Shown in pieces: positions 1 through 43,830 of a stretch of 43,830 nt of DNA. Every line of letters starts with the position of its first letter. The stretch's first letter is position 1. The stretch is from contig JAJYYF010000024.1 in the NCBI GenBank assembly GCA_021801225.1, forward strand, positions 1-43,830. The letters are read 5' to 3'. A model generated the notes under the pieces. It was given only the letters and a program-made list of their open reading frames with translations. It was not told the DNA's origin and searched no databases. This DNA comes from Microcaldota archaeon. GTDB taxonomy: Archaea; Micrarchaeota; Micrarchaeia; Micrarchaeales; CABMGC01. Made by a program: the position numbers and the translations under genes.

Positions 1-141
1 AAATGCATATGCGGCTCAGCAATTGTAATGAATAATGGAACAACTCTACTTATAAAACACAAGAAACTAGGCGTTTGGTTAAATCCTGGATGGCATATTA
101 AAGAAAATGAAACTCCAGAAGAAATAAAAGAGATTAAATGA
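1..141 (+). pseudogene. Nudix hydrolase fragment (5' end outside window, 3' end truncated)
   Basis: The frame is open from base 1 and gives 46 residues including CGSAIVMNNGTTLLIKHKK and GVWLNPGWHIKENETPEE. This matches the beta-strands before a Nudix box plus its first part, where families usually read GxWxxPGGHVExxETPEE. The reading frame then stops at TGA (139-141) before the REUxEExGU half that holds the catalytic glutamates, and the usual second glycine is Trp. A protein ending here could not hydrolyse nucleoside diphosphates in the normal way, so I read it as a decayed or truncated gene. Its stop overlaps the ATG of the next gene (ATGA), so it may still be translated and coupled to it. 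The start lies outside the window. Confidence 0.6.
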
Positions 142-1727
142 GCAAAGAAAGTAAATTATTAATATTAAAGCAAAATGGTTACAATATCCCTAAATTTATA
201 TTTGTAAGAAAGTTAAATTATAATTTGCCATTTAAATCAAATAAATATATTGTTAGAAGTTCATTTAACATTGAAGATTCTAAAAATTCTTTTGCAGGTA
301 TTTTTAATTCATATGGTCCAATAAAAGAACATGAGATTAAGCCCAACCTTCAGAAAATATTTAATAATATTACAAATGCGGTAATGTATAATAATAAAAT
401 AAAATTAAATAAAAAGATTATACCTGGTGCAATAATACAAGAGTATGTAGAATCAAAGATTGGAGGTGTTTGTTTTACCAATCACGAATCTATGATAATG
501 ATAGAATCAAGCAAAAAACCAGAAATAGTCACTTCAGGTGGGAAAATTGATCACACATATAAGATATCGAGATTTTCTTTATGTACAAAAGATTTGCCAA
601 AGACCATAATTGAAGTGATTGCAGATTCGCTTGATATAGAATCATTATTTGGAAAACCTCAAGATATCGAATGGTTAGAGAATGATCAAATTTATATACT
701 CCAAACTAGGGAAGCAAAAATTACAGATGAAAATAAGATTAATAGTGTTAAGGAATTTTTAGATATCATACCGCCTTCAATTTGGGATAGATATTTGGCA
801 TTTTCTTTTATATACAACGAAGATTTTAAGAAAGTAGCGTACGATTTAGTCCAAGATATACTGAGACTAAATTTATTTGATTGGAATATGATACTTAGCA
901 AATCATTTAGAAAACCAAAAGGTAAAAACAAGATAGAAAAATTTAATGATGCCGTATTAAATTATGGATATTATGGATTATTAAATCAAATAACTGAAGA
1001 TAATTCTCTTGCAATGAAACGAGTAGAACTATCCTGTAGCAGACTTGGTATGAGTCAAGATATTTTGTTGGATTATGCGATAAACAAAAAAAGCTCAATT
1101 TATTCTAAAATAGTTAAAAATCCCAAAAGATATGAAGAAACTTTTATAGAAGAAGTAAAAATAGAAAAGGTAAAAGAAAAAACAACAAAGCCAAAATTAT
1201 ATAAATTTTCAAAACGCCAAAAAAAGTTAGCTGATTTTTTTGCGCTCTTATATGATATAAAATGTTATGGGGTTTTTTATCATGATTATAATATATCTCC
1301 AATACTTAAGAAGGCATATAATAATTTACCTGATCAAATTAAAAATAGCAAAGTTGATTATATATCAATTCTTGAAAAACAAGGCTTTTCTTTACCAAAA
1401 ATAGAACGAACCAATCAAAAACTAATACCAAACTATAAACTTTCAAAAAATATTTTAGGAAAAGTAGGTAAAAATATACTTGTTTATAAAGATGTAACAC
1501 CAGAAGCAGTTCTCAAACTTAAAAATGTTAAATGTATAATATCTGAAAATGGCGGATTACTAAGTCATGCATCTATTCTAGCTAGAGAATTTGGTATATC
1601 CTTCATTGCAGGATTAAAAGATGCTGAAAAACTATTTGAAAAAGGAGATGAGCTACAGATTAAATTGATTCGTGGTAAGGTTTTCATAAATAATAATACT
1701 AAAAACAATTTAATAAAAGTAGAGTAA
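138..1727 (+). CDS. PEP synthase-like protein: ATP-binding domain plus phosphohistidine domain, no PEP barrel
   Basis: 529 residues. The N-terminal ~200 residues resemble the pyruvate phosphate dikinase/PEP synthase ATP-binding domain (VRSSFNIEDS, SFAGIFNSY, GAIIQEYVESKIGGV, QDIEWL, ILQTRE). Residues ~440-525 are the mobile phosphohistidine domain, with SENGGLLSHASILAREFGI carrying the likely phospho-acceptor His477. Canonical PEP synthases (~800 aa) add a C-terminal PEP/pyruvate TIM barrel, which is absent. The middle (~200-440) is Lys-rich and unrecognised. This domain order (ATP-binding, middle, swivelling His) recalls rifampin phosphotransferase-like enzymes, in which ATP phosphorylates a His that passes phosphate to a small molecule. 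The substrate is unknown. The ATG overlaps the preceding stop. The family is clear; the reaction is not. Confidence 0.8.
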   Translation: MSKESKLLILKQNGYNIPKFIFVRKLNYNLPFKSNKYIVRSSFNIEDSKNSFAGIFNSYGPIKEHEIKPNLQKIFNNITNAVMYNNKIKLNKKIIPGAIIQEYVESKIGGVCFTNHESMIMIESSKKPEIVTSGGKIDHTYKISRFSLCTKDLPKTIIEVIADSLDIESLFGKPQDIEWLENDQIYILQTREAKITDENKINSVKEFLDIIPPSIWDRYLAFSFIYNEDFKKVAYDLVQDILRLNLFDWNMILSKSFRKPKGKNKIEKFNDAVLNYGYYGLLNQITEDNSLAMKRVELSCSRLGMSQDILLDYAINKKSSIYSKIVKNPKRYEETFIEEVKIEKVKEKTTKPKLYKFSKRQKKLADFFALLYDIKCYGVFYHDYNISPILKKAYNNLPDQIKNSKVDYISILEKQGFSLPKIERTNQKLIPNYKLSKNILGKVGKNILVYKDVTPEAVLKLKNVKCIISENGGLLSHASILAREFGISFIAGLKDAEKLFEKGDELQIKLIRGKVFINNNTKNNLIKVE

Positions 1728-1850
1728 ATGAAAGAAGATTATCCTTTTCTAAAGTCATCCAAAATTAATATCGGTGGAACACATGTATTTGGTAAGTTAT
1801 ATGGAGTTCGAAGTAATTATTTGACTAATAAAATTATTAAAAAAATATAG
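1728..1850 (+). CDS. Small unknown ORF, 40 aa
   Basis: An ATG directly abuts the stop of the PEP-synthase-like gene (TAAATG) and opens a 40-codon frame beginning MKEDYPFLKSSKINIGGTHV and ending KIIKKI. The position suggests translational coupling. The sequence (IGGTHVFGKLYGVR) looks like ordinary globular protein rather than low complexity, so it may be the remnant of a longer gene. No domain is recognised and there is no independent ribosome binding site. The region 1851-1936 that follows is AT-rich and empty. Confidence 0.3.
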   Translation: MKEDYPFLKSSKINIGGTHVFGKLYGVRSNYLTNKIIKKI

Positions 1851-1936
1851 TTAAATAATTCAAAACATTAATGATTGAAAATGAAATAATAAAAAGTAAA
1901 AATAAAAGAAAAAATAAAAAGAACTAATTATTCTTT

Positions 1937-3322
1937 TTACTCTTGACCGTTTTCTTTTGTGTATAAGAGTATTTCTTGGTGTTTTTTAGGCATTGGATTT
2001 GCTCTTAAGCCGTATATTGCTTTTATTCCTTTTTGTATTGCAAGCTCAACTAATCTTTGAGTTATTACACCGTCAAGAACAATTGCATGTACTCCTGAAG
2101 AGGATTGCACTGAAGAAAGAAGATCCCTTATTGGTACCTCCTTCATCATATTTCCAGTACTGTCATAAAGTCTGCTTCTTAAAGTTCCGGAAAGAGCATC
2201 CAAACCAGTCAGATACTCTGTCAGTACCACACTTTCCAAAACAGGTTTTTGATGCTCAGGTTCTTGTTCTTTATTTATAGGTTGCGTATCTAACTCATCA
2301 AGATCAGTTAATGAACTCTTTTCTTGTTTATGTTCTGGTTTGCGCTCTAATTTGGGTTCTTGCTCAAATCTTTGCTTTGAGTACTGTTCACGATCAGGTT
2401 TTGGTACTTTTTGGAATGAGTCTTGTTGTTGTCCATTTTGAAAAGGTTCATCCTCACGAGTAGGTTTTTCACGATATTCTTGCCTTTGTTTAAAGCCAGA
2501 GTGATACTGATCTAAAGGTATTCTAGTTCGCATTGCCTTAATTATCTCCTTTCTAGTTAGGTCCTCTACCTCTTTTCCATCAGGGGCTCTTGCGACGTAA
2601 TCCACATCAGTAACTGATGAAATATTCTTTAGGATCATGTCTCCGCCTCTATCTCCATCTAGGAAAACAGTTACCTCCTTCTCTCTACATAAATTTATTA
2701 TAGTTTTAGGAACTGCTGCCGCGCCGCCTACTGCTATAACACTAGTTAAGTCATTTCTAAGTAGATTAAGCACATCCGCTCGCCCTTCTACTACCACAAC
2801 CTCTGGGCTCTTGCCTACTTCAGGACCTGCTGGAAGCTTCTCTGGACCGAATGTTGTTATCTCACTAGTACGAACCTCTGATTGAACCATCTCGCTAAGT
2901 TCTTTGCTATCAGGTATCTCGGTATTTAACAGTAACTTAACTAGATCCTTAGCTCTAGTAAGTATCTTTCTTCTTTTCTCGGATCTTGTATCTTCTACCT
3001 TTTCTACAGAAAATGTTGCCTCATAAGGACCAACTCTATCTACAGACTCTACAGCTGCAGCTAGTATACATGTTTCTATTCTGTCTAAAGATGCAGGAAG
3101 ATATAGCTTTCCAAAACTCTTGTTATTAGATTGTTGAAAATCTATCTCTATTCTGCCTATCTTGCCGCTTTTCTGTAACTCCCTTAAATCGAGATCGTCG
3201 CCTAAAAGACCTTCTGTTTGGCCGAATACGGCTCCTATAATATCTGGTTTGTCTACCATTCCTGTTATAGAAAACTTCGCTTCTACCATATATTTTACTA
3301 TGTCTAAATAAGTTTTTGCCAT
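1937..3322 (-). CDS. dnaG: Archaeal DnaG-like protein (TOPRIM primase family)
   Basis: 461 residues. The N-terminal archaeal DnaG domain spans ~1-165 (AKTYLDIVKYMVEAKFSITG, then DIIGAVFGQTEGLLG). The TOPRIM domain spans ~173-260: VVVVEGRADV with Glu179, AVGG, and FLDGDRGGD with Asp222 and Asp224 as metal ligands. A very hydrophilic linker rich in Gln, Lys and Glu (~275-375) leads to a C-terminal domain (EYLTGLDALSGTLRSRLYD). Archaeal DnaG is TOPRIM-only and associates with the exosome; primase activity has been reported in some species. The ATG at 3322 fits the family N-terminus. A second TOPRIM gene lies 12 bp upstream, so the two probably share a transcript. Confidence 0.95.
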   Translation of the reverse strand: MAKTYLDIVKYMVEAKFSITGMVDKPDIIGAVFGQTEGLLGDDLDLRELQKSGKIGRIEIDFQQSNNKSFGKLYLPASLDRIETCILAAAVESVDRVGPYEATFSVEKVEDTRSEKRRKILTRAKDLVKLLLNTEIPDSKELSEMVQSEVRTSEITTFGPEKLPAGPEVGKSPEVVVVEGRADVLNLLRNDLTSVIAVGGAAAVPKTIINLCREKEVTVFLDGDRGGDMILKNISSVTDVDYVARAPDGKEVEDLTRKEIIKAMRTRIPLDQYHSGFKQRQEYREKPTREDEPFQNGQQQDSFQKVPKPDREQYSKQRFEQEPKLERKPEHKQEKSSLTDLDELDTQPINKEQEPEHQKPVLESVVLTEYLTGLDALSGTLRSRLYDSTGNMMKEVPIRDLLSSVQSSSGVHAIVLDGVITQRLVELAIQKGIKAIYGLRANPMPKKHQEILLYTKENGQE

Positions 3323-3334
3323 TTATATCACATT

Positions 3335-3700
3335 CTATTTTTCTATTTTAAATAATTGTCCAACAGGAGCAAGTATACCTTCTACATGAGTAGTGTTTAA
3401 AAGAAAAAGCAATGACCTACCTGTTTTATTGTCTACTTTTATGTTTTCACCTAAAAGAATTGATGAAACCATCTCTGCCTTTAAAACTCCACGTCTATCC
3501 AAATCCATCATTAGAATAGCCTTTTCTTTAGGAAAATTTACTCCTCGCATAACACTTTCATATGTGTATGATTTTATACCCAATTTGTTCAACACATTTA
3601 GATCGTGCTTTCCTTCTACTATTACAAATGAGGACTTCATATCGAATAGCAATCGTTCTACCTTATGTGCCTTATACGACTCTTTTATTGCCTGCTTCAT
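3335..3700 (-). CDS. Small TOPRIM-domain protein (UPF0292-like)
   Basis: 121 residues, essentially a stand-alone TOPRIM domain. FVIVEGKHDLNVLNKLG supplies the conserved Glu29, and ILMMDLDRRG supplies the Asp66/Asp68 pair that bind Mg2+. This matches the small archaeal TOPRIM proteins annotated UPF0292/'primase-related', which sit between RNase M5 and DnaG in sequence; their reaction is not established. The gene is first in a two-gene unit with dnaG (12-bp spacing, same strand), suggesting nucleic-acid metabolism. The C-terminus (NTTHVEGILAPVGQLFKI) is complete. The frame on the opposite strand is a shadow. Confidence 0.8.
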   Translation of the reverse strand: MKQAIKESYKAHKVERLLFDMKSSFVIVEGKHDLNVLNKLGIKSYTYESVMRGVNFPKEKAILMMDLDRRGVLKAEMVSSILLGENIKVDNKTGRSLLFLLNTTHVEGILAPVGQLFKIEK

Positions 3701-3896
3701 AGTTAATCACTATGCAAAGCCGCAACTACACAGTAAGTAACCCGTATGGGCTATTTCCAAAGTAAATTAGCGTAAGGTTAATATTGTAAAACATTTACTC
3801 ATTCCTGTTAGTGCAACTTATTACAATTAAATTATAAACAATAAAGTTAATAAAGCTATACTACTAAAGGAGTATGTCACTTGAAAAGGTAATATT
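3701..3896. other. Divergent intergenic region
   Basis: 196 bp between the small TOPRIM gene (minus) and the phosphatase-like gene (plus). Bases ~3712-3780 are visibly less AT-rich than other spacers and contain a short inverted repeat (cccgtatggg). I could not fold this into a tRNA or another known RNA. It must hold the promoters of both flanking units. A short ORF with a good ribosome binding site begins at 3874. Confidence 0.4.
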
Positions 3897-3909
3897 ATGG
3901 GTAGTTTGA
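3874..3909 (+). CDS. Possible 11-aa upstream ORF overlapping the next gene's start
   Basis: AAAGGAGT precedes ATG at 3874, the best ribosome binding site in this spacer, and opens MSLEKVILWVV before TGA at 3907-3909. The stop lies 10-12 bases inside the downstream gene, in another frame. It could be a coupling or leader peptide, or a chance ORF. Evidence is only the binding site and the position. Confidence 0.25.
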   Translation: MSLEKVILWVV

Positions 3910-5075
3910 AGAGCGAACTTGCTGAAAAGGAACTGCTCTTACCTGATTTTAAAAATAGCAACAGAGAAGTTTTTAACGAGTTTGCTTTAGGAAACGGTAG
4001 AATGATAGGAAAACCTGAAAAAAGTATTATGTTGCTTATTGATGGTTTGGGATTTGATTTACTTAATGAGGTGATTGAAAATGATAATCTCCTTTCAAAG
4101 GCCTTTGGTGATGCTGAAATAAACAAGATAAATACAGTCTTTCCTTCTTACACCCCAACTGTCATAACAACACTTGAAAGTGGTCTTTTTGTTGGAGAGC
4201 ATGGTATAGTTGGCAGTCCGATACCAGTAAGAGAGTATGGAGAAATGATAAATGTATTTCAAAAAGGTTGGGGCATTACAGAACAGGAGCTTTCGATGCC
4301 AGATTCATACACCTTATTTCCTGAAATGAAAAATATACAAAAACTTGGAAAGAATCCTGGTTTTGCTTATCTTCAAGATGAAATGGTTTTGAAAAAGAAT
4401 AGAGATATAATTGATTTTAAAAATCTTGGAAATAGATTCATAGGTTATATCTCACAAAGAGATTTTTTTATACAGTTAAGAAAACTTGTAAGAAACAAAA
4501 ATTACAACTCTGTATATGGTTATCTCGATAAGATAGATCATGCACAGCACATATACTCAAAAAGCTCTGCCGAGGCAAAGGAGTTGATGAAGTATTTACT
4601 TGAGGATATAGCAACTCATCTTCTGCCTGAGATTAAGGAGCATGGATGGAGCCTGTTTATAACAGCGGATCATGGACATGTATCATTTAAAAAAGAACAC
4701 ATCTCGATGATATACGGAACTGATAAGCTTGTTGCGTATATGAACACTGCACCATGGGGCTGTTCAAGAGCTATGTTTGTATCAGTAATTCCTGAGATGG
4801 AAAATAAGTTTAGGGATGAATTAGAAAAAAGATTTAAAGGAAAGTATATTTTACTAGATTCTACTGAGGCAATAAAGGAAGGCCTTTTTGGAGGTAAAGG
4901 AGTTCCTGAAAACTTAAGGTATAGATTTGGAAGCCACATAATAATACCCACAGATAACAATTATTTTATTTATAAGTATCCATATGAAAAGGAAAGAGAT
5001 AGAGAGATTTTCGGAAGTCATGGGGGTATGTCGAATGAAGAAATAGAGATACCACTTATAAAATTTAGTAATTAA
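3897..5075 (+). CDS. Alkaline phosphatase superfamily phosphodiesterase/nucleotide pyrophosphatase-like
   Basis: 392 residues. Motifs of the type I phosphodiesterase/nucleotide pyrophosphatase family appear in order: SIMLLIDGLGFD (first metal Asp), FPSYTPTVITTLESG (nucleophile Ser/Thr region), GEHGIVGSP, LDKIDHAQHIYS (Asp and His ligands), FITADHGHVS (Asp-His pair) and GSHGGMS (final His). All metal-ligand blocks are present, so it should be an active hydrolase of phosphate or sulfate esters. No signal peptide is seen, suggesting a cytoplasmic enzyme. It is transcribed alone, convergent with a secreted propeller gene. The substrate cannot be told; COG1524-type proteins of this sort are common in archaea. 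An ATG is used here, although a stronger ribosome binding site lies 23 bases upstream in another frame. Confidence 0.85.
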   Translation: MGSLKSELAEKELLLPDFKNSNREVFNEFALGNGRMIGKPEKSIMLLIDGLGFDLLNEVIENDNLLSKAFGDAEINKINTVFPSYTPTVITTLESGLFVGEHGIVGSPIPVREYGEMINVFQKGWGITEQELSMPDSYTLFPEMKNIQKLGKNPGFAYLQDEMVLKKNRDIIDFKNLGNRFIGYISQRDFFIQLRKLVRNKNYNSVYGYLDKIDHAQHIYSKSSAEAKELMKYLLEDIATHLLPEIKEHGWSLFITADHGHVSFKKEHISMIYGTDKLVAYMNTAPWGCSRAMFVSVIPEMENKFRDELEKRFKGKYILLDSTEAIKEGLFGGKGVPENLRYRFGSHIIIPTDNNYFIYKYPYEKERDREIFGSHGGMSNEEIEIPLIKFSN

Positions 5076-5118
5076 TTTTATAAGAAGATAATGATTTTAG
5101 TTTTCTACCAGTAAGTAC

Positions 5119-6450
5119 CTAAGTACTGTACATTCCAGTAATTGAATACACCGCACGAGATATAGTCGTAATACTATTTACTATTGCATTTTGTGAGGGA
5201 TTGTAAACTAACATGTTACTGCTACCGCTATTGTAAATATAAAGATCACTTCCTGATTTTGTTATATACGTTGGACCAATAAGGTCTGGAGAATCAAAAG
5301 ATGAAAGTTGATTGGTTTGGGTGTTGTATATTATTATGTTTCCATTATTTGAAGGACCGCCTACGTATTCATTTGATATATATGCGTTTGAGCCGGAAAA
5401 AGCTATTTCTGAAGGATAAAAGAAAAGTGATGAGTCAATTGAAGAGAGTTGGTTTGTTTGGGTGTTGTATACTATTATGTTTCCAAGATTTGAAGGGCCG
5501 CCATATTCATTTGCTATATATGCATTTGAGCCATAGAATGTTATCCCCTCTGAGTAATCAAAAAGTGGGGAGTCAATCGATGAGAATTGGTTTGTTTGGG
5601 TGTTGTAGATTATTAAATTACCTGTTCCGAATTCACCACCGTTTGGGTTTGTTATATAAGCATTTGAACCATATAAAGCTATTCCAAAAATATTACGAAA
5701 AAGTGGAGAATTTATTGATGAGAATTGATTCGTTTGTGTGTTGTAGACAATTATGTCTCCGCTGCCTGGAGAATAACCGGAAGGGCTTACGATATAAATG
5801 TTTTGGCCATATGAAGCTATTGAAAAAGGATTATAAATAGGACTTACTCCAAAATTTACCAAATTTAAAATATTGCCATTAGCTACATTTAATTCTAGTA
5901 TATTACTTGGTGCTCCAAAGTCAGATATGTATATTATTCCTTGACCGTTGCTTCCAGTTGAACCTGTTTGACCTCCAGTAGAAACGGTTGCGGAGGCACT
6001 CCCCAACTCTTCTTGCTGTCCATCATTTAACTGCACCCATAAAGAGCCTTTAAATGATGAACCTAAACTTTGTGATTGCAATTTACACATAAATGTTAAA
6101 TTTTTCTGTTGTCCTTCTCCTAATTCTAAAAGCACTGGAGAATAAATATTAGGCGCTGCAGAAGAATTTGAACAACCTACTCCTGTAATTATAAGATTTT
6201 CTCCCTGATTATTTCCAATTGTTAATGTAAGATTGCCAGTAGAATTTAAAATTAGATTAGTGCATAAAAATCCTGCTTGTGATAAACAAGCACTTGGTGA
6301 AAATTTATTTGTATTAAAATAACCAAGTTGAAATAGTGTAACAAGAGCAATAGCAATAATAAGTATGGACCAACCATAAGTCATTAAGTACTCCATTGCC
6401 GATTGGACGCGCGTCTCTTTTTTGAACTTCTTAATTAATTTTTTTGACAT
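5119..6450 (-). CDS. Secreted protein: class III signal peptide plus ~6 propeller-type repeats
   Basis: 443 residues. A basic N-terminus (MSKKLIKKFKKETRV) is followed by QSAMEYLMTYGWSILIIAI, a class III (pilin-like) signal peptide expected to be cut just before Gln by a prepilin-type peptidase, leaving the hydrophobic helix to anchor or polymerise the protein. Residues ~45-150 form a Cys-containing, Asn/Thr-rich domain. From ~170 onward come about six repeats of ~46 residues with the pattern NIIIYNTQTNQxSSIDSPLF and a GITFYGSNAYI strand, each like a four-stranded blade. It is one of at least four related genes in the window, and 277 residues (about six repeats) shorter than the 720-residue copies. 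Likely a surface or filament-associated protein. The ligand is unknown. Confidence 0.85.
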   Translation of the reverse strand: MSKKLIKKFKKETRVQSAMEYLMTYGWSILIIAIALVTLFQLGYFNTNKFSPSACLSQAGFLCTNLILNSTGNLTLTIGNNQGENLIITGVGCSNSSAAPNIYSPVLLELGEGQQKNLTFMCKLQSQSLGSSFKGSLWVQLNDGQQEELGSASATVSTGGQTGSTGSNGQGIIYISDFGAPSNILELNVANGNILNLVNFGVSPIYNPFSIASYGQNIYIVSPSGYSPGSGDIIVYNTQTNQFSSINSPLFRNIFGIALYGSNAYITNPNGGEFGTGNLIIYNTQTNQFSSIDSPLFDYSEGITFYGSNAYIANEYGGPSNLGNIIVYNTQTNQLSSIDSSLFFYPSEIAFSGSNAYISNEYVGGPSNNGNIIIYNTQTNQLSSFDSPDLIGPTYITKSGSDLYIYNSGSSNMLVYNPSQNAIVNSITTISRAVYSITGMYST

Positions 6451-6628
6451 ACATTCAATTATTATGAATATGTAAAACTATTTATGGCTTAACATAATTA
6501 AAAATCATTATTGTCAGAGTTATGTCCAACTTAATGACTAATAGGTATATAAGAAAATTTATGAATTTATAATATAGAGATTTTTTAGTAGTTTTAATGA
6601 TTTTAGTTTTTTGATGTACTTTATAGTA

Positions 6629-7261
6629 TTATGAAAAAATAGATAACATTACGCTTAAAAATAAATCAGATGAATCCTCACATGCATCTAATATGTCATC
6701 GCACATATAGGCCAGATCAATTATATGATAAAAAAGTTTGAAATCATTTTCTGAGGAATAAGCGAAATCTAATAATGAATCTCTTAATCTGTCTCCTTCA
6801 TTTTCTATCTCCTTTATTTTAGATCTATATGTTTTTACTTGAGTTAATGTTTTTGCGTCATGCATCTTTGAAAGAAGCATTATTGAATCATTAGCGTAGT
6901 TGTTGAACGATAAAAGTACATCATTTAGATACTCATTTATTTCTTTTTCTTTAGGAGTATATCGCATATATTGTCGTGATATTTTGAATATTGATTCTAG
7001 AATATTATCTTCTTTATTTAGAAGTAAGAGCATATCATCTATAAGGTTAGGTGCTATTGAGCCAGAAATTATTAAATGTGATAGTGAAAAGTACTCTTTT
7101 GAAGAACGGGTTCTTAATTGTGATATTTTTGCAGGTGTAGATTTTTTATTTATTAATTTTGAAAACTCATCATTAGATTTTTTTGCTAAAATCACTAATC
7201 CTTTAGCTTGTATAAATAATTTCTCTTCCCCACTCATCAATATTTTTTTAAAAAACTTCAT
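6629..7261 (-). CDS. DUF47/PhoU-like protein
   Basis: 210 residues, mostly predicted helix. The C-terminal half carries the DUF47 pattern: KIKEIENEGDRLRDSLLDFAY, then FKLFYHIIDLAYMCDDILDACEDSSD, with acidic ExxxD clusters like those of PhoU metal-binding bundles. DUF47 proteins usually partner a Pit-type phosphate transporter, but none is adjacent here. The start overlaps the 3' end of the upstream nuclease gene by 14 bp on the same strand, so the two are translationally coupled. Family assignment is fairly secure; the role in phosphate or metal transport is inferred. Confidence 0.75.
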   Translation of the reverse strand: MKFFKKILMSGEEKLFIQAKGLVILAKKSNDEFSKLINKKSTPAKISQLRTRSSKEYFSLSHLIISGSIAPNLIDDMLLLLNKEDNILESIFKISRQYMRYTPKEKEINEYLNDVLLSFNNYANDSIMLLSKMHDAKTLTQVKTYRSKIKEIENEGDRLRDSLLDFAYSSENDFKLFYHIIDLAYMCDDILDACEDSSDLFLSVMLSIFS

Positions 7262-7910
7262 TTTCAGTTACCTCTTGAAATGAGTTGTTCAGTAAATTAT
7301 GTATTTTTTCTGCTTTTTTCTTCCCTATTTTTTCAATTGACATCAACTCTTTTGGTGATGCCTCGACTATTTTCTTTATATTTTTAAAATAAAGTAGCAT
7401 GTTTCTTGCTGTTTTTGTTCCTACTCCAGGTAAAGAAGATAAAAGCATTATTTGTAGTTCTAACTCAGAACGATTTTTCCTGATTCCTATTAGTTTTGGT
7501 TCTCTTTTTTCTTCTAACTGTTCTTTTTCTGCAAATCTTGACAGTAAATAAGATGTTTCTTCAGGAGATAATGAGTTTATAATTAGTATATTATGCTCTC
7601 TATAAAGAGAGAGTATTGTTCCCAAAATAACATTTCTTCCTAGATTTGTATCATTTATGTCTCCTTCCAGAATAAGAATTGGTTTTGAGAAGCTTTTGCT
7701 TAAACGTTCTGCTTGATCAAATATTCTTGAATCGATGATTGAACTTTCAAAATCAGTTATTGTTTTTCTTTCTACACACATTCTATCTGAGATTATATAA
7801 TCTCCTACTGGAAGTTGTTTAAATGAAAGTTTTATGTTGTATTGAGAAAGTTGATGTAAAAGTTCATTATTTCTTTCCCTATTATCAACTATAATTGAAA
7901 GATTGTCCAT
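7248..7910 (-). CDS. xpf: XPF/ERCC4-type structure-specific endonuclease, short archaeal form
   Basis: 220 residues. The nuclease domain (~1-135) has IIVDNRERN, LPVGDYIIS and CVERKTITDFESSI, that is the GDY...VERKxxxDF active-site signature. A tandem helix-hairpin-helix region follows (~155-215: LPGVGTKTARNMLLYF and IEKIGKKKAEKIHNLL). The N-terminal helicase domain of euryarchaeal Hef is absent, so it resembles the short crenarchaeal XPF that acts as a PCNA-dependent dimer on flaps and forks. No obvious PCNA-binding box is seen at the C-terminus. Its last 14 bp overlap the DUF47 gene. Confidence 0.9.
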   Translation of the reverse strand: MDNLSIIVDNRERNNELLHQLSQYNIKLSFKQLPVGDYIISDRMCVERKTITDFESSIIDSRIFDQAERLSKSFSKPILILEGDINDTNLGRNVILGTILSLYREHNILIINSLSPEETSYLLSRFAEKEQLEEKREPKLIGIRKNRSELELQIMLLSSLPGVGTKTARNMLLYFKNIKKIVEASPKELMSIEKIGKKKAEKIHNLLNNSFQEVTENEVF

Positions 7911-8008
7911 ATATATTCAAAGAAGTAATAAAGTTAAGAATATAAAAACCTTCTTAAATATTTTAAATATGCAAAAATTAAAAAATATTAATTCATATAA
8001 AGTATTAA

Positions 8009-9043
8009 TTAATTTTTAATTTTCTTTCTGTTTTTAATATTCTCTATTACGGTATCAAGAAGTATGAATGAGTTGTCGGATCTTGAATTTTGAGGTAATA
8101 TGTTTATTGCACATTGACTGAATCCGCTATTCTTTATGTTATCAAAACGTTCTTTGGATCTTTTCCAGATATCTGCCCAAGATTCATTGTAAATATTGCC
8201 TAATTTTATGTCTCTTATTAATGAACATGGAGTAACAGAACCGTCAACAAAAACCGCCGATCTAACAATTCCTGCAGTACATGTTTTAAATGAGTATGAA
8301 TCAAGAAGAGGTGTCTCATAGTTTATTGAGTGCGAACAGTCTTCAACTATACCATATAACTTTACATCTTCTCTTTTACAAGATTTAATTACTTCAGATA
8401 TTTCCCCATGCAATTTCCTTAAAGCGTTGTTTTCTTGACGTAAATCGAAGTAATCACTACCCAGTATAGATGTTGGTTGAAGCGGTTCTAAATTAAATGA
8501 AACTAAATAAGAGTATTCATTCAATAACCTCGAAACTGTAGTTATAATATCGTTTGAATTTACACTGGTAAATACAATACCCACTGAAAATGGAATTTTA
8601 TTTTTTTCTAGAGTATTTAGCCCTAGGATTGAGTCCTGTGTTTTACCTCTAGTTTTATCATTTATTTTTGGATTAAGACTGTCTATTGAGACCTGAAAAG
8701 AAACATCATCATTAACCAAATCCCTTAATTTGTTTGTTTGAGTTTCACTAAGCTTGTGTAGTAAGGTGCCGTTTGTACTTACTTGAACTCCTCTCCTAAA
8801 GATTTTATTTGCAGTTTCAATAAGTTCTATTATATCTTTTCTTATGAATGGCTCTCCTCCAACCAAAACTACCTCAAAAGGATTTGCTTCCTCTTTTGTT
8901 TTTTTGAAAAGGTACACCATATTCTTAAATGTAGGAGTCTTCCAGGTAAATGGTTTTGCATAACAATAAGTACAGTCGAGATTACAAACACTGGTTACCT
9001 CAAACTCTACTCTAAATGGAAAATCAGGATATACATTTTCCAT
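8009..9043 (-). CDS. Radical SAM protein with partial SPASM/twitch domain
   Basis: 344 residues. FEVTSVCNLDCTYCYAKPFT gives the CxxxCxxC ligands for the SAM-binding 4Fe-4S cluster, followed by LVGGEPFIRKDI (the GGEP motif) and VSTNGTLL. The C-terminal part has CTAGIVRSAVFVDGSVTPC then LGNIYNESWADIWKRS, the start of a SPASM/twitch auxiliary-cluster domain. The usual closing CxxC...C set is reduced to one Cys (GFSQCAINIL), so at most one auxiliary cluster is likely. Such enzymes often modify peptides. It starts 2 bp after the Trp-rich gene, implying strict co-translation. The substrate is inferred to be that neighbour but is unproven. Confidence 0.85.
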   Translation of the reverse strand: MENVYPDFPFRVEFEVTSVCNLDCTYCYAKPFTWKTPTFKNMVYLFKKTKEEANPFEVVLVGGEPFIRKDIIELIETANKIFRRGVQVSTNGTLLHKLSETQTNKLRDLVNDDVSFQVSIDSLNPKINDKTRGKTQDSILGLNTLEKNKIPFSVGIVFTSVNSNDIITTVSRLLNEYSYLVSFNLEPLQPTSILGSDYFDLRQENNALRKLHGEISEVIKSCKREDVKLYGIVEDCSHSINYETPLLDSYSFKTCTAGIVRSAVFVDGSVTPCSLIRDIKLGNIYNESWADIWKRSKERFDNIKNSGFSQCAINILPQNSRSDNSFILLDTVIENIKNRKKIKN

Positions 9044-9045
9044 GA

Positions 9046-9519
9046 TTATGCACTTCTTTTATATTCGAATAATTTAATTATTTCAGGATTTGAAGAGCTT
9101 GCTTCTTTGAATGTTTTGTTTAGGATCGAAATTATCTTTCTTCCGGTGCTTACTGTTGTTAGAAAGATCATCTTTGTTCTTAAGTCTTGAACAAATGCTT
9201 TGTCATCTTCTAATCTTACTTTTATCTGTTTGCCGACTATTTCGTCATCTCTTTTTAATCTTTTTAGTAAATCTGTACGTCCGATATTCTGATCCCATGA
9301 TTCTTGAACCCATTTTGGACCTTGATCCCATGCTTCCTGAGTCCATTGTTCTTGCTCCCAAACAGCTGCTCTCTTAGATAAATCAGATTTACTTTTTGTT
9401 TTGGAGTTCTCTACAGGTACCGAGTATTCTTGGCTAGCGCTGCGTGCATATGGAATTAGTAAGTCAGCTTCGCCACCAGTATTTATATTCAATTTCCCCT
9501 TAGTCTTAAATCTAGTCAT
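9046..9519 (-). CDS. Unknown protein with Trp-rich repeats, coupled to the radical SAM gene
   Basis: 157 residues from the ATG at 9519; a TTG at 9534 would add five. I chose the ATG because a TATA-like stretch at ~9541-9549 places a start site close to it. The N-terminus is polar and Lys-rich. The centre (~55-85) holds evenly spaced tryptophans: WEQEQW, TQEAWDQGPKW, VQESWDQ, that is two copies of a W-[TV]-Q-E-[AS]-W-D-Q unit. The C-terminal ~75 residues look like a folded helical or strand domain (KMIFLTTVSTGRKIISIL). No known family is recognised. Position 2 bp upstream of a radical SAM/SPASM-like gene suggests it is a substrate or partner. Confidence 0.7.
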   Translation of the reverse strand: MTRFKTKGKLNINTGGEADLLIPYARSASQEYSVPVENSKTKSKSDLSKRAAVWEQEQWTQEAWDQGPKWVQESWDQNIGRTDLLKRLKRDDEIVGKQIKVRLEDDKAFVQDLRTKMIFLTTVSTGRKIISILNKTFKEASSSNPEIIKLFEYKRSA

Positions 9520-9536
9520 CCCACCATTCCCCAAAA

Positions 9537-9560
9537 TAGATATATAAGCTTAAGAATAAA
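9537..9560. promoter_or_regulatory. Divergent AT-rich promoter region
   Basis: tagatatataagcttaag contains TATA-like boxes readable on both strands, lying between the Trp-rich gene (minus) and the TraB-like gene (plus). Spacing to the minus-strand ATG at 9519 is about right for a leaderless or short-leader transcript. Confidence 0.45.
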
Positions 9561-9599
9561 TATCTTTTGTTCAGTAGAGTATTAGGTATTAATTAAATT

Positions 9600-10541
9600 T
9601 TGATTTTTAGTAATCCAGTAGATGAAAAAATGGTACCTTTAGATTTTTACGAGTATCTTATGCTGAAGCATAAGCCAGAAGAAAGTAGTATTCCTTTAAC
9701 ACAGAAAGAGTCTTTTTTGAAAAACAGTTTTCTTTATTATAACAATGAAAAAACATTTTTGTTCTTAGGCTTTATGCATCAAAAACTTAATGAAGATACA
9801 ATGGATATTTATTCAGATATATTCAAACGATTTATCCCAAAAGTTACACTTTTTGAAATAGATAGGGGTATTACAATTGAAAAAGTAGGGAACTTTGCAA
9901 AAAATGATAATGAGGTAGGATTTGGAATAAGATTAGCATTTTTACTTAACTCTGAAATAAAAGGGATTGACATCCCTAGAAAAGAGTTTATAAAAATACT
10001 TTCAGAGTATGATAAAAAAAATTATAATGGAATAGAGTTGGGAGTATATTGGAACTTTGTCAATATTTACAGATATTTTTATCAAAATATGCAAAAAGAA
10101 AAAAAAGAAGATGTTTTTGAAAAGGTTCTCGATATACTAGAATGGGAATTTTTAAATCAGAACGGCTCACTGTATTCTTACAAAAACGAGTTTTTAGAGT
10201 TAATTAGAAAGTACTCCACAGATATAAAAACAGGGATTAAGGAGTTCATTGAGGAAAAGAACATTAAAAATACTGGCAAGAAGTTTTGTGATATTAAAAA
10301 TTATGAAGAGCTTACTGTTCCTTTTCCATATTGTACAAAATACCCTATAAATAGAGCCAGCACTTACCTTGAAGCTTATAGAAATGTAAATATGATAGAA
10401 AACATTGTTAAAGAACTTGAAAAAAATAACAATGTTGCTTCAGTTTTTGGTTTAGGACATGTTTCTGAATGTAAAGATATTTTGAGCACAATACTCTCTG
10501 AAAAGTTTGGAATGAAGATGAAAAGACTTTCTGAATTGTAG
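9600..10541 (+). CDS. TraB/TIKI/EreA-superfamily-like protein
   Basis: 313 residues if the TTG at 9600 is used; the first ATG is at 9630 and is an equally plausible start. FLFLGFMHQ (GxxH-like), PKVTLFEIDRG (the P-x-VxxE motif) and the C-terminal SVFGLGHVSECKDIL (VxGxGH) are the spaced His/Glu elements of the TraB/TIKI/ChaN superfamily, whose members are putative metal hydrolases or proteases. The central part is helical and Lys/Glu-rich. No signal peptide or membrane segment is evident. The 3' end has a decayed second copy 125 bp downstream. The superfamily call is from motifs only. Confidence 0.6.
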   Translation: MIFSNPVDEKMVPLDFYEYLMLKHKPEESSIPLTQKESFLKNSFLYYNNEKTFLFLGFMHQKLNEDTMDIYSDIFKRFIPKVTLFEIDRGITIEKVGNFAKNDNEVGFGIRLAFLLNSEIKGIDIPRKEFIKILSEYDKKNYNGIELGVYWNFVNIYRYFYQNMQKEKKEDVFEKVLDILEWEFLNQNGSLYSYKNEFLELIRKYSTDIKTGIKEFIEEKNIKNTGKKFCDIKNYEELTVPFPYCTKYPINRASTYLEAYRNVNMIENIVKELEKNNNVASVFGLGHVSECKDILSTILSEKFGMKMKRLSEL

Positions 10542-10665
10542 GTATATTTATTTTTGTAACACCTTAAAATTAATACTTGACTAATATTAAAAAATAAAAG
10601 GTTACATGTAGTTTAATTATAGTAATACTAATATTAAACTGTAGTTAAACTTTAGTAAGACTTAA

Positions 10666-10899
10666 GAGCTCACTGTTCCATTTCCATATTCTAGCGGATA
10701 TCCAATAAATAGGGCAAGTGCATATCTTGAAGCATATAGGAATACCAACATCATAGAATGTATCGTTAAAAACCTTGAAACAAATAATAGCGTTGCTTCG
10801 ATTGTTTGCAGATGACATGTTTCAGAATGTAAAGATATCTTAAATACAACACTTACAGAAAAGTTTGGAATGACTATGAAAAGGCTCTCTGAACTTTAA
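10666..10899 (+). pseudogene. Decayed duplicate of the 3' end of the TraB-like gene
   Basis: From gagctcactgttccatttcc to the TAA at 10897-10899 this matches, base for base with scattered substitutions, bases ~10308-10541 of the upstream gene (…ELTVPFPY…, TYLEAYRN, SECKDIL, EKFGM-MKRLSEL). Several key positions are lost: the GLGHV segment reads with an in-frame TGA (tgcagatgacatg). There is no start, so only a C-terminal remnant survives. It is evidence for an old partial tandem duplication. Confidence 0.85.
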
Positions 10900-10914
10900 A
10901 CAATTAATTAAAAG

Positions 10915-10966
10915 AATAAATAAAAATAGTGCTTCTTCAATAAGACAAGTCTTTCCCGCGCTCGTT
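10915..10966. repeat. Copy of the ThrRS 3' end (coding tail, stop and 3' flank)
   Basis: Bases 10915-10948 are identical over 34 bp to 16661-16694, and resemblance continues to 10966/16712. On the minus strand this encodes ERGK-[DE]-LSY-stop plus the downstream T-rich flank in two unrelated genes (VIT1-like and ThrRS). Confidence 0.85.
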
Positions 10967-11245
10967 TAGATAATATTTTCTTCTGGCTAAAGTAGATGTA
11001 TAAGCAACTGCGCCCATAGAGATTGATTCTGCGCCTAAGGCAGCAAGACCCGCAACAAAAATAATTCTTACATCGGTTGTTGCAACAGAGACTCCTAAAA
11101 TTATTCCAAGAACATTTACAAGTCCATCCTGGCTTCCTAAAATAAAATCAGATAGCTTGCTTCCATGAGAATGAAATTCGCCATAATTATGAGTAGTTAT
11201 ATTTTTATTTTTAAATAGCAATAAGGCACCGATATGAATAAACAA
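10937..11245 (-). pseudogene. Truncated VIT1/CCC1-family transporter with ThrRS-like tail
   Basis: 102 residues. SKLSDFILGSQDGLVNVLG, GIILGVSVATTDVRII and GLAALGAESISMGAVAYTS match the first two transmembrane segments and cytoplasmic start of vacuolar iron transporter (VIT1/CCC1) proteins, which normally continue for another ~80-130 residues with three more helices. Here the frame stops after RRKYYLNERGKDLSY. Those last residues and the following DNA match the end of the ThrRS gene at 16661-16712, so the 3' half of the transporter appears to have been replaced. Transport of Fe/Mn is unlikely from this fragment, though it could still be expressed. Confidence 0.7.
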
Positions 11246-11479
11246 AAAAGATTAATAAAGCATTAGCATGAATTAATAAAAAATTCAAAAGTGATTTTAA
11301 GCGCTTTTTCTTTTTTTATGTATAATTAATGTATTTCTTAGATAAAAATTATTTTTAATTAATTAAATTAGAAGTTTTTTAAATTAATATTATTACTTTT
11401 ACTTTTTTTGTTTGTAAAAAATCCAATAATTTTGACATAATATATTTAGATAGGTAAAACAATATATTAGATTGGTGGA
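11246..11479. other. AT-rich spacer
   Basis: 234 bp of very AT-rich sequence between the truncated VIT1-like gene and the chorismate mutase leader. It contains T-runs and the TATA-like element listed separately. No gene or repeat is seen. Confidence 0.5.
11438..11449 (+). promoter_or_regulatory. TATA-like box upstream of chorismate mutase
   Basis: taatatatttag lies ~30 bp before a GGTGG sequence and mini-ORF at 11480, at the spacing expected for an archaeal TATA box. If used, the chorismate mutase mRNA has a leader of ~130 nt. Confidence 0.4.
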
Positions 11480-11509
11480 ATGAAGTTAATATATAAAAAA
11501 GGTTTATAG
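11480..11509 (+). CDS. Possible 9-aa leader ORF before chorismate mutase
   Basis: GGTGG (11474-11478) sits one base before ATG, followed by MKLIYKKGL and TAG. It lies in the presumed leader of the chorismate mutase mRNA. The SD-to-ATG distance is short for initiation, and only one aromatic codon (Tyr) is present, so an attenuation role is speculative. Confidence 0.25.
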   Translation: MKLIYKKGL

Positions 11510-11598
11510 ATAAATTAAATAATAAATTTATTTAATATCGCATTAAAAAATTTTAAATCTTTTGTAAAACTTCTTCAACTACAAATCAGGGGAGTGTC

Positions 11599-12531
11599 TT
11601 GAAACAAAAAACTATTAAAACAAAGGATGAATTAAGGAGAGAGTTAGGTATTATAAATGAAAATATAATAATTAACCTTCTTAGGCGTTCACAATACGAT
11701 CTGAATGAGGCTATTTATTTAGAAGGAGGTATACATATTCCTGAATTTAAAGGAAGTTTCTTAGATTTTTTACTAATTGGGAGAGAAATATTAGATGCAA
11801 GTGCAGGAAGATATGATTGTAGAGTAGAACATCCTTTTTTTTCGCAATCTGCAAATATTCAAAAAATAGTTATAAGGAGGGATAAAAATGAATGTGAAGA
11901 GGCTCAGCAAAACAAATTAGTTAATAGAAATGAAGAAGTTAAGAGTATATATCTTCAAACTTTGAGAGATATTTGTAAACCAGGAAATCAGGATGAAGAA
12001 TATGGAAGCATCACATTATTAGATATAGATTGTCTCCAAGAAATGTCTAAAAGGGTACATTATGGTGAATTCGTAGCTGAAGCAAAATATGTTGAAAATG
12101 AAAAACTAAGAGAATTAGTTAGAAAAGAGGATTGGAAAAATGTTAAAGTTGAATTAAAAGATATTGCACAGGAAGAGGCGGTTTTGGGTAAATCTATTGC
12201 AGTAGTAATAGTCGAAAAACTCAATAAATTAATTCGCGAAGCGAATTGGAAAGATATTTTAAACATCAAAGAAAAAGAGCAAAGAAAATTAGAAATTGTT
12301 GTTCTTGATAAATTAGAATTAATTTCTAAAACGCAATTTGATTTGATAAAAAAGCAAAATTCTGAAAGTAATGAAACAAGGGAAGAAGGCATAGATAAAA
12401 TAACTCCTGAATTTATACGAAATTTCTTTAATAAATTAATTTCACTTACCATAGATGTAGAAGTGGAATATCTACAAAAATATAAGCAGAAAAAAATATT
12501 TGAATCGTTTAGTGCGTTTCATACAAAATAA
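11599..12531 (+). CDS. Eukaryote-type (ARO7-like) chorismate mutase
   Basis: 310 residues, starting at TTG after ggggagtg. It catalyses chorismate to prephenate, the branch toward Phe and Tyr. It aligns by eye along its length with yeast Aro7 (256 aa): IPEFKGSFLDFLL, RYDCRVEHPFF, EYGSITLLDIDCLQEMSKR, VHYGEFVAEAK and ITPEF...DVEVEYL. The yeast active-site Arg16, Arg157, Lys168 and Glu246 correspond to Arg13, Arg152, Lys163 and Glu288, all present. Gly-Ser of the yeast effector site (141-142) is also kept (136-137). An extra ~50 residues lie between Lys163 and the C-terminal helix. Archaeal and bacterial AroQ domains are usually ~90 residues, so this all-helical eukaryotic class is unexpected. 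Neighbours concern tryptophan. Confidence 0.88.
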   Translation: MKQKTIKTKDELRRELGIINENIIINLLRRSQYDLNEAIYLEGGIHIPEFKGSFLDFLLIGREILDASAGRYDCRVEHPFFSQSANIQKIVIRRDKNECEEAQQNKLVNRNEEVKSIYLQTLRDICKPGNQDEEYGSITLLDIDCLQEMSKRVHYGEFVAEAKYVENEKLRELVRKEDWKNVKVELKDIAQEEAVLGKSIAVVIVEKLNKLIREANWKDILNIKEKEQRKLEIVVLDKLELISKTQFDLIKKQNSESNETREEGIDKITPEFIRNFFNKLISLTIDVEVEYLQKYKQKKIFESFSAFHTK

Positions 12532-12610
12532 AATTACATATTATATTATTAACTTTTACAAAAAATATTGTTTATTCTTAAATTATAGAAATTGATTCAA
12601 TAAATTATAA

Positions 12611-13447
12611 TTAAATAAAAGCTAATTTGTTCTTTTTTATCTCATCTAGTAAATATTTTACTTTATTGATATTTATTCTTGAGTTAAAGGATCTTACGTT
12701 TCTTTCATCAGAAGTTTCAGAATCATCATTTTTTACAGATGTACTAACTATTGCTCCATCAGAATAAGTTAATAGCTCTAAAGCGTTTTTTATTGTCATA
12801 CCACTACCTATCAATACAGGTATTTTAACTGCTGATTTTACTTTTTTAAGATCTGAAATTAAAGGTGCATTTCCAGTCCATTTTCCAGTAATTATTACTG
12901 CATCTGCACCAAAATCTTGTGCCAATCTTGCAGATTCTTCAATTGGTCTGCTTTTTAACATTTTTGAATGTTTAACTTGTATATCTGCAAGAATTGCAAT
13001 GTCTTCGTTAGCACTTAATTTAGACCTATAATCTAAAACTTCATTAGGATTACAATATATTTTACCGAAATCAGTTTCAACATCATCTACAAAAACTGGA
13101 ACTCTAATAAACTTTGCATTGATAGTTTTTGCTATTGCTAAACTAGCTTTAAAATCATTCCATAGCACATTCACTCCTAAAGGTACAGTTGCAATCTTTG
13201 CAAGTTCAGAACATAGATAAGTCATAGAGGCAATAATCTCTGGACCAACATTTATATTGTGAGGTATATCATAATTATTTTCAAGTATTATTCCATTAAT
13301 TCCTCCTTCTTGAAATGCGTGCAGATCTTTTATTGAAATATCAATAATTTTGTCCAAACCAACAAACTTAGGATAGCCTAACAACGGCATAAAATGTAGA
13401 GCACCTATAATTGGCTTGTCAATTTTAAATATAGATTTTATTTCCAT
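12611..13447 (-). CDS. BtpA-family TIM-barrel protein
   Basis: 278 residues. PIIGALHFMPLLGYP, GINGIILENNYDIP, VPLGVNVLWND, FIRVPVFVDD and DAVIITGKWTGNAP followed by IPVLIGSGMTIKNALELL match the BtpA family, a TIM-barrel group found in archaea and cyanobacteria (named for photosystem I biogenesis). Its real reaction is not settled. It is the last gene of a minus-strand unit TrpRS - TrpD-like - BtpA, 16 bp after the TrpD-like gene, which suggests a shared function with a phosphoribosyl compound or aromatic substrate. The ATG at 13447 gives the expected N-terminus. Confidence 0.85.
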   Translation of the reverse strand: MEIKSIFKIDKPIIGALHFMPLLGYPKFVGLDKIIDISIKDLHAFQEGGINGIILENNYDIPHNINVGPEIIASMTYLCSELAKIATVPLGVNVLWNDFKASLAIAKTINAKFIRVPVFVDDVETDFGKIYCNPNEVLDYRSKLSANEDIAILADIQVKHSKMLKSRPIEESARLAQDFGADAVIITGKWTGNAPLISDLKKVKSAVKIPVLIGSGMTIKNALELLTYSDGAIVSTSVKNDDSETSDERNVRSFNSRININKVKYLLDEIKKNKLAFI

Positions 13448-13463
13448 AAATTATTACCAATAA

Positions 13464-14747
13464 TCAAGTTATATCTTTTAATCTTTTTAATGTTTTAAGA
13501 TGTTCTCCAGAATCAAATATATCTCGTGCTATTTCAGTACCTTTTTTAAAGTCTATAGAATCCATAGATAATGCTATCAATGCCCCTGCATTAACTAACA
13601 TAGTATTTACTGCGCCGTCTGGTGCATTTCCTCTCAATACATCTAAAGAATAATTTATTCTTCCTTCTCTGTTATTTATTCTTGGAGTTATTTCTTGTAG
13701 TCTTGCAGGTTTCTTGATTCCAAAACTAGAAGATGTAAGTAAATTAAGTTTAGTTATTTTATCATTTTCTATTAATACAGCTTCAGTACCACCTTCAGCA
13801 ATTATTGAAATTTCATCTATGGTTATTGTGGGGTCTCTATTATTTACCAAGCCTCTTACAATAAGTCCCTTTTTAATATTAGTTATACTATATTTATTTA
13901 ACAATTGATATGCACGAGCAACTGTTAATGGATCAATAACTTGATTTACCCCTAAAAGTTTGATTTGTAATTGTTCCGGATATATCGGACTGGTCATAGG
14001 ACCTATTATATCATTCATGTGTGCCATATTTGAAAATTTATGTGTTTGCGTATGTATTTTTTTAAATCTTGTGTCTAAAGCTTCAATAAATCCAAAACCT
14101 GTCTCGGTTATAAGTCTTTGTATATAATTTATATCTTTTGGCATTGTCTTAACTCCCAACAACTCAATAAAATCCGAACTTCCTGACTTCTGAGAATTTC
14201 CAGGAGAACCGTGTTTAATTACTGCAAAATTATTTTTAATAGCATGTGTAGCAACTATAAGTGCAGAAGTTGTACTTATGTGAAATGTATTTAAATTATC
14301 CCCCCCAGTACCACAGTTATCACATATAATCAAATTATGATCACTTGTTCTAAAGGTTCCTAGTAAAGAATTATTTAAATCATAATCAAATACTGCAGCT
14401 ATTATTCCTGCAAGCGTTTCTTCAGAACCTTTCGAACACATTGTTTTTTTATTATAAATAGATGAAAGAAGTGCTATAGATTGTATTCTTGCCATATTAA
14501 TATTTCCAAATATTTTAACAAGATCAGGATTTTTATATAAAATTTCATACATTGGATAAACAGCAAACAATCCAACGGCATAAGCAAGATCAAATGCCAG
14601 AGGTTTATTTAATCTTATATAATTTTTAAGAATACTATTAGGAAAGTTAATTTTACCGCCATTATCACCTATACCGTTATCTCTCAATAATTCAGTTATT
14701 TCAGTAGTACTAAATATTTCCTTTTTCTTTATTCTTTTTTTAATCAT
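13464..14747 (-). CDS. TrpD-like phosphoribosyltransferase
   Basis: 427 residues from the ATG at 14747 (a TTG at 14765 would add six). It matches anthranilate phosphoribosyltransferase and the wider nucleoside phosphorylase II/TrpD fold: DNCGTGGDNLNTFHISTTSA (PRPP loop GTGGD and the NTFxIST motif), AVIKHGSPGNSQKSGSSDF and a GPMTSP motif where TrpD has GPLTNP. Enzymes of this fold join or split a ribose phosphate and an aromatic or base group. Differences from standard TrpD (~340 aa) are the extra length and KHGSPGNSQKSGSSD in place of KHGNRSxSSxSGSAD, so anthranilate may not be the substrate. No other trp biosynthetic gene is visible. It lies 29 bp after TrpRS. Confidence 0.8.
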   Translation of the reverse strand: MIKKRIKKKEIFSTTEITELLRDNGIGDNGGKINFPNSILKNYIRLNKPLAFDLAYAVGLFAVYPMYEILYKNPDLVKIFGNINMARIQSIALLSSIYNKKTMCSKGSEETLAGIIAAVFDYDLNNSLLGTFRTSDHNLIICDNCGTGGDNLNTFHISTTSALIVATHAIKNNFAVIKHGSPGNSQKSGSSDFIELLGVKTMPKDINYIQRLITETGFGFIEALDTRFKKIHTQTHKFSNMAHMNDIIGPMTSPIYPEQLQIKLLGVNQVIDPLTVARAYQLLNKYSITNIKKGLIVRGLVNNRDPTITIDEISIIAEGGTEAVLIENDKITKLNLLTSSSFGIKKPARLQEITPRINNREGRINYSLDVLRGNAPDGAVNTMLVNAGALIALSMDSIDFKKGTEIARDIFDSGEHLKTLKRLKDIT

Positions 14748-14776
14748 AAAATATCGCCTTTTCAAATGAAAAACAT

Positions 14777-15904
14777 TTAATTTTTTCTAAATAATTCAAT
14801 TAATTTTTTATTTACAAGGTTAGTTTCTTTATGCATCAGTATTTTAATAAAATCTATTTCGTTAACATTAGAAAAACTTTTATTAAAATTCTCTAGAAAT
14901 GGTATAAGATAAGATAATAATTTTTCCTTGACTTCGCGACTTGTTAATTTACCTTCCCTATAATTTTTTTTAATATCTTCTCCTTCCTCTTTATTTAAGA
15001 AATAACTTGTAAGATAAATCATTGCTACATCTTCTTCTGGATTTCCTCCAAATTTTCTATGTTCTTCAAGTGTTTTTCCACCTCCACTAAAAGCCCGTTT
15101 TATTTTAGCGATTACATCTTCAGAATTGTCGGTTAAATATATAACTCCGTCAGGTCTTGATTTTGACATTTTCTCTAAGTTTATATCTGGCATGAATTTA
15201 ACATGAATTACTGAAGGTTTAGAGTAATTCATTGCTTCTGCCATATCTCTGCCGAGTATTAAGTGTGGATCCTCATCAGGACCTATAGGAACAAGAGTAT
15301 TTGTAATCCCATATTTATCTTCCGGTAAAATTACGTGCGCAGCTTGAACTGCAGGATAAAAATACAGACCGATATTATTACTTTCAGTATAACCGTATAC
15401 TCCTTTTATTTTACTTATATTGATTTTTCTTGATAAATTTATTGCTAGATTAAATATTTCAGGATAATTAAAATCAAGGACTACTTTTGTCAACTCAGGT
15501 TCAAATCCGTAAGCTAAAAGGCCTTTTATTAAATGAACTGCATGCGATATTGCATCGATACGCGTTTCAACTCTACCAGAAACATAACTTTCATCATCTG
15601 AAAGAGGTATGATTACTTTTAAATTATATTCTCTTTGAAAAAAAAGACATGTGTCAAATACTACTTTATGACCCAAGTGCAATTTACCTGAAGGATTTAA
15701 ACCAGAAACTATTGCTGATTTTTGACCATTTAATAAATTAGTATAAAATGTGTCAAAATTCCTGTGTGAATAAAATAAATTGTTTTGAAAAGTTCTGAAA
15801 TTTGGTATATTTGTTAATTTATTAAACTCTGTTGCGCCAAATTCTGTTACAAGCTTCTTATTACTATCTAATAATTTATTTATGTTAGATGTTGTTGCTG
15901 TCAT
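14777..15904 (-). CDS. trpS: Tryptophanyl-tRNA synthetase, archaeal/eukaryotic type
   Basis: 375 residues. Class I signatures are HLGH (76-79, within SGLNPSGKLHLGHK) and KMSKS (~250, in INLEKMSKSRPDG). The C-terminal AFSGGGKTLEEHRKFGGNPEED block is typical of archaeal and eukaryotic TrpRS rather than TyrRS. It charges tRNA-Trp with tryptophan. It is the first gene of a three-gene unit with the TrpD-like and BtpA-like genes, starting at ATG 15904. The 242-bp spacer upstream is shared divergently with an ACT-domain regulator, so amino-acid-responsive control is plausible. Call firm; regulation inferred. Confidence 0.92.
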   Translation of the reverse strand: MTATTSNINKLLDSNKKLVTEFGATEFNKLTNIPNFRTFQNNLFYSHRNFDTFYTNLLNGQKSAIVSGLNPSGKLHLGHKVVFDTCLFFQREYNLKVIIPLSDDESYVSGRVETRIDAISHAVHLIKGLLAYGFEPELTKVVLDFNYPEIFNLAINLSRKINISKIKGVYGYTESNNIGLYFYPAVQAAHVILPEDKYGITNTLVPIGPDEDPHLILGRDMAEAMNYSKPSVIHVKFMPDINLEKMSKSRPDGVIYLTDNSEDVIAKIKRAFSGGGKTLEEHRKFGGNPEEDVAMIYLTSYFLNKEEGEDIKKNYREGKLTSREVKEKLLSYLIPFLENFNKSFSNVNEIDFIKILMHKETNLVNKKLIELFRKN

Positions 15905-16129
15905 AATATCATCATCAAATTTTTAATTTAAAGTCAAATATATACTTGTTATGATTAAAGATCAGATTTTCTTTCAAATAAATTAAATTTAATAAGGAGA
16001 TATGTAAGTATTCTGTTTTTTTTTGTATTGTGTTTTTTATATTTTTTTTATAAAAATCAATACATTTATCTTTAGTTAGTATACCCATTGGAACGGCATC
16101 ACATCACTTCAGGTATTATTAAGATAAGG

Positions 16130-16141
16130 TATATATTTAAA
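16130..16141 (+). promoter_or_regulatory. TATA box of the ACT-domain regulator
   Basis: tatatatttaaa is centred about 28 bp before the ATG at 16165, the spacing that yields a leaderless archaeal transcript. This supports 16165 over the earlier in-frame ATG at 16147. Confidence 0.5.
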
Positions 16142-16164
16142 CTTTTATGTATATAAATATACAT

Positions 16165-16665
16165 ATGAAAAAAGTACTTGATATGTTTCCAGAGAGTGCA
16201 AGAGTGCGCAAGATTGTAGCAGCAGAGTTCTTAAGATTAGGATTGAAAGTTGATGGTTCTGGAAGAATACTTATAGGTAATATAGAGATACCTCCTGCAA
16301 AGATAGGCAGAGCATTGGGAGTCGACAGGCGAGTAGTAATAGACACGGCAAAATTAATAGTAGACAATGACAAACTTTTGCCGATATTTTACAATATGGA
16401 ATCAAGAGCATTTATTTCTAATATAGCTAAAGAATTAGACTTTGATACTATAGAAATACGTGCTGATCCAAATAGGATAGGTATAGTTGCTATTGTATCA
16501 AAGATTCTTGCAGATGAAAAAGTTGCGATAAGACAAATAATTAGTGATGATCCAGATTTATTCCCAGATCCCGTACTTACTGTAATTATAAACGGAAAAG
16601 TTAACGCAAAAATTATAAATCGTCTGAAAAAAAGTGAAGTGGCAGAATCAATTTTAATAAAATAA
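16165..16665 (+). CDS. ACT-domain transcriptional regulator of amino acid metabolism (COG2061-like)
   Basis: 166 residues from ATG 16165. The N-terminal ~85 residues carry a helix-turn-helix-like region (ESARVRKIVAAEFLRLGLKV, then KIGRALGVDRRVVIDTAKLI). Residues ~85-166 form an ACT domain (IEIRADPNRIGIVAIVSKIL ... VAIRQIISDDPDL ... VLTVIINGKV), a small-molecule (often amino acid) sensor. The family is widespread in archaea and predicted to regulate amino acid metabolism. It lies divergent from the TrpRS/TrpD-like unit and near chorismate mutase, so an aromatic amino acid effector is attractive but unproven. It ends 17 bp from the convergent ThrRS gene. Confidence 0.8.
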   Translation: MKKVLDMFPESARVRKIVAAEFLRLGLKVDGSGRILIGNIEIPPAKIGRALGVDRRVVIDTAKLIVDNDKLLPIFYNMESRAFISNIAKELDFDTIEIRADPNRIGIVAIVSKILADEKVAIRQIISDDPDLFPDPVLTVIINGKVNAKIINRLKKSEVAESILIK

Positions 16666-16712
16666 ATAAAAATAGTGCTTCTTCAATAAGACAATTCCTT
16701 TCCGCGTTCTTT
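16661..16712. repeat. ThrRS 3' end, duplicated at 10915-10966
   Basis: This is the source or partner of the repeat in the truncated VIT1-like gene: 34 bp are identical (16661-16694) and similarity continues through the ERGKELSY codons. Confidence 0.85.
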
Positions 16713-18380
16713 TATCTCTTTTTCTATGTTTGTTATAAACTCCTGCAGATCAACATTGAACTTTTGCTTGTTCGTTCTTGTTCTAACAGTTATCTTTGAT
16801 GCATCTTCTTCCTTCTTTCCTAAAACTATTGCATAAGGTACCTTTAGAGTTATTGCTTCTCGTACTTTGTACTCTAATGTTCTGTCAGAAATATCAAGTT
16901 CTACTCTTATTCCATGTTGTTTTATTTGTTCAAAAACTTTCTGTGCATATTCATTAGTTTGTTGAGATATTGACATTACTCTTACTTGCATCGGTGCAAG
17001 CCATGTTGGAAACTTTCCTTGATAGTGCTCCACCATAACAGCGGTGAAACGTTCTAATGAACCAAGAACCGCTCTATGAATTATTATTGGAGTTTTAGCA
17101 AGACCATCTTCAGCAGTATACTCTAATTTAAATCTTAATGGAAGTTGATAATCCAACTGGATTGTTGCGCACTGCCACTTTCTGCCCATAGAATCAATAA
17201 TATCAAAGTCTATCTTTGGACCATAGAATGCACCATCTTTGTCTTTAACTCCATACTCTATGTGATTTGATTCTAAAGCACTCTTAAGCAAAGACTCTGC
17301 GTTTTGCCATAACTTTTCATCACCCATGTGATCATCAGGCATAGTTGAAAGGTTAGCCTTGAACTCCATTCCAAAAATGTCGTATGTTTCTTTTACTAAT
17401 TTTAAATAATTTGATATTTCATCTTGTAATTGATCCTCTCTGATAAAAATATGTCCATCGTCTTGAGTTAATTCTTGAACACGCAAAAGACCGCTCACTA
17501 CTCCAGAAAGTTCTCTTCTATAAAGCTTATCGAAGGTAGCTGTTCTAAATGGAAGTTCTCTGTAACTCCATTTTTTGGATTTATAAATCATAATTGTTGC
17601 TGGACAGTTCATAGGTTTAAGCCCATGCTCTCCAGACTCAGTGTCAAATATAAACATATTATCTTTATAGTGATCTAAATGTCCACTAACTTGCCAAAGA
17701 GCTAGATTAGCTACAGAAGGAGTGCTAGTTTCTAAATAATCATATTTATGCTCTAGCTCGCGCATTAAGCGTATAAGCTCTCTATATATAGTATGACCAT
17801 TAGGATGCCAGTAAACCATAGCTGGAGATATCTCTTGAAAGCTATACAAATCCAAGCGTTCCCCGATTGTCCTGTGGTCTTGCTCTGGAAGTCCTGCCCA
17901 CGAGCTCTTCTTAACTATTGCCGTATTCCTGCTTACAGGCTTCTTTACCTTTGTGTAAACCTTATTACTACCTTCAGGAGTATAACTCCTAGACTGCTCA
18001 GCTAGAGGATGTGCCTTAATATCTAGAATAAGCTTTTTATTCCAACCGAAAGGAGCTTTTGCCACTGTTATCTCCTTAGGAACTTGTTTATACATGTGTT
18101 CTAGTAATTGCATCGCGTCGTTAGGCGCAGCTAAGTTACCGCTAAGATGTGCAAATGGATATATAACGAGTGATGTTCTAGCTAACTTTTTCATGTACTC
18201 AAAGGTATCTTGCATTGCTTTATCTGCCATCTCTACAGTATCTCCTTTTTCTACAGATACCATTATTACTAATGTATTGTCAATGGATGTTCTTTCTTTT
18301 TTGACATCATCATAAAGACTTGCTTCTGGCTTTACTGGCTCATACGTTATGTTGTCTACATCCATTTGTAGTATTTTCAT
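16683..18380 (-). CDS. thrS: Threonyl-tRNA synthetase, archaeal type
   Basis: 565 residues. The N-terminal ~140 residues are the archaea-specific editing domain related to D-aminoacyl-tRNA deacylase (MKILQMDVDNITYEPV, VIYPFAHLSGNLAAPNDA, KAPFGWNKKLILDIKAHPLAE). The class II catalytic core follows: LKPMNCPATIMIYKSK, FRTATFDKLYRRE with VQELTQDDGHIF (motif 2), and IHRAVLGSLERF (motif 3). The C-terminal anticodon-binding domain starts near LAPMQVRVMSISQQ. It charges tRNA-Thr and removes mischarged serine. ATG at 18380 is clear. The last codons and 3' flank recur at the end of the truncated VIT1-like gene. Confidence 0.95.
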   Translation of the reverse strand: MKILQMDVDNITYEPVKPEASLYDDVKKERTSIDNTLVIMVSVEKGDTVEMADKAMQDTFEYMKKLARTSLVIYPFAHLSGNLAAPNDAMQLLEHMYKQVPKEITVAKAPFGWNKKLILDIKAHPLAEQSRSYTPEGSNKVYTKVKKPVSRNTAIVKKSSWAGLPEQDHRTIGERLDLYSFQEISPAMVYWHPNGHTIYRELIRLMRELEHKYDYLETSTPSVANLALWQVSGHLDHYKDNMFIFDTESGEHGLKPMNCPATIMIYKSKKWSYRELPFRTATFDKLYRRELSGVVSGLLRVQELTQDDGHIFIREDQLQDEISNYLKLVKETYDIFGMEFKANLSTMPDDHMGDEKLWQNAESLLKSALESNHIEYGVKDKDGAFYGPKIDFDIIDSMGRKWQCATIQLDYQLPLRFKLEYTAEDGLAKTPIIIHRAVLGSLERFTAVMVEHYQGKFPTWLAPMQVRVMSISQQTNEYAQKVFEQIKQHGIRVELDISDRTLEYKVREAITLKVPYAIVLGKKEEDASKITVRTRTNKQKFNVDLQEFITNIEKEIKERGKELSY

Positions 18381-18457
18381 TAAATAACCACGAGTATTGT
18401 ACTTTAAAAGAATTTAATCTTTTTGTTTTGAATAATAAGTATAAATTTGTAAACAAT

Positions 18458-19171
18458 TTATTTGATATTTGAATTTTTTGCATAAATATAACCAACTCTA
18501 TACCCTTTTTCAAACCAAATTGGTCTTGTATGAGAAACTTCAAAAAAATTTTCTTTAAGTTTAGATTCAATATTGATATATCCTTTATGATATTCGATTT
18601 GTATCTGTGCATAATCTTTTAATTTTTTTGAGTTCAAAATTTGTTCATATTCGCCTCCTTCACAATCTATTTTTAATATGAGTCTTTTTCCTTTATTTCT
18701 AATTGCAAAATCATCTATAGTCTTGCTTGTAGCAGCTTCTTTTATTACTTTTGCTTTGAATCCATTTTTATTAATATTTTCTTGTGCTGTTTTCGCCCAT
18801 TCTGCAGGTTCATATGCTTCTACTTCTTTTGCTCCGTTAATAATAAAATAAATAGCTGTATCACCCATCCCTGCACCTATATCTAAAACCCAACTATTTT
18901 TTACATTTAACCAGTTATAAGGTTCTTCTTCGAATACTTCCCTTGCTGCAGTAAATTTACCTATTGTTTTAAGTTTTAATTTAACTCCTTTGTATTCTAA
19001 TTCAACATAACCTAAAGAATTATCTTTTGTATTACTTTTATATATTGACCTCGTTGCAGGTGAATTAGGAAATAATTTATACTTAATAAACCCAAGAGTA
19101 TCTAACATACGCCTAGAAAATAGTTCATCAATAAATGTAATATTTTTCATGCGATTCAACATTAGGAACAT
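18458..19171 (-). CDS. FkbM-family methyltransferase
   Basis: 237 residues. WVLDIGAGMGDTAIYFI is the SAM-binding motif I, EVEAYEPAEWAKTAQENI motif II, and LILKIDCEGGEYEQIL the characteristic FkbM block. FkbM enzymes O-methylate sugars or small molecules. In-frame ATGs at 19171, 19162 and 19150 are all possible starts; the first lies inside one arm of a 13-bp inverted repeat. It is divergent from the peptide/kinase/ATP-grasp cluster and could contribute to it. No signal peptide. Confidence 0.8.
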   Translation of the reverse strand: MFLMLNRMKNITFIDELFSRRMLDTLGFIKYKLFPNSPATRSIYKSNTKDNSLGYVELEYKGVKLKLKTIGKFTAAREVFEEEPYNWLNVKNSWVLDIGAGMGDTAIYFIINGAKEVEAYEPAEWAKTAQENINKNGFKAKVIKEAATSKTIDDFAIRNKGKRLILKIDCEGGEYEQILNSKKLKDYAQIQIEYHKGYINIESKLKENFFEVSHTRPIWFEKGYRVGYIYAKNSNIK

Positions 19172-19175
19172 GACA
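19163..19175 (+). repeat. Left arm of a 13-bp inverted repeat
   Basis: TAGGAACATGACA, the exact reverse complement of 19359-19371, overlaps the 5' end of the FkbM gene. The arms are 183 bp apart and frame the divergent spacer. Confidence 0.7.
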
Positions 19176-19358
19176 AATTAAATATCTTCTTGTTTTATAA
19201 GATTTGGTAGTTTATAGATATATAGGTAATTAAATCAAATATCCAAAAACTAGAATAAAAAACATTAAAGTAAAAATACATGTTTTTTCTTGTATTCTTG
19301 CATATATACTTTCTTATTCGTAAAAGGCGTTTAGTTTGTCGAGGTAATTGAATGTAAA

Positions 19359-19371
19359 TGTCATGTTCCTA
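19359..19371 (-). repeat. Right arm of a 13-bp inverted repeat
   Basis: TGTCATGTTCCTA lies ~20 bp before the TATA-like box of the 24-aa mini-gene, so both divergent units carry the same site near their start. This suggests a shared operator or recombination remnant. Confidence 0.7.
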
Positions 19372-19390
19372 TATTCAAAATGACTAGTTA

Positions 19391-19400
19391 AGTATTTAAG
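19391..19400 (+). promoter_or_regulatory. TATA-like box of the 24-aa mini-gene
   Basis: agtatttaag lies ~35 bp before the ATG at 19431 and ~26 bp before a plausible start site, with GGTGG at 19422-19426 following. Confidence 0.45.
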
Positions 19401-19430
19401 GTTTATGATTGATAATATATTGGTGGATAT

Positions 19431-19505
19431 ATGAAAAAAACATATATAGAGAAAATTAAGGAGCTAAAAAAGAAAGCAATATATAGTAAGGATGAGAAAA
19501 CTTAA
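19431..19505 (+). CDS. 24-residue peptide mini-gene
   Basis: GGTGG four bases before the ATG is a strong archaeal ribosome binding site. The ORF encodes MKKTYIEKIKELKKKAIYS then KDEKT and TAA. A TATA-like box precedes it and a long T-rich tract (19507-19529) follows, so it has the layout of a complete small gene. The peptide is basic, probably helical in the first 16 residues, with a polar C-terminal YSKDEKT containing Ser, Thr, Tyr and acidic residues. It lies before an HPr-kinase-like gene and an ATP-grasp ligase, which makes it a candidate substrate. No homologue is known to me. Confidence 0.45.
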   Translation: MKKTYIEKIKELKKKAIYSKDEKT

Positions 19506-19506
19506 T

Positions 19507-19531
19507 TTCATTTATTTTTTTTATTTTTTTA
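19507..19531 (+). terminator. T-rich terminator after the mini-gene
   Basis: Two runs of T (tttattttttttattttttt) immediately follow the mini-gene stop. Archaeal RNA polymerase terminates on such tracts. Partial read-through would be needed if the downstream cluster shares this promoter. Confidence 0.5.
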
Positions 19532-19667
19532 ATATCAAAAATTAACTAGTGGTTTTATTAAAATTATTAGAAATATTGATAATACTACTAAAGAAGTTAT
19601 TGTAAACTTTACATATTTTAATACTAGAATTTCAGTTATTCTGCCTAAAAATTCACAAAAAATATTT

Positions 19668-20513
19668 ATGGAAAGATTTAATAATTCATTTTCAATTTAT
19701 TATGATAAACAATTAGAACTTAAAAAATCTGAAGAATTAAAATTAATTTTTAAAAAAGGAGAAAATAAATTAGATATTGGAAAAAATACAGTAAATATAT
19801 CAGAAAATGCTTCATTCGAACAAATTGCATTTGATGCAATAAATATATTATCAAAATTTTTTGAAAAGGATATTAATAAAAAAGGCATTTTCTCGATACA
19901 TGGGGCCAGTATAACAAATAATAATAAGGGGATTTTGTTACTTGGGGATAATGGATCTGGAAAAACTACGAGCGCAATTATGGTTTGTTTAAAGAACCCG
20001 GAAATTAAACTGATCTCTGGAAATAGAATTTTTTTAAATTCAGATAATATAATCGGAGGGGTTAATATTATTAATTTAAGATACGGTTCTATAAAATCTG
20101 AATTTAGTTCTTTCGATCAAGTAACCATCATTAATTCACAAATTAAAAAAGTTTATAATTGGGAAAAACGGTTATTTGTAAATCCAGAAGATTTAAAAAT
20201 AACTGTAAATAAAAAATACCCTGTTAAATTGACAGCAATAATATTTATAAAAAAATTGCCCAAACCTTTAACTATATTAAAAGTTGAGGATAAGTATACA
20301 TATTTACATGAACTTTATGAAAGTATATCACGATGGGGAGATAGAAATCCATATACTTTCGGCTCAATGATACATCTTCCAGAGATTTTTTCATACCGAC
20401 TTAAATCAATTAGATTACATTCTATAAATGATATTTTAAAGTCAACGCCAATTTTATCTTTAGAGGGTAACTTGGAAAACATTTCTGATTATTTAAAAAC
20501 ATTGATAAGGTGA
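19668..20513 (+). CDS. HPr kinase-like P-loop ATPase/kinase
   Basis: 281 residues from ATG 19668. IFSIHGASI followed by GILLLGDNGSGKTTSA (P-loop at ~93-101) and later SGNRIFLNS is the layout of HPr kinase and HprK-related kinases, where a His-containing strand precedes the Walker A loop. True HPr kinase phosphorylates Ser46 of HPr; there is no PTS system here, and relatives phosphorylate peptides or small molecules. The frame stays open upstream to 19533 and encodes plausible protein (TTKEVIVNFTYFNTRISVIL), but contains no ATG, GTG or TTG, so the true start may be a rare codon or the 5' end may be damaged. The stop overlaps the next gene (GTGA). Confidence 0.7.
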   Translation: MERFNNSFSIYYDKQLELKKSEELKLIFKKGENKLDIGKNTVNISENASFEQIAFDAINILSKFFEKDINKKGIFSIHGASITNNNKGILLLGDNGSGKTTSAIMVCLKNPEIKLISGNRIFLNSDNIIGGVNIINLRYGSIKSEFSSFDQVTIINSQIKKVYNWEKRLFVNPEDLKITVNKKYPVKLTAIIFIKKLPKPLTILKVEDKYTYLHELYESISRWGDRNPYTFGSMIHLPEIFSYRLKSIRLHSINDILKSTPILSLEGNLENISDYLKTLIR

Positions 20514-21823
20514 TATTTATTTATAAATATAAATTAAAATTACGTTCGATTTACAATTCAAATATAAACATAAAAAATTTTGATAAATCAAACAACAAAA
20601 TAAATTTTAATTTAGAGTTACCTGAAAATATTAAAAACTGGTGCGTAGTTTATGAAAAGCTTCTTAGAGTTCTTTATTCGGAGTGTAAAATTTGGGATAA
20701 AAATATATATTTAATTAATGGGTATATATATTTAAACGGTATAGATATATACAGTTCTAAATTAATAAAAAACTTTATAAATAATCCTTCAGATATGCGT
20801 CTAAAAAATCTTTATAAAAAAATAAGATTACATAAAGGTTTACCAGAGATTATGACAATTATAGCATGTAGAAATTTAAGTATTGAGTATGAATATATTT
20901 GTTCTGAATATGAAATTGAAAGAGCATATGTTGAAATATTAAATATCAAATTAAATCACACACTTAATATTCAAGAAATTCCAAAATTAGAAATTAATAT
21001 CAATAAACGTATACTTAAATTATTGTTTAAAAAGCCCATTTTTATTAGAGGTCAAGAAAGCCCGTTAGTACCATCATCAGTTATCAATCTTATTAAAAAT
21101 AAAATATATGTTTATAAATTACTTAAATTTTTAAAGCATAACGTACCATATTTTAAAGAAATTAGTTCAAAAAAGCAGTTATTAACATTTGACAAAGGAA
21201 AAAGTTATATTTTAAAACCAATATATGGCTCACATAAAGTGGGAATTATAGGTCCAGTAAAAACCAAATCAAAGTTAATAAATGCTTATTCTAGATGTTT
21301 ACATCAAGGATTTAAAAATCAATCAGCTATAATATGCCAAGAATATAAATTAGGCAAACATATCAGAGTAAATATTAATAATAATAAAATAACTTTTGTA
21401 GCTCAATCTATAAGGAAAAAAATAACTGGCGATGGAAAATCTAAAATAATTGATATGATTAATAAAACTGAAAATTGTTTAGATAAAAAGCGCATAAAAA
21501 ATATTTTAATTGGCGAAGGAATGAATTTTAATACTATTTTGCCCAAAAATAGAAATTTACTACTATCACTTGATGGCAATGGAGGTACTTTTATAGATAT
21601 AACAAAATCTTTAAAAAATATTTACAAAAAAGAAATGCTTAGGATATCAAAGGAATTGGAAATACCTGTTTTAGGAATAGACGCTATAATAGATACAAAT
21701 AATAAATTATGGATAATAGATATAGAATCTAATCCAGATATAGATTATTTCGTTAATACAAATAAAGCTTATGAAACGATGAAACATAGTATAAAAACAT
21801 ATATTAATAATTTTGGAAGATAA
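20510..21823 (+). CDS. ATP-grasp ligase, cyanophycin synthetase/RimK-like
   Basis: 437 residues, GTG start overlapping the previous stop. The N-terminal ~170 residues are unrecognised. The ATP-grasp fold covers ~175-437: VPSSVINLIKNKIYVYKLL (NK entry motif), SYILKPIYGSHKVGIIG (ATP-binding Lys and glycine loop), TGDGKSKIIDMINKTEN (the GDGKxxI...N motif of cyanophycin synthetase-type enzymes) and LWIIDIESNPDIDYF (metal-ligand Glu/Asn). Such enzymes join a carboxylate to an amine through an acylphosphate, commonly forming peptide or isopeptide bonds. It probably acts with the HPr-kinase-like protein on one substrate. Very Lys/Ile/Asn-rich. Confidence 0.75.
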   Translation: MIFIYKYKLKLRSIYNSNINIKNFDKSNNKINFNLELPENIKNWCVVYEKLLRVLYSECKIWDKNIYLINGYIYLNGIDIYSSKLIKNFINNPSDMRLKNLYKKIRLHKGLPEIMTIIACRNLSIEYEYICSEYEIERAYVEILNIKLNHTLNIQEIPKLEININKRILKLLFKKPIFIRGQESPLVPSSVINLIKNKIYVYKLLKFLKHNVPYFKEISSKKQLLTFDKGKSYILKPIYGSHKVGIIGPVKTKSKLINAYSRCLHQGFKNQSAIICQEYKLGKHIRVNINNNKITFVAQSIRKKITGDGKSKIIDMINKTENCLDKKRIKNILIGEGMNFNTILPKNRNLLLSLDGNGGTFIDITKSLKNIYKKEMLRISKELEIPVLGIDAIIDTNNKLWIIDIESNPDIDYFVNTNKAYETMKHSIKTYINNFGR

Positions 21824-21824
21824 T

Positions 21825-22364
21825 ATGGACAAAATAATAGAATCTGATCTTGTTTTTTCGTGTCCAAAATTTAAAGTTTATGAAGAAATTGTTAAGTTAA
21901 ACACACAAAAAATAACAAAACGTTGGCAAATATTTTATAATGACAGTGTAGTAATAATAGGGATAACAAAAGAAAAAGAAATAATCATGATAAACGAATA
22001 CAGAGAAAATATCGGTAAAAAAATATTATTGTTGCCTGGAGGAGGAGTAAAAGAAAATGAAGAAATTGAAACTGCAGCTATGCGTGAATTTGAAGAAGAA
22101 ACGGGATATTATGGGGAAAATATTAAATTACTAACAGTCATGGATCAATCTAACTCAAAAATAAAACATAAAATATATTATTATGTTATAGAAAATGTAT
22201 CCTTTAAAGGACAGAAATTAGAAGAAGATGAAGAAATCTCGGTTAAGTTATTTCCAATGACCGAACTTTTTATTATGGCAAAAGAAAGAAATTTAGAAGA
22301 TGAATTAGATATAAATGCACTATTATTATTTAAAAGTAAATATATTGATTCCCATGATAAATAA
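21825..22364 (+). CDS. Nudix hydrolase (ADP-ribose pyrophosphatase-like)
   Basis: 179 residues from ATG 21825, one base after the ATP-grasp stop. A complete Nudix box is present: GGVKENEEIETAAMREFEEE then TGY, matching Gx5Ex7REUxEExGU. The preceding strands (WQIFYNDSVVIIGITKEKEI, INEYRENIGKKILLLPGG) and the EYRENIG element resemble ADP-sugar pyrophosphatases. It hydrolyses a nucleoside diphosphate linked to another moiety. Placement between ATP-grasp and methyltransferase genes suggests it removes or recycles a nucleotide-linked intermediate. The C-terminus overlaps the next gene by 11 bp. Confidence 0.88.
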   Translation: MDKIIESDLVFSCPKFKVYEEIVKLNTQKITKRWQIFYNDSVVIIGITKEKEIIMINEYRENIGKKILLLPGGGVKENEEIETAAMREFEEETGYYGENIKLLTVMDQSNSKIKHKIYYYVIENVSFKGQKLEEDEEISVKLFPMTELFIMAKERNLEDELDINALLLFKSKYIDSHDK

Positions 22365-23106
22365 TATTAAAAAATACTACGACAGTAAAGCAGAATATTA
22401 CGATATTCTTAATAAAACATCTTTTAGCACAGCGAATCAAGAAGTAAAACTTCTAAGAAAAATTTTTTCAAAATATAAAATTACACCTATTAAAATTTTT
22501 GATATCGGTTGTGGTACTGGGAGATTATCATTACCTTTAAGTAAATTAAACTATAATGTTACAGGAATCGATATATCTAAAAATGAACTAAAAATTGCAA
22601 GAATAAAAGCTAAAATTCTTGGATTAAAAATTAATTTTTATTACTCTGATGTTCGTACATTTAAAAATAAAAACATAGATGTAGTTGTAGCTGGTGACGG
22701 TGTGATTTGCCACATTTATACAAAAATAGGTATTATTAAATGTTTTAAGAACATTTTTAAAAATTTAAATAATAATGGTATTTTTATATTTGACGCATCA
22801 AATTATGATTATAAAAAAATAACCAAAAAAATAAATAGATATCATGTTAAAAAAGATAATAAAGATTTGTTTATGGAACGGAAAAAACATTTTACAAATG
22901 ATGGTTTATTTGAATGGACAGATAGTTTAAAGGTATATGAAAATAAAAAGTGTACTATATTTAAATTCCATAATAAAATAGTTCTGCGTAAAAATTATGA
23001 GTGGATAAAATTATTAAAATTATCAGGGTTTAAAAATATACGTTATTATCCCAGGTTATATAAAAAAGGAATTCCACGTACATTTTATTATGTGGGGCAA
23101 AAATAA
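22354..23106 (+). CDS. Class I SAM-dependent methyltransferase
   Basis: 250 residues from ATG 22354, overlapping the Nudix stop by 11 bp (an upstream in-frame ATG at 22315 is less likely). YYDSKAEYYDIL is the usual N-terminal helix; IKIFDIGCGTGRLSLPL is motif I, VTGIDISKNELKIARIKA motif II, and DVVVAGDGVICHI and GIFIFDASN correspond to later strands. The C-terminal half (RKNYEWIKLLKLSGFKNIRY) matches ubiE/Tam-like methyltransferases. The substrate is unknown. As the last gene of a tightly coupled set it probably methylates the cluster's product. Confidence 0.85.
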   Translation: MINNIKKYYDSKAEYYDILNKTSFSTANQEVKLLRKIFSKYKITPIKIFDIGCGTGRLSLPLSKLNYNVTGIDISKNELKIARIKAKILGLKINFYYSDVRTFKNKNIDVVVAGDGVICHIYTKIGIIKCFKNIFKNLNNNGIFIFDASNYDYKKITKKINRYHVKKDNKDLFMERKKHFTNDGLFEWTDSLKVYENKKCTIFKFHNKIVLRKNYEWIKLLKLSGFKNIRYYPRLYKKGIPRTFYYVGQK

Positions 23107-23236
23107 ATTATATAAATAATTAATGCCATAAAAATTCTGTAGTATATTTTTAAAACTGTGAAAAATAAATTACGTTAATTAGGTTCCGTAGAACTCTTCT
23201 ATTTGTATCTCAATTTTGTTAAAATGATATGGCCAT
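23107..23236. other. AT-rich spacer after the methyltransferase gene
   Basis: 130 bp between the end of the ATP-grasp cluster and the nitroreductase remnant. I see no gene or structured element. Confidence 0.5.
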
Positions 23237-23350
23237 ATGGCACAAAACATTTTACTTTCTTGTACAAAACATAATTTAGGAGCTTGTCCGATAGGGGGAT
23301 TTGTAAATCAAACTATTATGGAATTATTAGATCTTACAAAAGAAAATTAG
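23237..23350 (+). pseudogene. Nitroreductase fragment
   Basis: 37 codons, MAQNILLSCTKHNLGACPIG then GFVNQTIMELLDLTKEN and TAG. This matches the flavin-binding C-terminal segment of nitroreductases (AxNxLLAAxxLGLGACxIGGF...ELLxL). The first ~100 residues are missing and the end shifts frame, so it is a remnant of a lost gene. Confidence 0.7.
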
Positions 23351-23480
23351 ATGAAAAAGTAATTATTTGGACTTTTATTTTTGAACAGTTAGGTGTAGAT
23401 AAATCTTGCTAATAAATTCCTGCTTGTGCTAATTTATTCATTCAAAAACGATAATTATTTAGAAGACCAACTCAAAGATA
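23351..23480. other. Spacer before the ribbon-helix-helix gene
   Basis: 130 bp. A second frame just after the nitroreductase stop (LDEKVIIWTFIFEQLGV) may be the frame-shifted continuation of the pseudogene. Nothing else is evident. Confidence 0.35.
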
Positions 23481-23530
23481 TCTTTATATATCTTAATGTT
23501 ATAACATTATAATACATTAAAATACATTAA
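23481..23530 (+). promoter_or_regulatory. Promoter with 10-bp direct repeats before the ribbon-helix-helix gene
   Basis: A TATA-like tctttatata (23481-23490) is followed by atgttataacattat and two exact tandem copies of aatacattaa (23511-23520, 23521-23530). Repeats at one helical turn are typical ribbon-helix-helix operator arrays, so autoregulation by the next gene is likely. Confidence 0.5.
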
Positions 23531-23546
23531 TATTTGATATGATTTT

Positions 23547-23774
23547 ATGGTGAGTAAAAAAACATCAAAACAAACAAGAAAATACACAACAATAACGATA
23601 CCACAGCCGTTATTCGACAAAATTAAAAAAAGTATTGAAAATACTGGCTTTTCTTCTGTTTCGGATTGGGTCACATTTGTACTTAGAGAAACTATGATTG
23701 ATATGGAGAAGAAAAACTCTAAAACAAAAAGTGCAGTTATGGAAAAACTTGAAGCACTTGGTTATACTGGTTGA
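23547..23774 (+). CDS. Ribbon-helix-helix DNA-binding protein
   Basis: 75 residues. KYTTITIPQPLFDKIKKSIENTG gives the beta-strand (TTITIP) that dimerises into the DNA-reading ribbon, then FSSVSDWVTFVLRETMIDM gives the second helix, as in CopG/Arc/MetJ repressors. The C-terminal tail AVMEKLEALGYTG closely matches the last residues of CysD downstream (YVMEKLRALGYM). It is first in the sulfate-activation unit, directly after a promoter with 10-bp repeats, so I infer that it represses this unit. Confidence 0.85.
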   Translation: MVSKKTSKQTRKYTTITIPQPLFDKIKKSIENTGFSSVSDWVTFVLRETMIDMEKKNSKTKSAVMEKLEALGYTG

Positions 23775-23778
23775 TTTA

Positions 23779-24063
23779 ATGAGTAATTTTGAAGAATTAT
23801 CTGAAAGTTTATGGAAAAAACCCACAAAAGAAAATTGGGAAGTTATGAAAAAATATCTTGTGAAAAGCACTGCTAAGTACTACAAAGTAAAGTTTGAAAA
23901 AGGCAAAATAAACAAAGAACAAGATCTTACAAAATCGTATGCAGAGATTTTTGATTCGAAAGAAAAAATATTGGGAAAAATACCTATTTTTATGAAAGAT
24001 GGAAAAGGTGTTCAAGGAGCTACGATTTATCTCGTCGGATTGCAGATATTAAATAATGATTGA
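23779..24063 (+). CDS. Unknown 94-aa protein in the cysD unit
   Basis: 94 residues from the ATG at 23779, 4 bp after the ribbon-helix-helix gene. An earlier in-frame ATG inside that gene is less likely. The sequence (NFEELSESLWKKPTKENWEV, KYYKVKFEKGKINKEQDL, KIPIFMKDGKGVQGATIYLV) looks like a small mixed alpha/beta cytoplasmic protein with no signal peptide. No family is recognised. Its stop is 10 bp before the preferred cysD start. Conserved linkage with cysD elsewhere would support a role in sulfate activation. Confidence 0.65.
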   Translation: MSNFEELSESLWKKPTKENWEVMKKYLVKSTAKYYKVKFEKGKINKEQDLTKSYAEIFDSKEKILGKIPIFMKDGKGVQGATIYLVGLQILNND

Positions 24064-24073
24064 TGGTGAAAAA

Positions 24074-24862
24074 ATGATTATACAGGATATAAAAGAATTA
24101 GAAGAAAAAAGTATTTACATTATAAGAGAGGCAACAAACAACTTCAAAAATGTTGCTGCGCTTTGGAGTATGGGAAAGGACAGTACCTCTATGCTTATGT
24201 TAGCAAGAAAGGCATTTCTCGGAAAGGTACCTTTCCCAGTAATACATATAGATAACGGAATAGATTTTCCAGAAACATATAAGTTCAGAGATGAACTTGC
24301 AAAGAAATGGAATCTTGATCTTATAGTAGCAAAGAGTGAGATAAAACCAGAGATGTCAGGTTTTGCATGCTGTGGAGCAAACAAAACAGTTGCGCTGAAG
24401 AAACTTATGAAAGAACGAGGTTTTGATGCACTTATAGTTTCAATAAGAAGAGATGAACACGGAATAAGGGCAAAGGAACGTTACGTTAGCCCTAGAACAA
24501 AAGAGTTCAAATGGAATTATAAGAATCAACCAGCAGAGGTATGGGGTAATTATCTTTCAGAGTTAGGAAAAGGAGGACACGTTAGAGTTCATCCATTATT
24601 AGATTGGAATGAAATAGATATTTGGAACTATACGAAAAGAGAAAAGATACCTATGAATCCACTTTACTTTTCAAGAAATAACCACAGATACAGAAGCTTA
24701 GGTTGTACACATTGCACAGTTCCAATAAAATCTAATGCAAAAAGTATTGATGACATAATAAAAGAATTAGAAATAACACAAGTAGAAGAAAGAGCAGGAA
24801 GAGAACAAGATAAGGAAAAGTCATACGTTATGGAAAAGTTGCGTGCTTTAGGATATATGTGA
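24074..24862 (+). CDS. cysD: Sulfate adenylyltransferase subunit 2 (CysD), PP-loop ATPase
   Basis: 262 residues from ATG 24074, chosen because GGTGA lies five bases upstream; an ATG at 24056 lacks any such site. ALWSMGKDSTSMLML is the PP-loop (SxGKDS), with VIHIDNGIDFPETYKFRDEL, SIRRDEHGIRAKERYVSPR and VHPLLDWNEIDIWNYTKREK, all typical of CysD. SLGCTHCTVPI near the end is also family-like. Together with CysN it makes adenosine 5'-phosphosulfate from ATP and sulfate, driven by GTP. It lies 15 bp before the GTPase gene. No APS kinase or reductase is nearby. Confidence 0.92.
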   Translation: MIIQDIKELEEKSIYIIREATNNFKNVAALWSMGKDSTSMLMLARKAFLGKVPFPVIHIDNGIDFPETYKFRDELAKKWNLDLIVAKSEIKPEMSGFACCGANKTVALKKLMKERGFDALIVSIRRDEHGIRAKERYVSPRTKEFKWNYKNQPAEVWGNYLSELGKGGHVRVHPLLDWNEIDIWNYTKREKIPMNPLYFSRNNHRYRSLGCTHCTVPIKSNAKSIDDIIKELEITQVEERAGREQDKEKSYVMEKLRALGYM

Positions 24863-24877
24863 AAACATTGTGATTGT

Positions 24878-26101
24878 ATGATTATAAGAAGAGTTACGCT
24901 TTTAGGCCATAAAGATCATGGAAAGTCTACACTTATTGGAAATCTTTCTATACTAACAGGATCAGTAACCGAAGCTAGAATAAACGATGCCAAAAAAACT
25001 AGTGAAAAGTTAGGACTTAAGTTTGAGCCGGGATTTATACTAGACAGCTTTTATGAAGAAAGAGAAGAAGGTATGACTATAGACACAACTAGAGCACAAG
25101 TCAAGTATGGAGAGGATGCTTTTGAGTTCATAGACGTTCCGGGACACGAGGAGCTAACTAAAAACATGATAAGCGGTGCGTCCTACGCTGACGCTGCTCT
25201 CCTTATGGTTTCTACAAAAGAAGATGAGGGAATTAAAACTCAAACAAAAAGACATTTATTTATAGCAAAGATGTTAGGAATAGAGAGAGTTGTAGTAGCA
25301 ATAAACAAGATGGATCTTGCACAATACAAAAAAGAAAAGTTCAATGAGATAAAAGATGAGTTAAGTGAGTACTTAACTAACATAGGATTTAATGAAAAAA
25401 ATATTGCTTTTGTACCAATTTCAGCTTACACTGGAGAAGGACTTACTAAAAACAGTGCAAATATGCCATGGTATAAAGATGGTAGTTTAATTGAGATGTT
25501 AGTAAAGTTTTCTGGAAAGAAAAAAGCTTCATCAGATGAGTTAGTTGTTTTATTACAAGGAGAACTTGGAGGCGATAAAAAAATATTAACTGGGAAGGTT
25601 TTATCAGGATCTCTTTCTCTTAGTAGTAAAGTCAAGATACTTCCTTCAAACGAAGAGCTTTCTATAAAACAAATAGTAGTACGTGGAAAAAATGTTAAAA
25701 AAGCAGTTAAAGATGAGAATATTGCATTAAGCATAGAAGATGAGGTTTCTGGAAAGATAAGAGGTTCAGTACTTTTAGATAAAGACAGTAATAAAAAAAT
25801 ATCACGAGAGATACAGACAACTATTTTCTTTTTAAGAAATATGAATGGAAGAGTATCTATACTCATAAATGGTTCAAGAATTAACTGTAAAAGCATACAA
25901 ATAAACAAAGTAATTGATATAAAAACTGGAAAAGAAGTTCGTGGTTCCAATATTAAACCGTTAGGAGCAGCAAAGGCATTAATAAAACTAGAAAATAAGA
26001 TATTTATGGAAAGATTCAACTCTGTTCCAGAGTTAGGAAGATTTGCAATTTATGATAATGATAAGTTTTCTGGAATAGGTATTGTTGAAGTGGTCAAATG
26101 A
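24878..26101 (+). CDS. cysN: Sulfate adenylyltransferase GTPase subunit (CysN-like)
   Basis: 407 residues. A translational GTPase-type G domain: G1 GHKDHGKST, G2 EEGMTIDTTRAQV, G3 DVPGHEELTKNM, G4 NKMDL and G5 SAYTGEG. Two beta-barrel domains follow (~215-400). The sequence sits between EF-1alpha and CysN, but pairing with CysD 15 bp upstream argues for CysN, which couples GTP hydrolysis to APS synthesis. Length ~407 fits the short archaeal form without an APS-kinase fusion. The stop overlaps the next start (ATGA). Confidence 0.88.
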   Translation: MIIRRVTLLGHKDHGKSTLIGNLSILTGSVTEARINDAKKTSEKLGLKFEPGFILDSFYEEREEGMTIDTTRAQVKYGEDAFEFIDVPGHEELTKNMISGASYADAALLMVSTKEDEGIKTQTKRHLFIAKMLGIERVVVAINKMDLAQYKKEKFNEIKDELSEYLTNIGFNEKNIAFVPISAYTGEGLTKNSANMPWYKDGSLIEMLVKFSGKKKASSDELVVLLQGELGGDKKILTGKVLSGSLSLSSKVKILPSNEELSIKQIVVRGKNVKKAVKDENIALSIEDEVSGKIRGSVLLDKDSNKKISREIQTTIFFLRNMNGRVSILINGSRINCKSIQINKVIDIKTGKEVRGSNIKPLGAAKALIKLENKIFMERFNSVPELGRFAIYDNDKFSGIGIVEVVK

Positions 26102-27222
26102 AAAATATTTTAATTATGGAATCTGGATCATTCAAAACATTTGGAGGAGCTGCAAATGCTACTTATGACATATATAAATTTTTGAAAGAAAGTAAAGAGT
26201 ACAATGTGGATCTTTTTGCAGAGTTTACTAAATTAGATAGTACAATAAAAAGTATAAGTACAGAAAACATGAAAAATAAAAAGTATGATGCTGTACTTAT
26301 GAACTCAATAAGAGATGTTCCTTTCGTTTTAAAGTATCTTTTAAATGGAAAAAGTAAAAATGCAAAGTATATTTATGTAGATAGAGGAAATGTTTTACTG
26401 AACTTTAAATTAGCTAAAGGTAAAAGATTACTTCCAAAAATGATTGCGAGACAGTACTTGATGCATAAAATGAAGGGTTTTTTATCTTGTTATATCGCCT
26501 TATCTGCACTGCAACTTAAAATTGCAAAGGGATTTTTTAAAGAAAAAACACAGTTGTGTTATTTACCAATAACTCCAAATCAGAACTTTAAAAGGATTTT
26601 AGTAGGAAACAAATCTTCTGCAGGAGTTTATGTTGGAAGATTGGATGAGAAACAGAAAAAGGTAGGATTGTTGATAAAAGGCGTTGAGAGAGTAGCGACT
26701 ATGAACCCCGAACTTAGAAGTAAACATTTGTTGACTATTATAGGAGCTGGACCTGATGAACAAAAATATAAAAAATATGTAAAGGACATGTTTCTTGAAA
26801 AAAATATTAAATTTGAGGGTTATGCTAATGAAAAAGAACTCGTCAGGTATTACAACTCTTCAGGTTTTTTTGTATCACATTCCGAATGGGAGGGCATGAG
26901 TAGAACATTTGTAGAAGCAATGGCATGTGGACTTCCGCTTTTAATAAATGAAAAAAATAATACATTAATAGGTTATAACCCAATGACATGGTTAGTAACA
27001 AACGAATACAATGGACTTGTTTATAAGTATGGGGATATAGAGGACTTTGCGAGGAGGTTTTATGATCTTTATAAAAGAGTATCATTCCGCAATGAGCTAT
27101 CTAGAAATGCATATGAGTTTTCAAAGCAGTTTGATAATTTAGAGAACTTAAAAACGTATAAGGATATAATAGAGAGACTTTTGTTGGATAAATTAGTTTC
27201 AGGAATAATATTCAAACAGTAA
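26098..27222 (+). CDS. Glycosyltransferase family 4
   Basis: 374 residues, GT-B fold. ILIMESGSFKTFGGAANATY at the N-terminus, GVYVGRLDEKQKKVGLLIKG (start of the donor domain), LTIIGAGPDEQKYKKYV, and SEWEGMSRTFVEAMACGLPL with the E-x7-E signature that binds the sugar nucleotide. It transfers a sugar to a glycan or lipid. The start overlaps cysN, so it belongs to the sulfate-activation unit; this suggests that activated sulfate and glycan assembly are linked. A hydrophobic stretch near the N-terminus (~125-150) could touch the membrane. No signal peptide. Confidence 0.9.
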   Translation: MKNILIMESGSFKTFGGAANATYDIYKFLKESKEYNVDLFAEFTKLDSTIKSISTENMKNKKYDAVLMNSIRDVPFVLKYLLNGKSKNAKYIYVDRGNVLLNFKLAKGKRLLPKMIARQYLMHKMKGFLSCYIALSALQLKIAKGFFKEKTQLCYLPITPNQNFKRILVGNKSSAGVYVGRLDEKQKKVGLLIKGVERVATMNPELRSKHLLTIIGAGPDEQKYKKYVKDMFLEKNIKFEGYANEKELVRYYNSSGFFVSHSEWEGMSRTFVEAMACGLPLLINEKNNTLIGYNPMTWLVTNEYNGLVYKYGDIEDFARRFYDLYKRVSFRNELSRNAYEFSKQFDNLENLKTYKDIIERLLLDKLVSGIIFKQ

Positions 27223-27223
27223 G

Positions 27224-28702
27224 TTATAGTGAAAAGTACTTTAAAATCATTGTAGAGATATCAGTTATTTTTATTGAGGACAACTTAGTTTTTTTATTAG
27301 GACTAAGTACTCCGAATACTGCCATTCTTGTATGATCACCTCTTTTTGGAGGTTCAGGACTCATGAAGTTTGTTTTTTTAGAAAAGTTAAAGATATCTAT
27401 AGAGTAACCAGGCATCGCTTCGACAAAAAGATCTGGAGCTATAAATGAAGGTTTTGTAGTATAATATTTTGTTGCGTCATAAATGCCCTTTATTATTTTT
27501 TTGCCGTTTTTGTCTGTTATTTGGAGAAGGCTTTTTGAGAGTAATAATTTTATTTTATTAACTTCGTTTGGCTTAACAATACCATTTTTAAAGCGTTTGT
27601 CGTTAATAAATATAGTTGCTACATTTATGTTTGAGATTCCTGCGAATGCTACTGTCTTTTCCATATTATAATCGAATAAATGCAAACGCGTATAATCACC
27701 TGAAGATGCTGATGAAAGAACCTTCCCTACTGATTTATGAACTAGTTTCTTTGCGCCGTGAGGAAGTTTATCATAAACTTTTCTTAACCCTGTTTTCATA
27801 GCTTTTTCTCTTATCGAGTATGACAATGGTGCATTTTCATTTTTATTATAAGAACTTGAGATACTTTTAAGTATTGAGTCCTTTAATGATGCAAAATTAT
27901 TTTTTATTAACCATGAGTTAATCAGTAGCTTTTCTTTTATTGGTTGTGCACCATGATCAGAAACTATCATTACAACTCCATTTTCCTTTTCTGCGCGTGC
28001 TATACAAATTTGTATAAAGTTGTCTATTGCCTTGTATATTGGGAGTAAGTACTCAGGATAATCTCTCATATTTAAAACAAAATGTTGTAATCTATCTGTT
28101 TCTGTAAAACAGACATAAACAAAGTCGTAATTCTTTTTTTCCATTGCTTCTTTTGCTATTTTTGATCTAGAAGTTATACTTTTCACAAAATGTGTTACAG
28201 CCTCTTTTTCACTCATCTTGCCTGCTTTCATATCTTTTTCTATATCTGGTTCTCCTGTAAAGTTTTCTTTTTTCATAAGAAGTTCCATTAACTTTGAGTT
28301 GGGTTTTGCTTTTAATGGAAAACCGCTTATAAAATCTAAATTTTTATAACTCGGCACTTTTGTATCCATTGCAGGAGTTATTATAAGTGATTTGAGATTG
28401 TTGTCACATAATTTTTTCCAAAAAGGTGGAGTTTTATCTGAGTCATAAAATGCTAAATCAGGAGTATAATCGCTTTTCATCTCAAAAAAATCAGGTACGC
28501 CATGAACTGAAGGATTTTTACCAGTATATATAGTAGGCCAAGCCGCACCTGTCATTGGTGGCAATGTTGTGTCCATCTCTATTAAAGAACCCATTGCTAG
28601 TATTTTTTTGAAGCCTTGTAGAGATCCTTTCTCACTTAACTCTTTTATTAACCATAATGGAGCAGAGTCTATTCCTATTAAGTATAAATGTTTTTTTACC
28701 AA
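27224..28702 (-). CDS. Alkaline phosphatase superfamily phosphohydrolase (COG3379-like)
   Basis: 492 residues. YLIGIDSAPLWLIKEL (metal Asp), TLPPMTGAAWPTIYTGKNPS (nucleophile Thr/Ser region), HGVPDFF, FTETDRLQHFV (Asp/His) and VMIVSDHGAQPI (Asp-His) followed by PPKRGDHTRM (final His) are the type I phosphodiesterase blocks. Related archaeal proteins are often encoded near sulfate-activation genes. It ends one base from the convergent glycosyltransferase. It could remove phosphate or sulfate from sugar or nucleotide substrates (for instance PAP or sulfated glycan). No signal peptide. The exact substrate is unknown. Confidence 0.85.
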   Translation of the reverse strand: MVKKHLYLIGIDSAPLWLIKELSEKGSLQGFKKILAMGSLIEMDTTLPPMTGAAWPTIYTGKNPSVHGVPDFFEMKSDYTPDLAFYDSDKTPPFWKKLCDNNLKSLIITPAMDTKVPSYKNLDFISGFPLKAKPNSKLMELLMKKENFTGEPDIEKDMKAGKMSEKEAVTHFVKSITSRSKIAKEAMEKKNYDFVYVCFTETDRLQHFVLNMRDYPEYLLPIYKAIDNFIQICIARAEKENGVVMIVSDHGAQPIKEKLLINSWLIKNNFASLKDSILKSISSSYNKNENAPLSYSIREKAMKTGLRKVYDKLPHGAKKLVHKSVGKVLSSASSGDYTRLHLFDYNMEKTVAFAGISNINVATIFINDKRFKNGIVKPNEVNKIKLLLSKSLLQITDKNGKKIIKGIYDATKYYTTKPSFIAPDLFVEAMPGYSIDIFNFSKKTNFMSPEPPKRGDHTRMAVFGVLSPNKKTKLSSIKITDISTMILKYFSL

Positions 28703-28735
28703 GTAATCAACATTGTTAATCTGAATTTAAGCATG

Positions 28736-28746
28736 TATATAATTCT
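28736..28746 (+). promoter_or_regulatory. TATA-like box of the endonuclease III gene
   Basis: gtatataattc is centred ~25-28 bp before the ATG at 28766, consistent with a leaderless transcript. It is AT-symmetrical, so it may also serve the divergent phosphohydrolase gene. Confidence 0.45.
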
Positions 28747-28765
28747 TTTTAAGTAATTTATATTT

Positions 28766-29401
28766 ATGGTTGAGTATACTGAACTTGTTATAAAAAGACT
28801 TTTGAATAAATACCCAGATAAATTGCATACGGTGCTTAAACATAAGAATAATACAGAACTTTTCGTTGCAGTACTTTTATCACCGCAATGTAATGACAAT
28901 CAAGTAAATAAAGTTACAACTAATCTTTTTAAAAGATATAAAACATTTGAAGATTATTCTGAAGCAAATATAAAAAGTTTATACAAAGAACTTAAGGGTT
29001 TGAATTATTACAAAACAAAGGCGCGCCACCTAAAAAAGGCATCGCAGATAATTATAGAAAAGTTCAATGGGAAGGTCCCTCAGACAATGCCAGAGTTATT
29101 AGAACTTCCAGGAGTAGGAAGAAAGGTTGCAAATGTAATGTTAAATGAGGGTTTTAATATAGCTAAATATGGCATAGCTGTAGATACGCACTGCATTGTT
29201 GTTTCACAAAGATTAGGACTTTCAAAAAATAAAACAGCTGATAAAATAGAGATTGATCTTAAAAGAAGATTTCCTGAAAAATACTGGAAGATACTCTCTA
29301 ACTTGTTTATTGCTTTAGGAAGGGATACATGTACAGCTAAAGAGAAGTTTTGTACTAGATGCGTATTGAAAGATATTTGTATTAGCAGTGAAGATAAATA
29401 A
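28766..29401 (+). CDS. nth: Endonuclease III (DNA glycosylase/AP lyase)
   Basis: 211 residues. The helix-hairpin-helix LELPGVGRKVANVML contains the catalytic Lys (GRK), followed by GIAVDTHCIVV with the catalytic Asp (VDTH). The C-terminus has CTAKEKFCTRCVLKDIC, the Cx6Cx2Cx5C ligands of the 4Fe-4S cluster. All functional residues are intact. It excises oxidised pyrimidines in base excision repair. ATG 28766 gives the normal N-terminus. It is followed 11 bp later by a DUF3850 gene on the same strand. Confidence 0.95.
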   Translation: MVEYTELVIKRLLNKYPDKLHTVLKHKNNTELFVAVLLSPQCNDNQVNKVTTNLFKRYKTFEDYSEANIKSLYKELKGLNYYKTKARHLKKASQIIIEKFNGKVPQTMPELLELPGVGRKVANVMLNEGFNIAKYGIAVDTHCIVVSQRLGLSKNKTADKIEIDLKRRFPEKYWKILSNLFIALGRDTCTAKEKFCTRCVLKDICISSEDK

Positions 29402-29412
29402 TTGGTGAAATA

Positions 29413-29673
29413 ATGGAGATAGAAAAGAAGATTTGGATAAAGTATTTTGATGCAATATTATCTGGAAAGAAAACATTTGAATTAAGGCTTGATGATTATC
29501 AGTACAAAGAAGGAGATGTACTAAATTTGAGGGAGTGGGATCCAGAAAAAAAGAGTTACACTGGAAGAAGTATTAAAAAAGAGATAACGTATGTTTTACA
29601 TACTAAAAATGTAAATTTTTGGGATAAGAAAGAGATAGATGAGAAAGGCTTTGTTGTTTTAAGCTTTAAATAA
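29413..29673 (+). CDS. DUF3850 / ASCH-like RNA-binding domain protein
   Basis: 86 residues with GGTGA eight bases before ATG. WIKYFDAILSGKKTFELRLDD followed by YKEGDVLNLREWDPEKKSYTGRS and the ITYVLHT strand match the DUF3850 branch of ASCH/PUA-like domains, proposed to bind nucleic acid. Complete single-domain protein. It lies directly downstream of nth and 25 bp from the convergent aIF1 gene. Function unknown beyond the fold. Confidence 0.8.
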   Translation: MEIEKKIWIKYFDAILSGKKTFELRLDDYQYKEGDVLNLREWDPEKKSYTGRSIKKEITYVLHTKNVNFWDKKEIDEKGFVVLSFK

Positions 29674-29698
29674 TCAAAAAATAAAGAGAGCTAGGGGA

Positions 29699-30004
29699 TT
29701 AAGCTGCATCGATGCTCTCTTCGGGATATCCTAATGAAAGCAATGCCTTCTTTACAGCTTCTTTGTGTTCACCTTGAAGCTCTATTATCCCATTCTTCGA
29801 GGTTCCACCGCATGCTAACATGTGTTTTAACTCTTTAGCGGTTTTTTCTAGTTCATCTCCTGTCAAACCTGAAACAACAGTCATGTATTTTTTGAACTTT
29901 TTCTTTTCAGTATATACTTTTATTTTACGGTTTGTTTCTTTGTTTAGAACATCACATACGCAGATCTCTTTAGGGAGACCGCACTTTGGACAAATGTCAG
30001 GCAT
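29699..30004 (-). CDS. Translation initiation factor aIF1 (SUI1)
   Basis: 101 residues. An N-terminal CPKCGLPKEICVCD gives paired CxxC-like ligands for zinc, followed by the SUI1 domain: KKKFKKYMTVVSGL, ELEKTAKELKHMLACGGTSK and GIIELQGEHKEAVKKALLSLG. It promotes start-codon selection on the small subunit. The start overlaps the L29 stop by one base (TAATG). It is the last gene of the ribosomal operon here; the genes that follow in many archaea (RNase P protein Rpp29, S17, L14) are absent. Confidence 0.93.
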   Translation of the reverse strand: MPDICPKCGLPKEICVCDVLNKETNRKIKVYTEKKKFKKYMTVVSGLTGDELEKTAKELKHMLACGGTSKNGIIELQGEHKEAVKKALLSLGYPEESIDAA

Positions 30005-30201
30005 TAAGTTGCCACACCTCTTTCTTTAAGAAGAGTTAAAATTTGTGCTATTGTCCTTTTCATCTCTCTTAGCTTTACCTGTTTGCTTGAAACTCCTGTA
30101 GAGACAATCTTACGTTTCTCTATCCCCTTGTCAAGCTTTAGCTCTTTTAGCTTTGCCATTAAAGCTTCATTTGAGAGTGCTCTTAATTCTTTTATTTTCA
30201 T
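30004..30201 (-). CDS. rpl29: Ribosomal protein L29
   Basis: 65 residues from the ATG at 30201 (an ATG at 30210 would add MII). KIKELRALSNEALMAKLKEL and LDKGIEKRKIVSTG plus VKLREMKRTIAQILTLLKER are the two-helix L29/L35e pattern. It binds 23S rRNA near the exit tunnel. It sits between S3 and aIF1, the conserved archaeal order, with a 48-bp spacer after S3. Confidence 0.9.
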   Translation of the reverse strand: MKIKELRALSNEALMAKLKELKLDKGIEKRKIVSTGVSSKQVKLREMKRTIAQILTLLKERGVAT

Positions 30202-30248
30202 AATTATCATTTTATTCGAAAAGATATTTAAACATTTATTTTTAGGAA

Positions 30249-30914
30249 TTATCTTCTTAAATCGATTGGTTTCTTGTTGAAACCTGCAGCTGCAATGTTT
30301 TTAGGAATGTCTACCTTTTTAATATCTCTATCTGGGAACTTTGTTCCTGGTGGAACTATTCTTACAGTTACGCCTATTGCTCCATATTTAGGGTATGAAG
30401 TTATCTGTGCAACATCGACAAGTTTTGATGAGTTTCCAGATTTAGGAAGATAGCCTAAACGTACCTTTAACTTCTTTGCACGTGCACCTTTTGCTGCTAG
30501 CTTTCCTTTAGCTATTATCTCTGCGCCTAGCGCTCCGTTCTCCATAATTTCTTTTATTGCTGTGTGAATTAGTCTTCTAGGATTTATTCCTCTTTCTAAT
30601 GAGTTAGCTATTGATTTAGCAACCAATCTTGGTTCTAATTTAGCATTAGGGACCTCTGCAACGCTTATTTGTGGATTTTCTAGCTTGAACCTCTTTTTCA
30701 TTGTTTCAGTTAGTGAATCTATAGTTTCTCCTCCACGTCCTATTACTCTTCCAGGATTCATAACATAAGGTGTTATTCTAGTTATTATAGGAGTTTTTTG
30801 TATCTCAACTCTTGAGAAGCCTGCTCTTGAGAGTTTAGACTCCATGTATCTGGAAATTCTTGTTTTTATTATAAGATCTGATATAAATTTTCTTTCTACT
30901 ACCACACAATTCAC
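30249..30914 (-). CDS. rps3: Ribosomal protein S3
   Basis: 221 residues. VVERKFISDLIIKTRI starts the N-terminal domain; the KH domain contains NPGRVIGRGGETIDSLTETM (GxxG loop), and the C-terminal domain has GALGAEIIAKGKLAAKGARA and VKIPPGT-like VRIVPPGTKFPD. Located in the 30S head near the mRNA entry. The ATG overlaps the L22 stop by four bases. Confidence 0.95.
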   Translation of the reverse strand: MNCVVVERKFISDLIIKTRISRYMESKLSRAGFSRVEIQKTPIITRITPYVMNPGRVIGRGGETIDSLTETMKKRFKLENPQISVAEVPNAKLEPRLVAKSIANSLERGINPRRLIHTAIKEIMENGALGAEIIAKGKLAAKGARAKKLKVRLGYLPKSGNSSKLVDVAQITSYPKYGAIGVTVRIVPPGTKFPDRDIKKVDIPKNIAAAGFNKKPIDLRR

Positions 30915-31726
30915 TCTTTATCTTTTGAAGCGTTATTATCAAGATTTTCTTGCTTAACTTCTTGTTTTTTCTCTATTTCTTTTGGTTTTTGTTCTGTTTT
31001 TGTTTCTGTTTTTTCTATTTTATGTTCTGCTTTCTTTTCTTCTGCTTTTGTTGTTTGAGTTAAGTTTTGTTTTGTTTCTTTCTGCTCTTTTGCTTTTGGT
31101 TTTACTTCTTTTGAGTCTTTTTGTTTTTCTTTAGTTTTTTCCTTTTTAACTACCTTAACTCTTTCTACAGATTCTAATTTTTTTGATATTCTTGATTTTT
31201 TATATATGAAGTACTTCATGTTTTTTGTCATTTCTTTTTCATCAGGGGATCCTAAAATAATCTCTATCTTTGCGTACTCAATGTCACTGTGCATCAATGC
31301 ACTTCTTCCGTACATTCCTCTGCCCCATGAGATGCCACCCTTTGATGGTTGTCTTCTCACTATTTGAGTTTTATTTGCACTTGCGTGTAAAACTATAAGA
31401 TCCTCACCTGGAAGTGCTTTATTGTTTGCATTTGCAATTGCGTTTAAAAGAACTAATCTTACCTCTTTTGCTGCTTTTACTGGATACTTACCTTTTCTTC
31501 CATGAAGTTCATGTCTTGCTCCCATGTGTTTGTTATGTCTTCTGAATAAAATAGGCATCTCCATTCTAGATAACTTTTCAGTTAATGCTACTGCACTACT
31601 TGCTTTTAAGTATCGTACAGCATCGCATACTGCTCCGAGATCTTTGTAACTTGCATTAATGTCTTCTTTATATGCGTATGCTAGTGCATCTTTACTTATA
31701 TTTATATTGAATGAGTACTTCATCAC
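30911..31726 (-). CDS. rpl22: Ribosomal protein L22 with a long Lys/Glu-rich C-terminal tail
   Basis: 271 residues. The first ~160 are a normal archaeal L22/L17e (AYAYKEDINASYKDLGAVCD, FRRHNKHMGARHELHGRKGK, YPVKAAKEVRLVLLNAIANA, RRQPSKGGISWGRGMYGRSA). Residues ~185-271 are a highly charged Lys/Glu/Gln tail (KEKTKEKQKDSKEVKPKAK, then similar). Archaeal L22 is usually ~150-160 aa, so the tail is an addition; it could reach out of the ribosome or reflect relaxed constraint. The tail is predicted to be disordered or coiled coil. Overlaps S19 by four bases. Confidence 0.93.
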   Translation of the reverse strand: MMKYSFNINISKDALAYAYKEDINASYKDLGAVCDAVRYLKASSAVALTEKLSRMEMPILFRRHNKHMGARHELHGRKGKYPVKAAKEVRLVLLNAIANANNKALPGEDLIVLHASANKTQIVRRQPSKGGISWGRGMYGRSALMHSDIEYAKIEIILGSPDEKEMTKNMKYFIYKKSRISKKLESVERVKVVKKEKTKEKQKDSKEVKPKAKEQKETKQNLTQTTKAEEKKAEHKIEKTETKTEQKPKEIEKKQEVKQENLDNNASKDKE

Positions 31727-32115
31727 TTCACCTCTAAGAACTTACTACCTCTTGTAGCTCTGATACCAGGAGCTGAGTGAATAACTCTTTTAGTACTAAA
31801 GGAAAACTCCCCTAATCTATGCCCCAACATCTGTTCAGTAATTATCATTTCTTTGAACTCCTTTCCATTGTAAACTCCAAACTTTAGGCCTACCCAGCTA
31901 GGCAGTATTACGGCTTCACGTATATGTGTTTTTATTACCTTTCCGCTCTTAGTTTTGATTGATTCATTAACCTTTTCAATTAATTCTTTGTATTCGTAAC
32001 CTAAACGTTTTATTGATCTTCTTTGTCTTGAAGTTAACATTGAAGAAAACTTTGTAATGTCGAGAGGTGTTATCTCCTCAATTGCTTTTCCTCTGAATTT
32101 ATATTGCCTTGCCAT
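31723..32115 (-). CDS. rps19: Ribosomal protein S19
   Basis: 130 residues. FRGKAIEEITPLDITKFSSM, LTSRQRRSIKRLGYEYKELI, VIKTHIREAVILPSWVGLKF and EQMLGHRLGEFSFSTKRVIH plus GIRATRGSKF are the archaeal S19/S15e blocks. It binds 16S rRNA in the 30S head with S13. Lies between L2 and L22 in the conserved order, starting 4 bp after the L2 stop. Confidence 0.95.
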   Translation of the reverse strand: MARQYKFRGKAIEEITPLDITKFSSMLTSRQRRSIKRLGYEYKELIEKVNESIKTKSGKVIKTHIREAVILPSWVGLKFGVYNGKEFKEMIITEQMLGHRLGEFSFSTKRVIHSAPGIRATRGSKFLEVK

Positions 32116-32119
32116 ATCA

Positions 32120-32833
32120 TCATCTCTTTCTTCTACCTACTCTTCTAGCTGCTATATGACCAACTTTTGCTCCTGGAGGTGCATTTCTTGAGATCATACT
32201 TGATGCACCTTTGTGGTGCTGCTTTCCTCCAAATGGGTGGTCTACAGGGTTTGATTTAACTCCTCTGTTTGTAGGCCATGTTCTATTAACAGCATGTTTA
32301 ATATAAAAGTTCTTTCCTGCTTTCATTATTGGTTTTGCTTTTGCTCCGCCGCCAGCTACAGCTCCAATTTCTGCTCTGCACTCTGGACTCAAATCAATAT
32401 TTTTCTTTGAAGGCATTGCTACTGTTACTGTATTGCCAGTATGTGCTACAACTGTTGAAAATGTTCCTGCGGCTCTAGTTAGTTTACCTCCGTCACCAGG
32501 AAATGATTCTATATTGTAAATAGGAAGTCCGTCAGGTATATCTTTTAACTTTAATATGCTACCTAAGGTGATTGATGCACCCATCCCTTCTTCTATTTTA
32601 TCTCCTAGTTTAATTCCTTCTGGTGCTATTAAAACAGTTTCTCTATGATTATCGTAAAGGATCTTCATCAAAGGTGCAGTATGTCCTGGATCATCTATGA
32701 ACTCTACAACCTCGCCTATTACCTTAGATTGAGGATGTTTAGGGAACATAACATCTGCCTTAAAGTGGTTTGCAGGTTTTCTGTATACATTACTGCCCTT
32801 TCCACGTCTTTGTTGTTTAAGTCTTTTTCCCAT
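32120..32833 (-). CDS. rpl2: Ribosomal protein L2
   Basis: 237 residues. MGKRLKQQRRGKGSNVYRKP at the start, VGEVVEFIDDPGHTAPLMKI-type strands in the middle, and the C-terminal NRTWPTNRGVKSNPVDHPFG followed by GGKQHHKG contain the conserved GVxxNPVDHPxGGG...H motif close to the peptidyl-transferase centre. Complete and standard in length. Between L23 and S19. Confidence 0.96.
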   Translation of the reverse strand: MGKRLKQQRRGKGSNVYRKPANHFKADVMFPKHPQSKVIGEVVEFIDDPGHTAPLMKILYDNHRETVLIAPEGIKLGDKIEEGMGASITLGSILKLKDIPDGLPIYNIESFPGDGGKLTRAAGTFSTVVAHTGNTVTVAMPSKKNIDLSPECRAEIGAVAGGGAKAKPIMKAGKNFYIKHAVNRTWPTNRGVKSNPVDHPFGGKQHHKGASSMISRNAPPGAKVGHIAARRVGRRKR

Positions 32834-32844
32834 TCATTTCACCT

Positions 32845-33093
32845 TCATACTAATTTAAGCTTCTTTGCTATCTCTGATGCGAGATACTCCTTTTTAAGGG
32901 TAATATAAGCTCTTTTAACATTATTAGGTTCTAAAACTGTATTAACTTTTTGAACCTTTACTTTAAATGTATCTTCAAACTCTTTTTTTATAGAGGTTTT
33001 TGTAGAGTTATTTGTAACAACATAAATTATAGTGTTATTTCTTTCAGTCATGTTAAGTGCTTTTTCTGTAGCTATTGGATACTCAAGTACCAT
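32845..33093 (-). CDS. rpl23: Ribosomal protein L23
   Basis: 82 residues. EYPIATEKALNMTERNNTII, VTNNSTKTSIKKEFEDTFKV and VQKVNTVLEPNNVKRAYITL match archaeal L23 (L25e), which binds 23S rRNA at the exit tunnel and docks SRP. Standard length, between L4 and L2, 4 bp after the L4 stop. Confidence 0.94.
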   Translation of the reverse strand: MVLEYPIATEKALNMTERNNTIIYVVTNNSTKTSIKKEFEDTFKVKVQKVNTVLEPNNVKRAYITLKKEYLASEIAKKLKLV

Positions 33094-33097
33094 AATA

Positions 33098-33898
33098 TCA
33101 CTCTTCTTTCTTTTTTAATGTAGCCTCAATTGATTCTACTGCATCTTTACTCCAGATAGCTACTCTTGGCAGACCGCCAGGTGCTAACTTGTTTACAGTC
33201 AATGAATCTATTGAGCAAACGTCTACTCCAGGTATGTTCCTTCCAGCTTTTTCTACCTTTGATGCATTCTTAGCTATTATTATTACTGATTTCCTGAAGC
33301 GTCTTTTATTAGAACTTCTTGACAAACCTTTTCTTAATCTAGGTTTGTGTGATTTTTCTATATCTTTTGAAAGGCCTAATTTATTTATTAATGAAACGAT
33401 GTCCTTTGCTTTTGAAAGTTCTTCTACCTTATTCTCAACTACTATTGGAGATAATATCTTCTTTTCAAATAAATGTTTCTTTTCTAGTAACTCGTTTTTT
33501 GTTGAGCCTGCTATTGCAGATTTTATTGCTTTTACATACTCTTTTGTATTCATTTTTTCAACAATTATCTTCTCTATTTTGTGTGGGTGTGCTCTTTTTC
33601 CTTTTACTGATGAAGGTATCTTTCTTACATCTCCCATAGCCCCAGCTGCTAGCTTCTGCCTTGGTCTTATTGCTATACCCATATGTCTTCCTCTTCTATA
33701 TCCAGAGTACTTTCCAACATATACTGCAGTAGTGTTAAGACCAGCCATTAAGTAATGACCTTGTGGTTGAAGTTCTTGGCTTTGTTCGCTGTGTATTGCT
33801 CTCTTAATCAAATCTTCTCTGAACTCTACATCGAAAACCTCTGGTAACTTAATTTTCCCAGAAGCTTCTCCGTTAATATTGTAAATATTTGCCTCCAT
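33098..33898 (-). CDS. rpl4: Ribosomal protein L4
   Basis: 266 residues. GEASGKIKLPEVFDVEFRED, RAIHSEQSQELQPQGHYL-type N-terminus, then the extended loop (GRHMGIAIRPRQKLAAGAMG, RKIPSSVKGKRAHPHKIEKI) and the C-terminal GVDVCSIDSLTVNKLAPGGL of archaeal L4. The loop lines the exit tunnel. Five bp after the L3 stop. Confidence 0.95.
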   Translation of the reverse strand: MEANIYNINGEASGKIKLPEVFDVEFREDLIKRAIHSEQSQELQPQGHYLMAGLNTTAVYVGKYSGYRRGRHMGIAIRPRQKLAAGAMGDVRKIPSSVKGKRAHPHKIEKIIVEKMNTKEYVKAIKSAIAGSTKNELLEKKHLFEKKILSPIVVENKVEELSKAKDIVSLINKLGLSKDIEKSHKPRLRKGLSRSSNKRRFRKSVIIIAKNASKVEKAGRNIPGVDVCSIDSLTVNKLAPGGLPRVAIWSKDAVESIEATLKKKEE

Positions 33899-33903
33899 TT
33901 ATC

Positions 33904-34860
33904 TCACTGTTTTGATTCCAATGATGTATACACTATTTGTGGTTCTTTTACTTTTGTTTTATTTCTTATTGCTTTTCTCAATCGTATAAGTCTCTTTGCA
34001 GAACCAGGTATACTTCCATCTATTACTATAAATTCATTGTTAATATTTCCGTAATTTGTAAAACCGCCTTTTATATTTATTGAGTTTGTATCTTTTTCAT
34101 TTCCTATCTTTAATACTCTTTTATTTATCTCTGTTCTGTAGTTGTAACCTTTATGACCGGAGTGTGGAACTGTAAAAAGAACTTTTGGTGGGTGCCATGC
34201 TCCTAATGTTCCAACGTGTCTTACCTTTCCTGTAGCTTTTCTATACTGTCTTGAAACACCAAATCTTTTTATTACTCCAGCCCAACCTTTTCCTTTTGAG
34301 ATAGATGTTAAATCTAGGTATTCTCCTGGTTTAATGAAGTCATTTATTTTGACCTCTTTGCCCATGAACCCTTCAATGAATGAAAGTTTTGATAATGCGT
34401 TTTCGCCTCCGACTGGAATCTCAAATCTCATTACTCTTTTATTTCCAAAACTCAATGAACCCGCATCGAGATATGCAAGTGCAGTAACGTCAATTAAATC
34501 ATTTGCTATTGATTTTAACTTTGAAATATCTGTATTTTTAGTTGCTTTTATACCTACATTAACTGCTAATTTAGAGTCGTATACTTCATTTGATACTTCT
34601 TTGTAGATATAACTTTTTTTGTAAGCTCTTAAACCATAAATATGTATTTTTGGAACTTCTAATACAGTAACAGCTCTTGATACCTCAGTACCTTTTGCTG
34701 GAGATTCACTGTCATCTACCATAAGCATGTGAGTCATTCCTGCTTTGAATGCTACTAGGCCTAAGAAACCATTTTCTTTTTGTTTTAGATATGTCCTAAC
34801 TCTAGGCATTTGCTTTTTAGCACGTCTATGTGGCCAATATTCTAGTGAACCTTTTCTCAT
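33904..34860 (-). CDS. rpl3: Ribosomal protein L3
   Basis: 318 residues. MRKGSLEYWPHRRAKKQMPR at the start, VAFKAGMTHMLMVDD, SKGKGWAGVIKRFGVSRQYR and GTLGAWHPPKVLFTVPHSGH (the peptidyl-transferase loop region), then RTEINKRVLKIG. Archaeal L3 is usually ~330-350 aa, so this is slightly short. 10 bp after the Pcc1 gene. Confidence 0.95.
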   Translation of the reverse strand: MRKGSLEYWPHRRAKKQMPRVRTYLKQKENGFLGLVAFKAGMTHMLMVDDSESPAKGTEVSRAVTVLEVPKIHIYGLRAYKKSYIYKEVSNEVYDSKLAVNVGIKATKNTDISKLKSIANDLIDVTALAYLDAGSLSFGNKRVMRFEIPVGGENALSKLSFIEGFMGKEVKINDFIKPGEYLDLTSISKGKGWAGVIKRFGVSRQYRKATGKVRHVGTLGAWHPPKVLFTVPHSGHKGYNYRTEINKRVLKIGNEKDTNSINIKGGFTNYGNINNEFIVIDGSIPGSAKRLIRLRKAIRNKTKVKEPQIVYTSLESKQ

Positions 34861-34870
34861 CTTTAAAACC

Positions 34871-35113
34871 TCATTTTGCTTTTTTATCCACTTTTGAAAC
34901 TTCTGAAACGGACTCTATAACTCTTAACTTCCTTATTGTACTACCAATTGAAGATAGTAAAACTTTAGGATCTTCTGCTTTGAATGTTATTGTTAAACCA
35001 TTATTCATTGCTTTAATAGATATTTCTGAATCTTTAAAATTTTCATCATTTATTAATGAAGGATACTGTATACTTTCTGTTAACTCAATATTAAGCTTTG
35101 CGGTTGCCATCAT
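34871..35113 (-). CDS. pcc1: KEOPS complex subunit Pcc1
   Basis: 80 residues. TAKLNIELTESIQYPSLIND, NGLTITFKAEDPKVLLSSIG and STIRKLRVIESVSEV match Pcc1, the small dimerising subunit of KEOPS, which carries out the t6A modification of ANN-decoding tRNAs with Kae1, Bud32 and Cgi121. The other subunits are not here. The ATG overlaps the L15e stop (TAATG). It is inserted between L15e and L3 in the same operon, tying tRNA modification to ribosome synthesis. Confidence 0.8.
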   Translation of the reverse strand: MMATAKLNIELTESIQYPSLINDENFKDSEISIKAMNNGLTITFKAEDPKVLLSSIGSTIRKLRVIESVSEVSKVDKKAK

Positions 35114-35688
35114 TAAACCCTTATTCCTCTTTGTGCAGATCTTACGCTTGGCCTAGATATTTTTGTTGTTTTTCCTTTATGTAGTATTCCTCTGTGTTTT
35201 ATTCCTGAACTTGTTAAGCCTCTAAATGCTCTTCCTTTTAATTTTACTACATTACTGTATAGTGGATCTGATAATATTACACTGTTTGTTCTGTCTATTA
35301 ATATTACTTCAAAGAATTTGTATCTTCCATCTTCTCCGACATAATAAGAGTTTAATACTTCTGCATTAAGATACTTTCTTGCTGCTCTTTCTTCTGCCAT
35401 TGATTGTAATGATTTTGAGTATGAAAAGAATCTACCATTTTTTGAAGGTTTTCTTCCGCCTCGTGGCTTTTCTCTTTTTCGCATACCTTTTCTTATGCAA
35501 CTTCTAACTACTATTACACCCTGTTTTGCTTTGTACCCTAACTCTCTTGCTCTTGCTATATTTGAAGGTTTTTCTATTCTTTCAAGTGAGGGACCTTTCA
35601 TCCACTCTGATACACGTGACTTTAGTATCTGTTCTCTGTTTTTGTATTCGTTTTGAAAGTTTTGTTTTATGTATTTATAAGCGCCCAT
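35113..35688 (-). CDS. rpl15e: Ribosomal protein L15e
   Basis: 191 residues. MGAYKYIKQNFQNEYKNR, RARELGYKAKQGVIVVRSCI, RGGRKPSKNGRFFSYSKSLQ, and KFFEVILIDRTN plus GLTSSGIKHRGILHKGKTTK are all archaeal/eukaryotic L15e. Complete. First gene of the ribosomal operon, starting at ATG 35688 with GGTGC five bases upstream. An 18-bp perfect palindrome lies 66 bp upstream. Confidence 0.95.
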   Translation of the reverse strand: MGAYKYIKQNFQNEYKNREQILKSRVSEWMKGPSLERIEKPSNIARARELGYKAKQGVIVVRSCIRKGMRKREKPRGGRKPSKNGRFFSYSKSLQSMAEERAARKYLNAEVLNSYYVGEDGRYKFFEVILIDRTNSVILSDPLYSNVVKLKGRAFRGLTSSGIKHRGILHKGKTTKISRPSVRSAQRGIRV

Positions 35689-36013
35689 TTATAGCACCAG
35701 TTTATTCTCTGTTTATTCTGCTTATATTTTTGTTATATTATTCCAAGTATAGGAATATTAACGTTAATATTTACAATATACAAGATTAAAAACCTTGCAA
35801 TACAATACCTTTAATATAAAAGTATGCAGAATACTCAATATTTATGGTTGAATGTATTTAAATACTTTTTGGATAAGTATGTGTATGCATATCTAAATTT
35901 AGAATATTTATACTCTTTTTACAACTTTGTAATATCTTATTTTAAAATATTTAAATGTATATTTTACAACATTGTTATTGCTTATTATTACGGTGTAAAA
36001 TTATGAGTAATGA
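35689..36013. other. Spacer upstream of the ribosomal operon
   Basis: 325 bp, extremely AT-rich, shared by the L15e promoter and the 3' flank of a propeller gene. It holds the palindrome listed separately. A 60-codon plus-strand frame (35824-36006) of mostly aromatic and Ile/Lys codons looks like chance. Nothing else is evident. Confidence 0.5.
35754..35771. promoter_or_regulatory. 18-bp perfect palindrome upstream of L15e operon
   Basis: AATATTAACGTTAATATT equals its own reverse complement across 18 bases and lies 66 bp before the L15e ATG. Position fits an operator near the upstream promoter edge. No binding protein can be named. Confidence 0.5.
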
Positions 36014-38176
36014 TTAGGTGTTAGACATACCGTTAACATAAAAATTACTAGACGGTAATGTAGTTATACTGTTCACTATAGTATTTTGAGAGGGATTAAA
36101 AACTAAAATATTTCCAGAGTTATAAATATAAATATCACTTCCTGACTTTGTCATGTATGTGGGATAATCGAAATCAGGCGAGTCGAAAGATGAAAATTGA
36201 TTGGTTTGAGTATTGTAGATTATTAAATTACCTGTCCCAAATTCACCTCCATATTTGTTTAGCATATATGCATTTGGACCTGAAAAGGTTATTTGTAAAG
36301 GAGAATCAAAAAGGGGGGAGTCAATTGATGAGAATTGATTGTTTTGAGTATTGTAAAGTATTAAATTACCCGTACCATATTGACCACCTTCAGTATTTGT
36401 TATATATGCAGTTGAACCAGAAAAAGAGATTCCAGAAGGAAAATAAAAGAGGTTGGAATTGATTGATGAGAATTGATTGTTTTGGGTGTTGTAGATTAGT
36501 ACATTACCATAATAAAATTCTCCGCCTTCTTGGTTTATTATGTATAAATTATTATTGTATATAGCTAAATTTCCAGGAGAATCAAAATCAGATATAAAAG
36601 AGGCAGTCCTATTTACTGCATTATTAAAAGGATTAAATGTAAACAAGGAATATTGGCCATATTGTTTACCTATAAAATATCCTAAACCACCACTTAAAAC
36701 TATTGGATATGGTTCATATAGCATATTATTATTTGTAAAATGTTGAGGGTCAGTTATTGCGTTGTTAAGAGTATTTAAAAGTAGTAAATTTCCATCTTCA
36801 AATAATCCACCATATTCATTCGTTATATAAGCATTTGAACCTGAGAAGTCTATTCCATAAGGATAATCAAAAAGTTGAGAATCGATTGATGAGAATTGGT
36901 TTGTTTGAGTGTTGTAGATTATTAAATTACCGCTTCCTGATTCACCACCTTCTTGGTTTGTTATATAAGCATTCGCACCTAAAAATGATATTCCTAAAGG
37001 AGACTCAAAAAGTGGGGAGTCGATTGATGAAAATTGATTGGTTTGGGTATTGTAAATAATTATATTTCCTGCGCCGTATTGACCACCTAAATCATTTATT
37101 ATGTAAGCATTTGAACCATAGAAAGTTATTCCCCTGGGAGAATCAAAAAGTGGGGAGTCGATCGATGAAAATTGATTTGTTTGAGTGTTGTAAATTAATA
37201 CATTACCCGCCCCTGATTCGCCGCCTCCTTGGTTTGTTATGTAAGCATTTGAGCCATAGAAGGTTATTCCAGAAGGATATTTAAAAAGGGGGGAGTCGAT
37301 CGATGAAAATTGATTTGTTTGAGTGTTGTAAATTGGTACATTACCATAATAAAATTCGCCGCCTCCTTGGTTTGTTATGTAAGCATTTGAGCCGGAAAAA
37401 GCGATTCCTGAAGGATAATTAAACATTTGAGAGTTGATTGAGGAAAGTTGATTGGTTTGGGTGTCGTATATGGTTATGTTGCCTACTGTGAGTTGACCAC
37501 CCCTTTGATTTACAATATAAATGTCTTGACCTTCTAATGAAATAGATGTAGAACTACTAAGAGGTGTTTGACCTAAACTTATCGAGTTTATTATATTCCC
37601 ATTTACTAAATTTAATTGTATTAAATTTGAAGGATAATTTAGATTTGAAATGTAGATTATACCCTGACCGTTGCTTCCTGGAACTCCGGTTGGGCTTCCT
37701 GTTGAAACTGTTGCAGAGGTACTACCCAACTCTTCTTCTTGACCGTTATTAAGCTGCACCCATAATGAACCCTTAAATGAAGAGCCTATGTTTTGTGAGT
37801 TTAACTGACATTCAAAGGTAACTTGTTTTGATTGATCTTGTCCTAATGTAAGTAAAACAGGGGAAAATGTCGTTGGTGTTGATGAGGAGTTTGAGCAGCC
37901 TAACCCAGTTATAACAAGATTTTGGCCGCCATTGTTTCCAACAGTAAGTGTCAAGTTTCCTGTTGAGTTAAGTTGTAGATTATTACATAGAAAACCAATC
38001 TGTGGAATACATTCAGAAGGTAATGTGGAGTTTGTTCCGTTAAAGTATCCTAACTCAAAAAGTGTTACAAGAGCTATTGCAATAATTAGAATCGACCAAC
38101 CGTAAGTTAAGAGATACTCCATAGCCGATTGTGCATGCACTTCTTTTTTAGATCTTTTAATTAATTTTTTTGACAT
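36014..38176 (-). CDS. Secreted protein: class III signal peptide plus ~12 propeller-type repeats
   Basis: 720 residues. N-terminus MSKKLIKRSKKEVHA then QSAMEYLLTYGWSILIIAIA, a class III signal peptide. Residues ~45-165 form a Cys-containing Asn/Ser-rich domain. Then about twelve ~46-residue units follow (pattern NLIIYNTQTNQFSSIDSPLF with GSNAYITNQ and a GGxxGxG turn). The middle pair is divergent (NLLLLNTLNNAIT...GYFIGKQYGQYSLFTF), as if two six-unit propellers were joined there. The length difference from the 443-residue paralogue (277) equals six units. N-terminal ~180 residues are nearly identical to the gene at 41077-43239. Likely exported and surface exposed. Confidence 0.85.
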   Translation of the reverse strand: MSKKLIKRSKKEVHAQSAMEYLLTYGWSILIIAIALVTLFELGYFNGTNSTLPSECIPQIGFLCNNLQLNSTGNLTLTVGNNGGQNLVITGLGCSNSSSTPTTFSPVLLTLGQDQSKQVTFECQLNSQNIGSSFKGSLWVQLNNGQEEELGSTSATVSTGSPTGVPGSNGQGIIYISNLNYPSNLIQLNLVNGNIINSISLGQTPLSSSTSISLEGQDIYIVNQRGGQLTVGNITIYDTQTNQLSSINSQMFNYPSGIAFSGSNAYITNQGGGEFYYGNVPIYNTQTNQFSSIDSPLFKYPSGITFYGSNAYITNQGGGESGAGNVLIYNTQTNQFSSIDSPLFDSPRGITFYGSNAYIINDLGGQYGAGNIIIYNTQTNQFSSIDSPLFESPLGISFLGANAYITNQEGGESGSGNLIIYNTQTNQFSSIDSQLFDYPYGIDFSGSNAYITNEYGGLFEDGNLLLLNTLNNAITDPQHFTNNNMLYEPYPIVLSGGLGYFIGKQYGQYSLFTFNPFNNAVNRTASFISDFDSPGNLAIYNNNLYIINQEGGEFYYGNVLIYNTQNNQFSSINSNLFYFPSGISFSGSTAYITNTEGGQYGTGNLILYNTQNNQFSSIDSPLFDSPLQITFSGPNAYMLNKYGGEFGTGNLIIYNTQTNQFSSFDSPDFDYPTYMTKSGSDIYIYNSGNILVFNPSQNTIVNSITTLPSSNFYVNGMSNT

Positions 38177-38205
38177 GTATACTTTATTATAATGAATCGT
38201 AAAGT

Positions 38206-39390
38206 TTATATTACTTTTTTATTGACAAATAAAGCTTTATTTTTAAGAAAGAGATAAATTGCAACATAAGATGGAACCTCTACTTTTTCGTTATCGTATG
38301 GCCCAAATGTTTGTTTATTCATAATTAGCTTTTGATTTGTATTAACGATTATATCCATTTCTCCAGTATTGAAGGCTAATGTGTCTGACATAGGATCAAA
38401 TGTTGTAAGATCACTAATTGATATTTTCTTTGAAATTAAACCTGTTTCTCCATGTATTGTATTTGCCAACCTTACCATATGTGAAGGATCATTAGTAACA
38501 TTTTGATCTATCTTATCGCTTTGATATATTGATTGTGTTTTCAAGATATCTTTCCAAAAATCTCCTTTATTTTTTATGTAAACCATATCCCAATTACCAT
38601 TGTTTATGCCTAACTCAACCAATGCTTTTTTCTTATATAGATTTCTTGCCACGCTTTTTTCTATGCCTAATGAAATTAAATTTTCTTCGCCCTTTTCTAA
38701 TTCTTTTATAAAGTTTCTTGCAATTTTTCCTGACCAACCGCCATCTGTTATTTTAGGACCCATTAATTTTTTTGTTGTCCTTCCGGTATCCTTTTTTAGT
38801 TCTTCTAAATTAAAAAATGCTTCTGGATTTACATCATTTCCTGTTATGTAATCACTTATCTCTTTTCTTGCAATTTGATCCAATGAGAAAGTACTTTCTT
38901 TTTTAATGTGTACATGATAACCTCTATTGCCACTAAAATTTAGCTCTATTTCATCTTTTGAAAAGCCAAAATCAGGAATTAGAAATTCTTCTATAAGTTT
39001 TATTGTTTCTTCTTTTACTGAAGACAAACAAGTTTCGCATACCCAAGAATTTCCGTGTGAAGATTGACAAGGTAATTTCATATCTGTTGCATCGAGATCA
39101 AAAACAAGCTCTGAACCTAACCATTCTTTATTTTCCATAGGCCTGAATGAAGGATGTTTGTAAAAAGCAGTAGAACAGGATATAAAAGGTGGTGATTTTT
39201 TTATTAAGTACTCTTTAAATGTTTTTTTATTTTCAAAGGATATGTGTCTTGTTCTTATTTTGGATTCGAAATCTCCTACACCAAACTCACGTTCAGATAT
39301 TCTTTCTGGGTATATATCTTCTGCTTTACTATAATAATTGCTGATTAAATTAGATATTATTCCTCTTGATTCACTTATGCTTAACTCCAA
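38206..39390 (-). CDS. priS: DNA primase small subunit (PriS)
   Basis: 394 residues, ATG 39390. SELVFDLDATD holds the catalytic Asp98/Asp100 pair. LPCQSSHGNSWVCETC (C108, C118, C121) is the zinc-binding knuckle. ELNFSGNRGYHVHI is the SGxRGxHxH motif, and RLANTIHGETGL matches the later RLxxxLHGxTG block with further active-site residues. It makes RNA/DNA primers with PriL, which is not in the window. The last ~21 codons and the 3' flank have been copied to 43240-43331. Confidence 0.93.
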   Translation of the reverse strand: MELSISESRGIISNLISNYYSKAEDIYPERISEREFGVGDFESKIRTRHISFENKKTFKEYLIKKSPPFISCSTAFYKHPSFRPMENKEWLGSELVFDLDATDMKLPCQSSHGNSWVCETCLSSVKEETIKLIEEFLIPDFGFSKDEIELNFSGNRGYHVHIKKESTFSLDQIARKEISDYITGNDVNPEAFFNLEELKKDTGRTTKKLMGPKITDGGWSGKIARNFIKELEKGEENLISLGIEKSVARNLYKKKALVELGINNGNWDMVYIKNKGDFWKDILKTQSIYQSDKIDQNVTNDPSHMVRLANTIHGETGLISKKISISDLTTFDPMSDTLAFNTGEMDIIVNTNQKLIMNKQTFGPYDNEKVEVPSYVAIYLFLKNKALFVNKKVI

Positions 39391-39551
39391 AACCTCAACC
39401 AGTAATATATGTATAAAAAGTAATATTAATCTTCTAATTTTTACTACTTGAAGAATATTTACAATATTCTAATAAGATAATTTATATTTTTCATTAAATT
39501 TATTACATTTGAAAATTAATGGTAAAAATTTAAAATTTTGAATAGTTGTAA

Positions 39552-39561
39552 GATATATATC
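39552..39561 (+). promoter_or_regulatory. TATA-like box before the 39591 gene
   Basis: gatatatatc lies ~33 bp before the ATG at 39591, suitable for a short-leader transcript of the three-gene unit ending with pth2. Confidence 0.4.
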
Positions 39562-39590
39562 TTTTTGTAAATAAAGTAATAACTGAGCAT

Positions 39591-40112
39591 ATGAAGATAA
39601 CAATTAAAAAAGAAGAAAGTAATGAAAATGTAACACAAAATGGAATTTTCTATAAAGGAAAATTAGATAAATTAGCTACAGTTATTACTAGAAAAATTGC
39701 AATACCAATGGGATTTTTAACTGCAGATTTAGATGTACTCATTAGATTTAATAAAATAAACCCACATGCAGTAACATACTTTGATGCACTCCCGATAATT
39801 TTTTTTAGTATGCCTTTAACAAAAAAAATTTTAGATGGATCAATAGAAAAACTTCGGGAAAGTGTTTATTTTAAAAATAAGAAACTGTATAAATATTCAA
39901 AAGTAGGTATTCTTTCTTCAGCAACTTATTTTATATCGGAGGGTTGTGCAACTTATAATGCAATAGTAAGCGACGCAGTTTCTAAACCTTTAAGTACAAT
40001 GAATAAAGAAACAGCAGAATTTTTCTTTTTAGGATTAGCTTCGATAGGAGTAGGTATAATTTCTTTAGGATTAAGTAAGAAAGCAGAACTTAAAAAGTAT
40101 AGAAGAGAATGA
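39591..40112 (+). CDS. Unknown membrane protein
   Basis: 173 residues. Hydrophobic segments at roughly 68-75 (PIIFFSMPL), 104-116 (VGILSSATYFISEG) and 145-162 (FFLGLASIGVGIISLGL) suggest two or three membrane spans, with a charged N-terminus (KITIKKEESNENV) and Lys-rich end. No family recognised. It is first in a three-gene unit; its stop overlaps the next start (ATGA). Confidence 0.65.
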   Translation: MKITIKKEESNENVTQNGIFYKGKLDKLATVITRKIAIPMGFLTADLDVLIRFNKINPHAVTYFDALPIIFFSMPLTKKILDGSIEKLRESVYFKNKKLYKYSKVGILSSATYFISEGCATYNAIVSDAVSKPLSTMNKETAEFFFLGLASIGVGIISLGLSKKAELKKYRRE

Positions 40113-40522
40113 TTTTTGTGAAATATATAAATTTGTCCTTAAATGAGCTTATTAAAAAGTTATATGATTCTATAAAAAACTTTGCAAAAAATATGGAGAA
40201 AGTAACTGAGATGAATAATAAGATAACACATTCTGAAATAATGGAACTTAAAGAACATATAACTAATAGACTGAATAACGGAGAGGAAGTTGAGGATAAT
40301 AAAAAACTTATTGACCTTTTAGAAGTTTTATCAAAAGATGAAAGCATAATACAAATAATAAAGGATGATGCGGAAGAATGGATAAGCTTATTAGATGCTA
40401 TAGAGAATAATATTAAATCAGATGGTAGAAAATTAAATAATAATGAAGAAAAAGAACTTAAACAAATAAATGATATGGCAACTTCAATGAAAGAATTTTT
40501 AAGAAAAGATAATGATAGATAA
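40109..40522 (+). CDS. Unknown helical protein
   Basis: 137 residues, strongly charged and almost all predicted helix (LNELIKKLYDSIKNFAKNME, EIMELKEHITNRLNNGEEVE, DDAEEWISLLDAIENNIKSD). Coiled-coil character. No family recognised. Translationally coupled to the membrane protein upstream (ATGA) and overlapping or abutting pth2, so it may work with the membrane protein. Confidence 0.65.
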   Translation: MIFVKYINLSLNELIKKLYDSIKNFAKNMEKVTEMNNKITHSEIMELKEHITNRLNNGEEVEDNKKLIDLLEVLSKDESIIQIIKDDAEEWISLLDAIENNIKSDGRKLNNNEEKELKQINDMATSMKEFLRKDNDR

Positions 40523-40523
40523 T

Positions 40524-40880
40524 ATGGATGAAATAAAGCAAGTTATATTAGTAAGGATGGATATAGAAATGGGCAGAGGAAAGTTAGCCGCACAAGTAGC
40601 TCATGCTTCTTTGATGTCTTATTTTTCAACAGAGAAAAAAGATAAAAAAATTGCACAGGAATGGTTAGATACAGGTGAAAAGAAAATAGTTTTAAAAGTA
40701 GAGGATGATAAAGTTTTGAAAAAGCTTTTTGAGGCTTTTAAATATAAAGGGATACCTTGTGCATTAGTTAGTGATGCAGGCCATACTCAACTTCCACCAG
40801 GAACTGTAACTACATTAGGGGTTGGACCTTGGATTGATACTGAAATAGACCAGTTCACTAAAGGATTTAAGCTGTTGTAG
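40524..40880 (+). CDS. pth2: Peptidyl-tRNA hydrolase, Pth2 type
   Basis: 118 residues from ATG 40524, just after the previous stop; an ATG at 40512 would overlap it. KQVILVRMDIEMGRGKLAAQ followed by VAHASLMSYF, KKIVLKVEDDKVLKKLFEAF and ALVSDAGHTQLPPGTVTTLG are the Pth2 signatures. It releases peptides from peptidyl-tRNA. Complete length. Confidence 0.95.
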   Translation: MDEIKQVILVRMDIEMGRGKLAAQVAHASLMSYFSTEKKDKKIAQEWLDTGEKKIVLKVEDDKVLKKLFEAFKYKGIPCALVSDAGHTQLPPGTVTTLGVGPWIDTEIDQFTKGFKLL

Positions 40881-41009
40881 GCCATACTGCATCAAATAAT
40901 TTGAAATCTAATAGTCTAAAATGTCATTTATATTTTAGAGTTTAGATAATTTTCATCTATTGTTTTTTACTTGATTAATAGATTAGTAGTTTACGTATAA
41001 TATGGTAGT
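40881..41009. other. AT-rich spacer after pth2
   Basis: 129 bp, followed at 41010 by the first copy of the 2311-bp tandem unit. No gene seen. Confidence 0.5.
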
Positions 41010-43320
41010 ATTGCAACATATGTTGTCTTAATTTTAGTTTAGTTATTTTATTTATATATTTATAGTAATGTAATGATTAGGTGTTAGACATACCCTCTAT
41101 TAAATAATTACTAGGGGATAAGGTAGATATACTATTTACTATAGATTCTTGTGATGGATTGAAAACTAAAATATTTCCAGAGTTATAAATATAGATATCA
41201 CTTCCTGATTTAGTTATGTATGTTGGATTTTTAAAGTCTGTAGAGTCAAAAGATGAAAATTGATTGTTTTGATTATTGTATATAATTATATTTCCTGCAC
41301 CGTATTGACCACCATATTGATTTGTTATATATGCATTCGAACCAGAGAAGGTGATTCCTGATGGAAAAAAGAAAAGTGGGGAGTCGATTGATGATAATTG
41401 ATTGTTTTGAGTATTGTATAGTATTAAATTTCCAGAACCATATTTGCTCCCATATTCATTTATTATATAAATATTATAGCCATAGATTGCCATTCCAGAA
41501 GGAGAATCGAAAAGTTGGGAGTCGATTGATGAAAATTGGTTTGTTTGGGTGTTGTAGAGGATTAAGTTGCCCGTCCCGTATTGACCGCCATCATAATTTG
41601 TTATGTATAAATTATTGTTATAGAAAACTAAACTTTGAGGAAAATCAAAAAGGGAATTAGGAGGGGTAATGTTATTTACTGCATTATTAAAAGGATTAAA
41701 TGTAAACAATGAATATTGACTGTATTGTTTACCTATAAAATACCCTAAACCATTGCTTAAAAATATTGAAGATATAGTAAATGTCATATTGTTATTTGTA
41801 AAACGTTTGAAATTAGTTACTGCATTGTTAAGCGTATTTAGGAGTAGTATATTCCCAGTACCAAATAAACCACCATATGTATTTAGTATATAAGCGTTTG
41901 AGCTAGAGAAAGTTAGTCCTGAAGGATATTTAAAAATAGGGGAGTCGATTGATGAGAATTGGTTTGTTTGGGTGTTGTAAATTATTAAATTACCCCCACT
42001 ATATTGACCACCTTGACTATTTATTATATATGCATTTGAGCCGGAAAAAGCGATTCCTGAAGGATAAAAGAAAAGTGGGGAGTCGATTGATGATAATTGG
42101 TTTGTTTGAGTATTGTATACTATAATGTTTCCCTCATTTGAAGTGCCGCCATATTTATTTGCCATATATGCGTTTGAGCCGTAGAAGGTTATCCCCTGGG
42201 GAATATAGAAAAGTGGGGAGTCAATTGATGAGAATTGATTTGTTTGAGTGTTGTAAATGATTAAGTTGCCCACACCATATTGGCCACCACCATTTGTTAT
42301 ATATGAATTTGATCCATAAAAAGAAATTCCAGTTGGATTATGAAAAATTGGAGAGTCTATTGAGGATAATTGATTTGTTTGGATGTTGTAAATGATTATA
42401 TTGCCTTTGTAAAATTGACCACCATATTGATTTACTATATAAGCATTTGAGCCATAAAAGGCTATTCCTTCTGGAGAATCAAAAAGCGGGGAGTCGATTG
42501 ATGATAATTGGTTTGTTTGGATGTTGTAGAGTATTATATTACCGTTATGTGATTGACCCCCAAAACTATTCACAATATAAAGTTCTTGACCATCTAATGC
42601 AATAAAATATGGAAAATCAATAGGCGTTCCGCCTAGACTTACAGAATTTATTATATTGCCATTTACTAAATTTAATTTTAATATATTATTTGGTATATAC
42701 TTATTATTTGATAAATATATTATACCCTGACCGTTGCTTCCTGGAACTCCGGTTGGGCTTCCTGTTGAAACTGTTGCAGAGGTACTACCTAACTCTTCTT
42801 CTTGACCGTTATTAAGCTGCATCCATAAGGAACCTTTAAATGAAGAACCTATGTTTTGTGAGTTTAACTGACATTCAAAGGTAACTTGTTTTGATTGACC
42901 TTGTCCCAGTGTAAGTAAAACAGGGGAAAATGTCGTGGGTGTTGATGAGGAGTTTGAGCAGCCTAACCCAATTATAACAAGATTTTGGCCGCCATTGTTT
43001 CCAACAGTAAGTGTCAAGTTTCCTGTTGAGTTAAGTTGTAGATTATTACATAGAAAACCAATCTGTGGAATACATTCCGAAGGTAATGTGGAGTTTATTC
43101 CGTTAAAGTATCCTAACTCGAAAAGTGTTACAAGAGCTATTGCAATAATTAGAATCGACCAACCGTAAGTTAAGAGATACTCCATAGCAGATTGTGCATG
43201 GACTTCTTTTTTAGATCTTTTAATTAATTTTTTTGACATATATACTTTATTATAATGAATCGTAAAGTTTATATTATTATTTTATTGACAAATAAAGCTT
43301 TATTTTTAAGAAAGAGATAA
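41010..43320. repeat. First copy of a 2311-bp tandem duplication
   Basis: The sequence starting attgcaacatatgttgtctt at 41010 recurs at 43321 and continues nearly identical to the end of the window. The unit contains one whole 720-residue propeller gene plus a copied piece of the priS 3' flank at its right end. Confidence 0.85.
41077..43239 (-). CDS. Secreted protein: class III signal peptide plus ~12 propeller-type repeats (paralogue)
   Basis: 720 residues, same length and architecture as the gene at 36014-38176. The signal peptide and the first ~170 residues differ at only a few positions; the repeats are more diverged in their variable loops (NIILYNIQTNQLSSIDSPLF, GSNAYIVNQYGG and others), and the divergent middle pair (NILLLNTLNNAVT ... 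SLFTFNPFNNAVN) is kept. Exported through the pilin-like route by inference. Conserved N-terminus with variable repeats is the pattern expected of a diversifying surface family. Confidence 0.85.
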   Translation of the reverse strand: MSKKLIKRSKKEVHAQSAMEYLLTYGWSILIIAIALVTLFELGYFNGINSTLPSECIPQIGFLCNNLQLNSTGNLTLTVGNNGGQNLVIIGLGCSNSSSTPTTFSPVLLTLGQGQSKQVTFECQLNSQNIGSSFKGSLWMQLNNGQEEELGSTSATVSTGSPTGVPGSNGQGIIYLSNNKYIPNNILKLNLVNGNIINSVSLGGTPIDFPYFIALDGQELYIVNSFGGQSHNGNIILYNIQTNQLSSIDSPLFDSPEGIAFYGSNAYIVNQYGGQFYKGNIIIYNIQTNQLSSIDSPIFHNPTGISFYGSNSYITNGGGQYGVGNLIIYNTQTNQFSSIDSPLFYIPQGITFYGSNAYMANKYGGTSNEGNIIVYNTQTNQLSSIDSPLFFYPSGIAFSGSNAYIINSQGGQYSGGNLIIYNTQTNQFSSIDSPIFKYPSGLTFSSSNAYILNTYGGLFGTGNILLLNTLNNAVTNFKRFTNNNMTFTISSIFLSNGLGYFIGKQYSQYSLFTFNPFNNAVNNITPPNSLFDFPQSLVFYNNNLYITNYDGGQYGTGNLILYNTQTNQFSSIDSQLFDSPSGMAIYGYNIYIINEYGSKYGSGNLILYNTQNNQLSSIDSPLFFFPSGITFSGSNAYITNQYGGQYGAGNIIIYNNQNNQFSSFDSTDFKNPTYITKSGSDIYIYNSGNILVFNPSQESIVNSISTLSPSNYLIEGMSNT

Positions 43321-43331
43321 ATTGCAACATA
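43240..43331. repeat. Copy of the priS 3' end and its intergenic flank
   Basis: 92 bp matching 38177-38268 with about three differences. The copy stops exactly in attgcaacata (43321-43331), where sequence switches to that seen at 41010. Confidence 0.9.
43269..43331 (-). pseudogene. priS C-terminal fragment
   Basis: The last ~20 codons of priS (VAIYLFLKNKALFVNK then III and stop; the intact gene ends KKVI). No start or catalytic residues. A passive by-product of duplication. Confidence 0.85.
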
Positions 43332-43830
43332 TGTTGTCTTAATTTTAGTTTAGTTATTTTATTTATATATTTATAGTAATGTAATGATTAGGTGTTAGAC
43401 ATACCATCAATTAAATAATTACTAGCAGATAATGTAGATATACTATTTACTATAGCTTCTTGTGATGGATTGAAAACTAAAATATTTCCAGAGTTATATA
43501 TGTAGATATCACTTCCTGATTTGGTTATGTATGTTGGATTTTTAAAGTCTGGAGAGTCAAAAGATGAAAATTGATTGTTTTGAGTATTATATATAATTAT
43601 ATTTCCTGCACCGTATTGACCACCATATTGATTTGTTATATATGCATTCGAACCAGAGAAGGTGATTCCTGATGGAAAAAAGAAAAGTGGGGAGTCGATT
43701 GAGGATAATTGATTGTTTTGAGTATTGTATAGTATTAAATTTCCAGAACCATATTTGCTCCCATATTCATTTATTATATAAATATTATAGCCATAGATTG
43801 CCATTCCAGAAGGAGAATCGAAAAGTTGGG
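43321..43830. repeat. Second copy of the tandem unit, cut by the window end
   Basis: Near-identical to 41010-41520 (3' flank, stop and last repeats of the propeller gene), continuing beyond the window. Confidence 0.9.
43388..43830 (-). CDS. Secreted propeller-type protein, third large copy (partial, 5' part outside window)
   Basis: About 147 C-terminal codons, open to the window edge. It ends ...NYLIDGMSNT versus NYLIEGMSNT in the gene at 41077, and the repeats (GYNIYIINEYGSKYGSGNLI, GSNAYITNQYGGQYGAGNII) are almost the same. It is evidence of very recent tandem duplication. The N-terminus must lie at higher coordinates beyond the window. Confidence 0.85.
   Translation of the reverse strand, partial: QLFDSPSGMAIYGYNIYIINEYGSKYGSGNLILYNTQNNQLSSIDSPLFFFPSGITFSGSNAYITNQYGGQYGAGNIIIYNTQNNQFSSFDSPDFKNPTYITKSGSDIYIYNSGNILVFNPSQEAIVNSISTLSASNYLIDGMSNT

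Follow-up and report, generated by a model that had tools for sequence, protein, structure and literature searches.

A strain-variable gene set at a micrarchaeal gene-exchange hotspot, encoding an HprK-like protein, an ATP-grasp ligase, a Nudix hydrolase and a methyltransferase: a candidate small-molecule modification cassette

The DNA analysed here (the window) comprises 43,830 nucleotides of a contig from a Microcaldota archaeon, whose genome assembly amounts to 965 kb in 31 contigs and is about 91% complete. Four genes follow each other closely on its forward strand: a homologue of HprK-like P-loop kinases (19557..20513, with an uncertain start at either ATT 19557 or a late ATG at 19668), an ATP-grasp ligase (20510..21823; PF14398, E = 3.4e-8) with a distinctive N-terminal region of about 180 residues, a Nudix hydrolase of the NudE/ADP-ribose pyrophosphatase type (21825..22364; PF00293, 1.9e-16) and a class-I SAM methyltransferase (22354..23106; PF13847, 2.9e-16). 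The TGA stop of the kinase gene (20511–20513) overlaps the GTG of the ATP-grasp gene at 20510, a single base pair separates the end of the latter (21823) from the Nudix ATG (21825), and the methyltransferase ATG (22354) precedes the end of the Nudix gene (22364), which results in an 11-bp overlap. Ahead of the kinase gene, a 24-codon open reading frame (MKKTYIEKIKELKKKAIYSKDEKT; 19431..19505, forward strand), a possible leader for which a role as substrate is unsupported, is preceded by a GGTGG ribosome-binding-like site (19422..19426, forward strand) and followed by a T-rich tract resembling an archaeal terminator (about 19507..19529, forward strand). All of these elements had been listed in an original prediction made by reading the sequence; each of them is found there, and the domain assignments for the ATP-grasp, Nudix and methyltransferase proteins are upheld by family scans.

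The four genes are part of a strain-variable insert of about 5.0 kb (about 18437..23471), i.e. a replacement allele flanked by thrS on one side and the copG/cysDN operon on the other, which also includes a divergently oriented gene for an FkbM-family methyltransferase (18458..19171, reverse strand; TIGR01444, E = 2.2e-12, above the cut-off; PF05050, 4e-6). The near-identical genome G050, whose flanking DNA is 99.5% and 98.9% identical to the window on the two sides, lacks positions 18437–23471 and has there instead a different 1.8-kb segment bearing a 526-residue surface-like open reading frame. The distance between thrS and cysD differs among relatives, and the cargo between thrS and copG/cysDN (with labels taken from translations) consists of an acetyltransferase-like, transposase-like or DNA-methylase-like gene or of little besides the copG operon. 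With an unrelated gene at the same site in so close a genome, the interval between the ThrRS gene and copG/cysDN is a hotspot of gene exchange. The low GC content of the insert (23.9% versus 31.0% for the remaining window) bears out the AT-richness from which horizontal acquisition had originally been proposed, and together with the empty site in G050 and a relic in the sister species G051 it supports this proposal. This relic of 0.65 kb, which is located on a contig other than that of the hotspot (contig C13, L052:1760–2403) and is 86% identical in DNA to window positions 21722–22369, consists of the tail of the ATP-grasp gene and a Nudix gene frameshifted by a one-base deletion. Since DNA identity between the two species is only 75–78% in the flanking genes, the transfer of this piece probably postdates the species split and was followed by decay. 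By the same comparisons, the acquired unit takes in the divergent FkbM gene. Across the genus and family, the cargo of the interval corresponding to window positions 18380–24056 differs in nearly every genome read.

Kinase relationships are distant throughout. HprK_rel_B is matched by all seven micrarchaeal family members (best E = 3.6e-8), with matches far below the 200-bit cut-off wherever scores are given; the window kinase alone reaches E = 8.7e-5 and 21.8 bits. A profile of ten members, i.e. the seven micrarchaeal proteins and three more distant ones, matches solved HprK at 1.1e-6 over a region spanning the P-loop and the acidic motif. By these profile matches, which are weak but consistent, the window protein is a remote relative of HprK-related kinase B; its structure as predicted from the single sequence (mean pLDDT 33.3) is too poor for comparison. 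No ATG, GTG or TTG takes in the conserved N-terminus and the first ATG (19668) comes about 25 conserved residues late. Homology thus starts upstream of this ATG, and the kinase start is either non-standard or has been lost, which could mean that the operon is starting to decay. A candidate is ATT 19557, with GTGG 4 nt upstream. ATT 20519 is likewise a possible start of the ATP-grasp gene, ribosome-site-like 4-mers (GTGG or GGTG) being found 4–8 nt before both ATT codons. As 6% of interior ATT codons are also preceded by such a 4-mer, ATT starts for the two genes are only suggestive. The same genome (G000) encodes a second HprK-like protein (contig C11, L024:9264–10217), which is surrounded, judging from translations, by CYTH-like, sugar-epimerase-like and radical-SAM-like genes.

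Features of the HPr kinase/phosphorylase fold are present in the window kinase, i.e. the P-loop and an upstream histidine, with H117, G132, G137 and K138 invariant in all ten aligned sequences. Where HprK has its acidic pair (ADD, downstream of the P-loop), however, seven of seven micrarchaeal kinases have SGN, TGN or AGN followed by Arg, whereas the motif reads SGDR in Halorussus, SNDR in the paralogue from the same genome and AEDQ in Azospirillum. The position of the second Asp is thus occupied by Asn throughout the micrarchaeal clade and by Asp in these three others. In HprK, the Asp pair is required for phosphotransfer to serine. Because the conserved Asp is Asn in the entire clade, phosphorylation by the window kinase, one element of the original prediction, seems doubtful, and the exchange may either abolish catalysis or redirect it. 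As a speculative and improbable extension, the Asn-fixed clade might represent a new kind of P-loop phosphotransferase, which would use an acceptor that is already anionic (phosphate or carboxylate), hence need no general base and make an anhydride. Its partners, differing from operon to operon, would be pyrophosphate-bond hydrolases (Nudix or PPase-like) together with a changing complement of ligases, methyltransferases or radical SAM enzymes, and the window locus would be its ligase-bearing version. An Asp-to-Asn exchange across a whole HprK-like clade, with Nudix or pyrophosphatase-like genes nearby in five of seven loci, in any case poses a specific and testable biochemical question.

The ATP-grasp protein matches the cyanophycin synthetase type in NCBIfam (1.3e-15), and its core can be aligned to peptide or amino-acid ligases of known structure (E = 3.7e-20). 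This core (window residues about 190–410) is shared with cyanophycin synthetase, GshAB and N-acetylglutaminylglutamine synthetase, whereas the N-terminal region is unmatched by the models of these enzymes and the protein is too short for their second catalytic domain. Two full-length homologues with 31–33% identity are both encoded in G117, a 62% complete Candidatus Micrarchaeota assembly from the same order as the window genome, in two paralogous loci that each adjoin an ABC-2 exporter and lack a kinase, with one contig stopping 163 nt upstream of the ATP-grasp gene. The presumed ATP-binding Lys (K236) and acidic metal ligands (D391 and D404), core residues whose roles are assigned by alignment, are invariant in the three sequences, and the third acidic position is E406 in the window protein and Asn in both homologues; a structure predicted from these three sequences (mean pLDDT 42.1) is too poor for comparison. 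A scan of GTDB yielded nothing beyond the two G117 loci, viral contigs contained no match to the kinase or the ATP-grasp protein, and phage and plasmid collections gave only partial, generic matches to the latter (in plasmids of GshAB/cyanophycin type). At each of the two G117 loci, the ATP-grasp gene is separated from the exporter genes by a small basic open reading frame (L005:7413–7577 and L004:6503–6670, both on the forward strand), a possible partner or substrate of the adjoining ATP-grasp enzyme. Its product reads MGKSxxHTRxSxEGM, continues Gly- and Lys/Ala-rich and, among 60 genomes searched, is found in G117 only.

The Nudix protein matches the NudE model (1.6e-18), its closest solved structures are ADP-ribose pyrophosphatases (4e-16) and the Nudix box GX5EX7REUXEEXGU is intact in the translation (GGGVKENEEIETAAMREFEEETGY). 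For the methyltransferase, G143, which belongs to another micrarchaeal family, is the only genome besides that of the window to contain an orthologue at E ≤ 1e-20 among 301 genomes of the phylum, and this orthologue is found solely beside a kinase and a Nudix gene. The three genes are adjacent in G143, with 34% (kinase), 39% (Nudix) and 37% (methyltransferase) identity to the window proteins and no ATP-grasp gene in between (the contig begins 324 nt upstream of the kinase). Counting the window genome itself, the kinase or a relative occurs in eight and the window-type ATP-grasp in two of the 301 genomes. The original prediction had staked itself on relatives keeping kinase and ATP-grasp genes adjacent, yet the two occur together in the window genome and in no relative among these 301, and the full set of four genes is found once. 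A conserved neighbourhood thus holds for kinase, Nudix and methyltransferase and fails for the pairing with ATP-grasp.

Other kinase loci vary in composition. At L020 the order is kinase–Nudix–nucleotidyltransferase, and the kinases of L019 and L023 are near glycosyltransferase-like genes. In five of the seven micrarchaeal loci (window, L018, L020, L021 and L022), the kinase gene has a Nudix or pyrophosphatase-like gene nearby, so that a pyrophosphate-bond hydrolase near the kinase is a recurring pattern, though the enzymes are of different families and a pattern is not a proof. A full-length kinase relative from Halorussus, matched by tblastn at 2e-8 in the plasmid collection and by the family profile at 1.7e-38 in a three-sequence test, is found near adenylate-kinase-like, NMNAT-like and DHH-DHHA2 phosphoesterase proteins. 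In two micrarchaeal families (L021:5581–10312 and L022:413–2999), a radical SAM/SPASM enzyme is accompanied by an HprK-like kinase as well as by a short pyrophosphatase-like protein, and L021 in addition has a B12-type radical SAM enzyme.

How does this gene set relate to known systems? The resemblance to the GAK system (HprK-related kinase B, GAK ATP-grasp, a CofD-like and an XXXCH protein), to which the original prediction had pointed, consists in an HprK_rel_B-like kinase beside an ATP-grasp gene, with Nudix and methyltransferase as extras in the window. This likeness breaks down on all three features tested: the kinase scores 21.8 rather than 200 bits with TIGR04355, and nothing in the genome exceeds the cut-off; the GAK-type ATP-grasp model, which we take to be TIGR04356, is absent from the NCBIfam matches at E ≤ 1; and no CofD-like protein (TIGR04357) is matched in the window's own genome, about 91% complete. 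The SynChlorMet cassette combines the HprK-like ScmC with the radical SAM enzymes ScmE and ScmF, and the kinase relatives at L021 and L022 likewise adjoin SPASM radical SAM enzymes, whereas the window cassette has no such enzyme. With the HPr-kinase homologues of lasso-peptide clusters of the paeninodin type, the window shares an HprK-like tailoring kinase within a modification cluster, but it lacks a lasso peptidase or cyclase and a recognizable precursor, and its kinase has Asn in place of Asp. A literature search found no paper in which HprK, ATP-grasp and Nudix are combined.

Overall, the reading to which we tentatively give most weight, at somewhat less than even chances, is that of a horizontally exchanged small-molecule modification cassette that has been swapped into the thrS–copG/cysDN hotspot. 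In such a cassette, the four enzymes would probably assemble a small molecule and modify it, and ligation, phosphorylation and methylation may fall on one substrate. The ATP-grasp enzyme would join an amino group to a carboxylate activated as acyl phosphate, resulting in an amide bond, the methyltransferase would cap or methylate the product, the HprK-like protein could either use ATP on the same compound or act as a nucleotide-bound switch, and the Nudix enzyme would cleave a nucleoside-diphosphate-linked intermediate or by-product. Kinase, Nudix and methyltransferase would then be the core, with ATP-grasp as an optional extension added in the window genome. The adjacency of this core trio in G143 at similar divergence, the exclusive association of the methyltransferase orthologue with kinase and Nudix genes, the hydrolases near five of seven micrarchaeal kinases along with the NMNAT-like and DHH-DHHA2 neighbours in Halorussus, the alignment of the ATP-grasp core with peptide or amino-acid ligases and the exporter beside its G117 homologues, as well as the empty site and the GC contrast, all argue for a cassette. 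What argues against it is the single occurrence of the four-gene set, the generic nature of Nudix and methyltransferase proteins, a kinase clade devoid of the conserved Asp and the possible onset of decay signalled by the missing or odd kinase start. To our knowledge, few biosynthetic clusters have been described in DPANN archaea, and a compact, strain-variable cassette with a conserved core could provide a small testable system for these organisms.

Alternatively, the insert might be a cell-surface variation island, exchanged between strains as other surface loci are, with a surface glycan or lipid-linked sugar as the target of modification and FkbM acting in the same pathway. FkbM and the adjoining sulfate-activation, glycosyltransferase and phosphodiesterase genes would fit such a role, as would the surface-like protein at the same site in G050, the glycosyltransferase-like genes near the L019 and L023 kinases and the exporter next to the G117 ATP-grasp genes; the insert itself, however, is devoid of any glycosyltransferase or nucleotide-sugar enzyme and some alleles of the hotspot are not surface genes, so that we consider this island rather unlikely.

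The short open reading frame had originally been put forward as a possible substrate of the enzymes, a role that loses its footing because none of the other related kinases is preceded by a counterpart and nothing links the frame to the enzymes. Its length is at chance level, since an ATG frame of at least 24 codons arises in 30% of dinucleotide shuffles of the intergenic stretch. With a correctly placed GGTGG or GGAGG this falls to 0.12% of shuffles, a figure that is optimistic because the site was spotted after the fact. The frame is shared with the kinase gene, two TAA codons lying in between. We prefer to see in it a translated leader or a product of chance, a leader being as likely as anything else. 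Combined with the T-tract, it might control read-through into an operon that acts on some other substrate, which is compatible with the cassette reading. A strong-looking ribosome site directly before the T-tract, followed by genes with weak or odd starts, would suit this control, but the lack of conservation and a similar T-tract in 14% of shuffles leave it rather unlikely.

That unrelated genes without a common substrate have gathered in the hotspot, or form a defence-type cassette, appears less likely still: transposon and DNA-modification-like genes among other alleles and the restriction of the ATP-grasp–kinase combination to the window genome fit such an assembly, whereas reading frames overlap, three of the four genes recur together in G143 and a defence system is not supported, as PADLOC matches only generic Nudix and methyltransferase types. 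A ribosomal-peptide pathway, finally, in which ATP-grasp would ligate the 24-residue peptide as a precursor for modification by kinase and methyltransferase, is very improbable. In its favour, the ribosome site of the short frame is good, two kinase relatives adjoin radical SAM/SPASM enzymes, precursors of lasso peptides undergo phosphorylation by HprK homologues (PMC8498205), and graspetides are produced by ATP-grasp ligases, in clusters often containing methyltransferases and SPASM enzymes (PMC8939145). Against it, there is no conserved precursor gene by the ligase as in graspetide and other RiPP clusters, the insert has neither a peptidase nor a PqqD-like or transporter gene, no matching peptide accompanies the G143 trio, and the ATP-grasp enzyme is of the cyanophycin/GshAB type.

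Elsewhere in the window, two reverse-strand open reading frames of 720 residues each (36014–38176 and 41077–43239) are preceded by nearly identical 20-mers, and this pairing suggests a gene duplication.
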